Part shown: piece by piece, positions 1 to 64,000 of the stretch
Numbering within the stretch: the first letter of the stretch is position 1
Layout: each line of letters starts with the position of its first letter
Translations under genes and position numbers: made by a program
From: Caulobacterales bacterium
GTDB lineage: Bacteria > Pseudomonadota > Alphaproteobacteria > Caulobacterales > Caulobacteraceae
Direction of reading: 5' to 3'
NCBI GenBank assembly: GCA_017302105.1
Contig: JAFLCS010000007.1
Location: forward strand, 1-64,000
Length of the DNA stretch: 64,000 nt
The notes under the pieces: model-generated
The model's database searches: none
What the model saw: the letters and a program-made list of their open reading frames with translations, nothing else
Told to the model about the DNA's origin: nothing

Positions 1-1157
1 CTGAACCCGCGCCGGCCCCGCCGCCCTCGGCGACTGGACTGGCTCCGGCCACGCCGCCGCCGCCCGGCGCCGCCGATACGGCTGACCGTCTGGCCCCTGA
101 GCCCAGCGCCCGCATGGCCCCGGCCTCGATGCGTCAGGCCGACGGTACCCTGCATCCCATCCAGGACAGCGCCTATTTCTCGCTCGACCCGAACGAGAAC
201 GCCCAGGTCTCGGCCCATATCGACGAGTATTTCAACCAGCCGCTGGATATCTTTCCGTTCTGGGAAAGCGACGGCAAGCCGGACCGCTTCCACGTCCTGT
301 ACGATCGCCAGATTGAAGAGCGGTTCCCGGCCGAACGCGATATTCGCAGCCACATCCACAACTATGGCCGCAGCGTCTTTCGCCGGATGATGACCCATTT
401 CACGGTCAAGCGCCTGTTCCAGGGTGGGGCCCTGGCGGCGCTGGCTGCGCTGGCTCTGATGGGGCCGACCTGGTTCGCCGGCTTCGTCGGCTCCCAGCCG
501 CTGGGCCTAATCCTGGCGGTGGTGGCGATGGTGGCGGTGTTCGGCCTGTGGTGGGCGATCCAGGCCATCCTGTTCACCCAGTACCGGTTCCGTCTGGAGA
601 ACGACACCTATGAGATGTCGCGCCGCATCGTCGAGCGCACCCGCGAGCTGCAGAACCTGTTCACCACCGGCCGGGCCATGGCCGACCAGGCCGAGACCCA
701 ATACCAGATGGACGGCAAGGGCTGGGGCCAGCGGTCGCTGTATCTGACCCGCCTGACCATGTGGCTGGGCGCACGCATGGAGTATCTGGAGAAATTCATC
801 CAGATGCAGCTGTGGCGAGTCCGGCGCGAACGCTACTGGATGCGCTGGCTGGGCCGGTTCGCCACACCGCTGGTCTATCTGGTGTTCCTGGGCGTGCTGG
901 CGCTGGAGCCGGCCCCGCTCGGCGGCGAGGCCGCCTTCCGCGGACTTCAGGCCATGGCCGCCCTTCTGGGAGCGGGCATTTCGTGGGTCTCCTACTTCCG
1001 CTGGCAGACGCCGATCCAGTTGATCCAGGACAAGCTGGGCCTGGAAAGCTGGGTGCGCTACGCCTCGCTGGACGTCGACAACGCCGTGGCCGATCAGGTC
1101 CGGCGCGACAAGGAACGCCTGGTCGAATACCGCGCCCTGACGCGCGGTCGCGGATAA
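1..1157 (+). CDS. Membrane protein, N-terminus outside the window (partial)
   Basis: The frame is open from base 3 to the stop, so the gene starts left of the window; the ATG at 114 is only the first internal Met. The visible N-terminal part is Pro/Ala-rich and probably disordered, followed by a mixed soluble stretch. Two hydrophobic segments lie at about residues 104-150 counted from the internal Met, then an Arg/Glu-rich, probably helical cytoplasmic region of about 100 residues, then a second hydrophobic pair near 250-295. I do not recognise the family. It could be a SLATT-like or other uncharacterised inner-membrane protein; no catalytic motif is visible. It is followed after about 120 bases by a periplasmic protease gene on the same strand. 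Confidence 0.75.
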   Translation, partial: EPAPAPPPSATGLAPATPPPPGAADTADRLAPEPSARMAPASMRQADGTLHPIQDSAYFSLDPNENAQVSAHIDEYFNQPLDIFPFWESDGKPDRFHVLYDRQIEERFPAERDIRSHIHNYGRSVFRRMMTHFTVKRLFQGGALAALAALALMGPTWFAGFVGSQPLGLILAVVAMVAVFGLWWAIQAILFTQYRFRLENDTYEMSRRIVERTRELQNLFTTGRAMADQAETQYQMDGKGWGQRSLYLTRLTMWLGARMEYLEKFIQMQLWRVRRERYWMRWLGRFATPLVYLVFLGVLALEPAPLGGEAAFRGLQAMAALLGAGISWVSYFRWQTPIQLIQDKLGLESWVRYASLDVDNAVADQVRRDKERLVEYRALTRGRG

Positions 1158-1279
1158 GGACCGGCCCAATATTGGCGCGGGCCGATTTCTGACACACCGG
1201 ACATCCCCAGCCCCGACAAGGGCTGGCGTTCGCCGCATTGGTGCCCCAGATGTCGGGTGTCTTCCCTCGCCTACGCCCT

Positions 1280-2689
1280 ATGACGGATCGTCTGATGAAG
1301 TCTTCCCACCTCGCCATCGCCGCCGCCCTTCTGCTCTCGGCGTGCGGCAATCCGGACAACAGCCAGGCCCAGCAGGGGCAACTGGGTGAGCCGACCCGGC
1401 GCGCGCCCGAGACTCAGGGCGACCTGCAGGCCTCGTTCGCGCCGGTGGTCCAGGTCTCCGCCCCGGCCGTGGTCAATATCGCAGCCCAGACGGTAGTGCG
1501 CGAGCGCGATCCCTTCTTTGAGATGTTCGGTCGGGGTCGCACGCGTGAGCGGGTCGGTCAGTCGGTCGGATCGGGGGTCATCGTACGCTCGGACGGCATC
1601 GTCGTGACCAACAACCACGTCATCGAGGGGGCCCGCCAGATCATGGTCACCCTGAATGACCGACGGGAGTTTCCGGCCGAGGTGGTCCTGGCCGATCCGC
1701 GCTCGGACCTGGCGGTGCTCAGGCTCGACACCGGTGGGGACCGGCTACCCACCATGCCGATCGACGACGAGAGCACCCTGCACGTTGGAGACCTGGTGCT
1801 GGCCATCGGCAATCCGTTCGGCATCGGCCAGACGGTGACGAGCGGCATTATCTCGGCGCTGGACCGCTCGGACGGCCAGGGCGCGACCGCCTATATCCAG
1901 ACCGATGCGGCCATCAACCAGGGCAACTCTGGCGGGGCGCTGGTCGACATGGACGGCGATCTGATCGGCATCAACACCATGATCTTGTCGCCCTCGGGGA
2001 CGTCGGCCGGCGTCGGCTTCGCGGTGCCGGCGGCCATGGTCCGGCGCGTGGTCGAAAGCGCTGCCGGCGGCGAAACGGCGGTGGAGCGAGCCTGGCTGGG
2101 GGCCTCGGTCTCACCCATGACCACCAATGAAGCCAACCGCCTGGGCATGGACAGCCCGCGCGGCGTCATCGTCAACAGCGTCTATCGCAGCGGCCCGGCC
2201 GCCAGCGCCGGCGTGCGCCAGGGCGACGTCATCACCCAGGTGGCTGGCCAGGCGGTCGAGGATGCGGCGGCGCTGAACTTTCGCATCGGCGTGGTGCGGC
2301 CGGGCGAACAGGTCGCCCTGACGGTGTTCCGCGACGGCTCCGAGCGAACCTTGAACGCCCGCGTCGCCGTCCCGCCCGGCGATGCGACACCCGAGACCGT
2401 GACCATCGGCGGACGCAATCCCTTCACCGGCGCGGCGGTGGCCGACCTGACCCCGGCCCTGGCCGACCGCATCGGGGCCGATCCGATGGCCGGCGGGGTG
2501 ATCCTGACCGGCGTGTCGGGCCGCTCCTATGCGGCGGCGGCGGGCTTCCGCCCCGGCGACGTGGTGCGTAGCCTGAACGGCCAGGAAATCACTTCGACCC
2601 GCCAGCTCCAGCAGCTGATCGAAGGAACCGAACGCGGCTGGGACATCGTCATCCTCCGAAACGGCCAGGAAGTGCGCGGGCGGTTCTGA
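1280..2689 (+). CDS. DegP/HtrA-type serine protease (Do-like), predicted lipoprotein
   Basis: Trypsin-fold periplasmic protease with two C-terminal PDZ domains, the family that degrades or refolds damaged envelope proteins. Counting from the ATG at 1280, the triad is His113 (in VTNNHVIEG), Asp143 (in DPRSDLAVL) and Ser217 (in QGNSGGAL). The PDZ domains cover roughly residues 270-370 and 385-469. The N-terminus MKSSHLAIAAALLLSACG is a lipoprotein signal with lipobox LSAC, so the product should be membrane-anchored rather than free like E. coli DegP. An in-frame upstream ATG at 1238 would place 14 unlikely residues before the signal; 1295 is an equally possible start. About 470 residues is normal for Do/DegP. 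No clear Shine-Dalgarno sequence is seen. Confidence 0.9.
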   Translation: MTDRLMKSSHLAIAAALLLSACGNPDNSQAQQGQLGEPTRRAPETQGDLQASFAPVVQVSAPAVVNIAAQTVVRERDPFFEMFGRGRTRERVGQSVGSGVIVRSDGIVVTNNHVIEGARQIMVTLNDRREFPAEVVLADPRSDLAVLRLDTGGDRLPTMPIDDESTLHVGDLVLAIGNPFGIGQTVTSGIISALDRSDGQGATAYIQTDAAINQGNSGGALVDMDGDLIGINTMILSPSGTSAGVGFAVPAAMVRRVVESAAGGETAVERAWLGASVSPMTTNEANRLGMDSPRGVIVNSVYRSGPAASAGVRQGDVITQVAGQAVEDAAALNFRIGVVRPGEQVALTVFRDGSERTLNARVAVPPGDATPETVTIGGRNPFTGAAVADLTPALADRIGADPMAGGVILTGVSGRSYAAAAGFRPGDVVRSLNGQEITSTRQLQQLIEGTERGWDIVILRNGQEVRGRF

Positions 2690-2696
2690 TGAGAAT

Positions 2697-2866
2697 CCCT
2701 TCTCCCCTTGTGGGAGAAGGTGGCGCTTCGGCGAAGCCGAAGTGACGGATGAGGGGTTGCACTGACTTATCGGCAGCGTGCGTCGGGCCGGCCTGGTCAG
2801 ACAGGACTGCGCGCGCCCTCATCCGACCCGCTTCGCAGCCCACCTTCTCCCACAAGGGGAGAAGGG
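2697..2866. repeat. 170-bp intergenic element bounded by 27-bp perfect inverted repeats
   Basis: The 27 bases at 2697-2723 are exactly the reverse complement of 2840-2866. Each arm is itself near-palindromic around CCTTCTCCC/GGGAGAAGG. Internal sub-repeats also face each other (CGGATGAGG near 2746-2754 and CCTCATCCG near 2817-2825). The element fills almost the whole gap between the protease and rarA. A shorter related hairpin occurs at about 4748-4770 after the VOC pseudogene. Palindromes of this type are common between genes in Caulobacter and other alphaproteobacteria; here it could act as a bidirectional terminator or be a small non-autonomous mobile element. No coding capacity was seen. 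Confidence 0.8.
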
Positions 2867-2881
2867 CTAGGTAAGGCCGCG

Positions 2882-4195
2882 ATGACCGACCTGTTCGAAG
2901 CCTCCGGGATCCATCCGCCCGACGCGCCCCTGGCCGACCGGCTGCGACCGCGCGTGCTGGAGGACGTGGTCGGGCAGGATCATCTGCTGGGCGCCGGCGG
3001 GCCGATCCGGCGAATGGTCGAGGGCGGGCGGCTGGCTTCGATGATCCTGTGGGGGCCGCCGGGCACCGGCAAGACCACCATCGCCCGGCTGCTCGCGAAG
3101 GCGGCGGGGTATGAGTACCAGCAGATCTCGGCGGTCTTCTCCGGCGTGGCCGATCTGAAGAAGGCGTTCGAACAGGCCCGCGGGCGCCGCGCAGCCGGCC
3201 AATCGACCTTGCTGTTCGTGGATGAGATCCATCGCTTCAACCGCGCCCAGCAGGACGGCTTTCTGCCCTTCGTCGAGGAAGGCGTCGTCACCCTGGTCGG
3301 GGCCACGACCGAGAATCCGTCGTTCGAGCTGAACGGCGCTCTGTTGTCGCGGTGCCAGGTGTTCGTGCTGAGACGGCTGGACGAAGCCGCGCTCGATCAA
3401 CTGTTGATCAGAGCCGAGATGGACGCCGAGCGGACCCTGCCTCTGGAGCCTCAGGCGCGCGAGGCTCTGGTGGCGATGGCCGATGGCGACGGGCGCTATC
3501 TGCTGACCCTGGCCGAGGCGCTGTTCAACCTGACCGACGGGTCCGAGACCCTGTCGCCAGCGGACCTGGGGCAGGTGCTGCAAAAGCGCGCGCCCGCTTA
3601 CGACAAAAGTCGAGAAGAACACTATAATCTTATATCAGCACTACATAAATCTGTTCGCGGATCAGACCCGGATGCGGCCCTTTACTGGCTGGCGCGGATG
3701 CTGGACGGGGGCGAGGATCCGCTGTTCCTGGCCCGCCGGATCGTGCGGATGGCGGTCGAGGATATCGGCGCGGCCGACCCGATGAGCCTGGTCATCGCCA
3801 ATGCTGCCAAGGACACCTACGACTTCCTGGGCAGCCCCGAGGGCGAGCTGGCCCTGGCCCAGACGGTGGTGCATCTGGCCTGCGCGCCCAAGAGCGTGTC
3901 GGTCTATAAGGCCTATAAGGCCGCGCTGGGCGCCGCGCGCGAAACCGGCTCGCTGATGCCGCCCGAGAACATCCGCAACGCCCCGACCCAGCTGATGAAG
4001 GACCTCGGCTACGGCCGCGGCTATCAGTACGACCCGGACGCCGAGGGCGGCTTCTCCGGTGCCAACTACTGGCCGGACGGCATGGCCCCGCGCCGCTTCT
4101 ATCAACCCACCGACCAGGGCCACGAGGCGCGGGTCAAGGAGCGGCTGGACCGCTGGGCCCAGATGCGGCGGGAGCGCAGCAGCGACGATGACTGA
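2882..4195 (+). CDS. rarA: RarA/MgsA replication-associated recombination AAA+ ATPase
   Basis: Clamp-loader-related AAA+ ATPase that acts at stalled replication forks. Walker A is GPPGTGKTT at residues 58-66, Walker B is FVDEIH with Asp114-Glu115, and the family-specific C-terminal block YDKSREEHYNLISALHKS is complete. The 437-residue length is normal. Start ATG at 2882 follows the inverted-repeat element directly. Oddity: the codons for that conserved C-terminal block (3601-3670) are strikingly A/T-rich and include ATA, CTA, TCA and AGT, unlike the rest of the gene; I count 16 G/C in bases 3601-3650. The stop overlaps the start of the next gene by 8 bases. Confidence 0.95.
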   Translation: MTDLFEASGIHPPDAPLADRLRPRVLEDVVGQDHLLGAGGPIRRMVEGGRLASMILWGPPGTGKTTIARLLAKAAGYEYQQISAVFSGVADLKKAFEQARGRRAAGQSTLLFVDEIHRFNRAQQDGFLPFVEEGVVTLVGATTENPSFELNGALLSRCQVFVLRRLDEAALDQLLIRAEMDAERTLPLEPQAREALVAMADGDGRYLLTLAEALFNLTDGSETLSPADLGQVLQKRAPAYDKSREEHYNLISALHKSVRGSDPDAALYWLARMLDGGEDPLFLARRIVRMAVEDIGAADPMSLVIANAAKDTYDFLGSPEGELALAQTVVHLACAPKSVSVYKAYKAALGAARETGSLMPPENIRNAPTQLMKDLGYGRGYQYDPDAEGGFSGANYWPDGMAPRRFYQPTDQGHEARVKERLDRWAQMRRERSSDDD

Positions 4196-4367
4196 ACGAA
4201 ATCGACTGGTGGTGATCGCCATCCTGGCCCTGCTCACCATGGGCATCGCCGGCGTGGCCCTGTTGATGGAAGTGGAAGGCGGCGACGGCGGGCGGCTCGG
4301 GATGTTCGCCGGCGCGCCTCTGATCGCGGCGCTGTTGCTGACCTTCGCCAGCGGACGGAGCCGATGA
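4188..4367 (+). CDS. Small two-TM membrane protein (59 aa)
   Basis: Starts at the ATG at 4188, inside the last codons of rarA, so it is probably translationally coupled. The product MTERNRLVVIAILALLTMGI... has one hydrophobic segment at about residues 6-24 and a second at about 38-53, with a short acidic loop (EVEGGDGG) between them. A longer frame opens upstream at 4059 but lies entirely inside rarA and is unlikely to be used. It overlaps the next start by the ATGA arrangement at 4364. The family is not recognised; small proteins of this kind often sit behind rarA/crcB-type genes, but I cannot assign a role. Confidence 0.6.
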   Translation: MTERNRLVVIAILALLTMGIAGVALLMEVEGGDGGRLGMFAGAPLIAALLLTFASGRSR

Positions 4368-4746
4368 ATCTGAACCAGGTGACGGTCGAAGCCTCCGATA
4401 TCGGCCGGGCGGTCGACTTCTACACGCGGCTCGGTCTGGAGCTGATCGTCCTGTCGGATCACTACGCCCGGCTGCTCTGTCCGGGCGGCGCGACCTTCTC
4501 GGTCCATCTGAGCGAAGCCCCTGCCCCGGTGGTACCCTGATCTATTTCGAGTGCGAGGATCTGGATGCGCGCTGCGCGCGGCTAGCCGACGACGGCGTGG
4601 TCTTTGACAGCGCTCCGACCGACCAGCGCTGGCTCTGGCGCGAAGCGCGGCTAGGCGACCCTGACGGCAACCGCCTGTGTCTGTATTGGGCCGGCAAGAA
4701 CCGCGTCGATCCGCCTTGGCGGGTGGGCCAAGGCGACCCAGTCTGA
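4364..4746 (+). pseudogene. VOC-family (glyoxalase/bleomycin-resistance-like) gene, frameshifted
   Basis: The first half reads MNLNQVTVEASDIGRAVDFYTRLGLELIVL..., a clear vicinal-oxygen-chelate beta-alpha-beta start, but stops at TGA 4538-4540. The second half continues in another frame as GGTLIYFECEDLDARCARL...DPDGNRLCLYWAGKNR and ends at 4744-4746, which is the expected VOC C-terminus. One base lost (or two gained) between about 4515 and 4535, near a CCCCGGTGG run, explains both halves. The two halves together give about 127 residues, a normal single VOC domain. Either the gene is recently inactivated or the assembly has a single-base error. Confidence 0.8.
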
Positions 4747-4776
4747 TCCCTCTCCCGAGGGGAGAAGGTTCGCCTG

Positions 4777-7700
4777 CTATGCCACCAGCTTCTCGGCCTG
4801 GGTCAGGTCCACGCTGACCAGCTGGCTCACGCCGCGCTCCGGCATGGTGACGCCATAGAGGCGGTCCATGCGGCTCATGGTCACCGGATTGTGGGTGATG
4901 ACGATGAAGCGGGTGTCGGTGCGGCCGCGCATCTCGGCGAGCAGGCGGCAAAAGCGGTCGACGTTGGCGTCGTCGAGCGGCGCATCGACCTCGTCGAGCA
5001 CGCAGACCGGGGCCGGATTGGCCAGGAAGACCGCGAAGATCAGGGCCGTCGCGGTCAGGGCCTGTTCGCCGCCCGACATCAGGCTCATGGTCGACAGGCG
5101 CTTGCCCGGCGGGCAGGCGAAGATCTCAAGACCGGCTTCCAGCGGATCGTCACTTTCGACCAGCTTCAGCTCGGCCTGACCGCCGCCGAACAGGGCGGTG
5201 AACAGGGTCTGGAACTGGCCGTTGATGGTGTCGAAGGCCCCCAGCAGCCGCTCGCGGCCCTCGGCGTTCAGCTCGTCGATGCCATCGCGCAGCTTGGCGA
5301 TGGCACCGGTCAGGTCCGAGCGTTCCAGCTTCATCGACTGGAGGCGTTCTCCCGTCTCGGAGGCTTCCTCGTCAGCGCGCAGATTGACCGCGCCCAGGGC
5401 CTCGCGCTCGCGCTCCAGACCGAACAACAGGGTCTCGGCCCCGGCCGCGTCGCTGGGCAGGGCGATGGCGTCGTCCTTGAGCTTCTGGCCCAGTTCGTCC
5501 GGGCTCATCAGGGCGGCTTCGCGCACCTGCTGATCGGCGTCGTTCAGGCGGATCTGGGCGGCCTCGGCATGGGCCGACAGCCCGGCCCGCGCCTCGCGGG
5601 CCTCGGAGACGGCGCGTTCGGCGGCGCGGCTCTCGCGGTCGGCAGCTTCGGCCAGACCCTCGACCTCGGCCAAGGCGTCGGACGAGGCTGCGCGACGGGC
5701 CTCGGCCTGGGCGAACTGGTCGATCAGGGCCTCGCGGCGCCGGCCGATCTCTTCAGGTGCTTCCTGGGCGCGGGTCAGTTCAGCGCGTGCCCTGGCCTCG
5801 TCCTTGTCCAGCTGGGTCAGGCGCTGTTCGCCCGAGGCGGCACGACCGGTCCAGCCCTGAACGTCGCGGTCCAGCTGGTCCAACCGGCGGGCCCGGCCCT
5901 CGCGCTCACGCGCCTCGGCGTCGCGTTCCAGTCGGGCGGCGGCAGCATCCGAGCGGGCGTCGTCGGCCTGGGTGCGGGCGGTGTCTAGTTCGGTTTTCAG
6001 ATCATCCAGGGCGCTGGAGCCGCCCTGCCCTTCGGGCGTCGCGGCCTCGGCCTCGCGCGCGGCGGTCAGCTCAGCTTCCAGCCGGACCAGTTGTTCGTCC
6101 AGGGCCTGGGCGCGGGCCTCGCGCTGCGCCTGGGCGCGCGACAGGGCGTCGTGGGCATTGCGGGCCGTGACCACGCCGCGTTCGGCCTCAACCGGATTCT
6201 GGCGCGCCTGGCGCAGGGCCTGGTCGGCGGCCTTCACCGCCTCGCCGGCAGCGGTCAGCAGCGCTTGCGCCGCGTCGACCTGGGGCTTGAGCGTCTCGAT
6301 CTCATCTTCCAGCTCGGCCAGCCGGTTGCGCTGCTCCATGCGGATGGCGGCCGGCTTGGGTGCCTCGGCCCGCGACACGAAGCCGTCCCAGCGCCACAGA
6401 TCGCCCTGGCTGGACACCAGCCGCGCCCCGACCGGCAGCCCCTTGGCCAGTCGGTCGCCGTCGGCCCGTTCGACCAGGCCGCACCAGTTCAGACGCGCCG
6501 ACAGGGCCGGGGGTGCCGCGATATGATCGGCCAGGGGCGTAACCCCGGCCGGCCAGGCGGGCGCGGCGGCTTCGGCTCCAGCCCAGTGGACCGCCGCAGC
6601 CGGGTCCAGCGCGGCGTCCAGATCATCGCCGAGCGCAGCGGCCAGGGCGGCCTCGAACCCCTTGTCCGCCTGGGTCGATTCCAGCGCCGCCGCCTGGGCC
6701 TGATGCGCCTTGGCCAGCAGTTGGGCCAGGCCGCGCGCCTCGGCGGTCAGGCGGTTGAGCCTGTCCTCGGCCTGGCGGGCGCCCTGGCGGGCCTCGTGTT
6801 CAGCGGATTGCGCCTCGCCGCGCGCGGCCTCCGCCGTCTCGACCTCGGCGCGGGCGACCTGCAGGGCGGCGACAGCGGCGTCCAGATTGGCGCGGGCCTC
6901 CGTGATCTCGGGTGTTTCCAGCGGGCCGACGGCCTCGCGCTCGGCCTTGGCGCCGGTGACGGCGTGCTCGGCCCGGGCCAGCCGGTCGGTGACGTCGCGG
7001 CGGCGCTGGGCCTCGGCGTTCAGCCGGGCCTCGATCGAGGCCACAGCCCCGGCCAGGCGTTCGACCTCGGCGTCGGCGGCGGCGCGGCGCGCCTCGGCGG
7101 CTTCGACCGCGGCCTGCAGCTCCGGCCCCCGCTGCGGCGCCGCGTCGGCCTCGGCCTTCAAGGCCTCCAGTTCTTCGGACAGACGCGACACCTGGGCGGC
7201 GGCGTCGTCGCGCATCTCGGTTTCGCGCTCGCGGTCCGAGGCGATGCGGCGCACGTCGTCGCTCAGGCGTTCGACCGCTTCGCGCGCGGCCTGGTCCTGC
7301 ATATCCAGTCGATCCCGCTCGACCGTCATCCGGTGCAGAAGGGCAGCGGCGACGGCGTCCTCCTCGCGCGCCGGCTTCATCTTTTCGGCGGCGGCCAGGG
7401 CGGCGGTCTGGGCCCGGGCTGAGGCGCGGGCCTGCTCTTCGACGGCCTTGTCGGCCTCAGCCAGGGCCTCATTGGCCGCTTGCAGCGCCGCGCGCGCGTC
7501 GGTCCAGCGGGCATAGAGCAGCGCCGATTGCAGGGCCCGGATCTCGGCGGCGACCTTCTTGTATTTCTCGGCCTGGCGCGCCTCACGCTTGAGGCGGTTC
7601 AGCTGGGTCTCCAGCTCACCGGCGATGTCGTCCAGCCGCGACAGATTGGTCTCGGCGGCGCGCAGGCGAAGCTCGGCCTCATGACGGCGGGTGTGGAGCC

Positions 7701-8214
7701 CCGAGACCCCACCGGCCTCTTCCAGAATGCGGCGACGGTTCTGCGGCTTGGCCGCGATCAGTTCGGAGATCTGACCCTGGCGGACCAGGGCCGGCGAATT
7801 GGCCCCGGTCGAGGCGTCTGCGAACAACAGCTGGACGTCGCGCGCGCGGACTTCCTTGCCATTGACCTTGTAGGTCGAGCCGGCCCCCCGATCGATCCGG
7901 CGCGACACCTCCAGCGAGGGTGCGTCGGTAAAGGGCTGGGGCGCGCGCCGGGCCGTATTGTCGATGGTCAGCTGGACCTCGGCGTGATTGCGCGCAGGCC
8001 GATCAGACGAGCCTGCAAAGATCACCTCGTCCATGCCCGAGGCGCGCATGGCCTTGGCCGAATTGGCCCCCATGACCCAGCGCAGGCTTTCCAGCACATT
8101 CGACTTGCCGCAGCCGTTCGGCCCGACCACGCCCGTCAGGCCGGGTTCGATCCGAAACTCAACCGGATCGACGAAGGACTTGAAGCCAACGATGCGAAGG
8201 CGCTGGAATTCCAA
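4777..8214 (-). CDS. smc: SMC chromosome partition ATPase
   Basis: Structural-maintenance-of-chromosomes protein, the ATP-driven DNA loop-forming core of condensin with ScpA/ScpB. The N-terminal head carries Walker [10 protein letters not shown] at residues 31-39. Two long Ala/Glu/Arg-rich coiled coils flank a hinge at roughly residues 500-650. The C-terminal head has the ABC signature LMSGGEQ near 1045-1051 and Walker [12 protein letters not shown] with Asp1074-Glu1075. The 1145-residue length is typical. The reading frame starts at ATG 8214, ten bases behind the upstream DsbA-type gene stop, giving a DUF721-DsbA-DsbA-SMC gene order. scpA and scpB are not in the window. Confidence 0.97.
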
Positions 8215-8223
8215 GGCCGGCCC

Positions 8224-8820
8224 TCAGCCCCCCGCCTGGCGGACGGCAGCGTCCAGTTCAGCCAGAGAATTGCCCGTCTGAAGCTGTCGGCCGTTGACGA
8301 AGAAGGTCGGGGTGCCCCGAACCCCGCGATCCAGGGCGGCATTGGTCCGTGCCTCGAGCGCCATGAGGGCAGCGTGATCCGACAGACAGGCCTGGAAGGC
8401 CTGTTCATCGACACCATGCCGCGCGCCGATGGCCCGCAGCCGATCCAGCGGCGCATCGAAGACGGCACGCTGTTCACGCATCAGGTCGCCCACCACATCG
8501 AAATAGCGGTCCGGCCCGGCGCAGCGCGCCAGGAGGAATCCGGCCGTTGCGACCGGCACCGGCGGCGTTGGCAGTTCCCGGAACACGAACCGGACCCGAC
8601 CCGTATCCACGAACTGCCGCTTGAATTCCGGCCAGACATCGTTGTGCCAGGCGGCACAATGACCGCACGTCACCGAGGCATATTCAACCACTGTGACCGG
8701 CGCCTCCGCGCGGCCCAGGGTCATATCGCCGGGTTGGACGTCCCGGTCCTGGGCCGCCGAGGCGGCCGCCATGGGCAGCCAGGCGACGGCGATGAGGGCC
8801 AGAAGGGCGCGACGCAGCAT
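8224..8820 (-). CDS. DsbA-family thioredoxin-fold protein, secreted (CGHC)
   Basis: The first 20 or so residues form a Sec signal peptide (MLRRALLALIAVAWLPMAAASA). The mature part begins with the thioredoxin strand PVTVVEYASVTC and active site Cys52-Gly-His-Cys55. The cis-Pro region is GTPTFFVNG near residues 166-174. The 198-residue length fits DsbA-type oxidoreductases of the DSBA_2/Thioredoxin_4 kind. It is a clear tandem paralogue of the next gene upstream: both share the CxHC site and the block GRVRxVFRELPTPP. Function is probably disulfide formation or isomerisation in the periplasm; the substrate cannot be read from the sequence. Confidence 0.9.
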   Translation of the reverse strand: MLRRALLALIAVAWLPMAAASAAQDRDVQPGDMTLGRAEAPVTVVEYASVTCGHCAAWHNDVWPEFKRQFVDTGRVRFVFRELPTPPVPVATAGFLLARCAGPDRYFDVVGDLMREQRAVFDAPLDRLRAIGARHGVDEQAFQACLSDHAALMALEARTNAALDRGVRGTPTFFVNGRQLQTGNSLAELDAAVRQAGG

Positions 8821-8824
8821 CGGT

Positions 8825-9520
8825 CTAGCCCGCAGCCGGGGCTTCTGCAGCCGCCGCCGGCGTTTCAGCGCCAGTCGCCGGAGTCGCCGGCGCGGCGGGA
8901 GCTTGCCCCCCGATCAGCGGGCGAAGCGCGGCTTCGAACCCTTCCAGCGTACTGTCTTCGTGGTGTTCGCCGTTGATGAGGAAATAGGGCGTGCCGTTGA
9001 CGCCCGCCTGTGAGGCCGCCTGAACGCGCGCGTTCAAGGCCTCGACGGCATCCTGATCGGTGACGCATTGATTGAACTGCTCTTCGTTCATGCCGGCCGT
9101 CCGGGCGATGTTCAGCAGCTCCTGGCGCGGATTCATGATGACGGCGCGCTGATTGCGCATGATGGAATCGATCACCGCAAAATAACGATCCTCGCCGGCG
9201 CAGCGGGCCAGCAGGAAGCCGGCAACGGCGATCTCCTGCGGTGGCGTCGGCAGTTCGCGGAAGACGTAGCGAACTCGGCCCGTATCGACGTAACGGCGCT
9301 TGAACTCGGGCCAGGTGCTCTCATTCCAGGCGGCGCAGTGGGCGCAGGTGACCGAGGCGTATTCCACCACCGTGACCGGCGCGTCGGCCGATCCCATCGA
9401 CATTTCGCCCTCGGCGGGCGCGCCGCCGGAACCGCCGGCACCGTTACAGGCCCCCAGGGCCAGGGCGGCGGCCGACAGGGCACCGGCGATCAGGGCCTTG
9501 CGGCGATTGAAATCAAACAT
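8825..9520 (-). CDS. DsbA-family thioredoxin-fold lipoprotein (CAHC)
   Basis: The N-terminus MFDFNRRKALIAGALSAAALALGAC is a lipoprotein signal with lipobox LGAC (Cys25), and the twin Arg at 6-7 could also suit Tat. The mature protein has active site Cys59-Ala-His-Cys62 and the cis-Pro segment NGTPYFLING. A Pro/Ala-rich tail of about 30 residues (PAAPATPATGAETPAAAAEAPAAG) follows the fold. It lies four bases upstream of its paralogue, so the two are probably co-transcribed with smc. One copy should be lipid-anchored and the other soluble, which suggests division of labour after duplication. Confidence 0.9.
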   Translation of the reverse strand: MFDFNRRKALIAGALSAAALALGACNGAGGSGGAPAEGEMSMGSADAPVTVVEYASVTCAHCAAWNESTWPEFKRRYVDTGRVRYVFRELPTPPQEIAVAGFLLARCAGEDRYFAVIDSIMRNQRAVIMNPRQELLNIARTAGMNEEQFNQCVTDQDAVEALNARVQAASQAGVNGTPYFLINGEHHEDSTLEGFEAALRPLIGGQAPAAPATPATGAETPAAAAEAPAAG

Positions 9521-9615
9521 GGTGGACCTCCCGGAAGATCAAACGTCAGACTGTCGCGCGATTCCGCGCGCGCGGATGCATTACCCTTGTGGAGAACAGG
9601 TGAGGCAAAGGTTTG

Positions 9616-10176
9616 TCAACGCGCGGGGCCTGATCCATCCCCAGTCTTGAGGGCGCGGCGGCCCAGATTGAGCAGGGCCTGGCGCAGGCCGTCGCTGGCG
9701 GCGGGATCGACCGAGGCGCTCAGGGCCTCGTCGCGGGCAGCGTCCAGCGGGCGATCCACCGGCCGTTTCTGAGGCTGGGCGCGGGCCGCGCGCGGCTTGA
9801 TCGGGCCTTGCGAGATTCTCAGACGCTCGACCGCCCCCTCACCCAGAAACAGGTTCACGCGGCTGATGATCTCGGGGGCCTGGTGCTGGACGAAGGCGGC
9901 GGCGGGGCCGACGACGCGCAGTTCCAGCGCGCCGCCCTGGCCGGGTCGGCCCTTCGACAATTTTACCGGCTCGGTGACGCGGGCCAGCTGCTCGCCGACG
10001 ATCTCGGGCCAGCGGTTCTCCAGTGCGCCGGTTCCCTGGCCGAAGCGGGCGTCCAGCGCCTTGATCAGCGGGGCCAGCGACTTGCCCGCCGGCGGCGCGG
10101 GTCGCCGCAGCGGACGCGGACGCTTGCTGGCCAGAATGGCGCGGGCTTCGGCATCGGTCGGCAAGGGGCGCGGCAT
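9616..10176 (-). CDS. DUF721 (DciA-like) protein
   Basis: The central segment, from LAPLIKALDARFGQGTG through EIVGEQLARVTEPVKL to ELRVVGPAAAFVQHQ, matches the DUF721 domain shared with DciA, the loader of replicative helicase in bacteria lacking DnaC. The N-terminus and the C-terminal half are basic and Ala/Pro-rich, probably disordered. ATG at 10176 is chosen because it gives MPRPLPTDAEARAIL, a usual beginning, whereas the upstream Met at 10221 runs into the divergent carboxylase promoter region. Gene order DUF721-DsbA-SMC recurs in alphaproteobacteria. Role in helicase loading is inferred from the domain only. Confidence 0.8.
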   Translation of the reverse strand: MPRPLPTDAEARAILASKRPRPLRRPAPPAGKSLAPLIKALDARFGQGTGALENRWPEIVGEQLARVTEPVKLSKGRPGQGGALELRVVGPAAAFVQHQAPEIISRVNLFLGEGAVERLRISQGPIKPRAARAQPQKRPVDRPLDAARDEALSASVDPAASDGLRQALLNLGRRALKTGDGSGPAR

Positions 10177-10240
10177 GACCGCCGTCTTAGCACGCGTCTC
10201 TGGCCTAGTCGCTGTTTCCAACTGGCTCTATACCCGCCTC

Positions 10241-12256
10241 ATGTTCAGATCCGTGCTGGTCGCCAATCGCGGCGAAATCGCCTGTCGTGTCTTCCGCACC
10301 GCCCAGCGGATGGGGATCGAGACCGTCGCCGTCTATTCCGAGGCGGACGCCGATGCTCCCCACGTCCGCATGGCCGACAGGGCGGTCCTGCTCGGGCCGG
10401 CCCCCGCCCGCGAAAGCTATCTGGTCGCCGAAAAGGTGCTGCAGGCCGCGAAAGACACGGGGGCCGAGGCCATCCACCCCGGTTATGGCTTCCTGTCCGA
10501 AAACGCCGACTTTGCCGAGGCCGTCGAAGCGGCGGGCCTGATCTGGATCGGGCCCAAGCCCGCCTCGATCCGGGCCATGGGCCTGAAGGACGCGGCCAAG
10601 GACCTGATGGACAAGGCCGGGGTGCCGGTCACGCCCGGCTATCTGGGCGAAGATCAGTCGCTCGAAACGCTTCAGGCCGCCGCCGATGCGACCGGCTATC
10701 CGGTCCTGATCAAGGCCGTGGCCGGCGGCGGCGGCAAGGGCATGAAAAAGGTCGAAAAAGCCGCCGACTTCGCCTCTGCGCTCGCCTCGGCCCAGCGCGA
10801 ATCCAAGGCCGCCTTCGGCGACGACCGCGTCCTGATCGAGAAATACGTCACCCGACCGCGTCACATCGAGGTGCAGGTGTTCGGCGATACGCACGGCAAT
10901 GTCGTGCACCTGTTCGAGCGGGACTGCTCGCTCCAGCGCCGCCACCAGAAGGTCATCGAGGAAGCCCCCGCCCCCGGCATGGACGACGCCACCCGCGCCG
11001 CTGTCACCGAGGCGGCGGTCAAGGCGGCCAAGGCCGTCGACTATGTCGGCGCCGGCACGGTGGAGTTCATCGCCGACGCCTCCGAGGGCCTCAAGGGCGA
11101 CCGCATCTGGTTCATGGAGATGAACACCCGGCTCCAGGTCGAACACCCGGTGACCGAGGCCGTGACCGGCCAGGATCTTGTTGAATGGCAGTTCCGCGTG
11201 GCCGCCGGCGAGCCCCTGCCGCTCAAGCAGGACGAGATCGAACTGGACGGCTGGGCCATGGAGGCGCGCCTCTATGCCGAGGACCCGGCCGGCGGCTTCC
11301 TGCCCTCGATCGGGGCGCTGGATCATTTCGTCTTGCCTGAGGACGACGGCGTGCGGGTCGAAACCGGCGTCGAACAGGGCGGCGAGGTCAGCCAGTTCTA
11401 CGATCCGATGATCGCCAAGCTGATCGTCCATGCCGAGGACCGCGAGAGCGCCGCCGCCGGACTGGCCGACGCCTGCTCCCAGGTCCAGGTCTGGCCGGTC
11501 AAGACCAACGCCGGCTTCCTGGTGCGCTGTCTGGATCACCCTGATTTCGTCGAGGGCGACGTCGACACCGGCTTCATCGCCGCGCGCGAGGAAGAGCTGG
11601 TCGAGCCCGACAACGCCGGCCTGGCCGCCTCGGCGGCTCTGGGCGCGGCGGCGCTGGATCAGGCCTGGGCCCACGCACCCGGCCAGGGTGCGCTGGATCC
11701 GGCCTCGCCCTGGGATGGACGCCCCACCGGCCTCTACGGCTTTCGCCTGAACGCGGCTCCGCGCGCTGAAATCCGGCTCGAAGACGCCCGCGGCGTCCAC
11801 GCCGCACGCCTGGCGCCCGGCGCCGCCGCCGCCCATCCGATGGACACCGGCCTGGTGCTGGAAATGGGCCAGGTGCGCCGCCCGGTCTCGGAACTGGGTG
11901 GTGAACTGATCCGTGTCGGCGACGAGGCCGTCACCCTGATCGAGCGCGACGACCGCCGCATTGTCTTCGTCGACGGCGATGCCTTCACCTTCATGTCGCC
12001 CAACCACGCCGGCTCGGGTGGGGGCACCTCGGCGTCGGATGGCACCTTGCGCGCGCCCATGCCCGGCAAGGTCGTGGCCGTCCAGGCCAAGGCCGGCGAC
12101 ACGGTCACGAAGGGTCAGTCGATCATCGTCGTGGAAGCCATGAAGATGGAACACGCCCTGACCGCGCCCTTCGACGGCGTGGTGGCCGAGGTCGCGGCCT
12201 CGGTCGGCGATCAGGTCACCGATGGAGCCGTTCTGGCTCGCGTGGAGGAAGCATGA
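10241..12256 (+). CDS. Biotin-dependent acyl-CoA carboxylase alpha subunit (acetyl/propionyl/methylcrotonyl type)
   Basis: Biotin carboxylase fused to a biotin carboxyl carrier domain in 671 residues, the layout of PccA/MccA. The N-terminal half begins FRSVLVANRGEIACRVFRTA and has the ATP-grasp Gly-rich loop AVAGGGGKGMKKV and the catalytic MEMNTRLQVEHPVTE segment. The C-terminal biotinyl domain has EAMKMEH with the biotin-accepting Lys at about residue 635. The ATG at 10241 gives the standard N-terminus; an open frame upstream to 9797 is the antisense of the DUF721 gene. No beta subunit or acyl-CoA dehydrogenase lies nearby, so the substrate (propionyl or methylcrotonyl more likely than acetyl) stays open. 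Confidence 0.9.
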   Translation: MFRSVLVANRGEIACRVFRTAQRMGIETVAVYSEADADAPHVRMADRAVLLGPAPARESYLVAEKVLQAAKDTGAEAIHPGYGFLSENADFAEAVEAAGLIWIGPKPASIRAMGLKDAAKDLMDKAGVPVTPGYLGEDQSLETLQAAADATGYPVLIKAVAGGGGKGMKKVEKAADFASALASAQRESKAAFGDDRVLIEKYVTRPRHIEVQVFGDTHGNVVHLFERDCSLQRRHQKVIEEAPAPGMDDATRAAVTEAAVKAAKAVDYVGAGTVEFIADASEGLKGDRIWFMEMNTRLQVEHPVTEAVTGQDLVEWQFRVAAGEPLPLKQDEIELDGWAMEARLYAEDPAGGFLPSIGALDHFVLPEDDGVRVETGVEQGGEVSQFYDPMIAKLIVHAEDRESAAAGLADACSQVQVWPVKTNAGFLVRCLDHPDFVEGDVDTGFIAAREEELVEPDNAGLAASAALGAAALDQAWAHAPGQGALDPASPWDGRPTGLYGFRLNAAPRAEIRLEDARGVHAARLAPGAAAAHPMDTGLVLEMGQVRRPVSELGGELIRVGDEAVTLIERDDRRIVFVDGDAFTFMSPNHAGSGGGTSASDGTLRAPMPGKVVAVQAKAGDTVTKGQSIIVVEAMKMEHALTAPFDGVVAEVAASVGDQVTDGAVLARVEEA

Positions 12257-12612
12257 CGATCACAGTTGCTCTGGTCGCCGGCGTGGCCGGCCTCCTCATG
12301 TCCTCGACCTCCCAGGCCGAGGACATCAGCCAGCAGTCGCGCGATGACCTGACGTGTTTCGCCGTCTTCGCCGCCATCTACGGCACGCCGAACTCGGAGA
12401 TGACCGTCGACGAACGCCAGGCGATCGGCAGCGGCATCACCTATTATCTCGGCCGCCTGGAAGGCCGGGAGCCGCAAATCGACTGGCTCGCCTACCTCCA
12501 GGCCCACGAGCAGGAGATCTATAGCCGAGTGCTCGACGAGCAGCAGTTCAATCGCTGCGCGACCGAATTCACCGCTGTCGGGGCGCGTATGGCGGCGACA
12601 GGGTCGAACTAG
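12253..12612 (+). CDS. Small secreted protein with two cysteines, unknown function
   Basis: Overlaps the carboxylase stop in an ATGA arrangement, so it is translationally coupled. Residues 1-22 form a Sec signal (MTITVALVAGVAGLLMSSTSQA), leaving a mature acidic helical protein of about 97 residues with Cys35 and Cys102, which could form one disulfide. I do not recognise a family. The pairing with a cytoplasmic carboxylase probably reflects shared transcription rather than a shared pathway. Confidence 0.7.
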   Translation: MTITVALVAGVAGLLMSSTSQAEDISQQSRDDLTCFAVFAAIYGTPNSEMTVDERQAIGSGITYYLGRLEGREPQIDWLAYLQAHEQEIYSRVLDEQQFNRCATEFTAVGARMAATGSN

Positions 12613-12629
12613 GGTCAGGTGATCACTTC

Positions 12630-12818
12630 GTGCGGCGTGCGCGACGGCTTCTCGCTGCCCTCGGCCTGGTTTCGGCTGGTCTGATCGCGCCGGGCCGCTA
12701 CCGCCTGGCGGAGACAGACCCCGCCCTGGACGAACGGTTACGCCGGATCGACCGTCTGCTGGCCGGGGCCTGCGAACCGATGGGACTGCGTGATGTCTGG
12801 CTCGACGGCTGCGCCTAG
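12630..12818 (+). CDS. Possible small basic protein (62 aa)
   Basis: A GTG-started frame 17 bases behind the previous gene, with an AGG at about 12617 in Shine-Dalgarno position. The product starts with a basic then hydrophobic stretch (RRARRLLAALGLVSAGLIAPG) like a signal or anchor, followed by a charged helix and two Cys (CEPMGLRDVWLDGC). Codon bias matches coding DNA, but length and lack of homology in memory keep this tentative. Its stop overlaps the end of the convergent monooxygenase gene. Confidence 0.35.
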   Translation: MRRARRLLAALGLVSAGLIAPGRYRLAETDPALDERLRRIDRLLAGACEPMGLRDVWLDGCA

Positions 12819-13108
12819 ATCCCCAACCCGCCGATCGGCACTGTCTCAAACCGCTCGCCGAAGCCGGCCAGGATCGGACGGGCCAGCCGGATCGCATCCT
12901 GCACCTGGGGCAAATGCAGAGAGGCCTGATGGCTTTCGCGGTCAATCCAGACCTCGGTGATCCAGATCGCGCGCTCGTCGGTCGGATCATGGGCCACGAT
13001 GTAAGACAAACAGCCCGGCATTCCGACCGTATGGGCCACCATGATCCCCGCCAGCGCATCCCGCTGGCCCGGCTGGGCCTGCATCTTGCCGATCAGTCCG
13101 TACATCAT
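12815..13108 (-). CDS. Antibiotic biosynthesis monooxygenase (ABM) domain protein
   Basis: Single dimeric alpha+beta barrel domain of 97 residues. The pattern MYGLIGKMQAQPGQRDALAGIM, then GCLSYIVAHDPTDERAIWITEVWID, then HQASLHLPQVQDAIR is that of YgiN-type putative quinol monooxygenases, which work without cofactor on aromatic or quinol substrates. The substrate cannot be assigned. Adjacent Met codons at 13108 and 13105 make the exact start ambiguous. The gene stands alone on the minus strand between plus-strand genes. Confidence 0.85.
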   Translation of the reverse strand: MMYGLIGKMQAQPGQRDALAGIMVAHTVGMPGCLSYIVAHDPTDERAIWITEVWIDRESHQASLHLPQVQDAIRLARPILAGFGERFETVPIGGLGI

Positions 13109-13251
13109 GATACCTCCGATTTCTCAGGGGCGACCGTATCCGTCATCTCCGGGTCAGTCCCGAGAATCTCCCGCCGTCCTGCCCTGGATCGCCCGGATAG
13201 ACCCGGCAATAACGGTTGAAACGGGGGCCGCAGCCGACCTACATCCGCCCC

Positions 13252-13650
13252 ATGTCGCTCCACCTCATCAAACTGTGCGTCGGCGTCGCCAAGGTGGAAA
13301 CCCTGGAGCGGCGCGTGGCCAAGGGTGACTGGCTGAACGTCCATACACGCAATACGCCCAAGCGGGCGGCCGAGCTGGAAGACGGCGGTTCTCTCTACTG
13401 GGTGATCAAGGGGTCCATCGTCTGCCGGATGCCGATCGCCGACATCACCACCCACGGCGAAGGCAAACAGTCCCGGTGCGTCATCCGCCTGAAGCCGGAA
13501 GTGGTCCGCACGGCTCCCCTGGGGCATCGCCCTTTCCAGGGTTGGCGATATCTTGAGGCACGCAATGCCCCGCAGGACCTGACTCGCGCGGAGGCCACCG
13601 ACCTTCCCGACGATCTGGTCAAGCGCCTGCGCGAAGCCGGAGCCTGGTGA
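13252..13650 (+). CDS. DUF1489 family protein
   Basis: The sequence MSLHLIKLCVGVAKVETLERR, the central STRNTPKR-like block (HTRNTPKRAAEL), YWVIKGSIVCRMPI and the C-terminal GHRPFQGWRYLEARNAPQDL match the DUF1489 family, small cytoplasmic proteins almost confined to alphaproteobacteria. ATG 13252 is preferred; an in-frame TTG at 13216 would add 12 residues. At 132 residues it is slightly shorter than most members. Function unknown. Confidence 0.85.
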   Translation: MSLHLIKLCVGVAKVETLERRVAKGDWLNVHTRNTPKRAAELEDGGSLYWVIKGSIVCRMPIADITTHGEGKQSRCVIRLKPEVVRTAPLGHRPFQGWRYLEARNAPQDLTRAEATDLPDDLVKRLREAGAW

Positions 13651-13732
13651 ATCCTGGCGGTTAATCGGTTAACCTGTTTCCTTAAGTCTATCTGGCAACT
13701 GAGTTTTTTCTTCCCGCGGGTAATCTTTGCCC

Positions 13733-14335
13733 ATGGTATCGATCAGAACGATTGTCGCCACCCCGTTGCTGGTCGCCCTCGGCGGCTGCAGCCTGGTTGA
13801 GGCGGACCCTCAACGCTTCGAGCGTTGGGCCGAAAGCGTGGCCGCCATTCCCATGACAGACGAACCCGTTGGATTGCGCCCCGCGGCCTTTCCTGCACAG
13901 GTCATGGGGCTTCGCCCGGCGGTAGATCTGGGTTCACGTACCCCGATGCGGATCGAGGTCGTCGAGGCCGAAGAGCTGTGGGAGCATCGGGCCAACGGCT
14001 TCCAGGCCGCGGGCGAGGCCCTTCCCCATCCGGTCGCCGAGGTCGTGGTTGAACGGGCCGTCGCCCGGGCCCCGGTCGTCGCCCAACAGGTCGTGCGCAC
14101 CCTGACTCACACGGTTCAGCTCGGGGCATTTTCGAGCCGCGCGGCCGCAGAAGCCGCCTGGTCCCGCGTGGCGGGCCACACCGCATTCTCGGGTACCACG
14201 CCGCGATACGAAGAAATTCAACGCGATGGTCGCACCCTGGTCCGACTGCGCACCGACGTTGCAGCCAGCCACGTACGCGCCGCCTGCCAGGCCGCTCAGG
14301 CCGGCGACTTCTGTGAATCCACAGGCGTGTCCTGA
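13733..14335 (+). CDS. SPOR-domain lipoprotein
   Basis: The N-terminus MVSIRTIVATPLLVALGGC is a lipoprotein signal with lipobox LGGC. A linker of about 100 residues is followed by a C-terminal SPOR fold (THTVQLGAFSSRAAAEAAWSRV to VRAACQAAQAGDFC), which binds peptidoglycan stripped of stem peptides and directs proteins to the division site. ATG 13733 is chosen over an in-frame TTG two codons upstream. It sits 89 bases ahead of mipZ, consistent with a cell-division neighbourhood, but it is not one of the named division lipoproteins I can identify. Confidence 0.8.
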   Translation: MVSIRTIVATPLLVALGGCSLVEADPQRFERWAESVAAIPMTDEPVGLRPAAFPAQVMGLRPAVDLGSRTPMRIEVVEAEELWEHRANGFQAAGEALPHPVAEVVVERAVARAPVVAQQVVRTLTHTVQLGAFSSRAAAEAAWSRVAGHTAFSGTTPRYEEIQRDGRTLVRLRTDVAASHVRAACQAAQAGDFCESTGVS

Positions 14336-14424
14336 TCCCCCCTCGCCCTTCGCCCGTTAACCGCTAGTCTCCCGATTGTAACGCCCGCCAGAGTGAGTCG
14401 CGGGTGCAGCGTCTGGAGTCTCGG

Positions 14425-15291
14425 ATGGCCAGGGTCATCGTCGTCGGCAATGAAAAAGGGGGGGCCGGCAAGTCCACCCTCGCCATCCATCTGCTCGCGG
14501 GTCTGATGCAGACCGGCCATTCGGTGGCCGTGATGGATCTGGACCTCCGCCAGAGGTCGCTGGCCGGTTTCCTGGCCAATCGGCGGGCCTGGCTCGAGGC
14601 CAATCAACTCACCGCGCCGCTTCCGATCGAGCCGGATGCCTTCACCGATGGGGCCAAACTGGCGCGTGCGCCGGAAGCCGAACACCTGGCCCGGTTCGAA
14701 GCGGCCTTTGCGGTCGCGCAGGGTGCCGATTTCGTCATTATCGACACGCCCGGTGGCGACACCGCCCTGTCGCGCGCCGCCCACGGCCGCGCCGATCAGA
14801 TCGTCACGCCCATGAACGACAGCTTCGTCGATTTCGGCCTGCTCGGTGAAATCGATCCGGTGACCTTGAACCTCAAGCGCCCCTCCATCTACGCCGAGAC
14901 GATTTGGAACGCCCGCAAGGACAAGGCCGCCGACAACCCCCAGGCCGGCCTGGGACAGATTGACTGGCTGGTTGTGACCAATCGCCTGGCCGTGTTCGAA
15001 GCCCGCAATCGCCGGCGTGTTGATGAGAGACTGGATCTGCTGGCCAAGCGTGTGGGCTTCCGGGTCGGGCCGGGTCTCAGGGATCGCGTGATCTATCGCG
15101 AGCTCTATCCCTTCGGCCTGACGGTGGCGGACCTGTCCGAACAGGTGCGGCCTGTCGAGATTTCGCTCGCCCATGTGGCGGCCCGTCAGGAGCTGCGCTC
15201 GCTGATGCAGGCCCTGGGGCTCGAGAACGCGGCCCAGCTGATCGGACCCGGCGAAGCTGCCGATGAGGCGGAGGCGCAGCGGGCCGCGTGA
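14425..15291 (+). CDS. mipZ: MipZ division-plane positioning ATPase
   Basis: ParA/MinD-superfamily ATPase that forms a gradient from the ParB-bound poles and blocks FtsZ assembly away from midcell. The deviant Walker A motif KGGAGKST is at residues 11-18 and the IDTPGGD switch motif is near 108-114. The blocks VMDLDLRQRSLAGFL, RADQIVTPMNDSFVDF, RVGFRVGPGLRDRVIYREL and LSEQVRPVEISL follow Caulobacter MipZ closely. ATG 14425 is used rather than the in-frame Met seven codons upstream because family members start with this MxRVIVVGNEK. The stop overlaps the next GTG start by four bases. Confidence 0.95.
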   Translation: MARVIVVGNEKGGAGKSTLAIHLLAGLMQTGHSVAVMDLDLRQRSLAGFLANRRAWLEANQLTAPLPIEPDAFTDGAKLARAPEAEHLARFEAAFAVAQGADFVIIDTPGGDTALSRAAHGRADQIVTPMNDSFVDFGLLGEIDPVTLNLKRPSIYAETIWNARKDKAADNPQAGLGQIDWLVVTNRLAVFEARNRRRVDERLDLLAKRVGFRVGPGLRDRVIYRELYPFGLTVADLSEQVRPVEISLAHVAARQELRSLMQALGLENAAQLIGPGEAADEAEAQRAA

Positions 15292-15713
15292 GCCTGGCGT
15301 GGATCATCCTCGGCGCAGTCGGCCTTTGGGCCCTGATTCGTCTTGGACGTCAGTCCGACCGGACCAGCCGGGTGCAATGGCGGGTGACCACAACGGTGTT
15401 CGCGGCGATCTGCTGGGGGGCCGCTGCCTTGCTGGCCGTTCGCGGATCCTGGCTGGTCGCAGCCTGTCTGGCGGCCGCCGGCGGATGGCTCGCCGTGGCG
15501 TCGCGCCAGCGCGACCCGATGTTCCGGCCCACGCAGGACGAGATCAGCGTGGCCGAGGCACGTCGCGTTCTTGGCGTCTCGCAAGCCGCCAACGACCAGG
15601 AGATCCAGGCCGCCTATCGTCGGCTGATGGCAAGGGCGCATCCCGACGCGGGCGGCAGCCAGGGCCTCGCCGAGCGGCTCAATGCGGCGCGGGATCGATT
15701 GTTGAAGCGCTAG
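15288..15713 (+). CDS. Membrane-anchored J-domain protein
   Basis: Starts with GTG overlapping the mipZ stop (GTGA). The first 70 residues hold two or three hydrophobic segments; the C-terminal 60 residues form a J-domain with EARRVLGVSQAANDQEIQAAYRRLM and the HPD triad at 118-120, which stimulates DnaK-type chaperone ATPase. The order resembles DjlA-like or TerB-less membrane J-proteins in 141 residues. The tight coupling with mipZ suggests co-expression. It ends one base before the convergent carboxypeptidase gene. Confidence 0.85.
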   Translation: MSLAWIILGAVGLWALIRLGRQSDRTSRVQWRVTTTVFAAICWGAAALLAVRGSWLVAACLAAAGGWLAVASRQRDPMFRPTQDEISVAEARRVLGVSQAANDQEIQAAYRRLMARAHPDAGGSQGLAERLNAARDRLLKR

Positions 15714-15714
15714 G

Positions 15715-17064
15715 CTACTGGGCCCTGATGACCATGCACGGCACATTGCGCGCCGTCAGGGCCTCGCAGGCCGCATCGGCCGCGGTGCGCGTGAACCCGA
15801 CATAACGCGCCCGGAACCAGCCGTTGTCGGACGGCGTAATGGCACCTTCTACGCCGCGGAACTGGTCGCGGAACCGGCGACCGACCTCTCCCAGCCATTC
15901 CTGGGCGACGTTCTGCTCGCGGAAGGCACCGACCTGAACGATCCAGCCGGTGGCTCCGTCGCCCTGAGCCCGGACGGGAGCCGTCGGACGCGCCGTCGGT
16001 GTCGCTGAGGCCAGAACTGCGGCCGAGGCAGCCTCCTCGGCTTCCTCGGCGTCTGCAACCGCGTCCAGCTGTGCTGAGGCGGCCAGGACCTCCGCCGAGA
16101 CCGGAACCTCGACCGACGCATACTGTAGCGGAGCCGTATAGCCGCGTCCCGTCGCATAGTGCGCGCCCACACCGCCCGGCAGGGACGCGAACATCACCTG
16201 GGCCTGGGCCAGGCTCTCGCCGCGCGCCACGCGCCGCTCAACGTCGAAGCCGATATTCAGAAGGTCCGCCACATGGGCATTGCGCGTGGCGGTCGTCCGA
16301 CCGCCGAGGACCACCGTGATAAGCCGGCGACCGTCCCGAACCGCCGAGGCTGCCAGGTTGTAGCCCGAGGCGTTGGTGAAACCCGTCTTGATACCGTCAA
16401 CGCCCGGCATCGAATGCAGAAGGCCGTTGGTGTTGTTGTAGTTGCGGCCTTCGTACTCCCAGTGCCGCTGCCCGAAATAATGGTAGTACTGCGGGAAGTC
16501 CCGCATCACGGCCCGGCTGAGAATGGCGATGTCACGCGCAGAAGAGAGCTGGCGGCTGTCCGGGAGGCCATGAGGATTGACGTAGTTCGTCTGGCGCATC
16601 CCCAACTGACGGGCACGCCGGGTCATCGACTCGGCAAACGCCGCCTCGGATCCCCCCACATATTCAGCCAAGGCGACCGCAATATCGTTGCAGGATCGAA
16701 CCGCCAGGGCCCGAATGGCATTGTCGACGGTGATCCGCGAACCGACCGGCAGACCCAACTTCGACGGCGGTTGCGACGCAGCACGCGGCGAGATCGTGAT
16801 ATAGTCGTTGGCGTTGATCCGGCCCTCAGCCAGGGCTTCGAACACCAGATACAAGGTCATGACCTTGGTGATGGAGGCCGGAAATCTTGCGCTGTCGGCA
16901 TAGCGCTCAAACAGCACTTCGCCCGAATTGGCATCCATCACGATCCCGGCGTAACGAACCTCAGCGTCCTGGGCGATCGCGCTTTGCGAGCCGGCGAGAC
17001 TGAGGCCAGCCATGCTGACAAGGCAGGCCAGGACCACAAAGACGCGGCGGGCGGAAGCGAGCAT
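15715..17064 (-). CDS. D-alanyl-D-alanine carboxypeptidase (PBP5/6 type) with C-terminal SPOR domain
   Basis: Periplasmic serine peptidase that trims the terminal D-Ala of peptidoglycan stem peptides. A Sec signal (to about AIAQ at residue 32) is followed by the transpeptidase fold with Ser64-Ile-Thr-Lys67, Ser124-Cys-Asn126 and Lys226-Thr-Gly228. The second motif is SCN rather than the E. coli SGN. A flexible Ala/Pro-rich linker at about 320-365 leads to a SPOR domain (GWIVQVGAFREQNVAQEWL) that replaces the usual C-terminal amphipathic anchor and should direct the enzyme to septal peptidoglycan. Length 449. Confidence 0.93.
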   Translation of the reverse strand: MLASARRVFVVLACLVSMAGLSLAGSQSAIAQDAEVRYAGIVMDANSGEVLFERYADSARFPASITKVMTLYLVFEALAEGRINANDYITISPRAASQPPSKLGLPVGSRITVDNAIRALAVRSCNDIAVALAEYVGGSEAAFAESMTRRARQLGMRQTNYVNPHGLPDSRQLSSARDIAILSRAVMRDFPQYYHYFGQRHWEYEGRNYNNTNGLLHSMPGVDGIKTGFTNASGYNLAASAVRDGRRLITVVLGGRTTATRNAHVADLLNIGFDVERRVARGESLAQAQVMFASLPGGVGAHYATGRGYTAPLQYASVEVPVSAEVLAASAQLDAVADAEEAEEAASAAVLASATPTARPTAPVRAQGDGATGWIVQVGAFREQNVAQEWLGEVGRRFRDQFRGVEGAITPSDNGWFRARYVGFTRTAADAACEALTARNVPCMVIRAQ

Positions 17065-17209
17065 GGGCTATCGGTCCGTCTGGTAAGCATTGCACTAGAG
17101 CGACGCCCCCACGACGCCGACCCCTGAAGAGCATATCATGCCTCAGCCTGAGTTGCCCTGACGTTAACAGCTTCTTGATGGGCGAATTGGTCGCACCCCC
17201 AAAAGGCGA
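17065..17209. other. Intergenic stretch upstream of phasin and carboxypeptidase
   Basis: Divergent region between the carboxypeptidase and phasin genes. No open frame is supported here. It should hold the carboxypeptidase promoter on the minus strand; I do not see a convincing -35/-10 pair for it. Confidence 0.4.
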
Positions 17210-17224
17210 TTGTGCGCCGCACAA
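17210..17224. promoter_or_regulatory. Palindromic operator candidate upstream of phasin
   Basis: A perfect 7+1+7 palindrome, TTGTGCG C CGCACAA, ends eight bases before the phasin -35 hexamer. Its core is TGC-N3-GCA, the pattern reported for the polyhydroxyalkanoate regulator PhaR in alphaproteobacteria. The position suits a repressor that blocks polymerase at the phasin promoter. The assignment to PhaR is inference. Confidence 0.55.
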
Positions 17225-17231
17225 AATACCC

Positions 17232-17260
17232 TTGACATATGTTCGCAGGTGCAGCATATA
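17232..17260 (+). promoter_or_regulatory. Sigma70-type promoter for phasin
   Basis: TTGACA at 17232-17237, a 17-base spacer, then CATATA at 17255-17260, close to the alphaproteobacterial housekeeping consensus. Transcription would start near 17267, giving a leader of about 48 bases. An AGGAG ribosome-binding site (GAGGAGACC) lies before the ATG at 17315. Confidence 0.6.
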
Positions 17261-17314
17261 GCCATCACACCGGGCGGATGAGCCCGCCCGAAACCCAATT
17301 CTGAGGAGACCACC

Positions 17315-17749
17315 ATGGCCGCCACTGACACCGTCAAGAAGACCGTCGAACAAGCCACCCAAGCCGGCAACCAAGCCTTCAAGGAAGGCGTCGACAAGTC
17401 GCTGAACGCGCTGACCGAAGCCAACACCCTGGGCAAGAAGAACATCGAAGCCGCCGTCGAGTCGGTCACGGCCGCCACCCGCGGTGCCGAAGCCCTGTCG
17501 GCCCAGGCTCTGGCCTACTCCAAGAAGTCCTGGGAAGACGGCGTGAACGCCGCTCAGGCCCTGGCCTCGGCCAAGTCGGTCCAGGAAGTGATCGAGCTGC
17601 AGACCGCCTACGCCAAGACGGCGATGGAAGCCTATCTGGCTGAAGTCACCAAGGCGACCGACACCCTGTCGGCCTCGGTCAAGGACAGCTTCAAGCCGAT
17701 CAACGAGCGCACCACCGCGATCGTCGAACGCATCCAGTCGGCCCGCTAA
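17315..17749 (+). CDS. Phasin family protein
   Basis: Small helical protein of 144 residues that coats polyhydroxyalkanoate granules. The sequence is almost entirely amphipathic helix rich in Ala, Lys, Glu and Thr with no Cys and no signal peptide; the block VQEVIELQTAYAKTAMEAYLAEVTKATD is typical of the Phasin_2 family. Codon use is strongly biased to a few codons (AAG, ACC, GCC, CTG), as in a highly expressed gene. It is monocistronic, with its own promoter, operator candidate and terminator. phaC and phaR are not in the window. Confidence 0.9.
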   Translation: MAATDTVKKTVEQATQAGNQAFKEGVDKSLNALTEANTLGKKNIEAAVESVTAATRGAEALSAQALAYSKKSWEDGVNAAQALASAKSVQEVIELQTAYAKTAMEAYLAEVTKATDTLSASVKDSFKPINERTTAIVERIQSAR

Positions 17750-17778
17750 CCCTCCTCCCAAGAGCGGTACGACTGAAG

Positions 17779-17810
17779 AAGGCCCGGTGCGGAAACGCGC
17801 CGGGCCTTTT
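17779..17810 (+). terminator. Rho-independent terminator of phasin
   Basis: A long GC stem, AAGGCCCGG...CCGGGCCTT, closes around TGCGGAAACGCG and runs into TTTT, 30 bases after the phasin stop. A textbook intrinsic terminator on the plus strand. Confidence 0.85.
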
Positions 17811-18161
17811 CCTTTGCGCGGCGATCGGGGTAGCCAAACTCACAAGCGAGTCCGCGGATCCAAGCAGGGTCGAAAACGCCCCCCCAACAACGCTATCCAA
17901 AATCCGGATCGAAGGCGTGGCACCCCGATCAGACCAAGAAAAGTCCTTTGACCGAATCTAGTGTTTACAAATCTGCCAACGGCTGCCCGCAGAGGCAGCC
18001 CTCCTCTACACCCTATGAGAGCAGATAGGACTAGAAAGTTTGGGCGCTAAGCGCCGACCTCGTCGGCGCACTCCAACCCAAGCCCGATCCAGAAATTGAC
18101 CAGGAATCGAGTGATCACAACTCGTTGACTTCTATCTGGTGGGCCAACGATCCGGCATAGC
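17811..18161. other. Gene-free, lower-GC intergenic region at the left border of the accessory island
   Basis: About 350 bases without a supportable gene. GC falls noticeably after about 17880. There is a perfect 8-bp stem-loop at 18051-18069 (GCGCCGAC / GTCGGCGC, loop CTC), next to the palindrome GGCGCTAAGCGCC at 18043-18055. No tRNA, integrase fragment or direct repeat matching the right side of the island was found. Confidence 0.5.
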
Positions 18162-18365
18162 TCATAGCGTATCTAGCCACCTATGAACGAGCGGGCGGAC
18201 CACCAGATAACCGACAAACAGTCCCATCGGCACCAATCGCCAAATCCCGATGAGAGACCCGAGGCCAGCACTATGATGCCACCACAAAAAACCTCCTACA
18301 ATGGCAACAAATACCGTCCAATCCGCCGCTACATGTCTTGCATTTCTCGATTTCATGCCATTCAA
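18162..18365 (-). CDS. Possible small membrane protein (67 aa)
   Basis: A minus-strand frame with two hydrophobic segments, about residues 16-30 (WTVFVAIVGGFLWW) and 38-58 (LIGIWRLVPMGLFVGYLVV), separated by a short loop and ending in a basic tail. It lies in low-GC DNA where random open frames are less frequent than in the rest of the window. No Shine-Dalgarno sequence is obvious and the family is unknown. It diverges from the three-gene island operon. Confidence 0.4.
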   Translation of the reverse strand: MNGMKSRNARHVAADWTVFVAIVGGFLWWHHSAGLGSLIGIWRLVPMGLFVGYLVVRPLVHRWLDTL

Positions 18366-18412
18366 ACAGTAAACTTAGAGACCGAGCGGCACTTTGGCAG
18401 CTATCGGCTTGA

Positions 18413-18421
18413 TAAGGGGGG
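18413..18421 (+). promoter_or_regulatory. Strong ribosome-binding site deciding the start of the island operon
   Basis: TAAGGGGGG lies 5-6 bases before ATG 18427 and supports that start over the in-frame ATG at 18394, which lies upstream of it. Confidence 0.6.
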
Positions 18422-18426
18422 CAGTC

Positions 18427-19596
18427 ATGGACTGGCTATTTGAAACTGCTTCGGGACCGGATTTAGCAGACCTACTCACAACTGGGCTAGCACCCTCACG
18501 CGAGGGCCCGGAAGCATCTTTAGACGAAAGAGGAACCACCGCTGACGGAATTGATGATCCACTGGCGAGTTTGGTTCCGCTCGACCCAGAATTCCCCGAA
18601 GGCCCAGACCCAAGGACGAATCCACCACCTGTTGAGCCACCTCCCCCATTTCCTGCCGAGCCTCCCGGCCTTCCATTTGATTATAGCGAAATAGTCGACA
18701 TTGCGGGTCTTATTTCCTGGCTTGAGGACACATTTGGCCCCTCGGCAGATCCGGGCATGGAGAGCTACGACAGTTTGTATGATTATATGGACGGTCGATG
18801 GGTCTTCGATATCGACCCCGAACTGTTTGATGGCGGTGGCTGGTACGGCCCAAACTATCCCGGTGGCTACCTTACCGATGGGCAAAATGGAGTTCGGAGC
18901 CTCGGCTTCACTAGCGCAAGCGGCACGATCGTGCCTATATTTCGCGAATGGAATGAAATAATTGAAAATCCGCCCGGAAATGGCGAGTCCGCATCGGGAT
19001 TCACAGTAATTCATCATACTGAATTCCTTGGATTTCAAAATTCTTGCGCTTATCAGGTAGCTTCGATTGACGGACCGTTTGACTGGTTAGGTCGAATTGA
19101 AGCCGTCATGGGCGCGAGTGACCTCTTGACTGCCTGGAATAGTCTTTTGACAGCTGCGGATCCCCCTGCAAATACAGTCGCTATTTCTGATCCACGCGTC
19201 AGCCCTATGAACGGGCGGTTGACGGCGACGGTAACTTTGGATGGGGAGTTTCTCGGTCATGTTTCGGTTAGTGACACTGGCTATACCTTATATGATCGCA
19301 ATGGCGCGATAGTTAGCTCTGAGTTGCCTTTGCCCCAGAACTGGAACTCCGAACAAGGAGTTGTTTACTGGGAATATCAAGCACACCTAGAACGAACTAT
19401 GGGTGTTCCATTCGCTCAAGGACTCCTCCAGCTAGGATCAGTAGCTACAGGAGGCGCGTTGTCTTTTTTTGCTGGGCTCGGATTTGGATTTGCTTCACAA
19501 TTGATGATAGGCGAATCTGCATCTAACGCCACTGCGTACTCACGTCTGCTAGAAGCGGCATACGAACTCCGCCTTAGAGAGCTAAGATCTCGATGA
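18427..19596 (+). CDS. Unrecognised 389-aa acidic protein with Pro-rich segment and C-terminal hydrophobic segment
   Basis: First gene of a three-gene overlapping operon. No Sec signal is present. Residues 1-55 are acidic, 55-84 are Pro-rich (PPPVEPPPPFPAEPPG), 85-330 look globular and rich in Asp, Trp, Tyr and Gly, and 331-361 form a Gly-rich hydrophobic segment (GLLQLGSVATGGALSFFAGLGFGFAS) that could enter a membrane; a charged helix ends the protein. Only one Cys (207) is present. I do not recognise any family. The architecture could fit an exported effector or toxin-like protein, but that is a guess from context. GC and codon use are well below the neighbours, indicating horizontal acquisition. 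Confidence 0.75.
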   Translation: MDWLFETASGPDLADLLTTGLAPSREGPEASLDERGTTADGIDDPLASLVPLDPEFPEGPDPRTNPPPVEPPPPFPAEPPGLPFDYSEIVDIAGLISWLEDTFGPSADPGMESYDSLYDYMDGRWVFDIDPELFDGGGWYGPNYPGGYLTDGQNGVRSLGFTSASGTIVPIFREWNEIIENPPGNGESASGFTVIHHTEFLGFQNSCAYQVASIDGPFDWLGRIEAVMGASDLLTAWNSLLTAADPPANTVAISDPRVSPMNGRLTATVTLDGEFLGHVSVSDTGYTLYDRNGAIVSSELPLPQNWNSEQGVVYWEYQAHLERTMGVPFAQGLLQLGSVATGGALSFFAGLGFGFASQLMIGESASNATAYSRLLEAAYELRLRELRSR

Positions 19597-20345
19597 TTCC
19601 AGACAGACTTCTCCAAGCATTGTTTGCTATAATGAGCTTTTTGGTATCCTCGGATTGCTTGGCTCAACCCGGATTTCAATACGCCCGAACTGAAAGAGGT
19701 CTCATGTTTGTCGGACCTCTTGATTCGAGCTCGGTGGAGGTGATCCGAACTGAACTTGGAGTCAACGATCAGTTGATTATCAAAAGCTCTGGAGGAGAGA
19801 GATACGCTGCTTCACAACTCGCGAGAGTGCTAGTGGAAAGAAATTCGACCTTGATTATTAACAGTGACTGCTTCTCGGCCTGCGCTCTATACCTCGCGCT
19901 GAGTGCAACACGAACGGAGATTCCGCTGGGAGCGACGCTTTTGTTCCACAATGATACTGCAATGTGGATTGAGGCGTTAGAGCAGCGGCCGGATCTATTC
20001 AGTGACTTCGAGCGGCAAACAATCTTTCAAGCCCATCAAGATTTGGAATCCCTTCTACTAGAGAGAGGAATCAATCCATTGATCCTTTCCTGCATGTCGG
20101 CCGCTATTGATCCACAGTTTGAACTAGCTCGTCGGGCGAGGCCTTGGGAGCGTCAGGCAGGCTCGGATATCGGCGTAATTATCCCAACGACTTTTGACTG
20201 GGTGTGGATGTCTAGAGACGTTCTCGAGCAATTTGGTGCCGTCAACATAGAAATGTCATGGGGTCTCGACAGAAGTGCTCGAGAAACATATTCCGAACTT
20301 CGTGGAATGTCTATCGCCTGGATCGACAGTTTAGCCCAGTGCTGA
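19593..20345 (+). CDS. Secreted ClpP/SppA-like (crotonase-fold) putative serine hydrolase
   Basis: Overlaps the preceding stop by ATGA. Residues 1-25 form a Sec signal ending LAQ. The segment LIIKSSGGERYAASQLARVLVERN (62-85), then NSDCFSACALYLALSATR (90-107), then GATLLFHND (113-121) follows the pattern of periplasmic ClpP-like proteins: a Gly-Gly oxyanion turn, a nucleophile Ser95 flanked by Cys93 and Cys97, and His119. The catalytic acid is not clear, so activity is inferred. It resembles the predicted periplasmic COG3904 group. At 250 residues it is a single domain. Low GC like its neighbours. Confidence 0.75.
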   Translation: MIPDRLLQALFAIMSFLVSSDCLAQPGFQYARTERGLMFVGPLDSSSVEVIRTELGVNDQLIIKSSGGERYAASQLARVLVERNSTLIINSDCFSACALYLALSATRTEIPLGATLLFHNDTAMWIEALEQRPDLFSDFERQTIFQAHQDLESLLLERGINPLILSCMSAAIDPQFELARRARPWERQAGSDIGVIIPTTFDWVWMSRDVLEQFGAVNIEMSWGLDRSARETYSELRGMSIAWIDSLAQC

Positions 20346-21082
20346 TGAAATCTTATACTCGATTGCACTTACCGCCTCTCAGCCAAGTGTCGCAGACAAA
20401 TTCCATACGGAAAATAGAAGACAGAATAGCGCAAATATCACTGAGAAATACAAGTTTCTTTTCAACATTTGGATTAGAGCTAAAAGCATCGCATCTAGTT
20501 GCAATTGATGGACAGGAGGGGCGAAGGCAGATATTAAATCGACATATTTCTCGACCTGCATTCGAGCCAATACTTTTTCATTTCTGCGATAAATTATGCG
20601 CGCATGAAATCGATATTGCCACCATGGAAGGGGTGGCTTCCGGCGCGGCAGCTAGACCCATCGTCAGGGCAGTTGGAGAAATGAGGACTTCTTCTTCAGC
20701 AGATGGGCATTACACATTGTACGCGCCGCTGAAGGAACGGCTCAGGCTGACGGATTGTCTTAATCAGCTAGCGTCCGAGACATGCTATTCCCCGCTAACT
20801 GCTGCCTTGATTTGTTATTCGATGACGATAATCGCGCACCCCTTGGTGGATGGCAACGGACGCTTGGCTCGTGCTTTGCTTTTCGGCACCCTCCGAAGAG
20901 CTCGACTGATAGATGCGCCTATTGTCCCGCTAGGACCGGCTTTTTATCTTCATGCTGGGGCAGTTGGCCCGACAATGGCTACGCTCTCGCAGAGCGGTAA
21001 CTGGCAGGTTGCGGTGGAGGGTTTGGCTTCGGTAATTTCAACCGCTTGCGATTTGGCCGATGCGGTAGATCGCCTTATTTGA
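20345..21082 (+). CDS. Fic/DOC-family protein (putative AMP-transferase)
   Basis: Starts at ATG 20345, sharing a base with the previous stop (TGATG); a longer frame from 20258 lies inside the previous gene. The Fic core motif is HPLVDGNGRLAR at residues 165-176, with catalytic His165, Asp169, Asn171 and Arg173; the usual third-position Phe is Leu. An upstream block (GEMRTSSSADGHYTLYAPLKERLRL, 111-135) matches the beta-hairpin flap that positions the target. DIATMEG at 90-96 sits where class II Fic proteins carry their inhibitory helix; Glu95 is kept but the Ser/Thr four residues before it is not. 245 residues, no signal peptide. Fic enzymes transfer AMP or other phosphate-containing groups onto proteins. 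Confidence 0.85.
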   Translation: MKSYTRLHLPPLSQVSQTNSIRKIEDRIAQISLRNTSFFSTFGLELKASHLVAIDGQEGRRQILNRHISRPAFEPILFHFCDKLCAHEIDIATMEGVASGAAARPIVRAVGEMRTSSSADGHYTLYAPLKERLRLTDCLNQLASETCYSPLTAALICYSMTIIAHPLVDGNGRLARALLFGTLRRARLIDAPIVPLGPAFYLHAGAVGPTMATLSQSGNWQVAVEGLASVISTACDLADAVDRLI

Positions 21083-21226
21083 CCCCTTGAAGGCGAGGCG
21101 AGTGGAAAGCGGCGTACGTGATGAGATGGTGGCTTACTGTCCGCCTCTTCCCAAGCGGTGTTTTCGGCTTATCTATCTGCAACGGCTTTGAACGTTCGCG
21201 ATTTCGATTTGAGAGCAGGCCTTCGC
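21083..21226 (+). other. Right border of the island and clpS leader
   Basis: About 145 bases between the Fic gene and clpS. GC recovers after about 21200. A clpS promoter is expected here, but no strong -35/-10 pair stands out. Confidence 0.35.
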
Positions 21227-21556
21227 ATGGGAGATCCGCACAGCATAGAGCCCGGAGGCGGCCTCGGCGCCGCCACCGTCACCGAGACGAAACCGAAGCT
21301 CCAGAAGCCCTCGTTGTACCGGGTGTTGATCCTGAACGACGACTACACCCCAATGGAATTCGTGGTTTACGTTCTTGAGCGTTTCTTTGCCAAATCGCGC
21401 GAAGATGCGACTCGGATCATGTTGCACGTTCATCAACACGGCGTCGGGGTTTGTGGCGTCTTCACCTACGAGGTCGCCGAAACAAAGGTGGCGCAGGTTC
21501 TGGAAACGGCCCGGCACCACCAACATCCGCTGCAATGCACTATGGAGAAGGACTAA
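21227..21556 (+). CDS. clpS: ClpS, N-end rule adaptor for ClpAP
   Basis: Adaptor that delivers substrates with bulky hydrophobic N-termini to ClpA. After a short variable N-terminus the conserved ClpS fold begins [25 protein letters not shown], where NDDYTPM lines the N-degron pocket, and continues [28 protein letters not shown] 21227 gives 109 residues, a normal length; an in-frame ATG at 21158 would add 23 atypical residues. clpA follows four bases after the stop. Confidence 0.93.
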
Positions 21557-21560
21557 GGTC

Positions 21561-23876
21561 TTGCCCTCATTCTCGCGTCCACTCGAAGACACCCTGCACC
21601 GCGCCGTCGCCCTGGCCAATGCGCGAAGCCATGAGTACGCGACGCTCGAACATCTCCTACTGGCCCTGGTCGAAGATCCGGACGCCTCGGCGGTGATGAG
21701 CGCCTGCGGGGTCAATCTCCAGGCCCTTGCGGCGTCCCTGACGACCTATATCGACCATGACCTGGCCGCCCTGGCCGTCTCCAACGGAGAGGACGCCAAG
21801 CCCACGGCCGGCTTCCAGCGGGTGATCCAGCGTGCGGTCATCCACGTCCAGTCGTCCGGCCGCGAGGACGTGACCGGGGCCAATGTCCTGGTCGCCATCT
21901 TCTCCGAGCGCGAAAGCCACGCCGCCTATTTCCTGCAGGAACAGGACATGAGCCGCTATGATGCGGTGAACTACATCGCCCACGGCATCGCCAAGAAGTC
22001 GGGCCAGAGCGAAGCCCGCCCGGTTCGCGGCAGCCAGTCGAATGCCGCATCCGAGGAAGCCGAAGAGAAGTCGTCGGCCAAGAAGGGCGAAGAGGCGCTC
22101 GACGCCTATTGCGTCAATCTCAATGAGAAGGCCCGCGATGGTAAGGTCGATCCCCTGATCGGGCGGGCCGCCGAGGTCGAACGTTCAATCCAGGTTCTGT
22201 GCCGACGCACCAAGAACAATCCGCTGCTGGTCGGCGATCCCGGAGTCGGCAAGACCGCCATCGCCGAAGGGCTGGCCCGCAAGATCGAGGACGGCGACGT
22301 GCCCGACGTGCTGTCCGGTGCCACCATCTATTCGCTCGACATGGGCGCGCTCCTGGCCGGCACCCGCTATCGCGGCGACTTCGAGGAGCGTCTGAAACAG
22401 GTCGTCAAGGAACTGGAGTCCCACGAAGACGCCATCCTGTTCATCGACGAGATCCACACGGTGATCGGGGCCGGTGCGACCTCTGGCGGGGCGATGGATG
22501 CGTCCAATCTGCTGAAGCCGGCGCTGGCGTCAGGCACGCTGCGCTGCATGGGCTCGACGACCTACAAGGAATATCGCCAGCACTTCGAGAAGGACCGCGC
22601 CCTGGTCCGCCGCTTCCAGAAGATCGACGTCAACGAGCCGACGACGGAGGATACGGTCAAGATCCTCAAGGGTCTGAAGACCTACTACGAAACCTTCCAC
22701 CGACTGCGTTACACGGATGCCGCGATCAAGTCGGCGGTCGAACTGTCGGCGCGCTACATCACGGACCGCAAGCTGCCGGACAAGGCCATCGACGTCATTG
22801 ACGAGGCTGGGGCCAGCCAGATGCTGCTGCCGCCATCGCGTCGCAAGAAGGTGATCGGTCAGAAGGAAATCGAGGCCGTCATCGCCAAGATGGCGCGCAT
22901 TCCGCCCAAGTCCGTCTCCAAGTCCGATGTTGAGGCGCTCAAGAACCTCGAGGTCGACCTCCAGGCCGCCGTCTTCGGCCAGCCGGAAGCCATCGCTCAG
23001 CTATCGTCGGCCGTTAAGCTGGCGCGGGCGGGACTGCGCGACCCGAACAAGCCGATCGGCTCGTACCTGTTCTCGGGTCCGACGGGCGTGGGCAAGACCG
23101 AAGCGGCCAAGCAGCTCGCAGCCACGCTCGGCATCGAAATGCTGCGCTTCGATATGTCCGAATATATGGAGCGCCACACCGTCAGTCGTCTGATCGGCGC
23201 GCCTCCGGGCTATGTCGGCCACGACCAGGGGGGGCTCTTGACCGATGCCGTCGATCAGCACCCGCACGCCGTCGTGCTGCTGGACGAGATCGAGAAGGCC
23301 CACCCCGACGTCTACAACATCCTGTTGCAGGTGATGGACAACGGCACCCTGACCGACGCGGTCGGCAAGACCGTGGACTTCCGCAACGTCGTCCTGATCA
23401 TGACGACCAATGCCGGGGCCGCCGACAATGCGCGCGCTTCCATCGGCTTTGGCCGCTCCAAGGTCGAGGGCGAAGACGAAAAGGCCATCCAGCGCCTGTT
23501 CACGCCGGAATTCCGCAACCGCCTGGACTCCGTGGTGGCCTTCAAGCCGCTGACGCCCGAGGTCATCCGCCTGGTGGTCCGCAAGTTCATCAAACAGCTG
23601 GAAACCCAGCTGGCGGACCGCAACGTCACCATCGCCCTGTCGGACGAGGCGGCGGACTGGCTGGCCGAAAATGGCTTTGATGAGCTGTATGGAGCCCGGC
23701 CTCTGGCCCGTGTCATCCAGGAGAACATCAAACAGCCCCTGGCAGATGACATCCTGTTCGGACGCCTCACCCGCGGTGGCCACGTCAATGTGGTTCTCAA
23801 GGACGGCAAGATCGCCTTTGAGATGGACGGGGCTGAGGACAAGGCGAAAAAGCCGGCCGCCGAGGCCGCTGACTAA
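21561..23876 (+). CDS. clpA: ClpA, ATPase subunit of ClpAP
   Basis: Hsp100 unfoldase with two AAA+ domains that feeds ClpP. The N-domain begins [33 protein letters not shown]. Walker A motifs are GDPGVGKTA at about residue 225 and GPTGVGKTE at about 506. The start is a TTG at 21561 (PSFSRPLED...): no ATG or GTG is available in frame near the N-domain, and GAGAAGGA at about 21544-21551 serves as ribosome-binding site. An open frame back to 21375 overlaps clpS and is not real. The 771-residue product and coupling to clpS are standard. A Lys/Ala-rich tail follows the second AAA+ domain. Confidence 0.95.
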
Positions 23877-23966
23877 AGGCACACCTGCGTCAGCGGATCG
23901 CCAAGCGTTGCCGTTGCCCGAAAACCATGGTTACCCTCTCGACTGTTTGATCCTTGGGAGGGGACC

Positions 23967-24422
23967 ATGACCGACGACACAACACCGGCCGCGTCCGGCA
24001 GCGGCACGCCTTGGCATTTCTGGGTGGTGGGTATCCTCAGCCTGCTCTGGAATGGGTTCGGGGCCTATCTGTTCGTCATGGGCAACACACAGGGGGATGC
24101 GTTCTACCGTGCGGCGGGGGCAAGCGAAGCGATGATTGCCTATACCCATTCCATGCCGGGCTGGATGCTTGCGCCATGGATTGCGGGCGTCTGGGGCGCA
24201 TTGCTGGGTTCCATCGCCTTTCTGGTTCGCAGCCGTTGGGCCGTATGGCTCTTCGCCGTTTCGTTGGTGGGGGCGGCTGTGAGCGCATTTTACCAGTATG
24301 TCATCGACAGCATTCTTGAGGTCGAGGGCAGCAATCCGGCGATGCCCCTCATCATCACGGCCGTCGCCGCCTTCCTGTGGTGGTACGCCGGACGTATGGC
24401 CGCACGCGGGGTTTTGCGTTGA
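23967..24422 (+). CDS. Four-TM inner membrane protein, unknown function
   Basis: 151 residues with hydrophobic segments at about 17-40, 65-85, 91-112 and 126-146. The N-terminus (MTDDTTPAASGSGTPWHFW) is cytoplasmic and polar. Short families of this layout are common in Caulobacterales and are sometimes labelled sugar-transporter-like, but I see no transporter motif. Ribosome-binding site GGGAGGGG precedes ATG 23967. Confidence 0.7.
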   Translation: MTDDTTPAASGSGTPWHFWVVGILSLLWNGFGAYLFVMGNTQGDAFYRAAGASEAMIAYTHSMPGWMLAPWIAGVWGALLGSIAFLVRSRWAVWLFAVSLVGAAVSAFYQYVIDSILEVEGSNPAMPLIITAVAAFLWWYAGRMAARGVLR

Positions 24423-24425
24423 TCG

Positions 24426-24482
24426 GCTGACGATCTGGCCAAAGACGGCGATGGGGCGTGGGTGAAAACCCGCGCCCTCGTG
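24426..24482 (+). repeat. Hairpin direct repeat, copy A
   Basis: A ~54-bp unit beginning GCTGACGATC and ending in a 10-bp stem, GGGCGTGGGT / ACCCGCGCCC, closed by a GAAA loop (one G-U pair). The same unit recurs at 25601-25653 with the 25 bases of the hairpin identical and most of the upstream part conserved. Copy A follows the stop of the four-TM gene and is followed after about 8 bases by TTTT, so it may work as a terminator. Confidence 0.75.
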
Positions 24483-24608
24483 CTTTTACGCAGCCTGGCA
24501 GCGCATCGACCCACACCTGCCAATCGCCTGAATACGATCAGAAGTCGTCATATGACTCTGTTTTCTGGAATGCTCTATCTCGGCCATCCGTCTTAGAGAG
24601 GAACCAAG

Positions 24609-25604
24609 ATGAACATTTCGCGCCGAAGAGTCCTGGCGGGGCTGACACTCGCCGCCACGACGACCGCCATCTTGTCTCCTGGCACCGCATTCGCTCAGGA
24701 ACTCGATATCGACAACGCAGCCGCCATGGCGAATGTTCGCGATGTCGTCATCGGTGGATTCAACGTCCTTTTTCTGACCAACCGCGTTGACCGCGCGCGC
24801 GCCGGCGGGGGTCTTCTCGGCAGTGGTTTTGGCGGTCGGTCGACCGCGCGGACCGCGTTGGCGGGGTTGTCTGACGCCGATTTTCAGGGGGCTGTGGACT
24901 CTGCGTACGACGATTTTCTCCAACAGATCCAGGCCGCCGGCTACACCGTGCACGACCGGGCTCCTTTCCTCGCTGCGCTCAGCCGTCATGTCAGGCCGCT
25001 CGACAATGGCGTCGCCATGGAGTTCACCCTGAGCCGTGACAATGAGGTCGAGGGGCGACTTTTCTCGCCGACCCCCTTGGGGCCGCCGATGATACCACAG
25101 GACGTCCAGGGTGCAGGTTTCTCCGGGGGCGGAATGAGCGCGGTTCAGTCAGCCGTTTACGTCAGGCAGGATTCACTCGCCTACGCCCGCTCCAACAATG
25201 TTGCGGTGCTCTTCCCACACTACGTCATCGACTTCGCTTCGGCCGAAACCTATGGGGGCTGGTTCCGAAATTCGTCAGCCGTGAGCGTATCGGCCGGACT
25301 GGCGGTAACGCCCGAAGGTTCGCTTTTTATCGCCTATGCGCCGGGCAATCGGACGACAATCCTGGCTCCTGAGGAGCCCATCGCCGTTGGCGGCGACTTC
25401 GGAACCTTCAGTGAGACCTCGACGGACGGACAGCGAGCTGGAGAACTGGCCGCCAACGTCATTGGCGTCCTGGGTGGCGTCGGGACCAACCGGACCCAGC
25501 GTCACACCATGCAGGCCGATCCCGCGCTGTGGACCGGAGGCGTCGGAGACCTCGCCGAAGCGGCGAATGCTCGATTCATTCAGGGTCTGCGAGACGGTCG
25601 CTGA
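24609..25604 (+). CDS. Tat-exported protein, unknown function
   Basis: The N-terminus MNISRRRVLAGLTLAATTTAILSPGTAFAQ is a twin-arginine signal with cleavage after Ala29. The mature 300 residues are mixed and Gly-rich with no Cys; segments such as GGGLLGSGFGGRS and a central beta-rich part give no recognisable family. GAGAGGAA before ATG 24609 is a good ribosome-binding site. The gene lies between two copies of a hairpin repeat whose second copy contains its stop codon, so gene and one repeat copy may have arrived together. Tat export suggests folding or cofactor loading before export, but no cofactor motif is visible. Confidence 0.75.
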   Translation: MNISRRRVLAGLTLAATTTAILSPGTAFAQELDIDNAAAMANVRDVVIGGFNVLFLTNRVDRARAGGGLLGSGFGGRSTARTALAGLSDADFQGAVDSAYDDFLQQIQAAGYTVHDRAPFLAALSRHVRPLDNGVAMEFTLSRDNEVEGRLFSPTPLGPPMIPQDVQGAGFSGGGMSAVQSAVYVRQDSLAYARSNNVAVLFPHYVIDFASAETYGGWFRNSSAVSVSAGLAVTPEGSLFIAYAPGNRTTILAPEEPIAVGGDFGTFSETSTDGQRAGELAANVIGVLGGVGTNRTQRHTMQADPALWTGGVGDLAEAANARFIQGLRDGR

Positions 25605-25653
25605 CGATCCTGTCAAAGACCGCTAAGGGGCGTGGGTGAAAACCCGCGCCCCT
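25601..25653 (+). repeat. Hairpin direct repeat, copy B
   Basis: Second copy of the unit at 24426. Its first bases include the TGA stop of the Tat-signal gene and its GAAA-loop hairpin (25628-25651) covers the GTG start of the pseudouridine synthase gene at 25636. If the GTG is the true start, the hairpin would sequester the initiation region. Confidence 0.75.
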
Positions 25654-26364
25654 GTCCAATTGAGCAACGACGAGATCGCCTTCGTGCGCTCCCGCGTCCT
25701 GTACGAGGACAGTCAGGTGCTGGCGCTCGACAAGCCGGCAGGGCTGTCGAGCCAGGGCGGGCGCATCGCGGCCCATACGCTGGACGATCTCCTGTGGGCC
25801 TTTGCGCGCTCAAACGGAAAAAGGCCCGAACTGGTTCACCGGCTGGACCGCGACACCTCGGGTGTCATTCTGGCCGGCCAGACCAAGCCGGCCCTGAGCT
25901 TTCTCGGCAAGGCGATCCAGGGGCGGCGGCTCAAGAAGACCTATCTGGCCCTGGTCGGCGGCGGCGCGCCCGAACCACGAGGTGGCGACATCCGCCTGGC
26001 CCTGCGCCGCGAGGAAATCGGTCGCGAAGCCTGGATGCGGCCTTGCCCTGACGATCACCCCGAGGCCCTGGCCAGTCACAGTCGCTACCGCACGCTGTCA
26101 GCCTCTGACGAGGCGGCGCTGGTAGAGCTGTCCCCGGAGACGGGTCGGATGCACCAGCTTCGTGTCCACCTCGCCGCCATCGGCCGACCCATCCTTGGCG
26201 ACGTCCGCTACGGCGGCGCCCTGACCGCCGGCGGCGCGGCGGTGCCGCGCCTGATGCTGCACGCCGCACGACTGACGTTTCCACACCCCGAGGGCGGAAC
26301 AAGAACCATCGAAGCGGCCCTGCCCGGTGACCTGACCGAGGTGCGTTCCAGGCTCGGGTTGTGA
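25636..26364 (+). CDS. RluA-family RNA pseudouridine synthase
   Basis: Converts specific uridines in rRNA or tRNA to pseudouridine. The catalytic motif HRLDRDTSG is at residues 68-76 with Asp71, preceded by the family block LDKPAGLSSQGG and followed by KTYLALVGG and the C-terminal GRMHQLRVHLA...ILGDVRYG. There is no S4 domain, so it is the short 242-residue type. The start is uncertain: GTG 25636 lies inside a hairpin repeat, while TTG 25660 would give SNDEIAFVRS, close to how homologues begin. Target nucleotide unknown. Confidence 0.9.
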   Translation: MKTRAPVQLSNDEIAFVRSRVLYEDSQVLALDKPAGLSSQGGRIAAHTLDDLLWAFARSNGKRPELVHRLDRDTSGVILAGQTKPALSFLGKAIQGRRLKKTYLALVGGGAPEPRGGDIRLALRREEIGREAWMRPCPDDHPEALASHSRYRTLSASDEAALVELSPETGRMHQLRVHLAAIGRPILGDVRYGGALTAGGAAVPRLMLHAARLTFPHPEGGTRTIEAALPGDLTEVRSRLGL

Positions 26365-26468
26365 GGCCGGACGGGCGTATCGTCATGGATGAAAGGTCGA
26401 CCTCGCCAGAACCGTGTGGAACACTTCGGCGACCTCATCTGCTATCTCGGCCACAAGGAGTTTCGCCG

Positions 26469-26969
26469 ATGAAAGCCCTAGCCCTCATCGCCGCCGCCGC
26501 CCTGGCGCTGGCCGGCTGCACAACTCTGGCTCCGTACGGCCCCCAGGCCGCTCAGGATGGCCAGGGCTATTCGGAGTACCGCATCGAGAACCAACGCTGG
26601 CGCGTCACCTACAACGGTGTCGGCGCGCCCGGCCCGGTAGCGGACATGGCCCTGTTGCGCGCCGCCGACCTGACGGTTGAACAGGGCTACGACTGGTTCG
26701 AGGTCACCCAGCGCTTCGTCGACGGTCGGCCCGATTCCGCCGGCGGTGTCCGGCCCAGCGTCAGCGTGGGCTATGGGGGTGGCAGCTACCACGGGCCCTA
26801 CGGGCGCTATTCGACGTCGGGGGCCGGTGTCGGCGTCGGCGTGAACATCCAGGGCCCGTCCCGCACCTCAACGACGCTGGAGATTCTCCTGGGGCGCGGC
26901 GAACCGCCCCCGCGCGGCCCTGTCTTTGCCGCCCGCGAAGTCCAGCAGAATCTCAGGGGCCGGTTCTGA
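26469..26969 (+). CDS. CC0125/CC1285-type lipoprotein
   Basis: The N-terminus MKALALIAAAALALAGC is a lipoprotein signal with lipobox LAGC. The mature part (GYSEYRIENQRWRVTYNG, then AADLTVEQGYDWFEV) matches a lipoprotein family known in Caulobacter, followed by a Gly/Tyr/Ser-rich stretch (about 90-125). AAGGAG before ATG 26469 supports this start. Function unknown. Its 3' end overlaps the convergent phosphodiesterase gene by 17 bases. Confidence 0.8.
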   Translation: MKALALIAAAALALAGCTTLAPYGPQAAQDGQGYSEYRIENQRWRVTYNGVGAPGPVADMALLRAADLTVEQGYDWFEVTQRFVDGRPDSAGGVRPSVSVGYGGGSYHGPYGRYSTSGAGVGVGVNIQGPSRTSTTLEILLGRGEPPPRGPVFAAREVQQNLRGRF

Positions 26970-28176
26970 TCGCCGGAGCCGTAGCCGCCGTCTGACCGTC
27001 GCCCTCAGGTGCAGCGATCCCGAGCAGTCGAGCCAGCATCGGTTGCACATCAACGCTGTTGACGCCGGCCAATCGTGTTCCCGAACGGATCGACGGCCCC
27101 CAGGCGATGAACGCCGCCTGCATCTCCGGTGCGTCGGGGTCGAAACCGTGGGTACCGGGCCGCACACGCGCCGGATCGGTCTGGCCTCGCACGCCGAGCG
27201 TCCAGCCCATCCGGGTCAGGCAGACCACCCGGCTGATCCGGCGGTGGGAGCCATAGGCAAACCGCGCCGGGATGTCCTCGCGCCGCCAGCAACTGAGACC
27301 ATCCACCTCGCGGCTCAAGGCCGCCTCAAGCTCGGCCTCTCGCCCCGGCAGCGGGTCGACAAAGGCCAGCGGGCCATAGGTGAAGCTGTCGACGGCTTCG
27401 GCGGCGATCCAGTCGTCCAGCCAGACGATGCGCTCACCGGACGTCGCCGCCATGCCGTGATCGGCCACAATCACCAGATTGGCCTGTATCCCACGTGCGG
27501 ACAGACCGTCGATCAGCAAGGCGACGGCCTGGTCAACCTCGACCAGAGCCTCATTGAGCTCGGGAGATTGCGGTCCATACAGATGCCCCCGGGTATCCAC
27601 GATGTCGAAATAGACGGCGGCGAAATCCGGCCAATCGCCCTCAGGCGTGGTGAACCACCCCAGGGTGATGTTGACGCGCGCCCGGCTTGATACCGATTGC
27701 TCGAAGGGCAGCCAGTCGCGCGGGCGCTGACCCCTGACGGCCGCCTCCGAGCCTGGCCAGAACAGAACCGCCGTGCTCAATCCGGCGCGCTCGGCCGTCA
27801 CCCAGATCGGCTCGCCGTCATTCCACCAGACCGGGTCCATCACTTCATGCCGGTCACCCAGCGAAAAGGTCCGCCCAGGCAGGCCGGGGTCGCGCATCCG
27901 GTTATAGACCAGGCCGTGATGGTCCGGATGCAGGCCTGTCACCAGGGTATAGAAGTTCGGATAGGTCACGGATGGAAACGACGGACGCATTCCACCCTGG
28001 GCTACCGCGCCCTCGTTCGCCAGGCGGCTCAGGGTCGGGGTCAATCCGCGGTCGAGATAGTCGGCCCGAAACCCGTCGATGCCGATCAGGATGACGGGCC
28101 GCTCGGGCACACGCTGGGCCAGGGCCGGCGCGGCCAGGGCGACGGACAACAGCAACAAGGTCACGAACCGGATCAT
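26953..28176 (-). CDS. NPP-type nucleotide pyrophosphatase/phosphodiesterase, secreted
   Basis: Alkaline-phosphatase-superfamily enzyme hydrolysing nucleotide or phosphodiester bonds in the periplasm. A Sec signal ends near ALA-Q21. Metal and catalytic residues visible: Asp34 in LIGIDGFRADY, nucleophile Thr71 in FPSVTYPNFY, Asp/His in DIVDTRGHLYGP, Asp-His in VADHGMAATS and the distal His in PGTHGFDPD. 407 residues is usual for the ENPP/NPP group. Substrate not deducible. It is monocistronic and divergent from the ABC transporter genes. Confidence 0.9.
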   Translation of the reverse strand: MIRFVTLLLLSVALAAPALAQRVPERPVILIGIDGFRADYLDRGLTPTLSRLANEGAVAQGGMRPSFPSVTYPNFYTLVTGLHPDHHGLVYNRMRDPGLPGRTFSLGDRHEVMDPVWWNDGEPIWVTAERAGLSTAVLFWPGSEAAVRGQRPRDWLPFEQSVSSRARVNITLGWFTTPEGDWPDFAAVYFDIVDTRGHLYGPQSPELNEALVEVDQAVALLIDGLSARGIQANLVIVADHGMAATSGERIVWLDDWIAAEAVDSFTYGPLAFVDPLPGREAELEAALSREVDGLSCWRREDIPARFAYGSHRRISRVVCLTRMGWTLGVRGQTDPARVRPGTHGFDPDAPEMQAAFIAWGPSIRSGTRLAGVNSVDVQPMLARLLGIAAPEGDGQTAATAPAIRTGP

Positions 28177-28278
28177 GCTCTGGTTCTAGCGTCCCTGCGC
28201 GACGGGGCAACGACACGTGACAAAGGATTAATTCGCTGCCCGCTTGCCGAGCGCACCAAACCCGGCGACGGTCGTGCC

Positions 28279-29172
28279 ATGAGCGCGATCCTCACCACAT
28301 CGAGTCTAACCAAGACCTACGGTCCGGTCAGGGCCCTGGACGGCCTGACGCTGGAGGTGCCCAAAGGCGGCGTCTATGGCGTGCTCGGCCCCAATGGGGC
28401 CGGCAAGTCCACCCTGTTTCGGATCTGGCTGGGCCTAATCCAGCCCACTTCCGGCGATGCGAGCGTGCTGGGCGGCGCACCCGGGACTCCACGCCGGATC
28501 GGGTCCATGATCGAGACGCCACGCTTTCCGCCCTTCCTGACGGCTCGCGGCGTGCTGGAATGGCTGAGCCTGGCATCAGGCCTGAAAGGCGAGGCCACCG
28601 AAATAGACGCCCTGCTCGAGCGAGTCGGACTGACCGAAGCGGCCGGACGCAAGGTGCGAGGGTTCTCGGTCGGTATGCACCAGCGCCTCGGTGTCGCCGC
28701 TGCCCTGCTCGGAAACCCCTCGATGGTCATTCTGGATGAGCCGACCTCGGGCATGGACCCGAACGGCATCAACGAGATGCGAGCCCTGATCCGGTCCCTG
28801 GCTGATCGGGATGGGGTCAGCGTCGTCCTGGCCAGCCACCAGTTGGCCGAGGTTCAGAAGATCTGCGACCGCGTGGCCATCCTCAATCGGGGTGCCCTGG
28901 CAGCCGAAGGCAGCGTCACGGATCTGATCGGCGGGGCCGGCGGCGAGCGCCTGAGGCTACAGGTCGCGGAGCCGGCGCGCGTCGCCACACTGATCGGCAC
29001 CGGGGCCGAGGCCCAGGCCGATGCCGTTCTGGTCAACCTGCCCCGCGCCGACGCGCCTGCCCTCATCCGTCGTCTCGCGATCGAGGGCACCGAGATTTTC
29101 GAAGCACGCTGGGTCGGCGCCGACCTGGAAGCCGTATTCATGCAGGAAACCGGAGGTCAGGATGCTCGCTGA
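28279..29172 (+). CDS. ABC transporter ATP-binding protein
   Basis: 297-residue ATPase of the DrrA/CcmA-like exporter class. Walker A is GPNGAGKST (about 37-45), the signature is degenerate (VRGFSVGMHQRL), Walker B is MVILDEPTSGMDPNG and the H-loop is VVLASHQLAEVQ. The C-terminal extension after about 220 is typical of these exporters. ATG 28279 is used; the open frame from 27697 is antisense to the phosphodiesterase gene. It overlaps the permease start by 11 bases. Confidence 0.93.
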   Translation: MSAILTTSSLTKTYGPVRALDGLTLEVPKGGVYGVLGPNGAGKSTLFRIWLGLIQPTSGDASVLGGAPGTPRRIGSMIETPRFPPFLTARGVLEWLSLASGLKGEATEIDALLERVGLTEAAGRKVRGFSVGMHQRLGVAAALLGNPSMVILDEPTSGMDPNGINEMRALIRSLADRDGVSVVLASHQLAEVQKICDRVAILNRGALAAEGSVTDLIGGAGGERLRLQVAEPARVATLIGTGAEAQADAVLVNLPRADAPALIRRLAIEGTEIFEARWVGADLEAVFMQETGGQDAR

Positions 29173-30001
29173 CACCATCGCCGCCGAGAACCGGCGGCTG
29201 ACCCGCAATCGAACGACCTTTTTCTGGGGCTTCCTGTTCATCCCGCTCCTGGCACTCGCCTCTGAGATCGTCGGCCGGGTGTTCATGCATAGCGACCTCC
29301 CGGCGGACCTCCGCGCCCTGCCGGTCGATATGGCTGACCAGTTGGTCAAGGCCTTCGGCGAGGCCGGGGGGCCGATGACAATCCTGCTGTCGCTGATCGG
29401 CGCAGCAGCTCTCTTCGCGGGGGACTACCGCTGGGAAACCTGGCGGCTGGTAACGCCGCGTGCCTCGCGCACCAGCCTGTTCCTCGCCAAGGCCGTCACC
29501 TTCGCCGGCTGGTCGCTGGTGACCATCCTGCTGATCGGTGTCCTGGATGCGAGCGTGGCGTGGATCGGCGGACTCCTCGATGGCAGCCGCCTGACCTTTG
29601 GCCTTCAGGCCGGGGAGTTCGTCCGCCAACTTGTGGCGGTGACACTGATCGCCTGGGCCCAGCTTCTGTTCGCAGGTGCATTGGCGGCCCTGGCCGCGAC
29701 GGCGACCCGATCGATGATCGCGGCCATCATGATCCCCCTGGGGGCCTTCATCGGGCTGTTTCTCGTCCAGAACCGCTACCCGATCGAGGACATAGCCGCC
29801 GACTGGTGGAAGATCCTGCTGATCCCTGGCCATGCCTTCGACATTGGGCGGGTCTTCCTGGCCGGTCTTCCGACCCTGCCCGGCCAGACGGTTCCGACCG
29901 AACCCGGTGCCGCAGCGATCGTCGGCATCCTGCTCTGGCTCCTGATCGGCCTCGGCGGTGGACTCGCAGTCTTCGTCAGGCAGGATCTGTCGAAGGAATA
30001 G
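29162..30001 (+). CDS. ABC transporter permease (ABC-2 type)
   Basis: 279 residues with about six hydrophobic segments: near 20-42, 75-90, 105-135, 160-190, 200-220 and 255-275. The GDYRWETWRLVTPRASRTSLFLAKAV segment after the second helix is typical of ABC-2 permeases (conserved E..gT...l..p.sR...l..K). Starts inside the end of the ATPase gene, so the two form one exporter. Substrate unknown. Confidence 0.88.
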   Translation: MLADTIAAENRRLTRNRTTFFWGFLFIPLLALASEIVGRVFMHSDLPADLRALPVDMADQLVKAFGEAGGPMTILLSLIGAAALFAGDYRWETWRLVTPRASRTSLFLAKAVTFAGWSLVTILLIGVLDASVAWIGGLLDGSRLTFGLQAGEFVRQLVAVTLIAWAQLLFAGALAALAATATRSMIAAIMIPLGAFIGLFLVQNRYPIEDIAADWWKILLIPGHAFDIGRVFLAGLPTLPGQTVPTEPGAAAIVGILLWLLIGLGGGLAVFVRQDLSKE

Positions 30002-30010
30002 GTCGGGATC

Positions 30011-30046
30011 AGAAAAAAGGGCGGCCCGCACCAGCGGACCGCCCTT
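30011..30046 (-). terminator. Intrinsic terminator after rplQ, possibly bidirectional
   Basis: A 13-bp stem with one mismatch (AAGGGCGGCCCGC / GCGGACCGCCCTT, loop ACCA) is bordered on the left by AAAAAA, which becomes the U-run for minus-strand transcripts leaving the ribosomal cluster. The plus strand has only TTCCTC after it, so the ABC genes may also end here but less efficiently. Confidence 0.75.
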
Positions 30047-30070
30047 CCTCAACCCGGACCTCGTGAGAGG

Positions 30071-30493
30071 TTAGTCTTCGTCACCGGCGAACATCGCGGC
30101 CTGGACCGGACCGGAGTCCTTGCCCTTTTCCGACGTGTCGCGGTCGACGAATTCGATGACGGCCATCGGCGCCATGTCGCCATGGCGGAAGCCGGCCTTC
30201 ATGATGCGGATGTAGCCGCCGTTACGGTCGGCGTAGCGCGGGCCCAGCACCTCAAACAGCTTGCCGACCTGCTCGACGTCCCGGACGCGGCTGATGGCCA
30301 GGCGACGGTTGGCCAGGCCACCCTTCTTGGCCAGGGTCACCATCTTCTCGACGAAGGGGCGCAGTTCCTTGGCCTTGGGCAGGGTGGTGGTGATCTGCTC
30401 GTGCTTGATGAGCGAGGCGGCCATATTGGCGAACATGGCGGTGCGGTGAGCCGAGGTGCGACCCAGTTTGCGGTGACCGTTACCGTGACGCAT
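30071..30493 (-). CDS. rplQ: Ribosomal protein L17
   Basis: Large-subunit protein near the peptide exit tunnel, last gene of the alpha operon. [34 protein letters not shown] is diagnostic. ATG 30493 has AAGGAG eight bases upstream; a TTG two codons further upstream is not needed. The 140-residue product carries an alphaproteobacterial C-terminal acidic extension ([22 protein letters not shown]). It is separated from rpoA by 248 bases that include a terminator-like hairpin. Confidence 0.97.
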
Positions 30494-30690
30494 GGTCAAT
30501 CTCCTTCAAGGAACGCCGGCGCCCAGCCTGGCCGTTCCCCCAAAAGCAACCCGGAGACAAAAGCGCGGCACCCGAATGGCGGCGGCCCGTTCCGAGGTCG
30601 GCCCCAAGGTCGGAGCCGAAGTCGTCAGGACAGGGTTTTGGGGTCCTTCCCGACGAGCGAGGGCCGAAAACCGGCTCTCATTAATTGCGA

Positions 30691-30720
30691 AAAGGCCGGA
30701 TCCTTGCGGACCCGGCCTTT
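30691..30720 (-). terminator. Terminator-like hairpin between rpoA and rplQ
   Basis: AAAGGCCGG (30691-30699) pairs with CCGGCCTTT (30712-30720); on the minus strand the stem ends in TTTT then CGCAATTAA, 20 bases after the rpoA stop. It could attenuate transcription into rplQ or be an RNA processing site. The remaining gap to rplQ (30500-30690) holds no gene and could carry a separate rplQ promoter. Confidence 0.55.
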
Positions 30721-30741
30721 GCACTTTGGATCGTTTCGACC

Positions 30742-31761
30742 CTAGATTTGATCGTCCATCTTCTTGGCGAGCTCTTCGATGTTCTCGGGCGGCCAGGCCG
30801 GCACGTCCATGCCCAGCGACAGACCCATCGAAGCCAGGACTTCCTTGATCTCGTTCAGCGACTTGCGGCCGAAGTTCGGGGTACGAAGCATTTCGCCCTC
30901 GGTCTTCTGGATCAGGTCGCCGATGTAAACGATGTTGTCGTTCTTCAAGCAGTTGGCCGAACGGACCGACAGTTCCAGCTCGTCGACCTTCTTGAGCAGG
31001 GCCGGGTTGAAGCCCAGATCCGGGCCCGTTTCCGACGCCTCGACGGCCGCCTTGGGCTCTTCGAAGGTGATGAACAGCTGCAGTTGGTCCTGAAGGATGC
31101 GCGCGGCGTAGGCCACGGCGTCCACCGGCGTCACGGCCCCATTGGTTTCCACTTCAAGCGACAGCTTGTCGTAGTCCAGCGACTGGCCCTGGCGGGTCGG
31201 CTCGACCTTGTAGGCCACCTTCTTGACCGGCGAATACAGAGCGTCGACGGCGATCAGGCCGATCGGGGCATCTTCGGGACGGTTGAACTCGGCCGGAACG
31301 TAGCCCTTGCCGTTCTGAACCGTGAACTCCATGCGAATCTTGGCCCCTTCGTCGAGGGTGCAGATCACATGGTCGCCGTTCAGGATTTCGATGTCTGCCG
31401 GGGCGTCGATCTGCGAGGCCGTCACCGGGCCGGGGCCTTCGGCGCGCAGCATCATGCGCTTGGGGCCTTCAGCGTGCATCCGCAGCGCCAGCTGCTTGAT
31501 GTTCAGCACGATGTCGACGACGTCTTCACGCACGCCTTCCATCGACGAGAACTCATGGACCACGCCGTCGATGTGCACCGAGGTCACCGCAGCGCCTTGC
31601 AGCGAGGACAGCAGCACGCGACGCAGGGCATTGCCGAGCGTCACGCCGAAGCCCCGCTCCAGCGGCTCGACCGTCAGTTTCGCCTTGGTATTGGCGTCCT
31701 TGCCGGTTTCGATCTGGGGCTTGTCGGGACGGGTGAGCTCTAGCCAGTTTCTTTCGATCAT
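30742..31761 (-). CDS. rpoA: RNA polymerase alpha subunit
   Basis: 339 residues. The N-terminal dimerisation and assembly domain (to about 235) starts [15 protein letters not shown] and has [22 protein letters not shown]. After a linker the C-terminal domain (about 255-320) carries [29 protein letters not shown] and [24 protein letters not shown], the DNA- and activator-binding part. Gene order rpsM-rpsK-rpoA-rplQ is the alpha operon without rpsD. Confidence 0.98.
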
Positions 31762-31845
31762 TATCGTCCCTCGAACGGGTTTCGCCGGCCGTCGGAACCT
31801 GGGGATGGGCTCCGCCGACCGGCGTATCAGGAATAGGTTCGCGTC

Positions 31846-32235
31846 TTAGACGCGGCGACGCTTGGGCGGCCGGCAGCCGTTGTGCGGCATGGGCGTAACG
31901 TCGCGGATAGTGGTGATGGTCATGCCAACGGCCTGGAGGGCGCGCAGAGCCGACTCGCGGCCCGAGCCCGGACCGGCGACGTTGACTTCCAGCGTGCGCA
32001 CACCGTGCTCCATCGCCTTCTTGCCCGCGTCTTCGGCGGCCATCTGGGCGGCGTACGGGGTCGACTTACGCGAACCCTTGAAGCCCATGGCACCAGCCGA
32101 CGACCACGAGATCGCATTGCCCTGCGCGTCGGTGATCGTAATCATGGTGTTGTTGAACGAGGCATTCACATGGGCGACGCCCGAGGTGATGTTCTTGCGT
32201 TCGCGCTTCTTGAGGCGCTCAGGAGCCTTAGCCAT
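31846..32235 (-). CDS. rpsK: Ribosomal protein S11
   Basis: Platform protein of the 30S subunit near the mRNA exit. [46 protein letters not shown] and the C-terminal [18 protein letters not shown] are all intact. 129 residues, the normal length. Seven bases separate it from rpsM. Confidence 0.98.
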
Positions 32236-32242
32236 CTAGATC

Positions 32243-32611
32243 TTACTTCTTCTTGCCGGCGATGGGCTTGGCCGGACCCTTGCGGGTGCGGGCGTTGGTG
32301 TGGGTGCGCTGGCCGCGGACCGGCAGGCCCTTGCGGTGACGCAGGCCGCGGTAGCAGGCCAGGTCCATCAGGCGCTTGATGTTCATCGACGTCTCGCGAC
32401 GCAGGTCGCCTTCGACGGTGAACTCGCGGTCGATGGTTTCACGGATCTGCAGGACTTCGGCGTCGGTCAGCTGATTGACGCGACGAGCCGAGTCGATGCC
32501 GACCTGCTCCATGATGGTCTTCGCAGACCGCGGGCCGATGCCATGGATGTACTGCAGCGCGATTTCGACGCGCTTGTTGGTCGGGATGTTGACGCCAGCG
32601 ATACGGGCCAA
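32243..32611 (-). CDS. rpsM: Ribosomal protein S13
   Basis: 30S head protein contacting the P-site tRNA and L5. [25 protein letters not shown] is the family N-terminus and begins directly after a TTG at 32611-32609, so TTG is the start codon; GGAGA lies about ten bases upstream. The frame is open further upstream to 32662 but nothing there resembles S13. The C-terminus ([24 protein letters not shown]) is complete; 122 residues. Upstream lies the TonB-like gene, not adk, which is unusual. Confidence 0.96.
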
Positions 32612-32821
32612 GGTATTGATTCTCCAGTACGCACAACAGACGCGAACGGCGACCCGGCTCAATCGTTCAAGCCCGGTGCTGATCGCGTCTTTCGCGGAAG
32701 CGCGCCGTTATACAGGGGATTCCCGGCGCGTCAACGGGTTGGCAAGGGATTCTCGCAAGGGAATTCTCATCGACCCGGACCCGTAGATAGTGACGCGCGC
32801 GTCAAGGTCAACCCGAACGTC

Positions 32822-33544
32822 CTAAGGCGGGAAGTCGACGCCAATGACAATCTCGGTGTTGTCCTGGGCACGGCCCTGTGCGTCCGTGGGGGGACGCCAG
32901 CGGTATGAGGAGGCCAGCGACAGGGCCGCCTGGCCCAGGCGGCTGCCAGGTGGCATCTCTCGCGTGACCGAACACTCCTCCAACTGCCCCGACAGGCGAA
33001 TGCGACAGCGCATCTCGGCGCGGCCAACACGCCGCACCGCCAGGCCGGTGCGGGGCTGGGCCCTGCGGATCTGGTCAAGCGACGGGCCCGAGATCAGAAC
33101 GGCCCGCCCGGCCCCGGAGCCCGGTCCTGAGCCGCCACCCTGACCGGAGCCGGTTCCTGTCCCCTGCCCGGCCTGCCCGCGCCCCTGTCCCGGCGCATCG
33201 ACCGTGGCGGCCCCGATGGTTGTCACCGGCTCGGGACTCGGCTCGGGCGGAGCGACCAGTTCCGGCTCGACCGGTCGCGGTGGCGGCTCGATCGGACGGA
33301 CCCGGGACGGCGTGGCCGGGGCCCCGCCACCGGCCTCACGAGACACCGGACGAGGTGGCTCGGGCGGCGGGTCCGGCTCGGGCCGGATCAATTCGACCAG
33401 AATGGGAGGCGACGGAATCGGCGGCACATAGCGCGGCTGGACCCAGATCAGGCCGGCAAACAGCACCGCGTGACCAAGCAACACCAACACCGTCATGCCT
33501 GCCTTGCGCAGGTGCCGGTCCCGGAGGAAAGCCGGTGCGGTCAT
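32822..33544 (-). CDS. TonB-like protein (energy-transducer type) inside the ribosomal cluster
   Basis: One N-terminal TM helix (about 16-35) after a short basic cytoplasmic tail, then a Pro-rich periplasmic spacer (PPIPSPPILVELIRPEPDPPPEPP and more), a Gly/Gln-rich stretch near 120-150, and a C-terminal TonB-like fold (EMRCRIRLSGQLEECSVTREMPPGSRLGQAALSLASSYRWRPP). This is the design of TonB proteins that pass proton-motive energy to outer-membrane receptors. ATG 33544 gives MTAPAFLRDRHL; a Met seven codons upstream is possible. It lies between adk and rpsM. No ExbB/ExbD genes are near. Confidence 0.8.
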   Translation of the reverse strand: MTAPAFLRDRHLRKAGMTVLVLLGHAVLFAGLIWVQPRYVPPIPSPPILVELIRPEPDPPPEPPRPVSREAGGGAPATPSRVRPIEPPPRPVEPELVAPPEPSPEPVTTIGAATVDAPGQGRGQAGQGTGTGSGQGGGSGPGSGAGRAVLISGPSLDQIRRAQPRTGLAVRRVGRAEMRCRIRLSGQLEECSVTREMPPGSRLGQAALSLASSYRWRPPTDAQGRAQDNTEIVIGVDFPP

Positions 33545-33647
33545 GTCGGGGCGCGTCTCCGTCACGGTTCCCAGCCTGGCATATCGCAGCTGGCCCTGAC
33601 ATGAACGCTTGCGCCGGGCTTTGGATCAATCCCGCCTGGTCTCAGCC

Positions 33648-34214
33648 TCAGGCCAGGATGGCGTCGATCTGGGCGGCGACATCTTCGACGGCACCCATGC
33701 CATCGATCTCTGCCAACTTGCCTTGATCACCGTAGTACGGAAGCAGTGGTGCGGTCTGTGCGTTGTAGGCGGCCAGGCGCGTCACGAAGGTCTCGGGGTT
33801 GTCGTCCGGGCGGCCCTGCTCCTCAAAGCGGCGCGTGACGCGTGCAAGCAGCCGGTCCTCATCGACCTTCAGGCGGATGACGTGATCGATCCGCGCGCCA
33901 CGCCGCTCCAGCATCTCATCCAGAGCCTCGGCCTGGGCCAGGGTTCGCGGGAAGCCGTCGAAGATCGCACCACCCGCAGCCTCGGCCTCATCCAGCTTCA
34001 ACTCGATGAGGGCGATGACGATGTTGTCCGGCACCAGATGTCCGGCGTCCATGATCGCCTTGCACCGCTGGCCGATCTCGGCCCCCTCGGCGATTGCAGC
34101 ACGCAGCATATCTCCCGTCGAGAGCTGGATCATGCCGCGCTCATCCACCAGGCGCTTGGCCTGGGTGCCCTTGCCGGCGGCAGGCGGTCCAAACAGAATC
34201 AGGTTCAAGGCCAC
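33648..34214 (-). CDS. adk: Adenylate kinase
   Basis: Catalyses AMP + ATP to 2 ADP. P-loop GPPAAGKGTQAKRL is at residues 9-22, the AMP-binding GDMLR block follows, and DGFPRTLAQAEAL is intact. At 188 residues it is the short form without the Cys-containing zinc LID (VTRRFEEQGRPDDNPETFVTRL takes its place). It follows secY after 20 bases, a common spc-operon arrangement. Confidence 0.96.
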   Translation of the reverse strand: MALNLILFGPPAAGKGTQAKRLVDERGMIQLSTGDMLRAAIAEGAEIGQRCKAIMDAGHLVPDNIVIALIELKLDEAEAAGGAIFDGFPRTLAQAEALDEMLERRGARIDHVIRLKVDEDRLLARVTRRFEEQGRPDDNPETFVTRLAAYNAQTAPLLPYYGDQGKLAEIDGMGAVEDVAAQIDAILA

Positions 34215-34234
34215 GGCGTCCTCCCGACTTCGAC

Positions 34235-35593
34235 TTAGCGCCGGGTGCCCCGTCCGCGCAACTTGGCCTTCTTGATGAGCCCCTCATACTGGTGACTCAG
34301 CAGGTGCGATTGAATCTGGGCGACCGTATCCATGGTCACCGAGACCATGATGAGGATAGAGGTGCCCCCCAGGGCCGTCACGATCGTCAGCTGGCCGAGC
34401 TGCGCGATGCCGATCTCCGGGATCAGACAGACGGCGGTGATATAGGCCGCGCCGATCGCCGTCAGGCGGGTCAGCACATAGTCCAGATATTCGGCCGTGC
34501 GCTTGCCTGGACGGATACCCGGCAGGAACCCGCCGTACTTCCTCAGATTCTCCGCCGTGTCCTCGGGATTGAAGACGATCGAGGTGTAGAAGAAGGTGAA
34601 GAAGATAATCAGGGCCCCATAGAGCGCCATGAAGATCGGCTGACCGTGCTGGAGGTGCGGCATGACCGTGTTCAGCCACTGAAGCCACGAGGGCACCGCG
34701 TCCGGGTTCTGCGACAGCATGGCCGACACCGTCGTCGGCAGCAGCAGCAGCGACGAGGCGAAAATCGGCGGGATGACGCCGGCGGTGTTGACCTTGAGCG
34801 GCAGGAACGAGCTCTCGCCCCCAACCATGCGGTTGCCCTGCTGACGCTTGGGATACTGGATCAGAAGCCGGCGCTGGGCCCGCTCCATGAAGACGATGAA
34901 TACGACAAGCACCACTGACAGCGCCAGAATGGCGAACAGAAGGAAGGCCGAGATCTGGCCCTGGCGAGTCAGTTCGAACAGCTGGGCCAAGGATTGCGGC
35001 AGAACCGCCACGATGCCGGCGAAGATGATCAGCGAAATACCGTTGCCGACGCCGCGCGCCGTCACCTGCTCACCCAGCCACATCAGGAACATGGTCCCAC
35101 CCGTCAGGGTCGTCACCGTCGTCAGAACGAAGAAGACGCCCGGCTCGTTGGCCACCCCCTGAAGGCTCATGGCGATGCCGAATGACTGGGCGATGGCCAG
35201 AACCACGGTCAGGTACCGAGTGTACTGGTTCAGCTGTTTGCGGCCGGCTTCGCCGCCCTCCTTCTTCAGCTTTTCCCAGGGCGGATAGACCGCCTGCAGG
35301 AGCTGCACGATGATCGAGGCCGAAATGTACGGCATGACGTTCAGCGCGAAGATGGCCATCCGCTCAACGGCACCACCGGAGAACATATTCACCATGCCCA
35401 GGATGCCCTGGGACTGGTTCTGGAAGGCCTGGGCGAACGCATCGACGTTCAGGCCCGGGATCGGAATGTAGGTTCCCAGGCGATAGACAATCATCGCCGC
35501 CAGGGTGAACCACAGGCGCGCGTGCAGATCCTTGGCCTTGGCAAAGGAGCCCACGTTCAGGTTTGCAGCTAGCTGTTCTGCGGCCGAAGCCAT
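34235..35593 (-). CDS. secY: SecY, protein translocase channel subunit
   Basis: Central pore of the Sec translocon with ten TM helices in 452 residues. Family marks include YRLGTYIPIPGLN, FSGGAVERMAIFALNVMPYISASIIVQLL, and the cytoplasmic loop PKRQQGNRMVGGESSFLPLKVNTAGVIPPIFASS. The C-terminal VSVTMDTVAQIQSHLLSHQYEGLIKK is normal. 174 bases upstream of the start hold no gene; they contain a CCCCGTTGCGAGGGG-type hairpin and could hold an extra promoter. Confidence 0.98.
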   Translation of the reverse strand: MASAAEQLAANLNVGSFAKAKDLHARLWFTLAAMIVYRLGTYIPIPGLNVDAFAQAFQNQSQGILGMVNMFSGGAVERMAIFALNVMPYISASIIVQLLQAVYPPWEKLKKEGGEAGRKQLNQYTRYLTVVLAIAQSFGIAMSLQGVANEPGVFFVLTTVTTLTGGTMFLMWLGEQVTARGVGNGISLIIFAGIVAVLPQSLAQLFELTRQGQISAFLLFAILALSVVLVVFIVFMERAQRRLLIQYPKRQQGNRMVGGESSFLPLKVNTAGVIPPIFASSLLLLPTTVSAMLSQNPDAVPSWLQWLNTVMPHLQHGQPIFMALYGALIIFFTFFYTSIVFNPEDTAENLRKYGGFLPGIRPGKRTAEYLDYVLTRLTAIGAAYITAVCLIPEIGIAQLGQLTIVTALGGTSILIMVSVTMDTVAQIQSHLLSHQYEGLIKKAKLRGRGTRR

Positions 35594-35767
35594 TCCGATA
35601 CCCCGCGACTTACCGTCGTCAGATAGGTGAACCGACGCCCCGTTGCGAGGGGTTCGGCAAAGGTATCATCCCGAAATGTTCGCGGACCGGGAACCGAGAC
35701 CGCTGCTGACGCGAAGATCGGCGGCGGTCCCGGCGGCCTTTGACCACCGCCGGGATGACAGATCCGA

Positions 35768-36244
35768 TCAGTCTTCCGACTTGGCCGGACGGGCCTGTTC
35801 CACCGAGCCGCCGGCGGCTTCGATGGCCTTGACGGCCGAGGCCGAGGCCGACCAGACCTTGAGGTTCAGCTTGCCCTTGATCTCGCCGTGGCCCAGCAGG
35901 CGCACGCCGTCCTTGGCGCGACGGATCACACCGGCAGCGATCAGGGCGTCGGCATCGATGACCTTCTTGATGTCCAGCTTCTTGGCTTCGATGGCCTTGG
36001 CCAGTCGCCACAGGTTGACCTCGGCCAGCTTCAGGGCACCCGGATTGTTGAAGCCGCGCTTCGGCATCCGCATATGCAGCGGCATCTGACCGCCTTCGAA
36101 GCCCAGCAGGGACACGCCGGTACGGGACTTCTGGCCCTTGACGCCGCGACCCGACGTCTTGCCCTTACCCGAGCCCGGGCCACGACCGACACGCATCCGG
36201 CCCTTGTGGGCACCCTCGTTGTCGCGCAGTTCATTGAGTTTCAT
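35768..36244 (-). CDS. rplO: Ribosomal protein L15
   Basis: Core 23S-binding protein. Begins [43 protein letters not shown] at ATG 36244; an in-frame Met 12 codons upstream is not part of the family. 158 residues with the usual [16 protein letters not shown] and the C-terminal ALTVKA-like strand ([20 protein letters not shown]). Follows rpmD after 142 bases containing two hairpins. Confidence 0.97.
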
Positions 36245-36309
36245 CTGCCTGGTCCTTTCGGTCTCTAGCGCCCGCCACAACGGCGGACTCGGCGTTTGGA
36301 AAATGCGAA

Positions 36310-36380
36310 GGGCCGCTCATAAGCGGCCCGGCGCGCTGTCGCAAGAAGCGAAACGCCCTCCCCCGGTTCGGGAGAGGGCG
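36310..36380 (-). terminator. Two stem-loops between rpmD and rplO
   Basis: The first on the minus strand (36354-36380) is an 11-bp stem with one mismatch just after the rpmD stop, followed by TTTCGCTTCTT. The second (36310-36329) is a perfect 8-bp stem, GGGCCGCT / AGCGGCCC with loop CATA. Both look like weak terminators or processing sites inside the spc operon. Confidence 0.5.
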
Positions 36381-36386
36381 AAAGGC

Positions 36387-36581
36387 CTACTTTTCGACGA
36401 TCTCGGTCAGGTGGGCGACCTTGGCGATCATGCCGCGCACGGAGGGCGTATCCTCCAGCGTGGATTCGCGGCCCATCCGGTTCAGGCCCAGGCCCACCAG
36501 CGTAGCGCGCTGATCCGGCTTACGGCGGATCGGGCTGCCCGTCTGACGAACCGTGACGGTCTTGGCGTCTTTCTTGGCCAT
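36387..36581 (-). CDS. rpmD: Ribosomal protein L30
   Basis: 64-residue large-subunit protein: [29 protein letters not shown] followed by the conserved [20 protein letters not shown]. Two bases separate it from the rpsE stop, so it is coupled to it. Confidence 0.96.
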
Positions 36582-36583
36582 AA

Positions 36584-37183
36584 TCAGGACTCCGCGGTTT
36601 CGGGCGCGGCTTCAGGAGCCGAGGCACCGTCGTCACGACGGCCCATGATGTCGGCGACCTTCTTGCCACGCTTGTTAGCGACCTGGCGCGGCGACGACTG
36701 GGCCTTCAGGGCCTCAAAGGTGGCGCGCACCATGTTGTAGGGGTTCGAAGAGCCCTTGGACTTGCCGACGACGTCCTGGACACCGAGCGTTTCCAGAACC
36801 GCGCGCATCGGACCACCGGCGATGACGCCCGTGCCCGGAGGGGCCGAACGGATCATGATCTTGCCGGCGCCCCAACGGCCTTCACCGTCGTGGTGCAGCG
36901 TGCGCGATTCGCGCAGGGGCACGCGGATCATCGACTTCTTGGCTTCTTCCGTCGCCTTGCGGATGGCTTCCGGCACTTCACGGGCCTTGCCGTGACCGAA
37001 GCCGACGCGGCCCTTCTGGTCGCCCACCACCATCAGGGCGGCGAACGAGAAGCGGCGACCACCCTTCACAGTGGCGGCGACGCGGTTGATGTGGACCAGC
37101 TTCTCGACGATATCGCTTTCCGGGCCTTCGGCTTCCGGGGCGCGACGGTCGCGGCGATCACCACGTTGGGGTTCACGAGCCAT
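36584..37183 (-). CDS. rpsE: Ribosomal protein S5
   Basis: 30S protein important for decoding fidelity. [52 protein letters not shown] is diagnostic, and [43 protein letters not shown] closes the fold. 199 residues with an acidic C-terminal tail ([16 protein letters not shown]) and a basic N-terminal extension. Confidence 0.98.
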
Positions 37184-37192
37184 GATCGATCC

Positions 37193-37555
37193 TTAGAACT
37201 TGAGGCCGGCTTCGCGCGCGGCTTCGGCCAGGGCCTTGACCCGACCGTGATAGATGTAGCCGCCGCGGTCGAACACGACTTCGGTGACGCCCGCTTTCTG
37301 GGCACGTTCGGCGATCAGCTTGCCGATCCGGGCCGCCGCATCGACGTCCGCACCTTTTTGCTTCTTGCCCTTTTCGCCTTCCAGCGAAGAGGCCGACGCC
37401 AGGGTCTTGCCCTCGATGTCGTCGATGATCTGGGCCGAGATGTTCTTGTCCGAGCGATACACCGACAGACGCGGACGACCGTTCGCCAGAGACTTCAGGC
37501 GGCGGCGGTTGCGCTCGGCGCGGCGCTTGGCGATTTGAAGAGGAGAGAGAGCCAT
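37193..37555 (-). CDS. rplR: Ribosomal protein L18
   Basis: 5S rRNA-binding protein of 120 residues. [31 protein letters not shown] and the C-terminal [28 protein letters not shown] are standard. Three bases follow the rplF stop. Confidence 0.97.
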
Positions 37556-37558
37556 GGC

Positions 37559-38092
37559 CTACTTCTTCTTGCCTTCCTTGCGACGCACGGTCTCGCCGGC
37601 GTAGCGGATGCCCTTGCCCTTGTAGGGCTCCGGCGGACGGAACTTGCGGATCTTGGCGGCGACTTCGCCGACGACCTGCTTGTCGATGCCCGAGATCTTG
37701 ATCTCGGTCTGCTTGGGGACAGCGAAGCTGACACCGGCGGGCGGGTCGACGTCGACGTCGTGCGAAAGACCCAGCTGCAACGACAGGGCGTTGCCCTTCA
37801 TCGCGGCGCGGTAACCAACCCCGACCAGCTCGAGCGTGCGCTCGAAGCCTTCGGAAACGCCGGTGACCATGTTGCCGACCAACGAGCGCGACAGACCCCA
37901 CATCGAGCGGGCACGCGGGGTGTCCTCACGCGGGGCCAGGATCAGCTCGCCGTTTTCCAGCTTCATCTCGATCTCAGGGGCGACCGACCAGGTCAGCTCG
38001 CCCTTGGGACCCTTCACCTTGACGGTCTGGCCGTCGAGGGTGACCGTGGTGCCGTTCGGCACGACGATCGGCTGTTTTCCGATACGGGACAT
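37559..38092 (-). CDS. rplF: Ribosomal protein L6
   Basis: Two-domain 23S-binding protein at the base of the stalk. Begins [33 protein letters not shown] at ATG 38092; an in-frame start 12 codons upstream lies inside rpsH. The C-terminus has [29 protein letters not shown]. 177 residues, normal. Confidence 0.98.
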
Positions 38093-38093
38093 C

Positions 38094-38492
38094 TTAGTAG
38101 ACCTTGCAGAGCACTTCGCCGCCGACATTGGCTTCGCGGGCGGCGGCGTCGGACATCACGCCCTTGGACGTCGACAGGATCGAGATGCCCAGGCCGTTCT
38201 TGATCGGCTTGAGATCCGAAATCGACGAATAGACGCGGCGGCCCGGCTTGGAGACGCGGCTGATCTCGGCGATGACGGGCTGGCCGTCGAAGTACTTCAG
38301 TTCAATCTCGAACTGCGGGAACTCGCCGGGGTTTTCCACGATCTTGTAGCCGCGGATGTAGCCTTCGTCGGCCAGCACATCCAGGACGCGCTGACGCAGT
38401 TTGGACGCCGGGGTGAGCACCGAAGAGCGCTTGCGGGTCGCAGCGTTCTTGATGCGGGCGATCATGTCGCTGAGGGGATCGTTGATCATCAT
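38094..38492 (-). CDS. rpsH: Ribosomal protein S8
   Basis: 16S central-domain binder and, in E. coli, translational repressor of the spc operon. [29 protein letters not shown] and the C-terminal [31 protein letters not shown] are conserved. 132 residues. Adjacent ATGs leave the start ambiguous by one codon. One base separates it from rplF. Confidence 0.98.
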
Positions 38493-38506
38493 GTGCGGAT
38501 CTCCTC

Positions 38507-38812
38507 TTACCAGCTCGACTTGGTCATGCCGGGGATCTGTCCCAGCGAGGCCAGTTCGCGCAGCGCCACGCGGCTCATGTGAAGCTTGCGATAATAGGCG
38601 CGCGGGCGGCCGGTGACTTCACAGCGGTTGCGAATGCGCGTCGCCGAGCCATTGCGCGGCAGGGCGGCGAGCTTCAGACGCGCTTCGAAGCGTTCTTCCA
38701 GCGGACGCGATTCATCGTTGGCGATGGCCTTGAGCGCGGCGCGCTTGTCGGCTTGCTTGGCGACGAGGGCCTTGACGGCTTCGTTACGGTTGATGGCGGA
38801 CTTCTTAGCCAT
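38507..38812 (-). CDS. rpsN: Ribosomal protein S14
   Basis: 30S head protein of 101 residues, the long form without zinc-binding CXXC pairs. The C-terminus [50 protein letters not shown] is diagnostic. Lies between rplE and rpsH as expected. Confidence 0.98.
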
Positions 38813-38832
38813 GGATCTCTTCCCTTCCCGCC

Positions 38833-39390
38833 CTAGTTATTGAACGGGAACTTGAACTCGGCGAGGAGAGCCTTGGCTTCCTCGTCGGTCTTGGCCGTGG
38901 TGCAGACGATGATGTCCATGCCCCACATCTGATCGATCTGGTCGTAGTTGATCTCGGGGAACACGATGTGCTCCTTCAGGCCCATGGCGTAGTTGCCACG
39001 GCCGTCGAAGGACGTGCCCTTCAGGCCCCGGAAGTCCTTCACGCGCGGCAGGGCGATCGTGATCAGACGGTCCAGGAACTCATACATACGGTCCTGACGA
39101 AGGGTGACCTTGGCACCGATGACCATGCCTTCGCGCAGCTTGAAGCCGGCGATGGAGTTACGGGCCTTGGTGGCCACCGGCTTCTGGCCGGCGATGGCTT
39201 CCAGGTCCTTCATGGCGGCGGCAGCCTTCTTGGAGTCCGCCACGGCTTCACCGATACCCATGTTCAGGACAATCTTATCCAGCTTGGGGATCTGCATCTC
39301 GTTGGAATAGCCGAACTTCTCGGTCATCGCCTTGCGGATGCGGGCCTGATAGTCGCCCTTCAGGCGCGGGGTGTATTGAGCGTCAGCCAT
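38833..39390 (-). CDS. rplE: Ribosomal protein L5
   Basis: 5S rRNA-binding protein contacting P-site tRNA. ATG 39390 gives [50 protein letters not shown]; the open frame further upstream lies inside rpl[29 protein letters not shown] and [24 protein letters not shown] are intact. 185 residues. Overlaps the rplX stop by eight bases. Confidence 0.98.
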
Positions 39391-39697
39391 TGATGGCGTC
39401 CCCCGTGGTCTTGGCGAAGCGGACCTTCTTGTCACCGTCCATACGGAAGCCGACGCGGGTCGGCTTGCCCTTGGCGTCGACGAGCGCGACGTTCGACAGG
39501 TGGATCGAGGCTTCCTTGTTGACGATGCCGCCCTGCGGATTACCCGCCGACGGACGCGTGTGGCGCTGGACGACCTGGATGCCCTGGACAACCACGCGGT
39601 TGTCCGCCGGGATCACGCGCAGCACCTTGCCGGTGCGGCCCTTGTCCTTGCCCGTAAGGACGACGACGTCGTCCCCCTTCTTGATCTTGGCGGCCAT
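39383..39697 (-). CDS. rplX: Ribosomal protein L24
   Basis: Early-assembly protein with a KOW motif. [49 protein letters not shown] begins at ATG 39697, which shares one base with the rplN stop (TAATG). 104 residues. Confidence 0.98.
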
Positions 39698-40065
39698 TAC
39701 AGGACCTCCGGAGCGAGCGAGATGATCTTCATGTGGTTCTTGGCGCGAAGCTCGCGCGGAACCGGGCCGAAGATCCGGGTTCCCACCGGCTCGTTCTGCT
39801 TGTTGACGATGACGGCGGCCGATGTGTCGAAACGGATGACCGAACCGTCCTTGCGCTGGATGTCCTTGGCGGTGCGAACGACGACGGCGCGCAGCACGTC
39901 CCCCTTCTTCACGCGACCGCGCGGGATGGCTTCCTTGACAGACACGACGATCGTGTCGCCCACCGAGGCGTAGCGGCGCTTGGAGCCGCCGAGCACCTTG
40001 ATGCACATGACCCGGCGCGCGCCCGAATTGTCGGCAACGTCCAGGTTAGTTTGCATCTGGATCAT
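39697..40065 (-). CDS. rplN: Ribosomal protein L14
   Basis: Subunit-interface protein of 122 residues, starting [48 protein letters not shown]. The C-terminus [23 protein letters not shown] is complete. First gene of the spc set here, 24 bases behind rpsQ. Confidence 0.98.
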
Positions 40066-40089
40066 GGGATCAGACCTTCTCTAACTCGT

Positions 40090-40341
40090 TCAGGCCGAGG
40101 CCTTGGCGTCGTCGCCGGAATAGACTTCCCAGCGCTTCAGCTTCGACTTCGGGGCGCACTCACGGATGCGAGCCACATCGCCGACCTTCAGCGAATTGGC
40201 CTCATCGTGGGCGTGGTACTTCTTCGACTGACGGACAGTCTTCTTGAAGAGCGGGTGCAGCAGGGTGCGCTCGACCTTGACGACGACAGTCTTGTCGCCC
40301 TTGTCGGAAACGACCACGCCTTCCAGAATTCTCTTGGGCAT
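40090..40341 (-). CDS. rpsQ: Ribosomal protein S17
   Basis: Primary 16S-binding protein: [47 protein letters not shown] followed by [21 protein letters not shown]. 83 residues with a short C-terminal extension. Confidence 0.97.
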
Positions 40342-40350
40342 CGGTTTTCC

Positions 40351-40545
40351 TTAGGCCTGGCGCTGCTGGCGTTGCAGCGTCTTGATGCGGGCAATGGTCT
40401 TCTTGACCTCACCCACGCGATGGGTCTTCTCCATCTGGCCAGTGGCGGCCTGGAAACGGAGATTGAACTGTTCCTTCTTCAGCGACAGGAGTTCTTCCTG
40501 GAGCTGATCGGCGGTCTTGCCGCGAAGATCGGTGATCTTGGTCAT
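40351..40545 (-). CDS. rpmC: Ribosomal protein L29
   Basis: Small helical protein at the tunnel exit. [52 protein letters not shown] is the complete family fold. 64 residues; 14 bases downstream of rplP. Confidence 0.97.
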
Positions 40546-40559
40546 GGTCCGATCCTTTC

Positions 40560-40991
40560 CTAGTGCTCGACCGCGACGCCGGCGTCGAGGCGGGTGACGA
40601 CCTTGGTACGAACCGGCAGCTTCGCCGCGCCCAGGCGCAGGGCCTCACGCGCGACGTCATCCGGCACGCCGTCGATCTCGAACATGATGCGGCCCGGAGC
40701 CACGCGGGCGGCCCAGAAATCGACAGCACCCTTGCCCTTACCCATGCGGACTTCGGCCGGCTTGCCGGAAACCGGCACGTCCGGGAAGATGCGGATCCAG
40801 ACCCGGCCCTGACGCTTCATCTGGCGAGTGATCGCGCGGCGGGCCGCTTCGATCTGGCGCGCCGTGATGCGCTCGGGTTCCATCGACTTCAGCCCGTAGG
40901 AGCCGAAGTTCAGCGAGAAACCGCCCTTGGCCGAACCGTGGATACGGCCCTTGAATGCCTTGCGGTACTTGGTTTTCTTGGGTGACAGCAT
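40560..40991 (-). CDS. rplP: Ribosomal protein L16
   Basis: Organises the A-site side of the peptidyl-transferase region. [62 protein letters not shown] and [27 protein letters not shown] are all present. 143 residues. Three bases separate it from rpsC. Confidence 0.98.
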
Positions 40992-40994
40992 GAC

Positions 40995-41750
40995 CTAGTT
41001 CTCACGTCCCCGGTCGCGGCGCGGACCACGATCCCCACGGGGACCGCCGCGTTCACGGCCTTCATTCGACGACGGACCCGACGCTTCCTGGGCCCAACGC
41101 TTGTCCTGGGCCATCGGGTCGTGCTCGAGCACTTCACCTTTGAACACCCAGACCTTCACGCCGATGATGCCGTAGGTCGTCTTGGCTTCGGTGAAGCCGT
41201 AATCGATGTCCGCGCGCAGGGTGTGCAGCGGCACGCGGCCTTCGCGGTACCACTCCATACGGGCGATTTCCGCACCGCCGAGACGGCCCGACACGTTGAT
41301 CCGGACGCCCTTGGCACCCAGACGCATGGCCGACTGCATCGCGCGCTTCATGGCGCGACGGAAGGCGATCCGGCGTTCGAGCTGCTGAGCGATGTTTTCA
41401 GCGATCAGCTGGGCATCGGTTTCCGGCTTGCGGACCTCGACGAGGTTCAGGAAGACCTCGCCTTCAGTCATGCCCGAAATCTCCTTGCGGAGCTTCTCGA
41501 TGTCAGCGCCCTTCTTGCCGATCACGACGCCCGGACGGGCGGCGTAGATGGTGATGCGGCACTTCTTGTGCGGGCGCTCGATGATGATGCGCGACACGCC
41601 GGCACCCGAGAGACGCTCCTTGAGCCACTCGCGCAGCTTCAGATCCTGGTGAAGCAGACGGGCGTAGTCATGCCCACCGGCAAACCAGCGGCTGTCCCAG
41701 GTACGGTTGACGCCGAGCCGCAGCCCGACCGGATTGACTTTCTGACCCAT
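40995..41750 (-). CDS. rpsC: Ribosomal protein S3
   Basis: KH-domain protein at the mRNA entry channel. [43 protein letters not shown] is diagnostic, and the KH loop [16 protein letters not shown] is intact. The 251-residue product ends in a disordered Arg/Gly-rich extension ([21 protein letters not shown]). Its ATG shares a base with the rplV stop. Confidence 0.98.
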
Positions 41751-42130
41751 CAGGCGGCCTCACCCAGCTCGCGCACAACGATGGTAATCTCGCTGAACGG
41801 CTTTTCGATGCGCGAAGCCCGGCCACGTGCGCGGGCCGTGAAACGCTTCATCACCAGATTCTTGCCCACAAAGGCCTCGGCCACGACCAGGGAGTCGATG
41901 TCGAGGTTGTGGTTGTTCTCGGCGTTCGAAACGGCCGAATACAGCGCCTTGCGCACATCCTTGGCGATGCGCTTGCGGCTGAATTCCAGCTCGTTGAGCG
42001 CCTTCTGCACCGGCAGGCCGCGGATCGACTGGGCGACCAGGTTCAGCTTCTGAGGGCTGATGCGAACGTTGACGACCTTGGCGCGGGCCTCGGTCGCACC
42101 GACGCGACGGGAGTTCTTGGACTGGGCCAT
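41750..42130 (-). CDS. rplV: Ribosomal protein L22
   Basis: Lines the exit tunnel with L4 and is a macrolide-resistance locus. [55 protein letters not shown] and the loop [26 protein letters not shown] are present. 126 residues. Confidence 0.98.
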
Positions 42131-42133
42131 CGG

Positions 42134-42412
42134 TTACTTCCTCTTGGCCTTCTTGTCCGCCGCGTGGCCCGGGAAGTTCCGGGTCGGGGCGAACTCGCCG
42201 AACTTCATGCCGACCATGTCCTCGGACACCAGCACGGGAATGTGCTTCTGGCCGTTGTGGACACCAAAGGTCAGGCCGACGAACTGCGGCAGGATGGTGG
42301 AGCGACGCGACCAGGTCTTGATCACGTCCTTGCGGCCCGACGTGGACGCGGCGTCTGCCTTCTTGAGCAGATAGCCGTCGACGAAGGGACCTTTCCAGGC
42401 GGAACGGGTCAT
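42134..42412 (-). CDS. rpsS: Ribosomal protein S19
   Basis: 30S head protein of 92 residues: [70 protein letters not shown]. Three bases follow the rplB stop. Confidence 0.98.
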
Positions 42413-42415
42413 CGC

Positions 42416-43255
42416 TTACCGAGCCTTCTTCGCTTTGTGGCGCGAACGAATGATGTACTTGTCCGTCGCCTTGTTCTTGCGGGTCTTGCGGCCCTTGGTC
42501 GGCTGGCCCGTCGGGCTCACCGGGTGGCGGCCACCCGAGGTGCGGCCTTCGCCGCCGCCGTGCGGGTGATCGATCGGGTTCATGGCCACGCCGCGAACGT
42601 GCGGGCGGAAGCCCATGTGACGCTTGCGACCGGCCTTGCCCAGGTTCTGGTTCATGTGGTCCGAGTTGGACACGGCACCAACGGTGGCCATGCAGCTGTC
42701 CAGAACCATGCGAAGCTCGCCCGAGCCCAAACGGATCTGGGCGTAGCCGGCATCGCGGCCGACCAGCTGGGCGTAGGAGCCGGCCGAGCGGGCCATCTGG
42801 CCACCCTTGGCAGGCTTCATCTCGATGTTGTGGATGATCGTACCGATCGGCATCGAGCGCAGCGGCATGGCGTTGCCCGGCTTCACGTCGGCCTTCTCGG
42901 CCGCGATCACCTGGTCGCCGGCCTTGAGGCGCTGCGGAGCCAGAATGTAAGCCTTGTCGCCATCCTCATACGAGATCAGGGCGATGAAGGCGGTCCGGTT
43001 CGGATCGTACTCCAGGCGCTCGACCGTGCCGACGGCGTCGAACTTGCGACGCTTGAAGTCGATCTTGCGGTACAGGCGCTTGGCCCCGCCGCCACGGAAA
43101 CGAACGGCGATACGACCGCCGGCCCCACGTCCGCCCGACTTGGTCAGGCCTTCGACAAGGCTCTTTTCCGGACGCCCCTTGTGGAGTTCCGAGCGGTCGA
43201 TCAACACCAGGGCGCGACGGCCCGGCGAAGTCGGATTGAAGGTCTTCAGAGCCAT
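42416..43255 (-). CDS. rplB: Ribosomal protein L2
   Basis: Essential for subunit joining and peptidyl transfer. [33 protein letters not shown] opens the protein; the C-terminal loop [35 protein letters not shown] carries the conserved His-rich motif. 279 residues. Confidence 0.98.
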
Positions 43256-43259
43256 TGTC

Positions 43260-43577
43260 CTAGAGCCCCGTGGTCACGTCGATGGACTGGCCTTCGGCCA
43301 GGGTGACGATCGCCTTCTTGACGTCCTTGCGGCGTCCCATAATGCCACGGAAGCGCTTGGTCTTGCCCTTCTGCACCAGGGTGTTGACCTTGGTGACCTG
43401 GACCTTGAACAGCGCCTCGACGGCAGCGGCGATCTCGTCCTTGGAGGCATCGTCGGCCACCTTGAAGACGACCTTGTTGTGCTCGGAAAGCACAGTCGAC
43501 TTTTCGGTGATCACCGGTGCCAGGACGGTGTCGTAGTGGCGGGCGGTCGCCGCCGATTTGGTCTGCTTGGCGGCCAT
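43260..43577 (-). CDS. rplW: Ribosomal protein L23
   Basis: Docking site for trigger factor and SRP at the tunnel exit. [52 protein letters not shown] is standard. 105 residues. Its ATG shares a base with the rplD stop. Confidence 0.97.
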
Positions 43578-44230
43578 TACGCGGCTTCCTTCTCAGACTT
43601 GGCCTCGCCCGAGAACCGCGCGTGGACGGCGTCCACGGCGTCCTTGGTGAGGACCAGCTTCTCGGCCCGCAGGATGTCATAGACGTTCAGGCCGGCGTTC
43701 GGCAGCACGTCGATGTGCGGGATGTTGCGAGCCGCCAGGCCGAAGTTCTTGTCGACTTCGGCACCGGCGATGATCAGCGCCTTGGACCAGCCCAGCTTGC
43801 CGAGCGAGGCGCGCAGGGCGGCCGTCTTGGGATCCTTCAGGGTGGCGGCGTCCAGGATGATGAGATCACCCGACTGCGCCTTGGCGCTGAGCGCGTGCTT
43901 CAGGGCCAGGGCCCGGACCTTCTTGGGCAGGTCGATCGCGTGCGAGCGAACCACCGGACCGAAGGCGCGCGAACCGCCGACGAACTGCGGCGCACGGCGC
44001 GAACCGTGACGAGCACCGCCGGTGCCCTTCTGACGGTACATCTTCTTGCCGGTACGGCTGTTCTCGTTGCGGGTCTGCACCTTGTGGGTCCCGGCGCGGC
44101 GCTTGGCCAGCTGGTAAACCACACAACGCTGCAGCAGGTCCGCGCGGATCTCCTTGATCCCGAAGACGTCGTCGCTCAGCTCGATGTCGCCGGCGGCCTT
44201 GCCGTCCAGCTTGGTGACGGAGAGTTTCAT
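43577..44230 (-). CDS. rplD: Ribosomal protein L4
   Basis: Tunnel protein and, in E. coli, autogenous repressor of the S10 operon. The extended loop [43 protein letters not shown] is complete, followed by [19 protein letters not shown]. 217 residues with a short acidic C-terminus. Confidence 0.98.
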
Positions 44231-44982
44231 CAGGCTTCGTCCCCGTTGGTTTCAGCGGCCGGAGCTTCTTCGGCCGGCGTTTCCGCCGCAGCCTTGGGAG
44301 CCTGGCCGGCCGTCTTGAACGCACCCGGAACCGGGGCACCTTCCGGCAGCTTGCTCTTCACCGCGTCGCGCACGTTGACGTAGGTGCCGTCGTGGCCCGG
44401 GACAGCGCCCTTGACCAGGATCAGGCCCCGCTCGACGTCGACGCGAACGATGGTCAGGTTTTGGGTGGTGACGGTTTCGGTCCCGTAGTGACCGGCCATC
44501 TTCTTGCCCGGGAAGGTCCGGCCCGGATCCTGACGGTTACCGGTCGAACCGTGCGAGCGGTGCGACACCGACACACCGTGCGTCGCGCGCAGGCCGCCGA
44601 AGTTCCAGCGCTTCATAGCACCGGCGAAACCCTTACCGATGGTCTCACCCTGGATGTCGACCAGCTGGCCTTCCACAAAGTGGTCGGCGGTCAGCTCGGC
44701 ACCGACGTCGATCAGGTTGTCGTCCGAGACGCGGAACTCGCGAACCACACGCTTGGGCTCGACCTCGGCCTTGGCGAAGTTGGCGCGCTCAGCCTTGGTG
44801 GTGTTCTTGGCCTTCTTGACGCCGGCACCCAGTTGCAGCGCGACGTAGCCATCACGCTCGGAGGTGCGCTGGCCGACGACCTGGCAGCCGTCGAGCGAAA
44901 GCACAGTGACGCCGACCTGCTGGCCGTCGTCGGCGAAGATGCGGGTCATGCCGACCTTCTTGGCGATCAAACCGGTGCGCAT
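44230..44982 (-). CDS. rplC: Ribosomal protein L3
   Basis: Early-assembly protein reaching the peptidyl-transferase centre. [40 protein letters not shown] and the loop [40 protein letters not shown] are diagnostic. 250 residues, longer than E. coli (209) because of an Ala/Glu-rich tail ([23 protein letters not shown]). Confidence 0.98.
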
Positions 44983-44985
44983 GAC

Positions 44986-45297
<312 letters not shown>

Positions 45298-45522
45298 ATC
45301 GGTTGTGTTCCCAGATGCGGCGGACCGCGTCCTCTAGACTTTTCAAAGACCGGAGCCCTCAGGCCGAAGCCCTCAGACACGCTTTCCGCAAAAACGATCG
45401 GCCCACGCGGAAGCCGCGAAGGCCGTTGAAATCCCAAGAAGCTGCAAAGAACAGTGACTTAGGTCGTTCTTGCGGACCGCGTCTGCCCCCGAAGGGACAC
45501 AGCCGATCCAACAAGAGGCGCG
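45298..45522 (-). other. Long untranslated leader of the S10 operon
   Basis: About 220 bases between the predicted promoter and rpsJ contain no supportable gene. The E. coli S10 leader of similar length mediates L4 autoregulation; whether this leader does so cannot be read directly. Confidence 0.45.
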
Positions 45523-45551
45523 CTTATGCCGTCCGATTCCGAATCCGTCAA
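45523..45551 (-). promoter_or_regulatory. Sigma70-type promoter for the S10 ribosomal operon
   Basis: On the minus strand TTGACG (45551-45546) is followed by a 17-base spacer and CATAAG (45528-45523). It lies just downstream of the neighbouring lipoprotein stop and about 220 bases before rpsJ, and is the only strong pair I see in the gap. Confidence 0.6.
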
Positions 45552-45570
45552 GCGCGCGCCGGGCGAATTC

Positions 45571-46194
45571 TCACTCAGATTGGGCAAAGCCCATCGGATT
45601 GAAATCGTCCGGACCAGAGACGATCACCAACCGCCGCGAAGAGGCGTCGTAGGCCAGGGTAACGACGCAGCCCCCTTCGTTCGGCTCCGCGTCACAATAG
45701 ATGTGATGGACACGAGCGCGGATCTGGCCGTTGCCGGCGGCCTCGACTGTGTCGGCGTTGGCGTCGAAGACCTGGACCAGTCCATCCGGTGTTGAAACGA
45801 ACAGACGCTGGCGACAGCCGCCCGTCCCACACCACTGGGTCGACCCCGCCTCGGTATAGTCCATCCGCCAGTCCGTCTGGCTGTCGGGGCTAACATCGAC
45901 AGGCGTAATCATGCCTTCGGGCGGCTCTGTCACGAGCGGCGGGCGGTCGGTCGGACTGTTGTCGTCGTCATAGACCCGATTGATGTCGCGGACCGCGATC
46001 CAGGTCAGGCCCTCGGGCGGCGTCTGTTCAGACGTGGCCGCCGCCCCGGCCATTTGCATGGCGTCGCCGGCCGCGCGGGCCGCGCCACCCCCCTCCTCTG
46101 CGGAGTCGGACGAGGAGCCCCCGCACGCCGCCAACAGAACAAGGGCCGCCGTCATCGGGACGGCGCGCAACAACATCGCTTCGATTCCAGTCAT
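45571..46194 (-). CDS. Lipoprotein of unknown function
   Basis: Starting at ATG 46194 the sequence MTGIEAMLLRAVPMTAALVLLAAC is a lipoprotein signal with lipobox LAAC; Met at 46176 is an alternative. The mature protein has an Ala/Gly-rich linker, then a beta-rich domain with a C-X4-C pair (QWCGTGGCRQRLFVSTPDG) and a second Cys pair (HIYCDAEPNEGGCVVTL). No family recognised. A longer frame to 46401 is antisense overlap with the next gene. Confidence 0.7.
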   Translation of the reverse strand: MTGIEAMLLRAVPMTAALVLLAACGGSSSDSAEEGGGAARAAGDAMQMAGAAATSEQTPPEGLTWIAVRDINRVYDDDNSPTDRPPLVTEPPEGMITPVDVSPDSQTDWRMDYTEAGSTQWCGTGGCRQRLFVSTPDGLVQVFDANADTVEAAGNGQIRARVHHIYCDAEPNEGGCVVTLAYDASSRRLVIVSGPDDFNPMGFAQSE

Positions 46195-46267
46195 GGAGGC
46201 GATTGAACCCTGCCGCGCCATTGCGACGCAAGCCCCTGAAACCTGACCTCTGGCGGGGCGTGATGAT

Positions 46268-47146
46268 TCAGTTGCCGATTCTGAGCTGTCCCGAGCCCAG
46301 AATCGTACGCTCAACCGCTCCGGTGACGCGGGCCACCGATATGTCACCCGACCCGACGATAGACGCGCTGACCGTATCGGCCGTCGCCCCCACGACGACA
46401 CCGCCGCTGCCGGCGACGGCTACATTGAGCGATGACACCCGCCCCCCGTCGATGCGAACGGAGCCGGAGCCGCCGATGGCAATGTCAGCCGCCCCGTTGA
46501 TGGACGCCACGGTGACGCTACCTGACCCCCCGATGGCGATATCGGCGGGGCCATCAATGGCCGCGGTCGAAATGCTCCCTGATGCGCCAAGCGCGAATTC
46601 TCCGGACCCAGCCGATCCAGCCCGGACGTTGCCTGAACCGCCGAGCGCGATCGAAAGTGATCCATCGGTATTGGCCACAGACCAGTCGCCACAGCCCCCT
46701 GCTCCCAGTTGCGTGCTGCGCGAGCGCCCGATCGCCCCCCAGACGGCCCCCGATGCATCAATCTGCACATCGCGGGGCGTGCGGATGACAACGAGCGGGG
46801 CCTGGGACAGCTCGACCGTGCCATGACCACGCACCGTCACGCCAATGCCGTCCGGCATTTCGGTGGGATTGGCGACGAAGCCCTCGGATTGACAGTCCTG
46901 AATCCGCCGGCGCAGGCCCCCATCGAGGCGAACGTCATCGCCGCGGCGGCTGACCTCGATCGCCGGCAGGCCCGACGTGCCGGGGTCGACCGTGACCTGA
47001 ATGTCCGTGCGGTCTTCCGGGATAACCACGACACGGGCCACGGCATTTCTGATTTCGACCTCTTGCGCATGGGCGGTTGAGCCCAGCGCGGCGGAGGCAG
47101 CAAAGGCCGCCAGCGCGGTGGCCAGGGAAGCCTTGGGAACAAGCAT
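46268..47146 (-). CDS. GIN-domain (DUF2807-like) secreted beta-repeat protein
   Basis: ATG 47146 gives a Sec signal (MLVPKASLATALAAFAASAALGSTAHA) cleaved before Gln28. After an N-terminal part with one Cys, the C-terminal 150 residues are short beta-helix-like repeats such as DIAIGGSGSVTVASINGAADIAIGGSGSVRIDGG, typical of the putative autotransporter adhesin head GIN domain. Probably a cell-surface or periplasmic beta-solenoid; no anchor is visible. Confidence 0.8.
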   Translation of the reverse strand: MLVPKASLATALAAFAASAALGSTAHAQEVEIRNAVARVVVIPEDRTDIQVTVDPGTSGLPAIEVSRRGDDVRLDGGLRRRIQDCQSEGFVANPTEMPDGIGVTVRGHGTVELSQAPLVVIRTPRDVQIDASGAVWGAIGRSRSTQLGAGGCGDWSVANTDGSLSIALGGSGNVRAGSAGSGEFALGASGSISTAAIDGPADIAIGGSGSVTVASINGAADIAIGGSGSVRIDGGRVSSLNVAVAGSGGVVVGATADTVSASIVGSGDISVARVTGAVERTILGSGQLRIGN

Positions 47147-47263
47147 GAGAAAGTCCTTCGATGGCGTCTGAGCTGCCACCGAACCTGACCGCCCGACCGA
47201 AGCGGGTCACCTTAATTCGAGGTCATGACCTGCTTGTCACAAACGGCCGGCAGACCGTGAGGG

Positions 47264-48205
47264 TCAGCGCGCCGCCAGCGGGTCAATCAAGCCCCGGTCT
47301 GGTGCCGGGGTCGCATCACCCAGCTCGAACGCCCGCTCATAGTCGCGCACCCGGCTCTGAATCAGATTGAGCCGACGCAGCCCTAGCGATGTCGCCCACA
47401 GCGCCGTGCGCGCAGGCATCGGGAGCGCCTCAGCCGAACGGACCGGCCCGCCCGCCCGACGGATCAGGCCGTTCGCATAGTGAGCGCCGTTGGTGATGCG
47501 CGCACCCCAAGTCAGGAAATCGCAGGACAGGGAGACGTTGAAGGAACCCTGGTTCTCGATCCGGTGGGGCGCGTGCAGGGGCCACACCGCCGCCATACCG
47601 GGCTTGAGATCGAACACCGTCGCGGCCGCATCCATCTCGCGCCGATAAGGCAGGTCCTCGGTCTGCTGCTCCAGCATCATCTGCTCCATGGCCTGGCACG
47701 GCAGATGGGTCTCATCCGGCGGATAGATCCAGATGCGCTTCTCGCCTCTGAGGTGGAACAGAAGCACGCCCGGAGGGTCGGCATGATAGGGCACACTCGC
47801 CGCCGGGGCCGACAGGATCAGCTGACCGGTCACATTGATCGGGCGAAAGCCGTCCACCTCACGCCCCACCTCGGCGAACGCCTGATGTATCGCCTCACCG
47901 AGGCGCGGATAATGATCCTGAATTCGCCGCATCTGGATCCAGACGCGGCCTTGCTTGACCGCTTCCAGCAGTTCATCGCCGGGCCGTCGGCCCTTGGTCC
48001 CCGTTTGCAGGCGGGCGCGGCCATCGTCGTCGTAGTGAAAGACGTTGATGTCGAACAGATCGGCGGGATGCCGATCCAGCTGCTCGGCAAGGGCCTCATC
48101 ACTGAACAATCCTGTCTCGGCCAGACTGTGCGTGAAGGCGACCGGTTTGCGATTGAAATCGCGGCGAGCCGCATCATCGAAAGGGTGGATCAGGTTCTGG
48201 TTCAT
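47264..48205 (-). CDS. JmjC/cupin-like protein (putative 2-oxoglutarate/Fe(II) oxygenase)
   Basis: 313 residues. The jelly-roll core has His141-Ala-Asp143 in VPYHADPPGVLLFHLRGEKRIWIYP and a distal His (212 or 215) in WPLHAPHRIENQG, matching the HxD...H metal triad of cupin-like JmjC hydroxylases. It is 18 bases downstream of two acetyltransferase-fold genes, which suggests a joint pathway on a polysaccharide, lipid or peptide substrate. Whether the metal site is active is inferred. Confidence 0.8.
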   Translation of the reverse strand: MNQNLIHPFDDAARRDFNRKPVAFTHSLAETGLFSDEALAEQLDRHPADLFDINVFHYDDDGRARLQTGTKGRRPGDELLEAVKQGRVWIQMRRIQDHYPRLGEAIHQAFAEVGREVDGFRPINVTGQLILSAPAASVPYHADPPGVLLFHLRGEKRIWIYPPDETHLPCQAMEQMMLEQQTEDLPYRREMDAAATVFDLKPGMAAVWPLHAPHRIENQGSFNVSLSCDFLTWGARITNGAHYANGLIRRAGGPVRSAEALPMPARTALWATSLGLRRLNLIQSRVRDYERAFELGDATPAPDRGLIDPLAAR

Positions 48206-48223
48206 TGGTCTGCTTTCATGCTG

Positions 48224-49408
48224 CTATGACCGAACCATCGCCCAGGCAGCCGCGGCGGCCCCGGTCATCCAGCCCGCGGGCGTCACCTCGCAGGCGTTGA
48301 TGATGTCCAGTCGTCGTTTCAGGGACGTCCCAAACCGTCGAAGCGGTGCCGGCCCTTTCCGGTTGATCAGGCGGGCCAGCGCGCGAACGGTGGCCCCCTC
48401 GCCCGCGACCGTCCCTTCCCAGGCATAGCCGGCGACGTCAGCCAGGGTTGATTTGTAATCCCCCGCTCCACAGCCGAAATCGACTTCAGCATAGCCATCG
48501 TCTGCGGCCCGGAGCATCTGCAGCCAGGTCAGATACATCCCTGGACCGAAGCGCCGATACGCCGGTGCATAGACCGGAAACCACAGATGCAGGGTCCGAC
48601 CGTCATCCAGAGACGCCTCCGCCGCCAGGAGCTCGCCTGACGCCGCGCGGAGCGATGCGATCCGCAGGCCGTAGCCGTCGGCGTGCCGCGACTTCAGTTC
48701 AGCCAGGAGATCTACGGTCCATCCGCAGGAAAAAATGTCATGGCGTCGCGTGCGGGCGTACTGGGCGCGCTTGGCGCTGATCAACCAGTCGAACACGGCC
48801 GGGTCGTCATCGTTCCAGTTGAAGCGGGCCGGCCCCAGTTCCTCCTCCAGCCGCCGCGCCTTGCGGGCCATGTTCTTCCAGAATTTGCGATTCTTCTGGT
48901 CGAGACGCCTCTGCAGGGCCTCGGCCCCGCCACCCACGCGCGCCGCCATCCGCTCACGAGGAACAAAGCCGGGAACGGGTGCCCCTGACCAAGCACCTGC
49001 ACTCAAGGTGCCGCCCAGCAACTCGACCAGTTGTTGCGGGCAAATCTTCGACCGCGAGGGCGCGATCACGCCGTGGTAGTCCGACATCGGTGCCGCCAAA
49101 GGCTGGTACAGCCCCCGCCGGCGCTGAACAGGGAAGAAGCCGCAGATGGATTCGCCCTCATACACGATCGCCACCTGGGCCCCGGGGACCGCACTTGCGG
49201 CCTGGGTGAACCGAATATCGAAATAGGGATGCGACAGGGCCGCATTGGATCGCCGAAAGCGTGTCCAGATCTGCTCCAGATCCGGGGTCAGCTCTTCGGG
49301 CCCGATCAACTCGACATTCATCTGGGCGCGCGTCGCCTCTTCACCGCCCTGGTTCTTGGGGCCCGATGCCGGCATGGCGATAATGAAGTCGGGATCGCGC
49401 GCGTTCAT
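48224..49408 (-). CDS. GNAT/FemAB-like acyltransferase (CelD/BcsL type), copy 2
   Basis: About 394 residues with a tandem GNAT fold (Acetyltransf_6 type). The block RRHDIFSCGWTVDLLAELKSRHADGYGLRIASLRAASGELLAAEASL, then TLHLWFPVYAPAYRRFGPGMYLTWLQML and DFGCGAGDYKS, is shared with its upstream paralogue. Such enzymes appear in cellulose or exopolysaccharide clusters. ATG 49408 follows the previous stop by one base (TGAcATG), favouring coupling; Met 49321 (MNVELIGPEEL) aligns better with the paralogue. Confidence 0.85.
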   Translation of the reverse strand: MNARDPDFIIAMPASGPKNQGGEEATRAQMNVELIGPEELTPDLEQIWTRFRRSNAALSHPYFDIRFTQAASAVPGAQVAIVYEGESICGFFPVQRRRGLYQPLAAPMSDYHGVIAPSRSKICPQQLVELLGGTLSAGAWSGAPVPGFVPRERMAARVGGGAEALQRRLDQKNRKFWKNMARKARRLEEELGPARFNWNDDDPAVFDWLISAKRAQYARTRRHDIFSCGWTVDLLAELKSRHADGYGLRIASLRAASGELLAAEASLDDGRTLHLWFPVYAPAYRRFGPGMYLTWLQMLRAADDGYAEVDFGCGAGDYKSTLADVAGYAWEGTVAGEGATVRALARLINRKGPAPLRRFGTSLKRRLDIINACEVTPAGWMTGAAAAAWAMVRS

Positions 49409-49409
49409 G

Positions 49410-50546
49410 TCAGGCCGACCCCGATTGCGCGTGTGATCTCAGCTTCTCCAGGCCGGTCACGGCAGCAGCAGTGGCACCGCGCCAGCGACCGGCGGAGGTC
49501 GTCTCGCAGGCTTCCACGACGGCCCATCGGCGGCGCAGGCTTTCAGTCAGGGTTTTGGCCGGTCCGATCGACACCTCGTCGAGGGCGCGATCCGCCAACC
49601 GTTGCCAGCCGGTGCGGAGCACCGTCTTCTCCGTCACCCATTCCTCGATGTCACAGAAGTATTTCTTGTAACATTCACCGGCGAAGCCGAAGTCGAAGAT
49701 CTTGAACCCGTCCGCTGATTTCAGGCGCATGGTGTCCTGGCTCAGCAAAATACCGGGCGAGCAACGCGCGGCATCGGCGGCGTAGGACGGGAACCAGAAA
49801 TGATAGTGTGAGCCACCGTACAGGCTGAGCTCCATGGCGGCCGGTCGATCCCCGGCCCACAACACGGCCATGGCGGCTCCGAAATCTGGCCTTCGCTCCA
49901 TCATCAAGGCCCTGAGAACGTCGACGGTCCAGCCACAGGCGAAGATGTCGTGGCGTCCCGTGCGGCGGTACTGGTCTCGTTTCCAGGCGACCAGTTCGTC
50001 CAGACGGGCCGGATCGCGAACGTCGACCTCGGTCCAGACCTCGCCCGCGCGGTCCCGTGCCAACGAGCGCCGCGCACGGTCCTTGTCCTTGAAGAACTTG
50101 CCGTATGCGGAGCGGCGTTCGGCATCGTATTTGCCCCACCCATCGCGCAGGTCGGCCCTCAACACCCGGCGGTTCGGTCCTCCGAAGTCCGCGGGGACCC
50201 AGCCGTTGACCTTAAGGCTGTCCGCACGCAGCAGACCGGGCATGGCCGCCAGCAGGGGACGCTGCTGGCGCGGTGCCAGGATCAGGCCGTGATAGTCGTT
50301 CATCGGGGCGGCCAGCGGCTGCGCCGTTCGACCGCGCATCTGGTAGGGGAAGAAGCCGACGATAGTCCCTGCGCGGTGCAGGACGGCGACCCGAGCATCG
50401 GGGACCACCTGGCTGACGATCTGGGTGAATTCCGGCCAGAAGAACGGCGTCTCGTACAGGGAGTCCGACTGCACGAACTGCCGCCACAGTTCCACTTCCG
50501 ACGCGCCGAGGTCGTCGGCCTGGATCAGGTCAACCTTCAGGTCCAT
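49410..50546 (-). CDS. GNAT/FemAB-like acyltransferase (CelD/BcsL type), copy 1
   Basis: Paralogue of the next gene downstream. Starts MDLKVDLIQADDLGASEVELWRQFVQSD at ATG 50546; the Met eight codons upstream is possible. Shared motifs: RTGRHDIFACGWTVDVLRALM, SHYHFWFPSYAADAARCSPGILLSQDTMRL and DFGFAGECYKKYF. About 378 residues, cytoplasmic. Substrate unknown; together with the cupin-like gene it forms a three-gene unit. Confidence 0.85.
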   Translation of the reverse strand: MDLKVDLIQADDLGASEVELWRQFVQSDSLYETPFFWPEFTQIVSQVVPDARVAVLHRAGTIVGFFPYQMRGRTAQPLAAPMNDYHGLILAPRQQRPLLAAMPGLLRADSLKVNGWVPADFGGPNRRVLRADLRDGWGKYDAERRSAYGKFFKDKDRARRSLARDRAGEVWTEVDVRDPARLDELVAWKRDQYRRTGRHDIFACGWTVDVLRALMMERRPDFGAAMAVLWAGDRPAAMELSLYGGSHYHFWFPSYAADAARCSPGILLSQDTMRLKSADGFKIFDFGFAGECYKKYFCDIEEWVTEKTVLRTGWQRLADRALDEVSIGPAKTLTESLRRRWAVVEACETTSAGRWRGATAAAVTGLEKLRSHAQSGSA

Positions 50547-50659
50547 GAGCCCTTCCTTTGGGACCATCATGCCTGAGCTGCCTTTCAGCGTGGTTCACCG
50601 ACATGGTGAACAGAACCTTTCGGCGGCTCGACGTCGGATGAAGACGGAAAATGACCGAC

Positions 50660-52177
50660 CTAGGGCGTGGCCCAGTCCGCCTCGAAGTCCGTCAGGAGCG
50701 CTTCATAGCGGCGCTGCTCGCGCGCCTTGGGGCTCGAGTCCACAAGGGCCTGACACGCTGCTGAATAGAACTGGCCGCCGGCACAGGCCGGATGGAGTTG
50801 CTGGTAGTGGCCGGGATCTAGCCACAGCCCCTCGCCCGGCAGAAAGCTGAATGCCAGGGCATTACGGGCCGAGGTCACGAGGTCTTGATAGGTCGCGCCC
50901 GTCTCGAACACGGCACGCGCATATTCACTGGACAGATCCGAGCGCGAGAGGCCTGGATCGTCCGTGGTATAGATGACCGGCACATCGGCCTCACGCAGCC
51001 AGATCACCGGATGGTCTGCCCCTTCCACCCCCAGGATGTCAGCGTTTGAAGTCAGATTGACCTCGACCGCAATGCGATCAGCCGCCAGGGTCTGAACGAG
51101 ATCCAACGCCCCGCTTTCGTACGGAATCGCTACCCCGTGGCCAATGCGTCGGGCTCCAGCCGCGACGGCGGCGTGCACGTGGTCGCCGATCTCGTTGGGC
51201 GTGGCGTAGTCCAGCGTCAACTCGCCGGCATGGAGCGCGGCGGGCACCTCCAACGACACCAGCGACGCAATCATCTGCATATGCAAATCATAGTTGCGCA
51301 GCGCATTGGGATGATCTTCGGGCGCAACCAGTTGCAAGCCTACCCAGCGCGGGTCGGCGGCGACCAAGGCCGCGCCAAGGGCCAACTGGCCGTATGTCTC
51401 TTCGGGAAGCAAAAGCCGGTTGGTCTGGACGAGAAAGCGAACGGTCACGTCGCAACCCGTTCGACCGCCCGAGATCGAGGTCTCGCGCGACTGGATCCAC
51501 GCCGCCGGCGGGGGGCAGTGCAAGACCTCCTCGGCCCGCGCCATGACGGCATCGGTCTCGGCCCGGGCCGCCGACACCAGCGCCGGCAGCCCCGCCGCAA
51601 CAGCCAGTTCCATCTCCGCCGGATCGTCGGACCAGCCGGCGGCACGCCCCAGCTCCCGCGCCGGGCGCGACTGGGGCATCCACATCACCTCGACATAGAA
51701 GGTGTTCTGGGCGGCCAGGGTCGCCATCAGATCAGCCAGCATATCACCGCGGCGCGCATCCCGCGTGGCCCCGAACCGATCGAACGCCGTAAAGAACTGG
51801 TCGTGGCCGTTGCGGTCGGCGAAACCGGGCCGGCGCGTCGACAGACTGTCCATCATCAGGGACCGTTGTTCGGCTGTGAGCGTGGACGCCAGCACGCGAT
51901 CGCCATCCGGCACACAGGGGTCCGTCAGGGCCCAGCGCACCGTGTCGACGCACAGGCCGTCCTCGGCGGCCCATTGGAGATAGCTCTCGGCATAGGGCGC
52001 GCCCGACAGGTGAATGTGCAGGTCACCGCCCTTGGGCATGGCCCGGATCACGGCCCGGATTTCGGCCCGGCTCATATGCGAGAAATCAGGTCGCTGGTCG
52101 TCAGGCGACCGATCCTGTGCCCAGACTGGCATCGCCAGGGTCACCATCAACCCCGCCAGGGCCAGCCATCGCAGCAT
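50660..52177 (-). CDS. Secreted adenosine-deaminase-like amidohydrolase
   Basis: ATG 52177 gives a Sec signal (MLRWLALAGLMVTLAMPVWAQ). The TIM-barrel metal ligands are His54-Ile-His56 in GGDLHIHLSGA, His in ALHAGEL, and Asp in YTTDDPGLS, with the catalytic HAGE Glu and GHG motif (RIGHGVAIPY). At about 505 residues it is longer than cytoplasmic adenosine deaminase and closer to extracellular ADGF/ADA2-type proteins. Probably deaminates adenosine or a related purine nucleoside in the periplasm. Confidence 0.88.
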   Translation of the reverse strand: MLRWLALAGLMVTLAMPVWAQDRSPDDQRPDFSHMSRAEIRAVIRAMPKGGDLHIHLSGAPYAESYLQWAAEDGLCVDTVRWALTDPCVPDGDRVLASTLTAEQRSLMMDSLSTRRPGFADRNGHDQFFTAFDRFGATRDARRGDMLADLMATLAAQNTFYVEVMWMPQSRPARELGRAAGWSDDPAEMELAVAAGLPALVSAARAETDAVMARAEEVLHCPPPAAWIQSRETSISGGRTGCDVTVRFLVQTNRLLLPEETYGQLALGAALVAADPRWVGLQLVAPEDHPNALRNYDLHMQMIASLVSLEVPAALHAGELTLDYATPNEIGDHVHAAVAAGARRIGHGVAIPYESGALDLVQTLAADRIAVEVNLTSNADILGVEGADHPVIWLREADVPVIYTTDDPGLSRSDLSSEYARAVFETGATYQDLVTSARNALAFSFLPGEGLWLDPGHYQQLHPACAGGQFYSAACQALVDSSPKAREQRRYEALLTDFEADWATP

Positions 52178-52311
52178 CCAATCCCCCCGAACTGCCGTCA
52201 GCAACCTAACGGTACCCGAGGCTTTCAGCCAGCTCCCCCGCGCACAAGATCACCCCAGGCGTCCGCCAACACCCGGCGAGCGCTCCGACCGGTCTTTAGG
52301 GTCCAGTCCGA

Positions 52312-52767
52312 CTAGTCGTTCAGGTTCCAGGTAAAGGCACCCATGCTCTGTGCGTGCAGGGTCACGAAATTGCGAACCTCCTGGTGGGCCTCGCAATAGA
52401 CCGAGCCATTATCCCAGAATTCATAAGGGCCGGGATATTCGACACAGAGCGGATGATCGCCCTGCCAGACGTCGGAGTCAGAACCTTCGACCTCGGCATA
52501 GCCGTACATATAGGCATTGGTCGTCTGGGCCAGATCACGGCACTGTCCCGGCGCGACGTTGTACCAGCCGGCATTGCTGAAGGTGCCGGATCCTACCGGC
52601 TGATAGGAAATCGCCACCTGGGCCGTCACGCGTGTTTGGTTGCAGACCCGCAGCGTGATGACAGACGAATCCGAAGGGGGGCCGGCCGCCAGGGCCGGCT
52701 GGGCCGACATCAGGCTCGCCACCCCGAAGGACCCTGCGACCAGCACGGTCGTCAGCAGATTTCTCAT
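52312..52767 (-). CDS. DUF1036 domain protein, secreted
   Basis: Sec signal of 28 residues (to ALAA), then a single beta-rich domain: LRVCNQTRVTAQVAISY, GWYNVAPGQCRDL, and YCEAHQEVRNF match DUF1036, small periplasmic proteins with conserved Cys that probably form disulfides. 151 residues. Function unknown. Confidence 0.85.
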   Translation of the reverse strand: MRNLLTTVLVAGSFGVASLMSAQPALAAGPPSDSSVITLRVCNQTRVTAQVAISYQPVGSGTFSNAGWYNVAPGQCRDLAQTTNAYMYGYAEVEGSDSDVWQGDHPLCVEYPGPYEFWDNGSVYCEAHQEVRNFVTLHAQSMGAFTWNLND

Positions 52768-52895
52768 TTCATTCTCCCCAGCGAACGCTGTCCCTAACTC
52801 GAAATATCACGGATCTTTCATGGCGCACCAGGGAATTCAATCAGCTAGGAAGCGGCCTTGCCTCCGTGGGCGGGCTGTTCGATCCTGAGATTGAG

Positions 52896-54119
52896 ATGGA
52901 GTCCCACACCTTGCGCGTCGTGATTATCGGAGCCGGCCATGCTGGCGGTTCGGTCGCCGGTTTCCTGCGTCAGTACGGGTTCCAGGGACCGATCACCCTG
53001 ATCGGAGACGAACCGATAGCGCCCTATCAGCGCCCGCCCCTGTCCAAGGCGTGGCTCAAAGGCGAAGCCGATGCCGACAGCCTGCAACTGAAGGAGCCGG
53101 ACTGGTGGGCGGACAACGGCTGCGACCTGCGGGTCGCTCGGAGCGTCACGGCGATCGACCGCACCACCCGGACCGTCGTCACCGGCCGCGAGTCTGTGCC
53201 GTACGACGCCCTGGTCATCGCCACCGGGGCCCGTGCCCGGCGTATAGACATGGCCGGTGCCGACCTGGACGGCGTGCTGTTCCTCAGGACCGCCGCTGAC
53301 GCCGAGGCGCTGAAACCGCGCCTGGGGCCCGGGCGTCGCCTGGCCGTGATCGGTGGGGGCTATGTCGGGCTGGAAGCCGCCGCCTCGGCCACGGCCATGG
53401 GTGGCTCGGCAGTCGTGCTCGAGCGAGAACCCCGCGTTCTGGCCCGCGTGGCATCAGAGCCATTGTCCGACTTCTACCAGGCGGCCCACAGGCGTCGCGG
53501 TGTCGAGATCCTGACCCGCACCTCGGTGACCAGGCTGGAGGGCGACGGGTCGGTGGCGACCGTGGTCCTGGCCGATGGCCAGCGCGTCGCCTGCGACACG
53601 GTACTGGTCGGGGTCGGGGCCATCGCCAATACGGATCTGGCCGAGGCGGCGGGCCTGGATTGTCGCGACGGCGTCATCGTGGACGCGGCCGCGCGGGCGA
53701 GTGATCCGAGCATCTGGGCGGTCGGTGACGTGACCCGTCGACCCGGCGGCCTGTTCGGTGGCGACATCCGCTTCGAGAGTGTGCCGAATGCGCTGGAACA
53801 GGCCAAACAGGCCGCCGCCGCCATCGCCGGGCGCGACCAGCCGCCGACCGAAGTCCCGTGGTTCTGGTCCGACCAGTTCGACCTGAAGCTCCAGATGGCG
53901 GGGCTGGCGCGCGACACCGACCGGCTGATCGTTCGGGGCGACCCGGACAGCGAACGGTTTGCCGTCTTCCACCTGAAGGGTGAGCTGATCCGCTGCGTCG
54001 AGGCCGTCAACGCTCCGCCGGAATTCATGGCCGGGCGCTTGCTGATCGGCAAACAGACTCCGGTGGACGCCACCCGGCTCGCTGATCCTGCGGTCAGTAT
54101 GAAAGCGGTGACGCTCTAG
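52896..54119 (+). CDS. Ferredoxin/rubredoxin reductase-like FAD-NAD(P)H oxidoreductase
   Basis: Flavoprotein that moves electrons between NAD(P)H and a small iron-sulfur protein. FAD site GAGHAGG near residue 12, PYQRPPLSKAWL, ATGARARR, NAD(P)H site VIGGGYVGLEAAA near 150, and the FAD-closing WAVGDV. The C-terminal reductase domain has WFWSDQFDLKLQMAGLA. ATG 52896 is preferred to GTG 52866. Its end overlaps the convergent CDGSH gene by four bases, a plausible electron-transfer partner. Confidence 0.92.
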   Translation: MESHTLRVVIIGAGHAGGSVAGFLRQYGFQGPITLIGDEPIAPYQRPPLSKAWLKGEADADSLQLKEPDWWADNGCDLRVARSVTAIDRTTRTVVTGRESVPYDALVIATGARARRIDMAGADLDGVLFLRTAADAEALKPRLGPGRRLAVIGGGYVGLEAAASATAMGGSAVVLEREPRVLARVASEPLSDFYQAAHRRRGVEILTRTSVTRLEGDGSVATVVLADGQRVACDTVLVGVGAIANTDLAEAAGLDCRDGVIVDAAARASDPSIWAVGDVTRRPGGLFGGDIRFESVPNALEQAKQAAAAIAGRDQPPTEVPWFWSDQFDLKLQMAGLARDTDRLIVRGDPDSERFAVFHLKGELIRCVEAVNAPPEFMAGRLLIGKQTPVDATRLADPAVSMKAVTL

Positions 54120-54850
54120 TCAGTGAGCCCGTCCTTGAATTTCATCGAGGCGTGTGTGCCGTCGCAGAAAGGCTTGTTCGAGGAGGCACCGCACCGGCAC
54201 AGGGTCTGACGGTTGCGGATCTCATAGCTGTCGCCGCGGGCGCTCTGAACCCGGATTCCGCCCCGCAGTTGCAGCGGCCCGCTCACCCCCAGCGCCGGGT
54301 CCTCGATCAGGGCCAGGGCCGCCGGCTGGGGCGTCTCGACCGGCACGCCGGTCTGGCGGTCCCAGACTAGCAAACGCCCTGAAGGGCATTGATGCGCCAT
54401 ATAGACCGCCAGCTCGCCATGGCGCTCTCCGGGCTCCATCACCTCGTTCCAGAAGCGGTCGCCGTTGTCGCAGAATCGCGCGAAAGCGCAGAAATTCTCA
54501 TTATCCGTGAGGCTGTATTTCGGCCCGTCCATCTCCGTCGCATCATCCAGCATCGGCGCGAAACTGGCCGTCTCCGTCAGGTCAATTCCCGCCTTGAGGT
54601 GCGACCCGTCGCAATAGGGCTTGTTCCGGGACTGACCGCACCGACACAGCAAGGTGCCGTCCTTGACCTCGAACTCCTGCCCCTGCGTGAAGGTCCAGGA
54701 ATTCTGTGTCTCGTTGGGGGTGATGGACTGGATATGCATCGGCGTCGCGCCACGGACCCGATACGGCCCGTTGGCGACGACCTCGATCGAGATCGACGGG
54801 TCCGCCTGCGTCGTTCCCGCCTGGATTCTGGGCTTGCTGTAGTCGGACAT
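54116..54850 (-). CDS. Double-CDGSH iron-sulfur protein with central divergent 4Fe-4S domain
   Basis: Two CDGSH motifs each binding one 2Fe-2S cluster through three Cys and one His: CRCGQSRNKPYCDGSH (Cys69, 71, 80, His84) and CRCGASSNKPFCDGTH (Cys218, 220, 229, His233). Between them NFCAFARFCDNGDRFWNEV and HQCPSGRL give Cys121, 127 and 155, as in the Fer4_19/DUF1271 domain. No signal peptide. ATG 54850 (MSDYSKPRIQ) is used; 244 residues. Probably electron transfer or cluster transfer with the neighbouring flavoprotein. Confidence 0.9.
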   Translation of the reverse strand: MSDYSKPRIQAGTTQADPSISIEVVANGPYRVRGATPMHIQSITPNETQNSWTFTQGQEFEVKDGTLLCRCGQSRNKPYCDGSHLKAGIDLTETASFAPMLDDATEMDGPKYSLTDNENFCAFARFCDNGDRFWNEVMEPGERHGELAVYMAHQCPSGRLLVWDRQTGVPVETPQPAALALIEDPALGVSGPLQLRGGIRVQSARGDSYEIRNRQTLCRCGASSNKPFCDGTHASMKFKDGLTD

Positions 54851-54980
54851 TCGATCACCCCCTGTGCGCGACGGACCGGCAGACACCTAACGAACACCGA
54901 TACGATCGCTGCGTCGAGGGGGAGAATTCGGCGCGGGCCGACTGGCCGTCTGAAAATCACACCCAAAACCGGATACGACC

Positions 54981-56378
54981 CTAGAACAGTACTCGCGGGT
55001 TCATGATCCGCCGCGGGTCGAGCGCCGCCCGCACCGACCGCATGGCAGCTACCTGGACGGGATCCTTGTAACGCTGGGCCTCAGCACTTTTCAGCACGCC
55101 CAGCCCATGCTCCGCCGAGATCGACCCGTCGCGGGCGGCCACGGCATCGTGGACCACCCGTGCGCCCTCGTCGCGGCGGGCCGCGAAGGCACCGGAGTCT
55201 GCCCCTTCGGGCGGTACAACGTTGTAGTGCAGATTGCCGTCGCCCAGATGCCCGAACGTCACCAGCCGGATGCCCGGACAGGCGGCCGCCAGGGCAGCGT
55301 CCGTCTGTGCAATGAAATCCGCAATCTCGGACAGCGGCAGGGAAACATCGTGCTTCCATCCTCCGCCGGCCGCTTTCTGAGCCGCCGACATATCCTCACG
55401 CAGCCGCCAGAACTGAGCAGCCTGAGCCTGCGTCTGGGCTACGGCGGCGTCCACGATCAGACCGGCCTCAAGGGTCCGTTCCAGCAATCGTTCCAGGCCT
55501 CGTTCGGCCGCGCCCGGCTCCCCGGACACCAGTTCAATCAGAATCGTCCAGGGCGGTCGGCTTTCGAGCGGCTCACGAGTGTCGGGAATGTGGGCCAACA
55601 CGAGATCCAGCCCTTGCCGGTTCATCAGCTCAAATGCTTCGACCCCCCCGCCCGTCTCGGCCTTGGCGATGGCGAGCAGTTCGAGCGCGGCGTGGACGGT
55701 CGTAACGCCGACCAGGGCGGTGGCGCGCGACCGCATGACCGGAAACAACTTGAGCGCCGCCGCCGTGACGATACCGAGTGTCCCCTCCGCCCCGATCAGG
55801 AGTTGCTTGAGATCATACCCCGTATTGTCCTTCCTGAGCCGCTTCAAACCCTGGAACACTGAGCCGTCTGCCAGCACCGCCTCCAGCCCGAGCACAAGAT
55901 CGCGCGTCACGCCATAGCGCAGCACGGCGGTGCCGCCGGCATTGGTCGAGATCACCCCACCGATTGTGGCCGTGCCCTCCGCCGCCAGGCTGAGCGGGAA
56001 CATCCGGTCCGCCGCCGCCGCCGTTTCCTGAGCTTCGCGCAGGGTCAGGCCCGCCTCGACCACCATGACGTCTTCCAGCGGCAACACGGCCCTCACAGCC
56101 CGCATTCTCTTCAGGCTGAGCAGGACCTCGCCCTGGGGAATCTGCCCCCCCACCAGACCCGTGTTTCCGCCCTGCGGTGTAATCGCCAGACCATGTTTGG
56201 CGCACACCCTGACTGCGGCCGCGACCTGATCGGTCGATCCGGGCATCAGCATCAATGGCGTCGTCCCGCTCCAGGCCCCCCGCCACTCCACCAGTTGAGG
56301 TGCAATCCGCTCGGCATCGTCGGTCCAGCCCTGCGGGCCGACCGCAGACTTGAGCTCTTCGAGGGCGGCGCTATCCAT
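54981..56378 (-). CDS. FAD-linked D-2-hydroxyacid dehydrogenase (D-lactate/D-2-hydroxyglutarate type)
   Basis: Vanillyl-alcohol-oxidase-family flavoenzyme. FAD-binding PCMH segment with TPQGGNTGLVGGQIPQGEV and TIGGVISTNAGGTAVLRYGVTRDLVLGLEAVLADG; C-terminal FAD-oxidase domain with TFGHLGDGNLHYNV, SAEHGLG and the final ALDPRRIMNPRVLF. ATG 56378 (MDSAALEELKSAVG) is chosen over the upstream Met at 56414. 465 residues. Substrate within the D-2-hydroxyacid group is not certain. Confidence 0.9.
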   Translation of the reverse strand: MDSAALEELKSAVGPQGWTDDAERIAPQLVEWRGAWSGTTPLMLMPGSTDQVAAAVRVCAKHGLAITPQGGNTGLVGGQIPQGEVLLSLKRMRAVRAVLPLEDVMVVEAGLTLREAQETAAAADRMFPLSLAAEGTATIGGVISTNAGGTAVLRYGVTRDLVLGLEAVLADGSVFQGLKRLRKDNTGYDLKQLLIGAEGTLGIVTAAALKLFPVMRSRATALVGVTTVHAALELLAIAKAETGGGVEAFELMNRQGLDLVLAHIPDTREPLESRPPWTILIELVSGEPGAAERGLERLLERTLEAGLIVDAAVAQTQAQAAQFWRLREDMSAAQKAAGGGWKHDVSLPLSEIADFIAQTDAALAAACPGIRLVTFGHLGDGNLHYNVVPPEGADSGAFAARRDEGARVVHDAVAARDGSISAEHGLGVLKSAEAQRYKDPVQVAAMRSVRAALDPRRIMNPRVLF

Positions 56379-56383
56379 GACCC

Positions 56384-56824
56384 ATGTCTGACCCCAAGCG
56401 CACACCAAAGGCAATGACGCCGGTCCCCGCGGTCGGAGTTGTCTGCTTTCGCGGCGACGAAGTGTTGCTGATCCGGCGCGGTCGCCCCCCGCGAGAGGGA
56501 CAGTGGAGCCTGCCGGGGGGCCGGATCGAAGCCGGCGAACGGGCTGTCGAGGCCGCCTTGCGTGAACTGCTGGAGGAAACCGGCATCCAGGCCAAAATCC
56601 TGGGCCTGATCGACGTGGTTGACGGAGTCTTCCCGGAAGCGGGGCTTCACTATGTGCTGATCGACTATGCCGCGCGCTGGACCGGTGGCGAACCCCGCGC
56701 CGGCGATGATGCGGACGACGCGGTTTTTCTCCCGTTGGGTGAGGCGATGGCCCGCGTGGACTGGGAAGAGACGCGCCGGGTCCTGCGCGAGGCCGTGGAT
56801 CGATTCGCCTCGGACGCGCCTTGA
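56384..56824 (+). CDS. NUDIX hydrolase
   Basis: Hydrolyses a nucleoside diphosphate linked to another group. The Nudix box G46-x5-E52-x7-R60-E61-L-L-E64-E65-T-G67-I68 is perfect. 146 residues. The start lies only five bases from the divergently transcribed dehydrogenase start, so the two leaders overlap. Substrate unknown. Confidence 0.92.
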   Translation: MSDPKRTPKAMTPVPAVGVVCFRGDEVLLIRRGRPPREGQWSLPGGRIEAGERAVEAALRELLEETGIQAKILGLIDVVDGVFPEAGLHYVLIDYAARWTGGEPRAGDDADDAVFLPLGEAMARVDWEETRRVLREAVDRFASDAP

Positions 56825-56890
56825 GTCGACAGACTGTTCCCGGAGGATCAGGCTGCCTCTCTGGACATGGCCGAACCGGGGGGTACCGCC

Positions 56891-57238
56891 GTGAGAAAAC
56901 GCTTCATCGTTTTAGGTCTGGCGGCGGCCGTGTCCGCCTTTTTTGGTGCCGCCGTCATGGCCCGACCGGTCGGCGAGGTCCGCTTCAGTATCCAGAATGG
57001 CGGTAGCAGCGACCTCAGTGCATTCAGCCTGTCACGTCCAACCTCGGAAGCCTGGGGTATGGATCGACTGGGCGGCGCGGCCATAGCGCCTGGTGGTTCG
57101 ACCGTCATCGTCCTGCAACCCAGCCTCGGTGGGTGCCTCTATGACATGAAGGCGAGCTTCACGAGCGGTGGAGACGCACGGCTTTTCGCAGTCGATGTGT
57201 GCCGGTTGAACGGGGCCGAGATCATTCTTACCGATTAG
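56891..57238 (+). CDS. Small secreted protein, unknown function
   Basis: GTG 56891 gives a Sec signal (RKRFIVLGLAAAVSAFFGAAVMA) followed by about 90 mature residues with two Cys (GGCLYDMKASF and VDVCRLN), which probably pair; ATG 56867 would add eight residues. The beta-rich FSIQNGGSSDLSAFSLS start resembles small tectonin or protease-inhibitor-like proteins only vaguely; no family assigned. Confidence 0.65.
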   Translation: MRKRFIVLGLAAAVSAFFGAAVMARPVGEVRFSIQNGGSSDLSAFSLSRPTSEAWGMDRLGGAAIAPGGSTVIVLQPSLGGCLYDMKASFTSGGDARLFAVDVCRLNGAEIILTD

Positions 57239-57315
57239 TGAGCCATCTTCGGTTGCAATCGGCTGCTTTCGCGTCAGGTTGAATGCCCTTCTTCCGTGAA
57301 AGTTGAGCCTCGTCC

Positions 57316-60207
57316 ATGCGCCTGACTACCGCCCTCGCTTCTGCGTCCGTCCTGGTTCTCACGGCCTGCGCAGGGGTTCCTGCCAGCCAGCCGCCAGCTC
57401 CAGTCGAGGTTGAAGCTTCCGTCCCGGCCGCCCCGGTCGGGACGCCGGCCACCCTGCGGCCATCGCGCACCGCCTGGGCCCAGGACAGCAGTGACATTGC
57501 GCCGGATCCCGCCGTCCGGTTCGGGACCCTTCCCAACGGAATGCGCTATGCCCTCATGCACAACCAGACGCCGCCAGGTCAGGGCTCGTTGCGGCTGCGC
57601 GTCGATGCCGGCTCACTGATGGAACAGGACGACCAGCGAGGCCTGGCCCATTTCATCGAACATATGGCCTTCAACGGCACGACGAACGTACCGGAAGGCG
57701 AGCTTCTGCCGATCCTGGAGCGCCTCGGCCTCGCCTTCGGCCCGGACACCAACGCCTTCACCAGTTTCGACCAGACGGTCTATCAGCTGGACCTGCCGAA
57801 CACCGACGCAGAGACCGTCGACACGGCCCTGATGATCATGCGCGACATGGTGTCGGGTGCGACGCTCGACGCCGGGGCCATCGACCGCGAGCGTGGCATT
57901 GTCCTGTCCGAGGAGCGCACGCGCGCCAGTCCGGGGATGCGCAGCGCCCAGGCCAATTTCGACTTTCTGATGCGTGGCCAGCGGGTTCCGGGCCGTTTCC
58001 CCATCGGCGAACCAGAGATTCTCTCCAGCGCCCCACGCGAGCGTTTTGCCGCGTTCTACAATGCCTATTATCGACCCGAACGCACGACCTTGGTGGCGGT
58101 CGGTGATTTTGACGTCGACACCATGGAAGGCCGCATCCGCAGTGCCTTTGCCGATTGGAGCAACCCCCATCCTGACGGCCCCGAACCCGATCTTGGCGCG
58201 GTCGCGGCGCGTCAGCCCGAGGCCTTCATCTTCAGTGAACCCGGGGCAGCCAACATGGTCGAGATGGCCTGGGTCGCGCCGCCGGACCAGACCGCCGACA
58301 GCGCTGCGCTGCGCCGGCGCGAGTTGATCCAGAGCCTGGGCTTTGCAGTTTTCAATCGGCGTCTTCAGCGCCTGACACGCGGGGACAATCCGCCGTTTCT
58401 ATCGGCCTCCGGCTCGCGTTCGACGCTGTTCGACAGCCAGGACCAGGTGTCCTTCACAGCCGGCTATCGACCCGGCGGCTGGGCTGAGGCCCTGGCTGCC
58501 CTGGACCAGGAACGGCGTCGAATCCTGGAACACGGCATCTCGGCGGAGGAGCTCGCTCGCGAAGTGGCGGAATATCGGACCAGCTATGAGAGCTATGTCG
58601 CCGGAGCTTCAACCCGCACGACGCCGGCCCTGGCCGACGGCATTACCGACTCGGCCCACGATCAGACGGTCTATTCCGCGCCCTCGATGAGCCTCGCGCG
58701 CTTCAACGCCACCGTCGAGGGCCTGACGCCCGAGACGGTCATGACCGAGCTGCGGGCGGCCATGCAGGGGGACGGACCGCTCCTCTTCGTCTCATCGCCA
58801 ACGCCCATCGAAGGCGGCACCGAAGCCGTCATGGCGGCCCTGGCGCGATCTCAGGCGGTGCCTGTCGCGGGGTCCGAGCAGGCTCAGGGTCAGGCCTGGC
58901 CCTATACCCACTTTGGCCCGGCCTCAGCGGTCGTGGAGCAAACCGAGATCACAGACCTCGGCGTCACCTCCGTCCGGTTCGAGAATGGCGTCCGCCTCAT
59001 CATCAAGCCGACCGACTTCCGCGACGACGAGGTTCTGGTCGCGGTCAATCTGGCGGGGGGGCGGCTGGCCATGCCGAATGACCGGGTGCCGCCGACCTGG
59101 GCCGCAGGATCGGCCCTGATCGAGGGTGGACTGGGCCAGATCAGCCGGCAGGACATGGAGGCCGTTCTGGCCTCGAATGTGGTGACGACCCGCTTTGGCC
59201 TGGGCGACGGAGACTGGACGCTGAGCGGCTCGACCCGCCCCGAGGATCTGGACATCCAGCTTCAGGCCCTGGCCGCCTACTTGGCCGATCCGGCCTTCCG
59301 GCCCCAAGCGTTCGAGCGGGTTCGTACGGCCTATCAGGCGGCCCTGCCACAGGCGAACGCGACACCGGGCGGCGTCTTCGGCCTGCAGGCGTCACGCCTG
59401 ATGCACGAGGGCGATGCCCGCTGGGCCGTGCCCAGTCTGGATGAGGTCGCCGCAGCCCAGCTGGACGATCTTCAGGCCCTCCTCGTGCCGGTTCTGGGGT
59501 CGGCCCCGATCGAGGTCGTCGTCGTCGGCGACATCGACCCTGACACGGTCATTCGCTCGGTGGCTTCCACTTTCGGCAGCCTGCCTGCACGCGGCGAAGC
59601 TCCGGCCTCCGTTAGTTCCGTTCGCTTTCCGTTGGGGGCACCCCCCGTCACCCTGACGCACCAGGGGCGCGCGGACCAGGCGCTCGGCTTCCTGGCCTGG
59701 GCAACGACGGACGCGCGGTCTGACGTCTATCAGTCGCGGGTTCTCAGTGTGCTGGCAGCGGTTCTCAGGCTGCGTCTGACCGAAGAACTCCGTGAAGGGC
59801 AGGCCGTGACCTATTCGCCCTCGGCCGGCTCCAGCCCGAGCTGGGACATTCCCGGCTACGGCTATTTGTCGGCGGCGATCGAAGCCCCGCCTGAGCGGCT
59901 CGACGGCTTCTTTGCGGATGTCGACCGGATCGCTGGCCAGTTGAGAGATACACCCGTCACCGCCGATGAGCTGGATCGCGCGCGTCGCCCCATCGTCGAG
60001 TCGGTCCACCGCGGGCGCAACGGCAATGGCTACTGGATAGGCAACCTGTCGGGCCTGCAGACCGAGCCGAGCCGGGCCCCGGCAATTCGGACCCTCGTCT
60101 CGGATCTGGAACGGGTCACGCCCGAAGACCTTCAGGCGGCGGCGCGTCTGTATCTGACGCCCGACCGGTCGTGGCGCGCGCGCGTGGTGCCCGAGGCCAC
60201 CCCGTAG
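57316..60207 (+). CDS. M16-family zinc metallopeptidase lipoprotein
   Basis: 963 residues. Lipoprotein signal MRLTTALASASVLVLTAC with lipobox LTAC, then two M16 pairs. The inverted zinc motif is His112-Phe-Ile-Glu115-His116 (AHFIEHMAFNG) with third ligand Glu192 in DRERGIVLSEE. The second half lacks an HxxEH and is the inactive partner, as is usual. Degrades peptides in the periplasm or at the outer membrane inner face. Start ATG 57316 defines the lipobox. Confidence 0.93.
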   Translation: MRLTTALASASVLVLTACAGVPASQPPAPVEVEASVPAAPVGTPATLRPSRTAWAQDSSDIAPDPAVRFGTLPNGMRYALMHNQTPPGQGSLRLRVDAGSLMEQDDQRGLAHFIEHMAFNGTTNVPEGELLPILERLGLAFGPDTNAFTSFDQTVYQLDLPNTDAETVDTALMIMRDMVSGATLDAGAIDRERGIVLSEERTRASPGMRSAQANFDFLMRGQRVPGRFPIGEPEILSSAPRERFAAFYNAYYRPERTTLVAVGDFDVDTMEGRIRSAFADWSNPHPDGPEPDLGAVAARQPEAFIFSEPGAANMVEMAWVAPPDQTADSAALRRRELIQSLGFAVFNRRLQRLTRGDNPPFLSASGSRSTLFDSQDQVSFTAGYRPGGWAEALAALDQERRRILEHGISAEELAREVAEYRTSYESYVAGASTRTTPALADGITDSAHDQTVYSAPSMSLARFNATVEGLTPETVMTELRAAMQGDGPLLFVSSPTPIEGGTEAVMAALARSQAVPVAGSEQAQGQAWPYTHFGPASAVVEQTEITDLGVTSVRFENGVRLIIKPTDFRDDEVLVAVNLAGGRLAMPNDRVPPTWAAGSALIEGGLGQISRQDMEAVLASNVVTTRFGLGDGDWTLSGSTRPEDLDIQLQALAAYLADPAFRPQAFERVRTAYQAALPQANATPGGVFGLQASRLMHEGDARWAVPSLDEVAAAQLDDLQALLVPVLGSAPIEVVVVGDIDPDTVIRSVASTFGSLPARGEAPASVSSVRFPLGAPPVTLTHQGRADQALGFLAWATTDARSDVYQSRVLSVLAAVLRLRLTEELREGQAVTYSPSAGSSPSWDIPGYGYLSAAIEAPPERLDGFFADVDRIAGQLRDTPVTADELDRARRPIVESVHRGRNGNGYWIGNLSGLQTEPSRAPAIRTLVSDLERVTPEDLQAAARLYLTPDRSWRARVVPEATP

Positions 60208-60213
60208 TCGGCT

Positions 60214-60249
60214 CAAGAAAAAGACCCCTGAGCCGAAGGCTCAGGGGTC
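60214..60249 (-). terminator. Intrinsic terminator after the Pro/Cys-rich gene
   Basis: GACCCCTGAGCC / GGCTCAGGGGTC, a perfect 12-bp stem with loop GAA (60223-60249). The A-run to its left (AAGAAAAA) gives the U-run on the minus strand. The plus strand has no U-run, so the M16 gene may end here only weakly. Confidence 0.75.
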
Positions 60250-60337
60250 AAGGCGCTCAGGTTGTCGACACCGTGCCGACGCCCCAATCTCTCAAATCAT
60301 GCCTGACGCTCGCCTGAACACGATACGCAGGCCCGCG

Positions 60338-61279
60338 TCAGTGGACGCGCCCACCGACACCGCCGTCGAACACGACGCTCATGCCGGAGTATGTCTCCAC
60401 GACGGTTTCCTCGCGGTACTCTTCGTACAACTCTTCGCGGATCATGGTCAGGACGAACTCACCGGCTCCAAAACGGCGCAGCAGGCTGCGCTCGAAACAG
60501 TCGCGCTCCTGAGTCTGCACCCGGCATTCCACCATGCCGCCAGCGCTATGATACAGGGCCTCGCCGGCACGGCAGCTGATGGTCTGGCCTCCGTCGAAGT
60601 CAAAGGCCCCGCCCTCGTAGTCGGCATAGGTCACCAAGAGCGATGAGCCGGCGATGCAGCGATACAGTTCGCCCTCATAGTCATCACGAATGTCCCTGTC
60701 CGGCCGGATCCGGGACGCGGGATGCGGGACGCTACGGGCGTCCATGCACACCGCCCGAATAACGACCCGACGCTCCATCCGGCGGCGCTCCTGATAGGGC
60801 ACGCGCACGACGCGCGCCGGCCCCTGGACCACCAGATTGTTCATCATGGTCGGGGCTGCATAGGCCACCGAGTTGCCGCCATAGCCCCGGCCATAGCCGA
60901 TGGAGGAGCGTTCACCGCGCGACACTGAAAAGCTGTCGACCCGGCCCTGGGCGCGCGCATAGGCCGAGGCCGAAGCATCGTTGGAAATGTTGACATTGAT
61001 ATTGATGTCCGGGCCGTCGGGACCATCGCAGTCGTCTCCACCGTCATCGCAAGGCGGCGGCGGGCAATCATCCTCACAGGGCGGGGGCGGGCACCCATCA
61101 TCGCACGGCGGCGGCGGTGGCGGCGGCGGCGGCGGCGGCGGCGGGCACGGATCCGGGCATGGCGGCGGCGGGCAGGTGCCGGGGCAGGACGACTGCGCGG
61201 CAGCACTGTCGGCGACCGACATGACCGTCATCGCCGCCAGGACCGGCAGGCCCCATTTGATCAAAAGGCGCACCATCAT
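60338..61279 (-). CDS. Secreted Pro/Cys-rich protein, unknown function
   Basis: Sec signal to about residue 28 (SAAAQS). Residues 31-85 are a low-complexity Pro/Cys/Asp stretch with ten Cys, mostly in PPPPC units. A Asn/Ser-rich link (INVNISNDASASAYARAQ) leads to a C-terminal domain of about 190 residues with five more Cys and an acidic end (IREELYEEYREETVVETYSG). No family recognised; a surface or cell-wall-associated role is possible. Codons in the Pro tract are CCG/CCC, so replication slippage could vary its length. Confidence 0.75.
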   Translation of the reverse strand: MMVRLLIKWGLPVLAAMTVMSVADSAAAQSSCPGTCPPPPCPDPCPPPPPPPPPPPPPCDDGCPPPPCEDDCPPPPCDDGGDDCDGPDGPDININVNISNDASASAYARAQGRVDSFSVSRGERSSIGYGRGYGGNSVAYAAPTMMNNLVVQGPARVVRVPYQERRRMERRVVIRAVCMDARSVPHPASRIRPDRDIRDDYEGELYRCIAGSSLLVTYADYEGGAFDFDGGQTISCRAGEALYHSAGGMVECRVQTQERDCFERSLLRRFGAGEFVLTMIREELYEEYREETVVETYSGMSVVFDGGVGGRVH

Positions 61280-61408
61280 CGCCGTCTCCGCAAGTCTGGA
61301 CTGCGCGCCGGGCGCGGTCCCTCAACGAATCATTTGACGGACAAAGCGTTTCCTTTCCGTTAGCCAGTCGGCCCGGTCCTTGCGGCAACGCCCGTCGAGG
61401 AGCCTGCC

Positions 61409-61948
61409 GTGTTTCATCCTGGGACGACGCGACTGATCGCCTGCTGGAACGCCCTGGATGCCGGGCGAACGCCGCCGCGCACGCGCTTCGACCCGCTGGA
61501 GACGGCTGATCTGCTGCCGCAGATGTTCCTCCTCGCACGCGAAGACGATCGACTGGCCTTTCGCATCGCCGGCGAAGCGTTACGTGATCTGTACGGTCGG
61601 TTGCTGAAAGGCTCGGACATCTTCGACCTGTTCTCCTCGCCAGCCCGCCCCCTGGCGCGGCGCGCCGCCTTGCAGGCGGTCCGCGACGGGCAGCCCATGG
61701 TCCTCCTCGCCACAGGTCGCAGCGAAACGGGTGCGCAAATCCCCCTGGAAATCCTCTTGGCACCCATGCTGGGAGCAGGCGGCACACCGGACCGCCTCAT
61801 CGGCCTGGTCCAGCCGACGGCAACTCTCACCTTGCTCGAAGGACGCCCTGTTCAGGAGACGAGCATCCGCATGGCCGCCCCCGCCGGCAGCAAGCCCGCC
61901 AGGCCCCCGCTTCGCCTCGCCGCCCTCGACGGCCAGCGCCTAGCCTAG
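61409..61948 (+). CDS. Single PAS-domain protein (PAS_5 type)
   Basis: 179 residues starting GTG 61409 with GAGGAG upstream. The pattern [32 protein letters not shown], then [26 protein letters not shown], is the PAS_5 (DUF1491-like) family found alone in alphaproteobacteria; Caulobacter MopJ is a related single-PAS polarity regulator. No output domain is present, so it should act by protein-protein contact. Ligand unknown. Overlaps the convergent gene by four bases. Confidence 0.82.
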
Positions 61949-62472
61949 ATGGGCCGAAGGTCGCGCGCGTACCGCTTCCAGTTCGCCACATAGTGATCGG
62001 CCGACGCCTTCAGGAAGGCCGCCTCAACCTCCCCCAGCTGGCGGATGACACGCCCCGGGGCCCCGACGACCAGGCTGTTGTCAGGAATGACCTTGCCTTC
62101 GGCGATCAGCGCGTGAGCCCCAATGATGCAGTTCCGACCGATCACCGCCCGGTTCAGCACCGTCGCCCCGATGCCGATCAATGACCCGTCGCCGACCGTA
62201 CAACCATGCAACATGGCCTTGTGGCCGACCGTCACATCGGCACCGATCGTCAGGGGGACGCCCTCATCGGTGTGCAGGACCGAGTTGTCCTGGATGTTGG
62301 ATCGCTCACCGATGGTAATCGGATCATTGTCGCCGCGGACGACGACGCCGAACCAGACACTTGCATCCCTCTGCAGAATCACGTCGCCTATGAGGGTTGC
62401 GTTCGGTGCAATCCAGTATTCCCCCTGTGGCGGAAGCTGAGGTTTTTTGTCACCGAGTTGATATATTCCCAT
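61945..62472 (-). CDS. Gamma-carbonic-anhydrase family protein
   Basis: Left-handed beta-helix of hexapeptide repeats. Zinc ligands His67, His84 and His89 are present ([16 protein letters not shown]). ATG 62472 ([11 protein letters not shown]) is chosen. 175 residues. May be a true carbonic anhydrase or a CaiE/PaaY-like homologue; the ligand triad supports metal binding. Confidence 0.88.
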
Positions 62473-62481
62473 CACTTCCAC

Positions 62482-62722
62482 GCTTTATTTGCCGTTTCAT
62501 CAAATGAAATGGCTTTAACCGCTCGTAAACCACGATAGCATCAAAGTCATTCCACGATTCGAGAGCGCCTGCTTTCGGGTTTGTAACCGGGGCCTCCCGC
62601 TCCGGTCAGGCGAGGAGAACGGCGTGTCGCCTTCAGTTCGCCGGCGGGTCTGGCCGCCGACTGATCCTGGCGCAGGGGCCCCCGGCCCTCACCCGTTCGA
62701 GTCACTTCCTTTCATCCTGTCG
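62482..62722 (+). other. Leader or possible small-RNA region before phoH
   Basis: No protein gene is supportable. GC-rich stretches such as CCGGGGCCTCCCGCTCCGG suggest RNA structure. A terminator-like hairpin closes the region just before phoH, so a short plus-strand RNA could end there. Confidence 0.35.
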
Positions 62723-62754
62723 AGGGCGAGCCGAGTGCGGCGTCGCCCTTTTTT
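62723..62754 (+). terminator. Terminator-like hairpin immediately upstream of phoH
   Basis: AGGGCGA (62723-62729) pairs with TCGCCCT (62743-62749), followed by a run of T to 62754. It lies 18 bases before the phoH ATG, where an intrinsic terminator is unexpected unless it ends an upstream RNA or acts as an attenuator. Confidence 0.6.
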
Positions 62755-62771
62755 CTTGTCTGGAGCCAGCG

Positions 62772-63518
62772 ATGTCCAAGCGTGCGGTCAAGCGTCAGTC
62801 CCGTGAATCCTATGAGGACGTCAAGGTCCGCCGGATGCCGAACGACCGAGGCGGCTGGTCACCACTGGGGGCCAACGACGAGGCCCGTGACCAGGCCTAT
62901 CTCAAGACCATCAAGCCCAAGTCCGACGGCCAGGTCCAACTGCTGAACGCCATCGACAGCCGTAGTCTGGTCATGGCGCTTGGACCGGCCGGCACCGGCA
63001 AGACCTATCTGGCCGTGGCCAAGGCGGTCGAGGCCCTGGAAGCCGGCAAGGTCGGGCGCATCGTCCTCTCCCGCCCGGCGGTCGAGGCCGGCGAGTCCAT
63101 CGGTTTCCTGCCAGGTGCCATGGAGGACAAGCTGGCCCCCTATCTGCGTCCTCTCTACGATGCCCTGTCGGATCGGCTGTCGATGAAGCGGGTCGGGCAT
63201 CTGATGGCCGAGGGCCTGATCGAGATCGCGCCGGTGGGCTATATGCGCGGGCGCACCCTGAACAACGCCTTCGTGGTGGTCGATGAGGCCCAGAACTGCA
63301 CCTACACCCAATTGAAGATGCTGCTGACCCGCCTGGGCTGGCACTCGACGATGGTGGTGACCGGCGATCCGCACCAGTCCGATCTGCTGCCGGGTGTCTC
63401 GGGGCTTCTAGACATCGCCGAGCGGCTTGAAGCCGTGCCTGAAATCTCCGTCGTCCGCCTGGCCGAACAGGACATCGTGCGCCATCCCCTGGTGGCAAGC
63501 ATGATCGGGGTGCTCTAG
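62772..63518 (+). CDS. phoH: PhoH family ATPase
   Basis: P-loop ATPase of the PhoH family, linked to RNA metabolism. Walker A GPAGTGKTY at 71-79, Walker B VVVDEAQN with Asp171-Glu172, and the family blocks RPAVEAGESIGFLPG and TGDPHQSDL. 248 residues, no KH or PIN domain, so it is the short type; the usual ybeY partner is not adjacent. GGAG precedes ATG 62772. Confidence 0.92.
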   Translation: MSKRAVKRQSRESYEDVKVRRMPNDRGGWSPLGANDEARDQAYLKTIKPKSDGQVQLLNAIDSRSLVMALGPAGTGKTYLAVAKAVEALEAGKVGRIVLSRPAVEAGESIGFLPGAMEDKLAPYLRPLYDALSDRLSMKRVGHLMAEGLIEIAPVGYMRGRTLNNAFVVVDEAQNCTYTQLKMLLTRLGWHSTMVVTGDPHQSDLLPGVSGLLDIAERLEAVPEISVVRLAEQDIVRHPLVASMIGVL

Positions 63519-64000
63519 CCGACCCGGTCCACCCATGCCGGCAATTTGCTGATCGACTCCAGCGCCGCAAACCTCGGCTCGCTCTCGGGCGCGTCGGCCA
63601 GTTCGTGGGCCCAGGTGATGACGTAGGGAATGTGGGCGGCCCAGGCGCCGGCCTGGATGGCGGGCAGGACGTCAGACTTCATGGAGTTGCCGGCCATGAC
63701 GGCCTCCGCCGGTCCGGTGCCATGGCGGTTGAAGACCGTCCGATAGGTGTCCGCCGTCTTCTCCGAGACGATCTCCACCCCGGCGAACAAATCGCCCAGA
63801 CCCGACGCCGCCAGCTTGCGCTCCTGATCCAGCAGATCGCCCTTGGTGATCAGGACCAGCCGGTACCGTTCCGATAGCTCGGCCAGGGCCTCGTCCACGC
63901 CCGGCAGCGGCTCCACCGGATGGCCCAGCATCTCACGCCCGGCCGCCAGGATCTCACTGATGACGCGGGGGGGCGGACTTCCCCCGGTCAGTTCCATAGC
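63515..64000 (-). CDS. HAD-family hydrolase (partial at the right edge)
   Basis: The frame is open beyond base 64000, so the N-terminus with the DxD nucleophile is outside the window; ATG 63997 is internal. Visible HAD motif II is LVLITKG, motif III Lys is in IVSEKTADTYRTVF and motif IV acid is in VMAGNSMKSDVLPAIQAGA. Probably a phosphatase of the subclass I group. Convergent with phoH, overlapping its stop by four bases. Confidence 0.88.
   Translation of the reverse strand, partial: AMELTGGSPPPRVISEILAAGREMLGHPVEPLPGVDEALAELSERYRLVLITKGDLLDQERKLAASGLGDLFAGVEIVSEKTADTYRTVFNRHGTGPAEAVMAGNSMKSDVLPAIQAGAWAAHIPYVITWAHELADAPESEPRFAALESISKLPAWVDRVG

What the first reader, a model, noticed from the sequence alone, without database searches (positions are those of the whole stretch)
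18427..21082. Three-gene low-GC island: unknown acidic protein, secreted ClpP-like protein and Fic protein
Seen directly: the three genes overlap (ATGA at 19593, TGATG at 20345), share a lower GC and A/T-rich codons, and sit between a terminated phasin gene and clpSA. Family knowledge: Fic proteins modify target proteins; periplasmic ClpP-like proteins cleave or unfold in the envelope. Inference: the 389-aa protein could be a substrate or effector controlled by these two, forming a defence, toxin or signalling unit not known to me.
Basis: partly seen in the sequence, partly recalled or inferred. Interest (0 to 1): 0.78.

Follow-up and report, generated by a model that had tools for sequence, protein, structure and literature searches.

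The report
Exported-effector cassette with Fic enzyme
Three foreign genes inserted in a Brevundimonas-type chromosome are a conserved set whose relatives sit inside bacteriocin-like export operons, suggesting a secreted bacterial weapon with a periplasmic protease partner and a protein-modifying Fic enzyme.

Summary
Three overlapping genes (389, 250, 245 aa) of low GC and foreign codon usage fill the phasin-clpS spacer that is short in 27 of 28 relatives. They are a conserved unit: the trio recurs at 43-46% identity in a second genome of the genus, and more distantly in a Caulobacter-genus chromosome as Fic > cargo with double-glycine leader > ClpP-like lipoprotein > HlyD-type protein > C39 ABC exporter. 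The Fic belongs to a clade of 13 loci (100/97); 6 of 13 lie within 6 kb of a C39 exporter, against 0 of 76 other Fic loci. Cargos in the clade vary: JAB-like, lipase, small peptide, probable cyclophane RiPP. Best reading: an exported-effector cassette in which P2 (secreted, ClpP-like) protects or processes and P3 (Fic) modifies the cargo or its handling before export. Toxicity, P2's role and the Fic substrate are inferred. The window's cargo lacks a double-glycine leader and no such exporter was found in its genome, so its export route is unknown and it may be an orphan. New variant of a known kind.

The parts
17315..17749 (+). phasin gene (named by eye), left flank of the insertion
   Evidence: relatives have it next to clpS in 27 of 28 loci
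17820..21225 (.). inserted low-GC segment (approximate ends)
   Evidence: similarity to relatives ends at about 17749-17819 and resumes at about 21247-21270; GC dip
18427..19596 (+). P1, putative exported effector ('cargo'), 389 aa, pI 4.05
   Evidence: 46% identity in the alignment with the G637 cargo; 29% over 166 aa, E 1.7e-9, to the double-Gly-leader cargo of G671; no family in NCBIfam, PADLOC or PHROGs, one sub-threshold Pfam hit at E 0.1
18427..18456 (+). N-terminal leader-like motif MDWLFETASG
   Evidence: compare MDWSFEVGSG in G637 and MQDWMFETG in G614, whose C-terminal part is different
18595..18672 (+). Pro-rich acidic linker of P1
   Evidence: read from the sequence; P57, P60, P67, P71, P72, P74 invariant in 3 of 3 rows
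19423..19512 (+). Gly-rich hydrophobic stretch near the C-terminus of P1
   Evidence: hydropathy peak within residues 333-362; GLGFG conserved in G637, not in G671
19593..20345 (+). P2, secreted ClpP-like protein (250 aa) with N-terminal hydrophobic signal
   Evidence: Ser95 (19875-19877), His119 (19947-19949) and SxGG invariant in 16 of 16 aligned rows; the profile finds 14 PDB sequences at E up to 0.1, all ClpP
20345..21082 (+). P3, Fic-fold protein, 245 aa
   Evidence: PF02661 E 7.8e-5; clade profile finds 31 PDB sequences at E up to 0.01, 30 of them Fic/Fido proteins, best 5.6e-15
20837..20872 (+). Fic active-site motif HPLVDGNGRLAR
   Evidence: H...DGNGR..R present in 13 of 13 clade members
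21230..21556 (+). clpS, right flank of the insertion
   Evidence: 85-96% identical to clpS of relatives

Best explanation
The trio is a horizontally acquired effector cassette related to bacteriocin-type export operons. P1 is the cargo: a short N-terminal export or recognition motif, a Pro-rich acidic linker and a C-terminal effector domain. P2 is a secreted ClpP-like serine hydrolase that works in the periplasm, most likely protecting the producer by destroying or capturing cargo that returns, less likely trimming it. P3 is a cytosolic Fic enzyme that most likely AMPylates the cargo (or a factor handling it) before export, in the role that HlyC-type acyltransferases play for other type I cargos. 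Shown by sequence: a conserved unit, foreign origin, intact catalytic motifs, and relatives inside operons with a double-glycine leader and a C39 exporter. Inferred: toxicity, the protective role of P2, the substrate of P3. In this genome the exporter is not identified.
For: Trio conserved in the same order, with a 4-base P1-P2 overlap, in G637 (43-46% identity). G671 carries Fic, P1-like cargo with leader MFRELTLREANLIAGG, ClpP-like lipoprotein, HlyD-type protein and C39 exporter as consecutive genes on one strand. A C39 exporter and a HlyD-type gene each lie within 6 kb of 6 of 13 clade Fics versus 0 of 76 other Fic loci; a strict double-Gly leader in 5 of 13 versus 0 of 76, plus a sixth just outside the range (G056). 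The C-terminal part varies: P1 type; a mutually similar JAB-like type in G154, G056, G614 (JAB-like by eye, no Pfam match for G154 and G614); DUF4329 in G640 at E 1.4e-3 and lipase in OR37. The JAB-like part follows a double-Gly leader in G154 and G056 but the DWxFE start in G614. In G104 a ClpP-like lipoprotein lies between a double-Gly peptide and the exporter, with HlyC (PF02794, 1.1e-17) and no Fic seen on the 9.1-kb contig. Other clade loci carry further modifying enzymes: XyeB-like radical SAM, 2OG oxygenase.
Against: No double-Gly leader in P1; no Peptidase_C39 and no match to the G671 HlyD-type protein in the window's genome. C39 was not found in three other clade genomes (G614, listed as 82% complete; OR37; G176), and 7 of 13 clade Fics have no exporter within 6 kb. 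A ClpP-like partner was seen in only 4 of 13 clade loci (window, G637, G671, G176), and of 16 other P2-like places only one (G104) was seen beside an exporter. Nothing shows what the Fic modifies; the HlyC analogy rests on one locus; immunity is by position only.
Confidence: 0.5

Rival explanations
1. Orphan module: in this genome the cassette is kept for protection only, or is decaying, after loss of the exporter; P1 is no longer exported.
For: No C39 and no G671-type HlyD protein found in a genome listed as 100% complete; no double-Gly leader in P1.
Against: All three genes are intact with tight overlaps; G637 and G614 share the DWxFE start with P1, which suggests a kept function rather than decay. 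The HlyD search had no positive control, as the tool itself warned.
Confidence: 0.25
2. P2 is a maturation protease: it trims P1 in the periplasm during or after export and is not an immunity protein.
For: It has a secretion signal and the ClpP Ser and His. Cargo loci without a C39 peptidase would need another processing enzyme.
Against: Where a C39 exporter is present (G671, G104) the ClpP-like gene is there too. In other clade loci the neighbour is a membrane-type protein (by eye), an SNase-like protein or small secreted proteins, more like swapped immunity genes than one protease.
Confidence: 0.25
3. Intracellular toxin-antitoxin or phage-defence unit: the Fic is the toxin or defence enzyme and P1 or P2 controls it.
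For: Fic proteins act as such elsewhere (family knowledge); PADLOC SoFic model at 4e-11 and candidate PDC-S24 at 2e-7; a polymorphic-toxin survey lists a Doc/Fic toxin domain (passages of PMC3482391).
Against: P2 carries a secretion signal, so it is unlikely to control a cytosolic Fic; clade Fics accompany several unrelated cargos, and 6 of 13 an exporter.
Confidence: 0.1
4. Chance neighbours: three unrelated imported genes in one A+T-rich island.
For: Low-GC islands collect unrelated genes (general knowledge); P2-like genes often stand alone: of 16 places besides the window, I saw no cargo-like neighbour at 12 (by eye).
Against: Same trio in G637 and G671.
Confidence: 0.03

Closest known systems
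Double-glycine-leader bacteriocin/microcin loci with C39-peptidase ABC exporters (PCAT)
   Same: Clade relatives G671, G154, G099, G056, L084 and C. radicis carry the exporter; leaders such as MRELTLAEFDLIAGG look like the classic type.
   Different: The window's P1 has neither such a leader nor an exporter found; several cargos are large, with linkers and enzyme-like C-terminal parts; a Fic is the constant companion in the clade.
Polymorphic toxin systems (survey PMC3482391, passages only)
   Same: An N-terminal part joined to exchangeable C-terminal parts, one of them DUF4329-like (Tox-JAB-2 in the survey); partner genes beside the cargo.
   Different: Different N-terminal part and export route; in the one passage on Fic found there it is a toxin domain, not an accessory enzyme (only the first 300,000 characters of the text are held); P1's own domain matches nothing.
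Caulobacter Cdz contact-dependent bacteriocin (PMC5380434, start of abstract and passages only)
   Same: Caulobacter, type I export, glycine-zipper secreted proteins, one immunity gene.
   Different: Small two-protein bacteriocin with a three-TM immunity protein; the words Fic and double-glycine do not occur in that text.
HlyC-HlyA type toxin activation (family knowledge)
   Same: A cytosolic enzyme encoded beside a type I exported cargo; a HlyC gene occurs in the Fic-less G104 locus.
   Different: Fic would transfer a nucleotide, not a fatty acyl group; not shown here.
SoFic / class II Fic AMP transferases
   Same: Catalytic core and motif.
   Different: Separate clade from 40 other Fics (100/97); the match to SoFic structures begins only at profile position 85 or later.

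Membership tests
Fic (PF02661) proteins | Active-site motif H...DGNGR..R | tested here: met
   HPLVDGNGRLAR; 13 of 13 clade members
Fic (PF02661) proteins | Pfam curated cut-off | tested here: inconclusive
   window Fic 23.9 bits versus 24; 5 of 5 clade relatives scanned pass (the other 7 were not scanned)
Fic (PF02661) proteins | Inhibitory (S/T)xxxE(G/N) helix (motif recalled) | tested here: inconclusive
   Glu45 invariant in 7 of 7 rows, but the flanking positions of the motif are not kept
Fic (PF02661) proteins | AMP transfer to a protein hydroxyl | not testable with these tools
   needs biochemistry
ClpP-like serine peptidases | Catalytic Ser and His in ClpP register | tested here: met
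   Ser95 and His119 invariant in 16 of 16 rows and aligned with the ClpP Ser and His
ClpP-like serine peptidases | Catalytic Asp | tested here: inconclusive
   no invariant Asp in the 16-row alignment
ClpP-like serine peptidases | Pfam CLP_protease match | tested here: not met
   none for P2; 3 of 16 aligned relatives match, best 4e-6. So P2 is called ClpP-like, not a ClpP
ClpP-like serine peptidases | Cytosolic rings working with a Clp ATPase | not tested
   P2 has a secretion signal, so partnership with the neighbouring clpSA is unlikely (inference)
Double-glycine-leader cargo of C39 exporters | Canonical double-Gly leader | tested here: not met
   P1 starts MDWLFETASG; the strict pattern finds nothing near the window's trio
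Double-glycine-leader cargo of C39 exporters | C39 exporter in the genome | tested here: not met
   0 matches in own genome; controls ring in 8 of 14
Double-glycine-leader cargo of C39 exporters | The same two features in the homologous G671 operon | tested here: met
Polymorphic toxin-like effectors | Shared N-terminal part with exchanged C-terminal domains | tested here: inconclusive
Polymorphic toxin-like effectors | Known toxin domain in P1 | tested here: not met
Polymorphic toxin-like effectors | Adjacent gene giving immunity | not testable with these tools
   position only
SoFic-type anti-phage defence (PADLOC) | Model match | tested here: inconclusive
   matched 4e-11 over profile positions 135-250 of 361 only; defence not tested

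The most novel reading that the evidence does not exclude
A so far undescribed class of exported bacterial weapons in Caulobacterales and Sphingomonadales: leader-linker-toxin cargos whose constant partner is a dedicated Fic enzyme that nucleotide-tags the cargo in the cytosol before export, and whose self-protection can come from a secreted ClpP-like protease. The window type has additionally swapped the double-glycine leader for a DWxFE start that feeds a different exporter.
Probability: 0.3. Interest if true: 0.86.

Novelty: new variant of a known kind. Interest (0 to 1): 0.72.

Why it matters
If true, a Fic would act as a maturation enzyme of exported antibacterial proteins, and a secreted ClpP-like protease as an immunity factor. 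The listings of seven paper searches showed no paper on either role; the library holds only open-licence papers. The cargo-Fic pairing would give these bacterial Fic enzymes a predicted substrate encoded next door, which makes the question of what they modify directly testable.

Tried and rejected
Plasmid searches gave no match for P1 or the G671 cargo and 10 Fic records at 25-32% identity for P3, not inspected. The phage search with P3 gave none. Viral-contig scans gave no relative for P1, P3, A1, A2, A3 and two weak Fic hits for A6, not inspected. P1 alone found, in 385 class genomes, only four weak pieces at E 0.004-0.007, judged chance, and no relative in the genome-contig scan. The weak PDB hits of the P1 profile (virus fibre proteins, E 0.005-0.017; one mitochondrial subunit, 0.14) were not followed, as they look like chance. 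The TraB/Tiki-like label that I gave in notes to the secreted C. radicis protein rests on my eye only: Pfam shows nothing. A shared Tyr-Asp motif after the linkers, a possible Fic target, was noted but not tested and is not claimed. No tRNA or flanking repeats mark the insertion.

Limits of the counts. The 76 control Fic loci (74 of the 80, plus L176 and L178) come from many phyla, are not matched for taxonomy, often have cut flanks, and average 9.9 kb against 11.3 kb. The strict leader pattern was written after seeing clade loci. G176 entered the clade set because of its neighbours; it has no exporter, so it does not help the C39 count, and both trees put it inside. Of 18 genomes hit, 12 were used as clade members; six (G582, G029, G158, G713, G743, G764) were not, although G713 scored better than G176. 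Five of the six fall outside the clade; G158 could not be placed. 40 control Fics were used in the first tree and 25 in the second. Long branches make the inner order of the clade unsure. The 16 rows of A8 were chosen by me; three of the places (L008, L014, L017) were left out. HlyD-type, phasin, integrase and TraG-like are names by eye.
Full report
What is there. Three genes, 18427-19596, 19593-20345 and 20345-21082, overlap by ATGA and TGATG. Codon-usage distance is 0.185-0.196 against a maximum of 0.126 for 40 other window ORFs of at least 200 aa, and GC3 is 0.45-0.49 against a lowest value of 0.61. In 27 of 28 relatives with a clpS locus a phasin gene lies 178-803 bp from clpS; here about 3.5 kb lies between. 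DNA similarity to the relatives stops after the phasin and resumes at clpS. So the trio is an insertion. No tRNA and no flanking repeats were found. The genus is Brevundimonas by inference: same-genus genome G640 is the record titled Brevundimonas sp..

The proteins. P1 (389 aa, pI 4.05, 55 D+E against 16 K+R) matches no family; one sub-threshold Pfam hit at E 0.1 is disregarded. P2 has an N-terminal hydrophobic signal. As a single sequence it shows no Pfam family, but a profile of 16 chosen relatives finds 14 PDB sequences at E up to 0.1, all ClpP, best 1.1e-4. A two-row profile had found none. Ser95 and His119 align with the ClpP catalytic Ser and His and are invariant in 16 of 16 rows, with the SxGG loop and two cysteines around the Ser. 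P3 is a Fic: PF02661 at 23.9 bits, a hair under the cut-off. The clade profile finds 31 PDB sequences at E up to 0.01, of which 30 are Fic/Fido proteins, best 5.6e-15, and one a designed protein. The motif is HPLVDGNGRLAR.

A conserved trio. P3 was searched in 131 genomes of the genus: 17 had a match, the window's own included; G637 alone had a near full-length one, at 46%. Next to it in G637 lie the homologues of P1 (46%) and P2 (43%), in the same order and with a 4-base P1-P2 overlap, on a contig with a tyrosine integrase and a TraG/VirD4-like gene (both named by eye). A P1 profile searched in 390 family genomes found P1-type genes only in the window genome, G637 and G671; a fourth hit (G142, E 8e-4, 62 positions) is taken as chance. 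In G671, a one-contig genome of the genus of C. radicis, the order is Fic, P1-like cargo, ClpP-like lipoprotein, HlyD-type protein, C39 ABC exporter, all on one strand. Similarity to the window: P1 29% over 166 aa (1.7e-9), P2 29% (7e-18), P3 25% (7e-10). The G671 cargo begins MFRELTLREANLIAGG, a double-glycine leader of the classic kind.

The Fic clade. Profile searches gave 13 loci: the window; G637; G640 and G614 (same genus); C. radicis (G142); C. vibrioides OR37 (G126); G671, G176, G099, G154, G056, G146 (same family); and a Sphingomonadales MAG (L084). They form one clade against 40 other Fics (100/97) and against the five lower hits that could be placed (99/98). All 13 keep the active-site motif. 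Within 6 kb, 6 of 13 have a C39 exporter and 6 of 13 a HlyD-type gene, against 0 of 76 control Fic loci (Fisher 3e-6 each); strict double-Gly leaders occur in 5 of 13 against 0 of 76 (3e-5). The other 7 of 13 show no exporter within 6 kb. G056 has one more leader-bearing cargo just beyond the range. The limits of these counts are told under Tried and rejected.

Cargos and partners. (a) P1 type with ClpP-like partner: window, G637, G671. (b) JAB-like type (HNHP motif, by eye; no Pfam match for G614 and G154; G056 not scanned): G154 and G056 behind a double-Gly leader, G614 behind the DWxFE start; the three are similar to each other (E 1e-5 to 4e-3). G640 has a DUF4329-like protein (E 1.4e-3, below the cut-off) with a DUF922 gene after the Fic (1.8e-29). 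DUF4329 is Tox-JAB-2 of the polymorphic-toxin survey (passages of PMC3482391). (c) OR37: Pro-rich linker and Lipase_3 (4.7e-9), beside a 158-aa membrane-type protein (by eye). (d) L084: leader, Gly/Pro linker, unknown domain, then a secreted SNase-like protein (4e-6). (e) G099 and G146: small leader peptides; G099 also has a secreted aspartyl-protease-like protein (7.5e-12). (f) C. radicis: an 80-aa peptide, an XyeB/FxsB-like radical SAM enzyme (best 5e-62, 209.8 bits, below its cut-off of 450), a secreted protein of no Pfam family, and the exporter on the other strand. (g) G176: leader-like cargo with ClpP-like lipoprotein. Outside the Fic clade, G104 shows HlyC (1.1e-17), a double-Gly peptide, a ClpP-like lipoprotein and the exporter, with no Fic seen on its 9.1-kb contig. 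The seven C39 exporters inspected keep the Q.E..ECG and HFVV signatures.

Mechanism. Known from the families (recalled): C39 exporters cut double-Gly leaders and export the cargo; HlyC acylates a type I cargo in the cytosol before export; Fic enzymes move AMP or similar groups onto protein hydroxyls; ClpP-type Ser-His sites cut peptides. From position and signals, P1 is the cargo, P3 a cytosolic enzyme acting before export and P2 a periplasmic partner. That clade Fics stay while cargos change argues that the Fic acts on something common to all: the N-terminal part, the linker, or the export step. That modifying enzymes of other kinds (HlyC, radical SAM, 2OG oxygenase) appear in the same kind of loci favours modification of the cargo. 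None of this is shown by experiment.

What does not fit. The window's genome has no C39 peptidase (controls rang in 8 of 14) and no match to the G671 HlyD-type protein (no positive control). No C39 was found in G614, OR37 or G176 either; 9 of 13 clade genomes have one, G637's on another contig. A ClpP-like partner was seen in only 4 of 13 clade loci, and P2-like genes often stand alone: of 16 other places, four had a cargo-like neighbour by eye and one of these an exporter. P1, its G637 homologue and the G614 cargo share the start M(x)DWxFE(T/V) in place of the double-Gly leader. Either these use another exporter, or the cassette is an orphan here.

Novelty. Seven searches of the paper library listed no paper that ties Fic enzymes to such export loci or ClpP-like proteins to bacteriocin immunity; only listings with abstract starts were seen, except passages of PMC5380434 and PMC3482391. 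I file the trio as a new variant of a known kind: exported effectors of the bacteriocin/polymorphic type, with Fic and ClpP-like accessories.

Noticed in passing
L179 (G104) 4007-8002: HlyC-type acyltransferase next to a double-glycine peptide, a ClpP-like lipoprotein and a C39 exporter: a toxin-activating acyltransferase in a microcin-like locus.
   Followed up: partly
L076 3550-5122 (Caulobacter radicis): 80-aa peptide with a GG site and Tyr/Asp-rich tail beside an XyeB/FxsB-like radical SAM enzyme: a likely cyclophane RiPP cluster with a Fic.
   Followed up: partly
L173 7519-8145, L174 7083-8248, L177 8606-9283: In three clade loci a DUF6932 gene directly follows the Fic; G154 also has a 2OG-Fe(II) oxygenase, and G056 a similar-looking gene by eye.
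   Followed up: partly
L071 1-2069 and L171 5084-7726: Two clade Fics (G640, G146) sit beside phage head-type genes (portal-like in both, by eye) that look like a gene-transfer-agent or prophage cluster.
   Followed up: no
L072 2079-2828: The Fic of G614 is cut short by an in-frame TAG after the active-site motif; its cargo and small secreted neighbours are open.
   Followed up: no
L180 214-1657 and L181 8054-9214: ClpP-like genes next to a cargo-like gene (G167) and a glycine-zipper-like peptide (G062), with no Fic noticed in the ORF lists of these stretches.
   Followed up: partly
window 28336-28899: An ABC-transporter ATPase-like stretch, 28% identical to the ATPase part of the G671 exporter (tblastn).
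   Followed up: no
window 18427-19593: The P1 profile gives weak hits (E 0.005-0.017) to virus fibre proteins at profile positions 251-317; probably chance.
   Followed up: no
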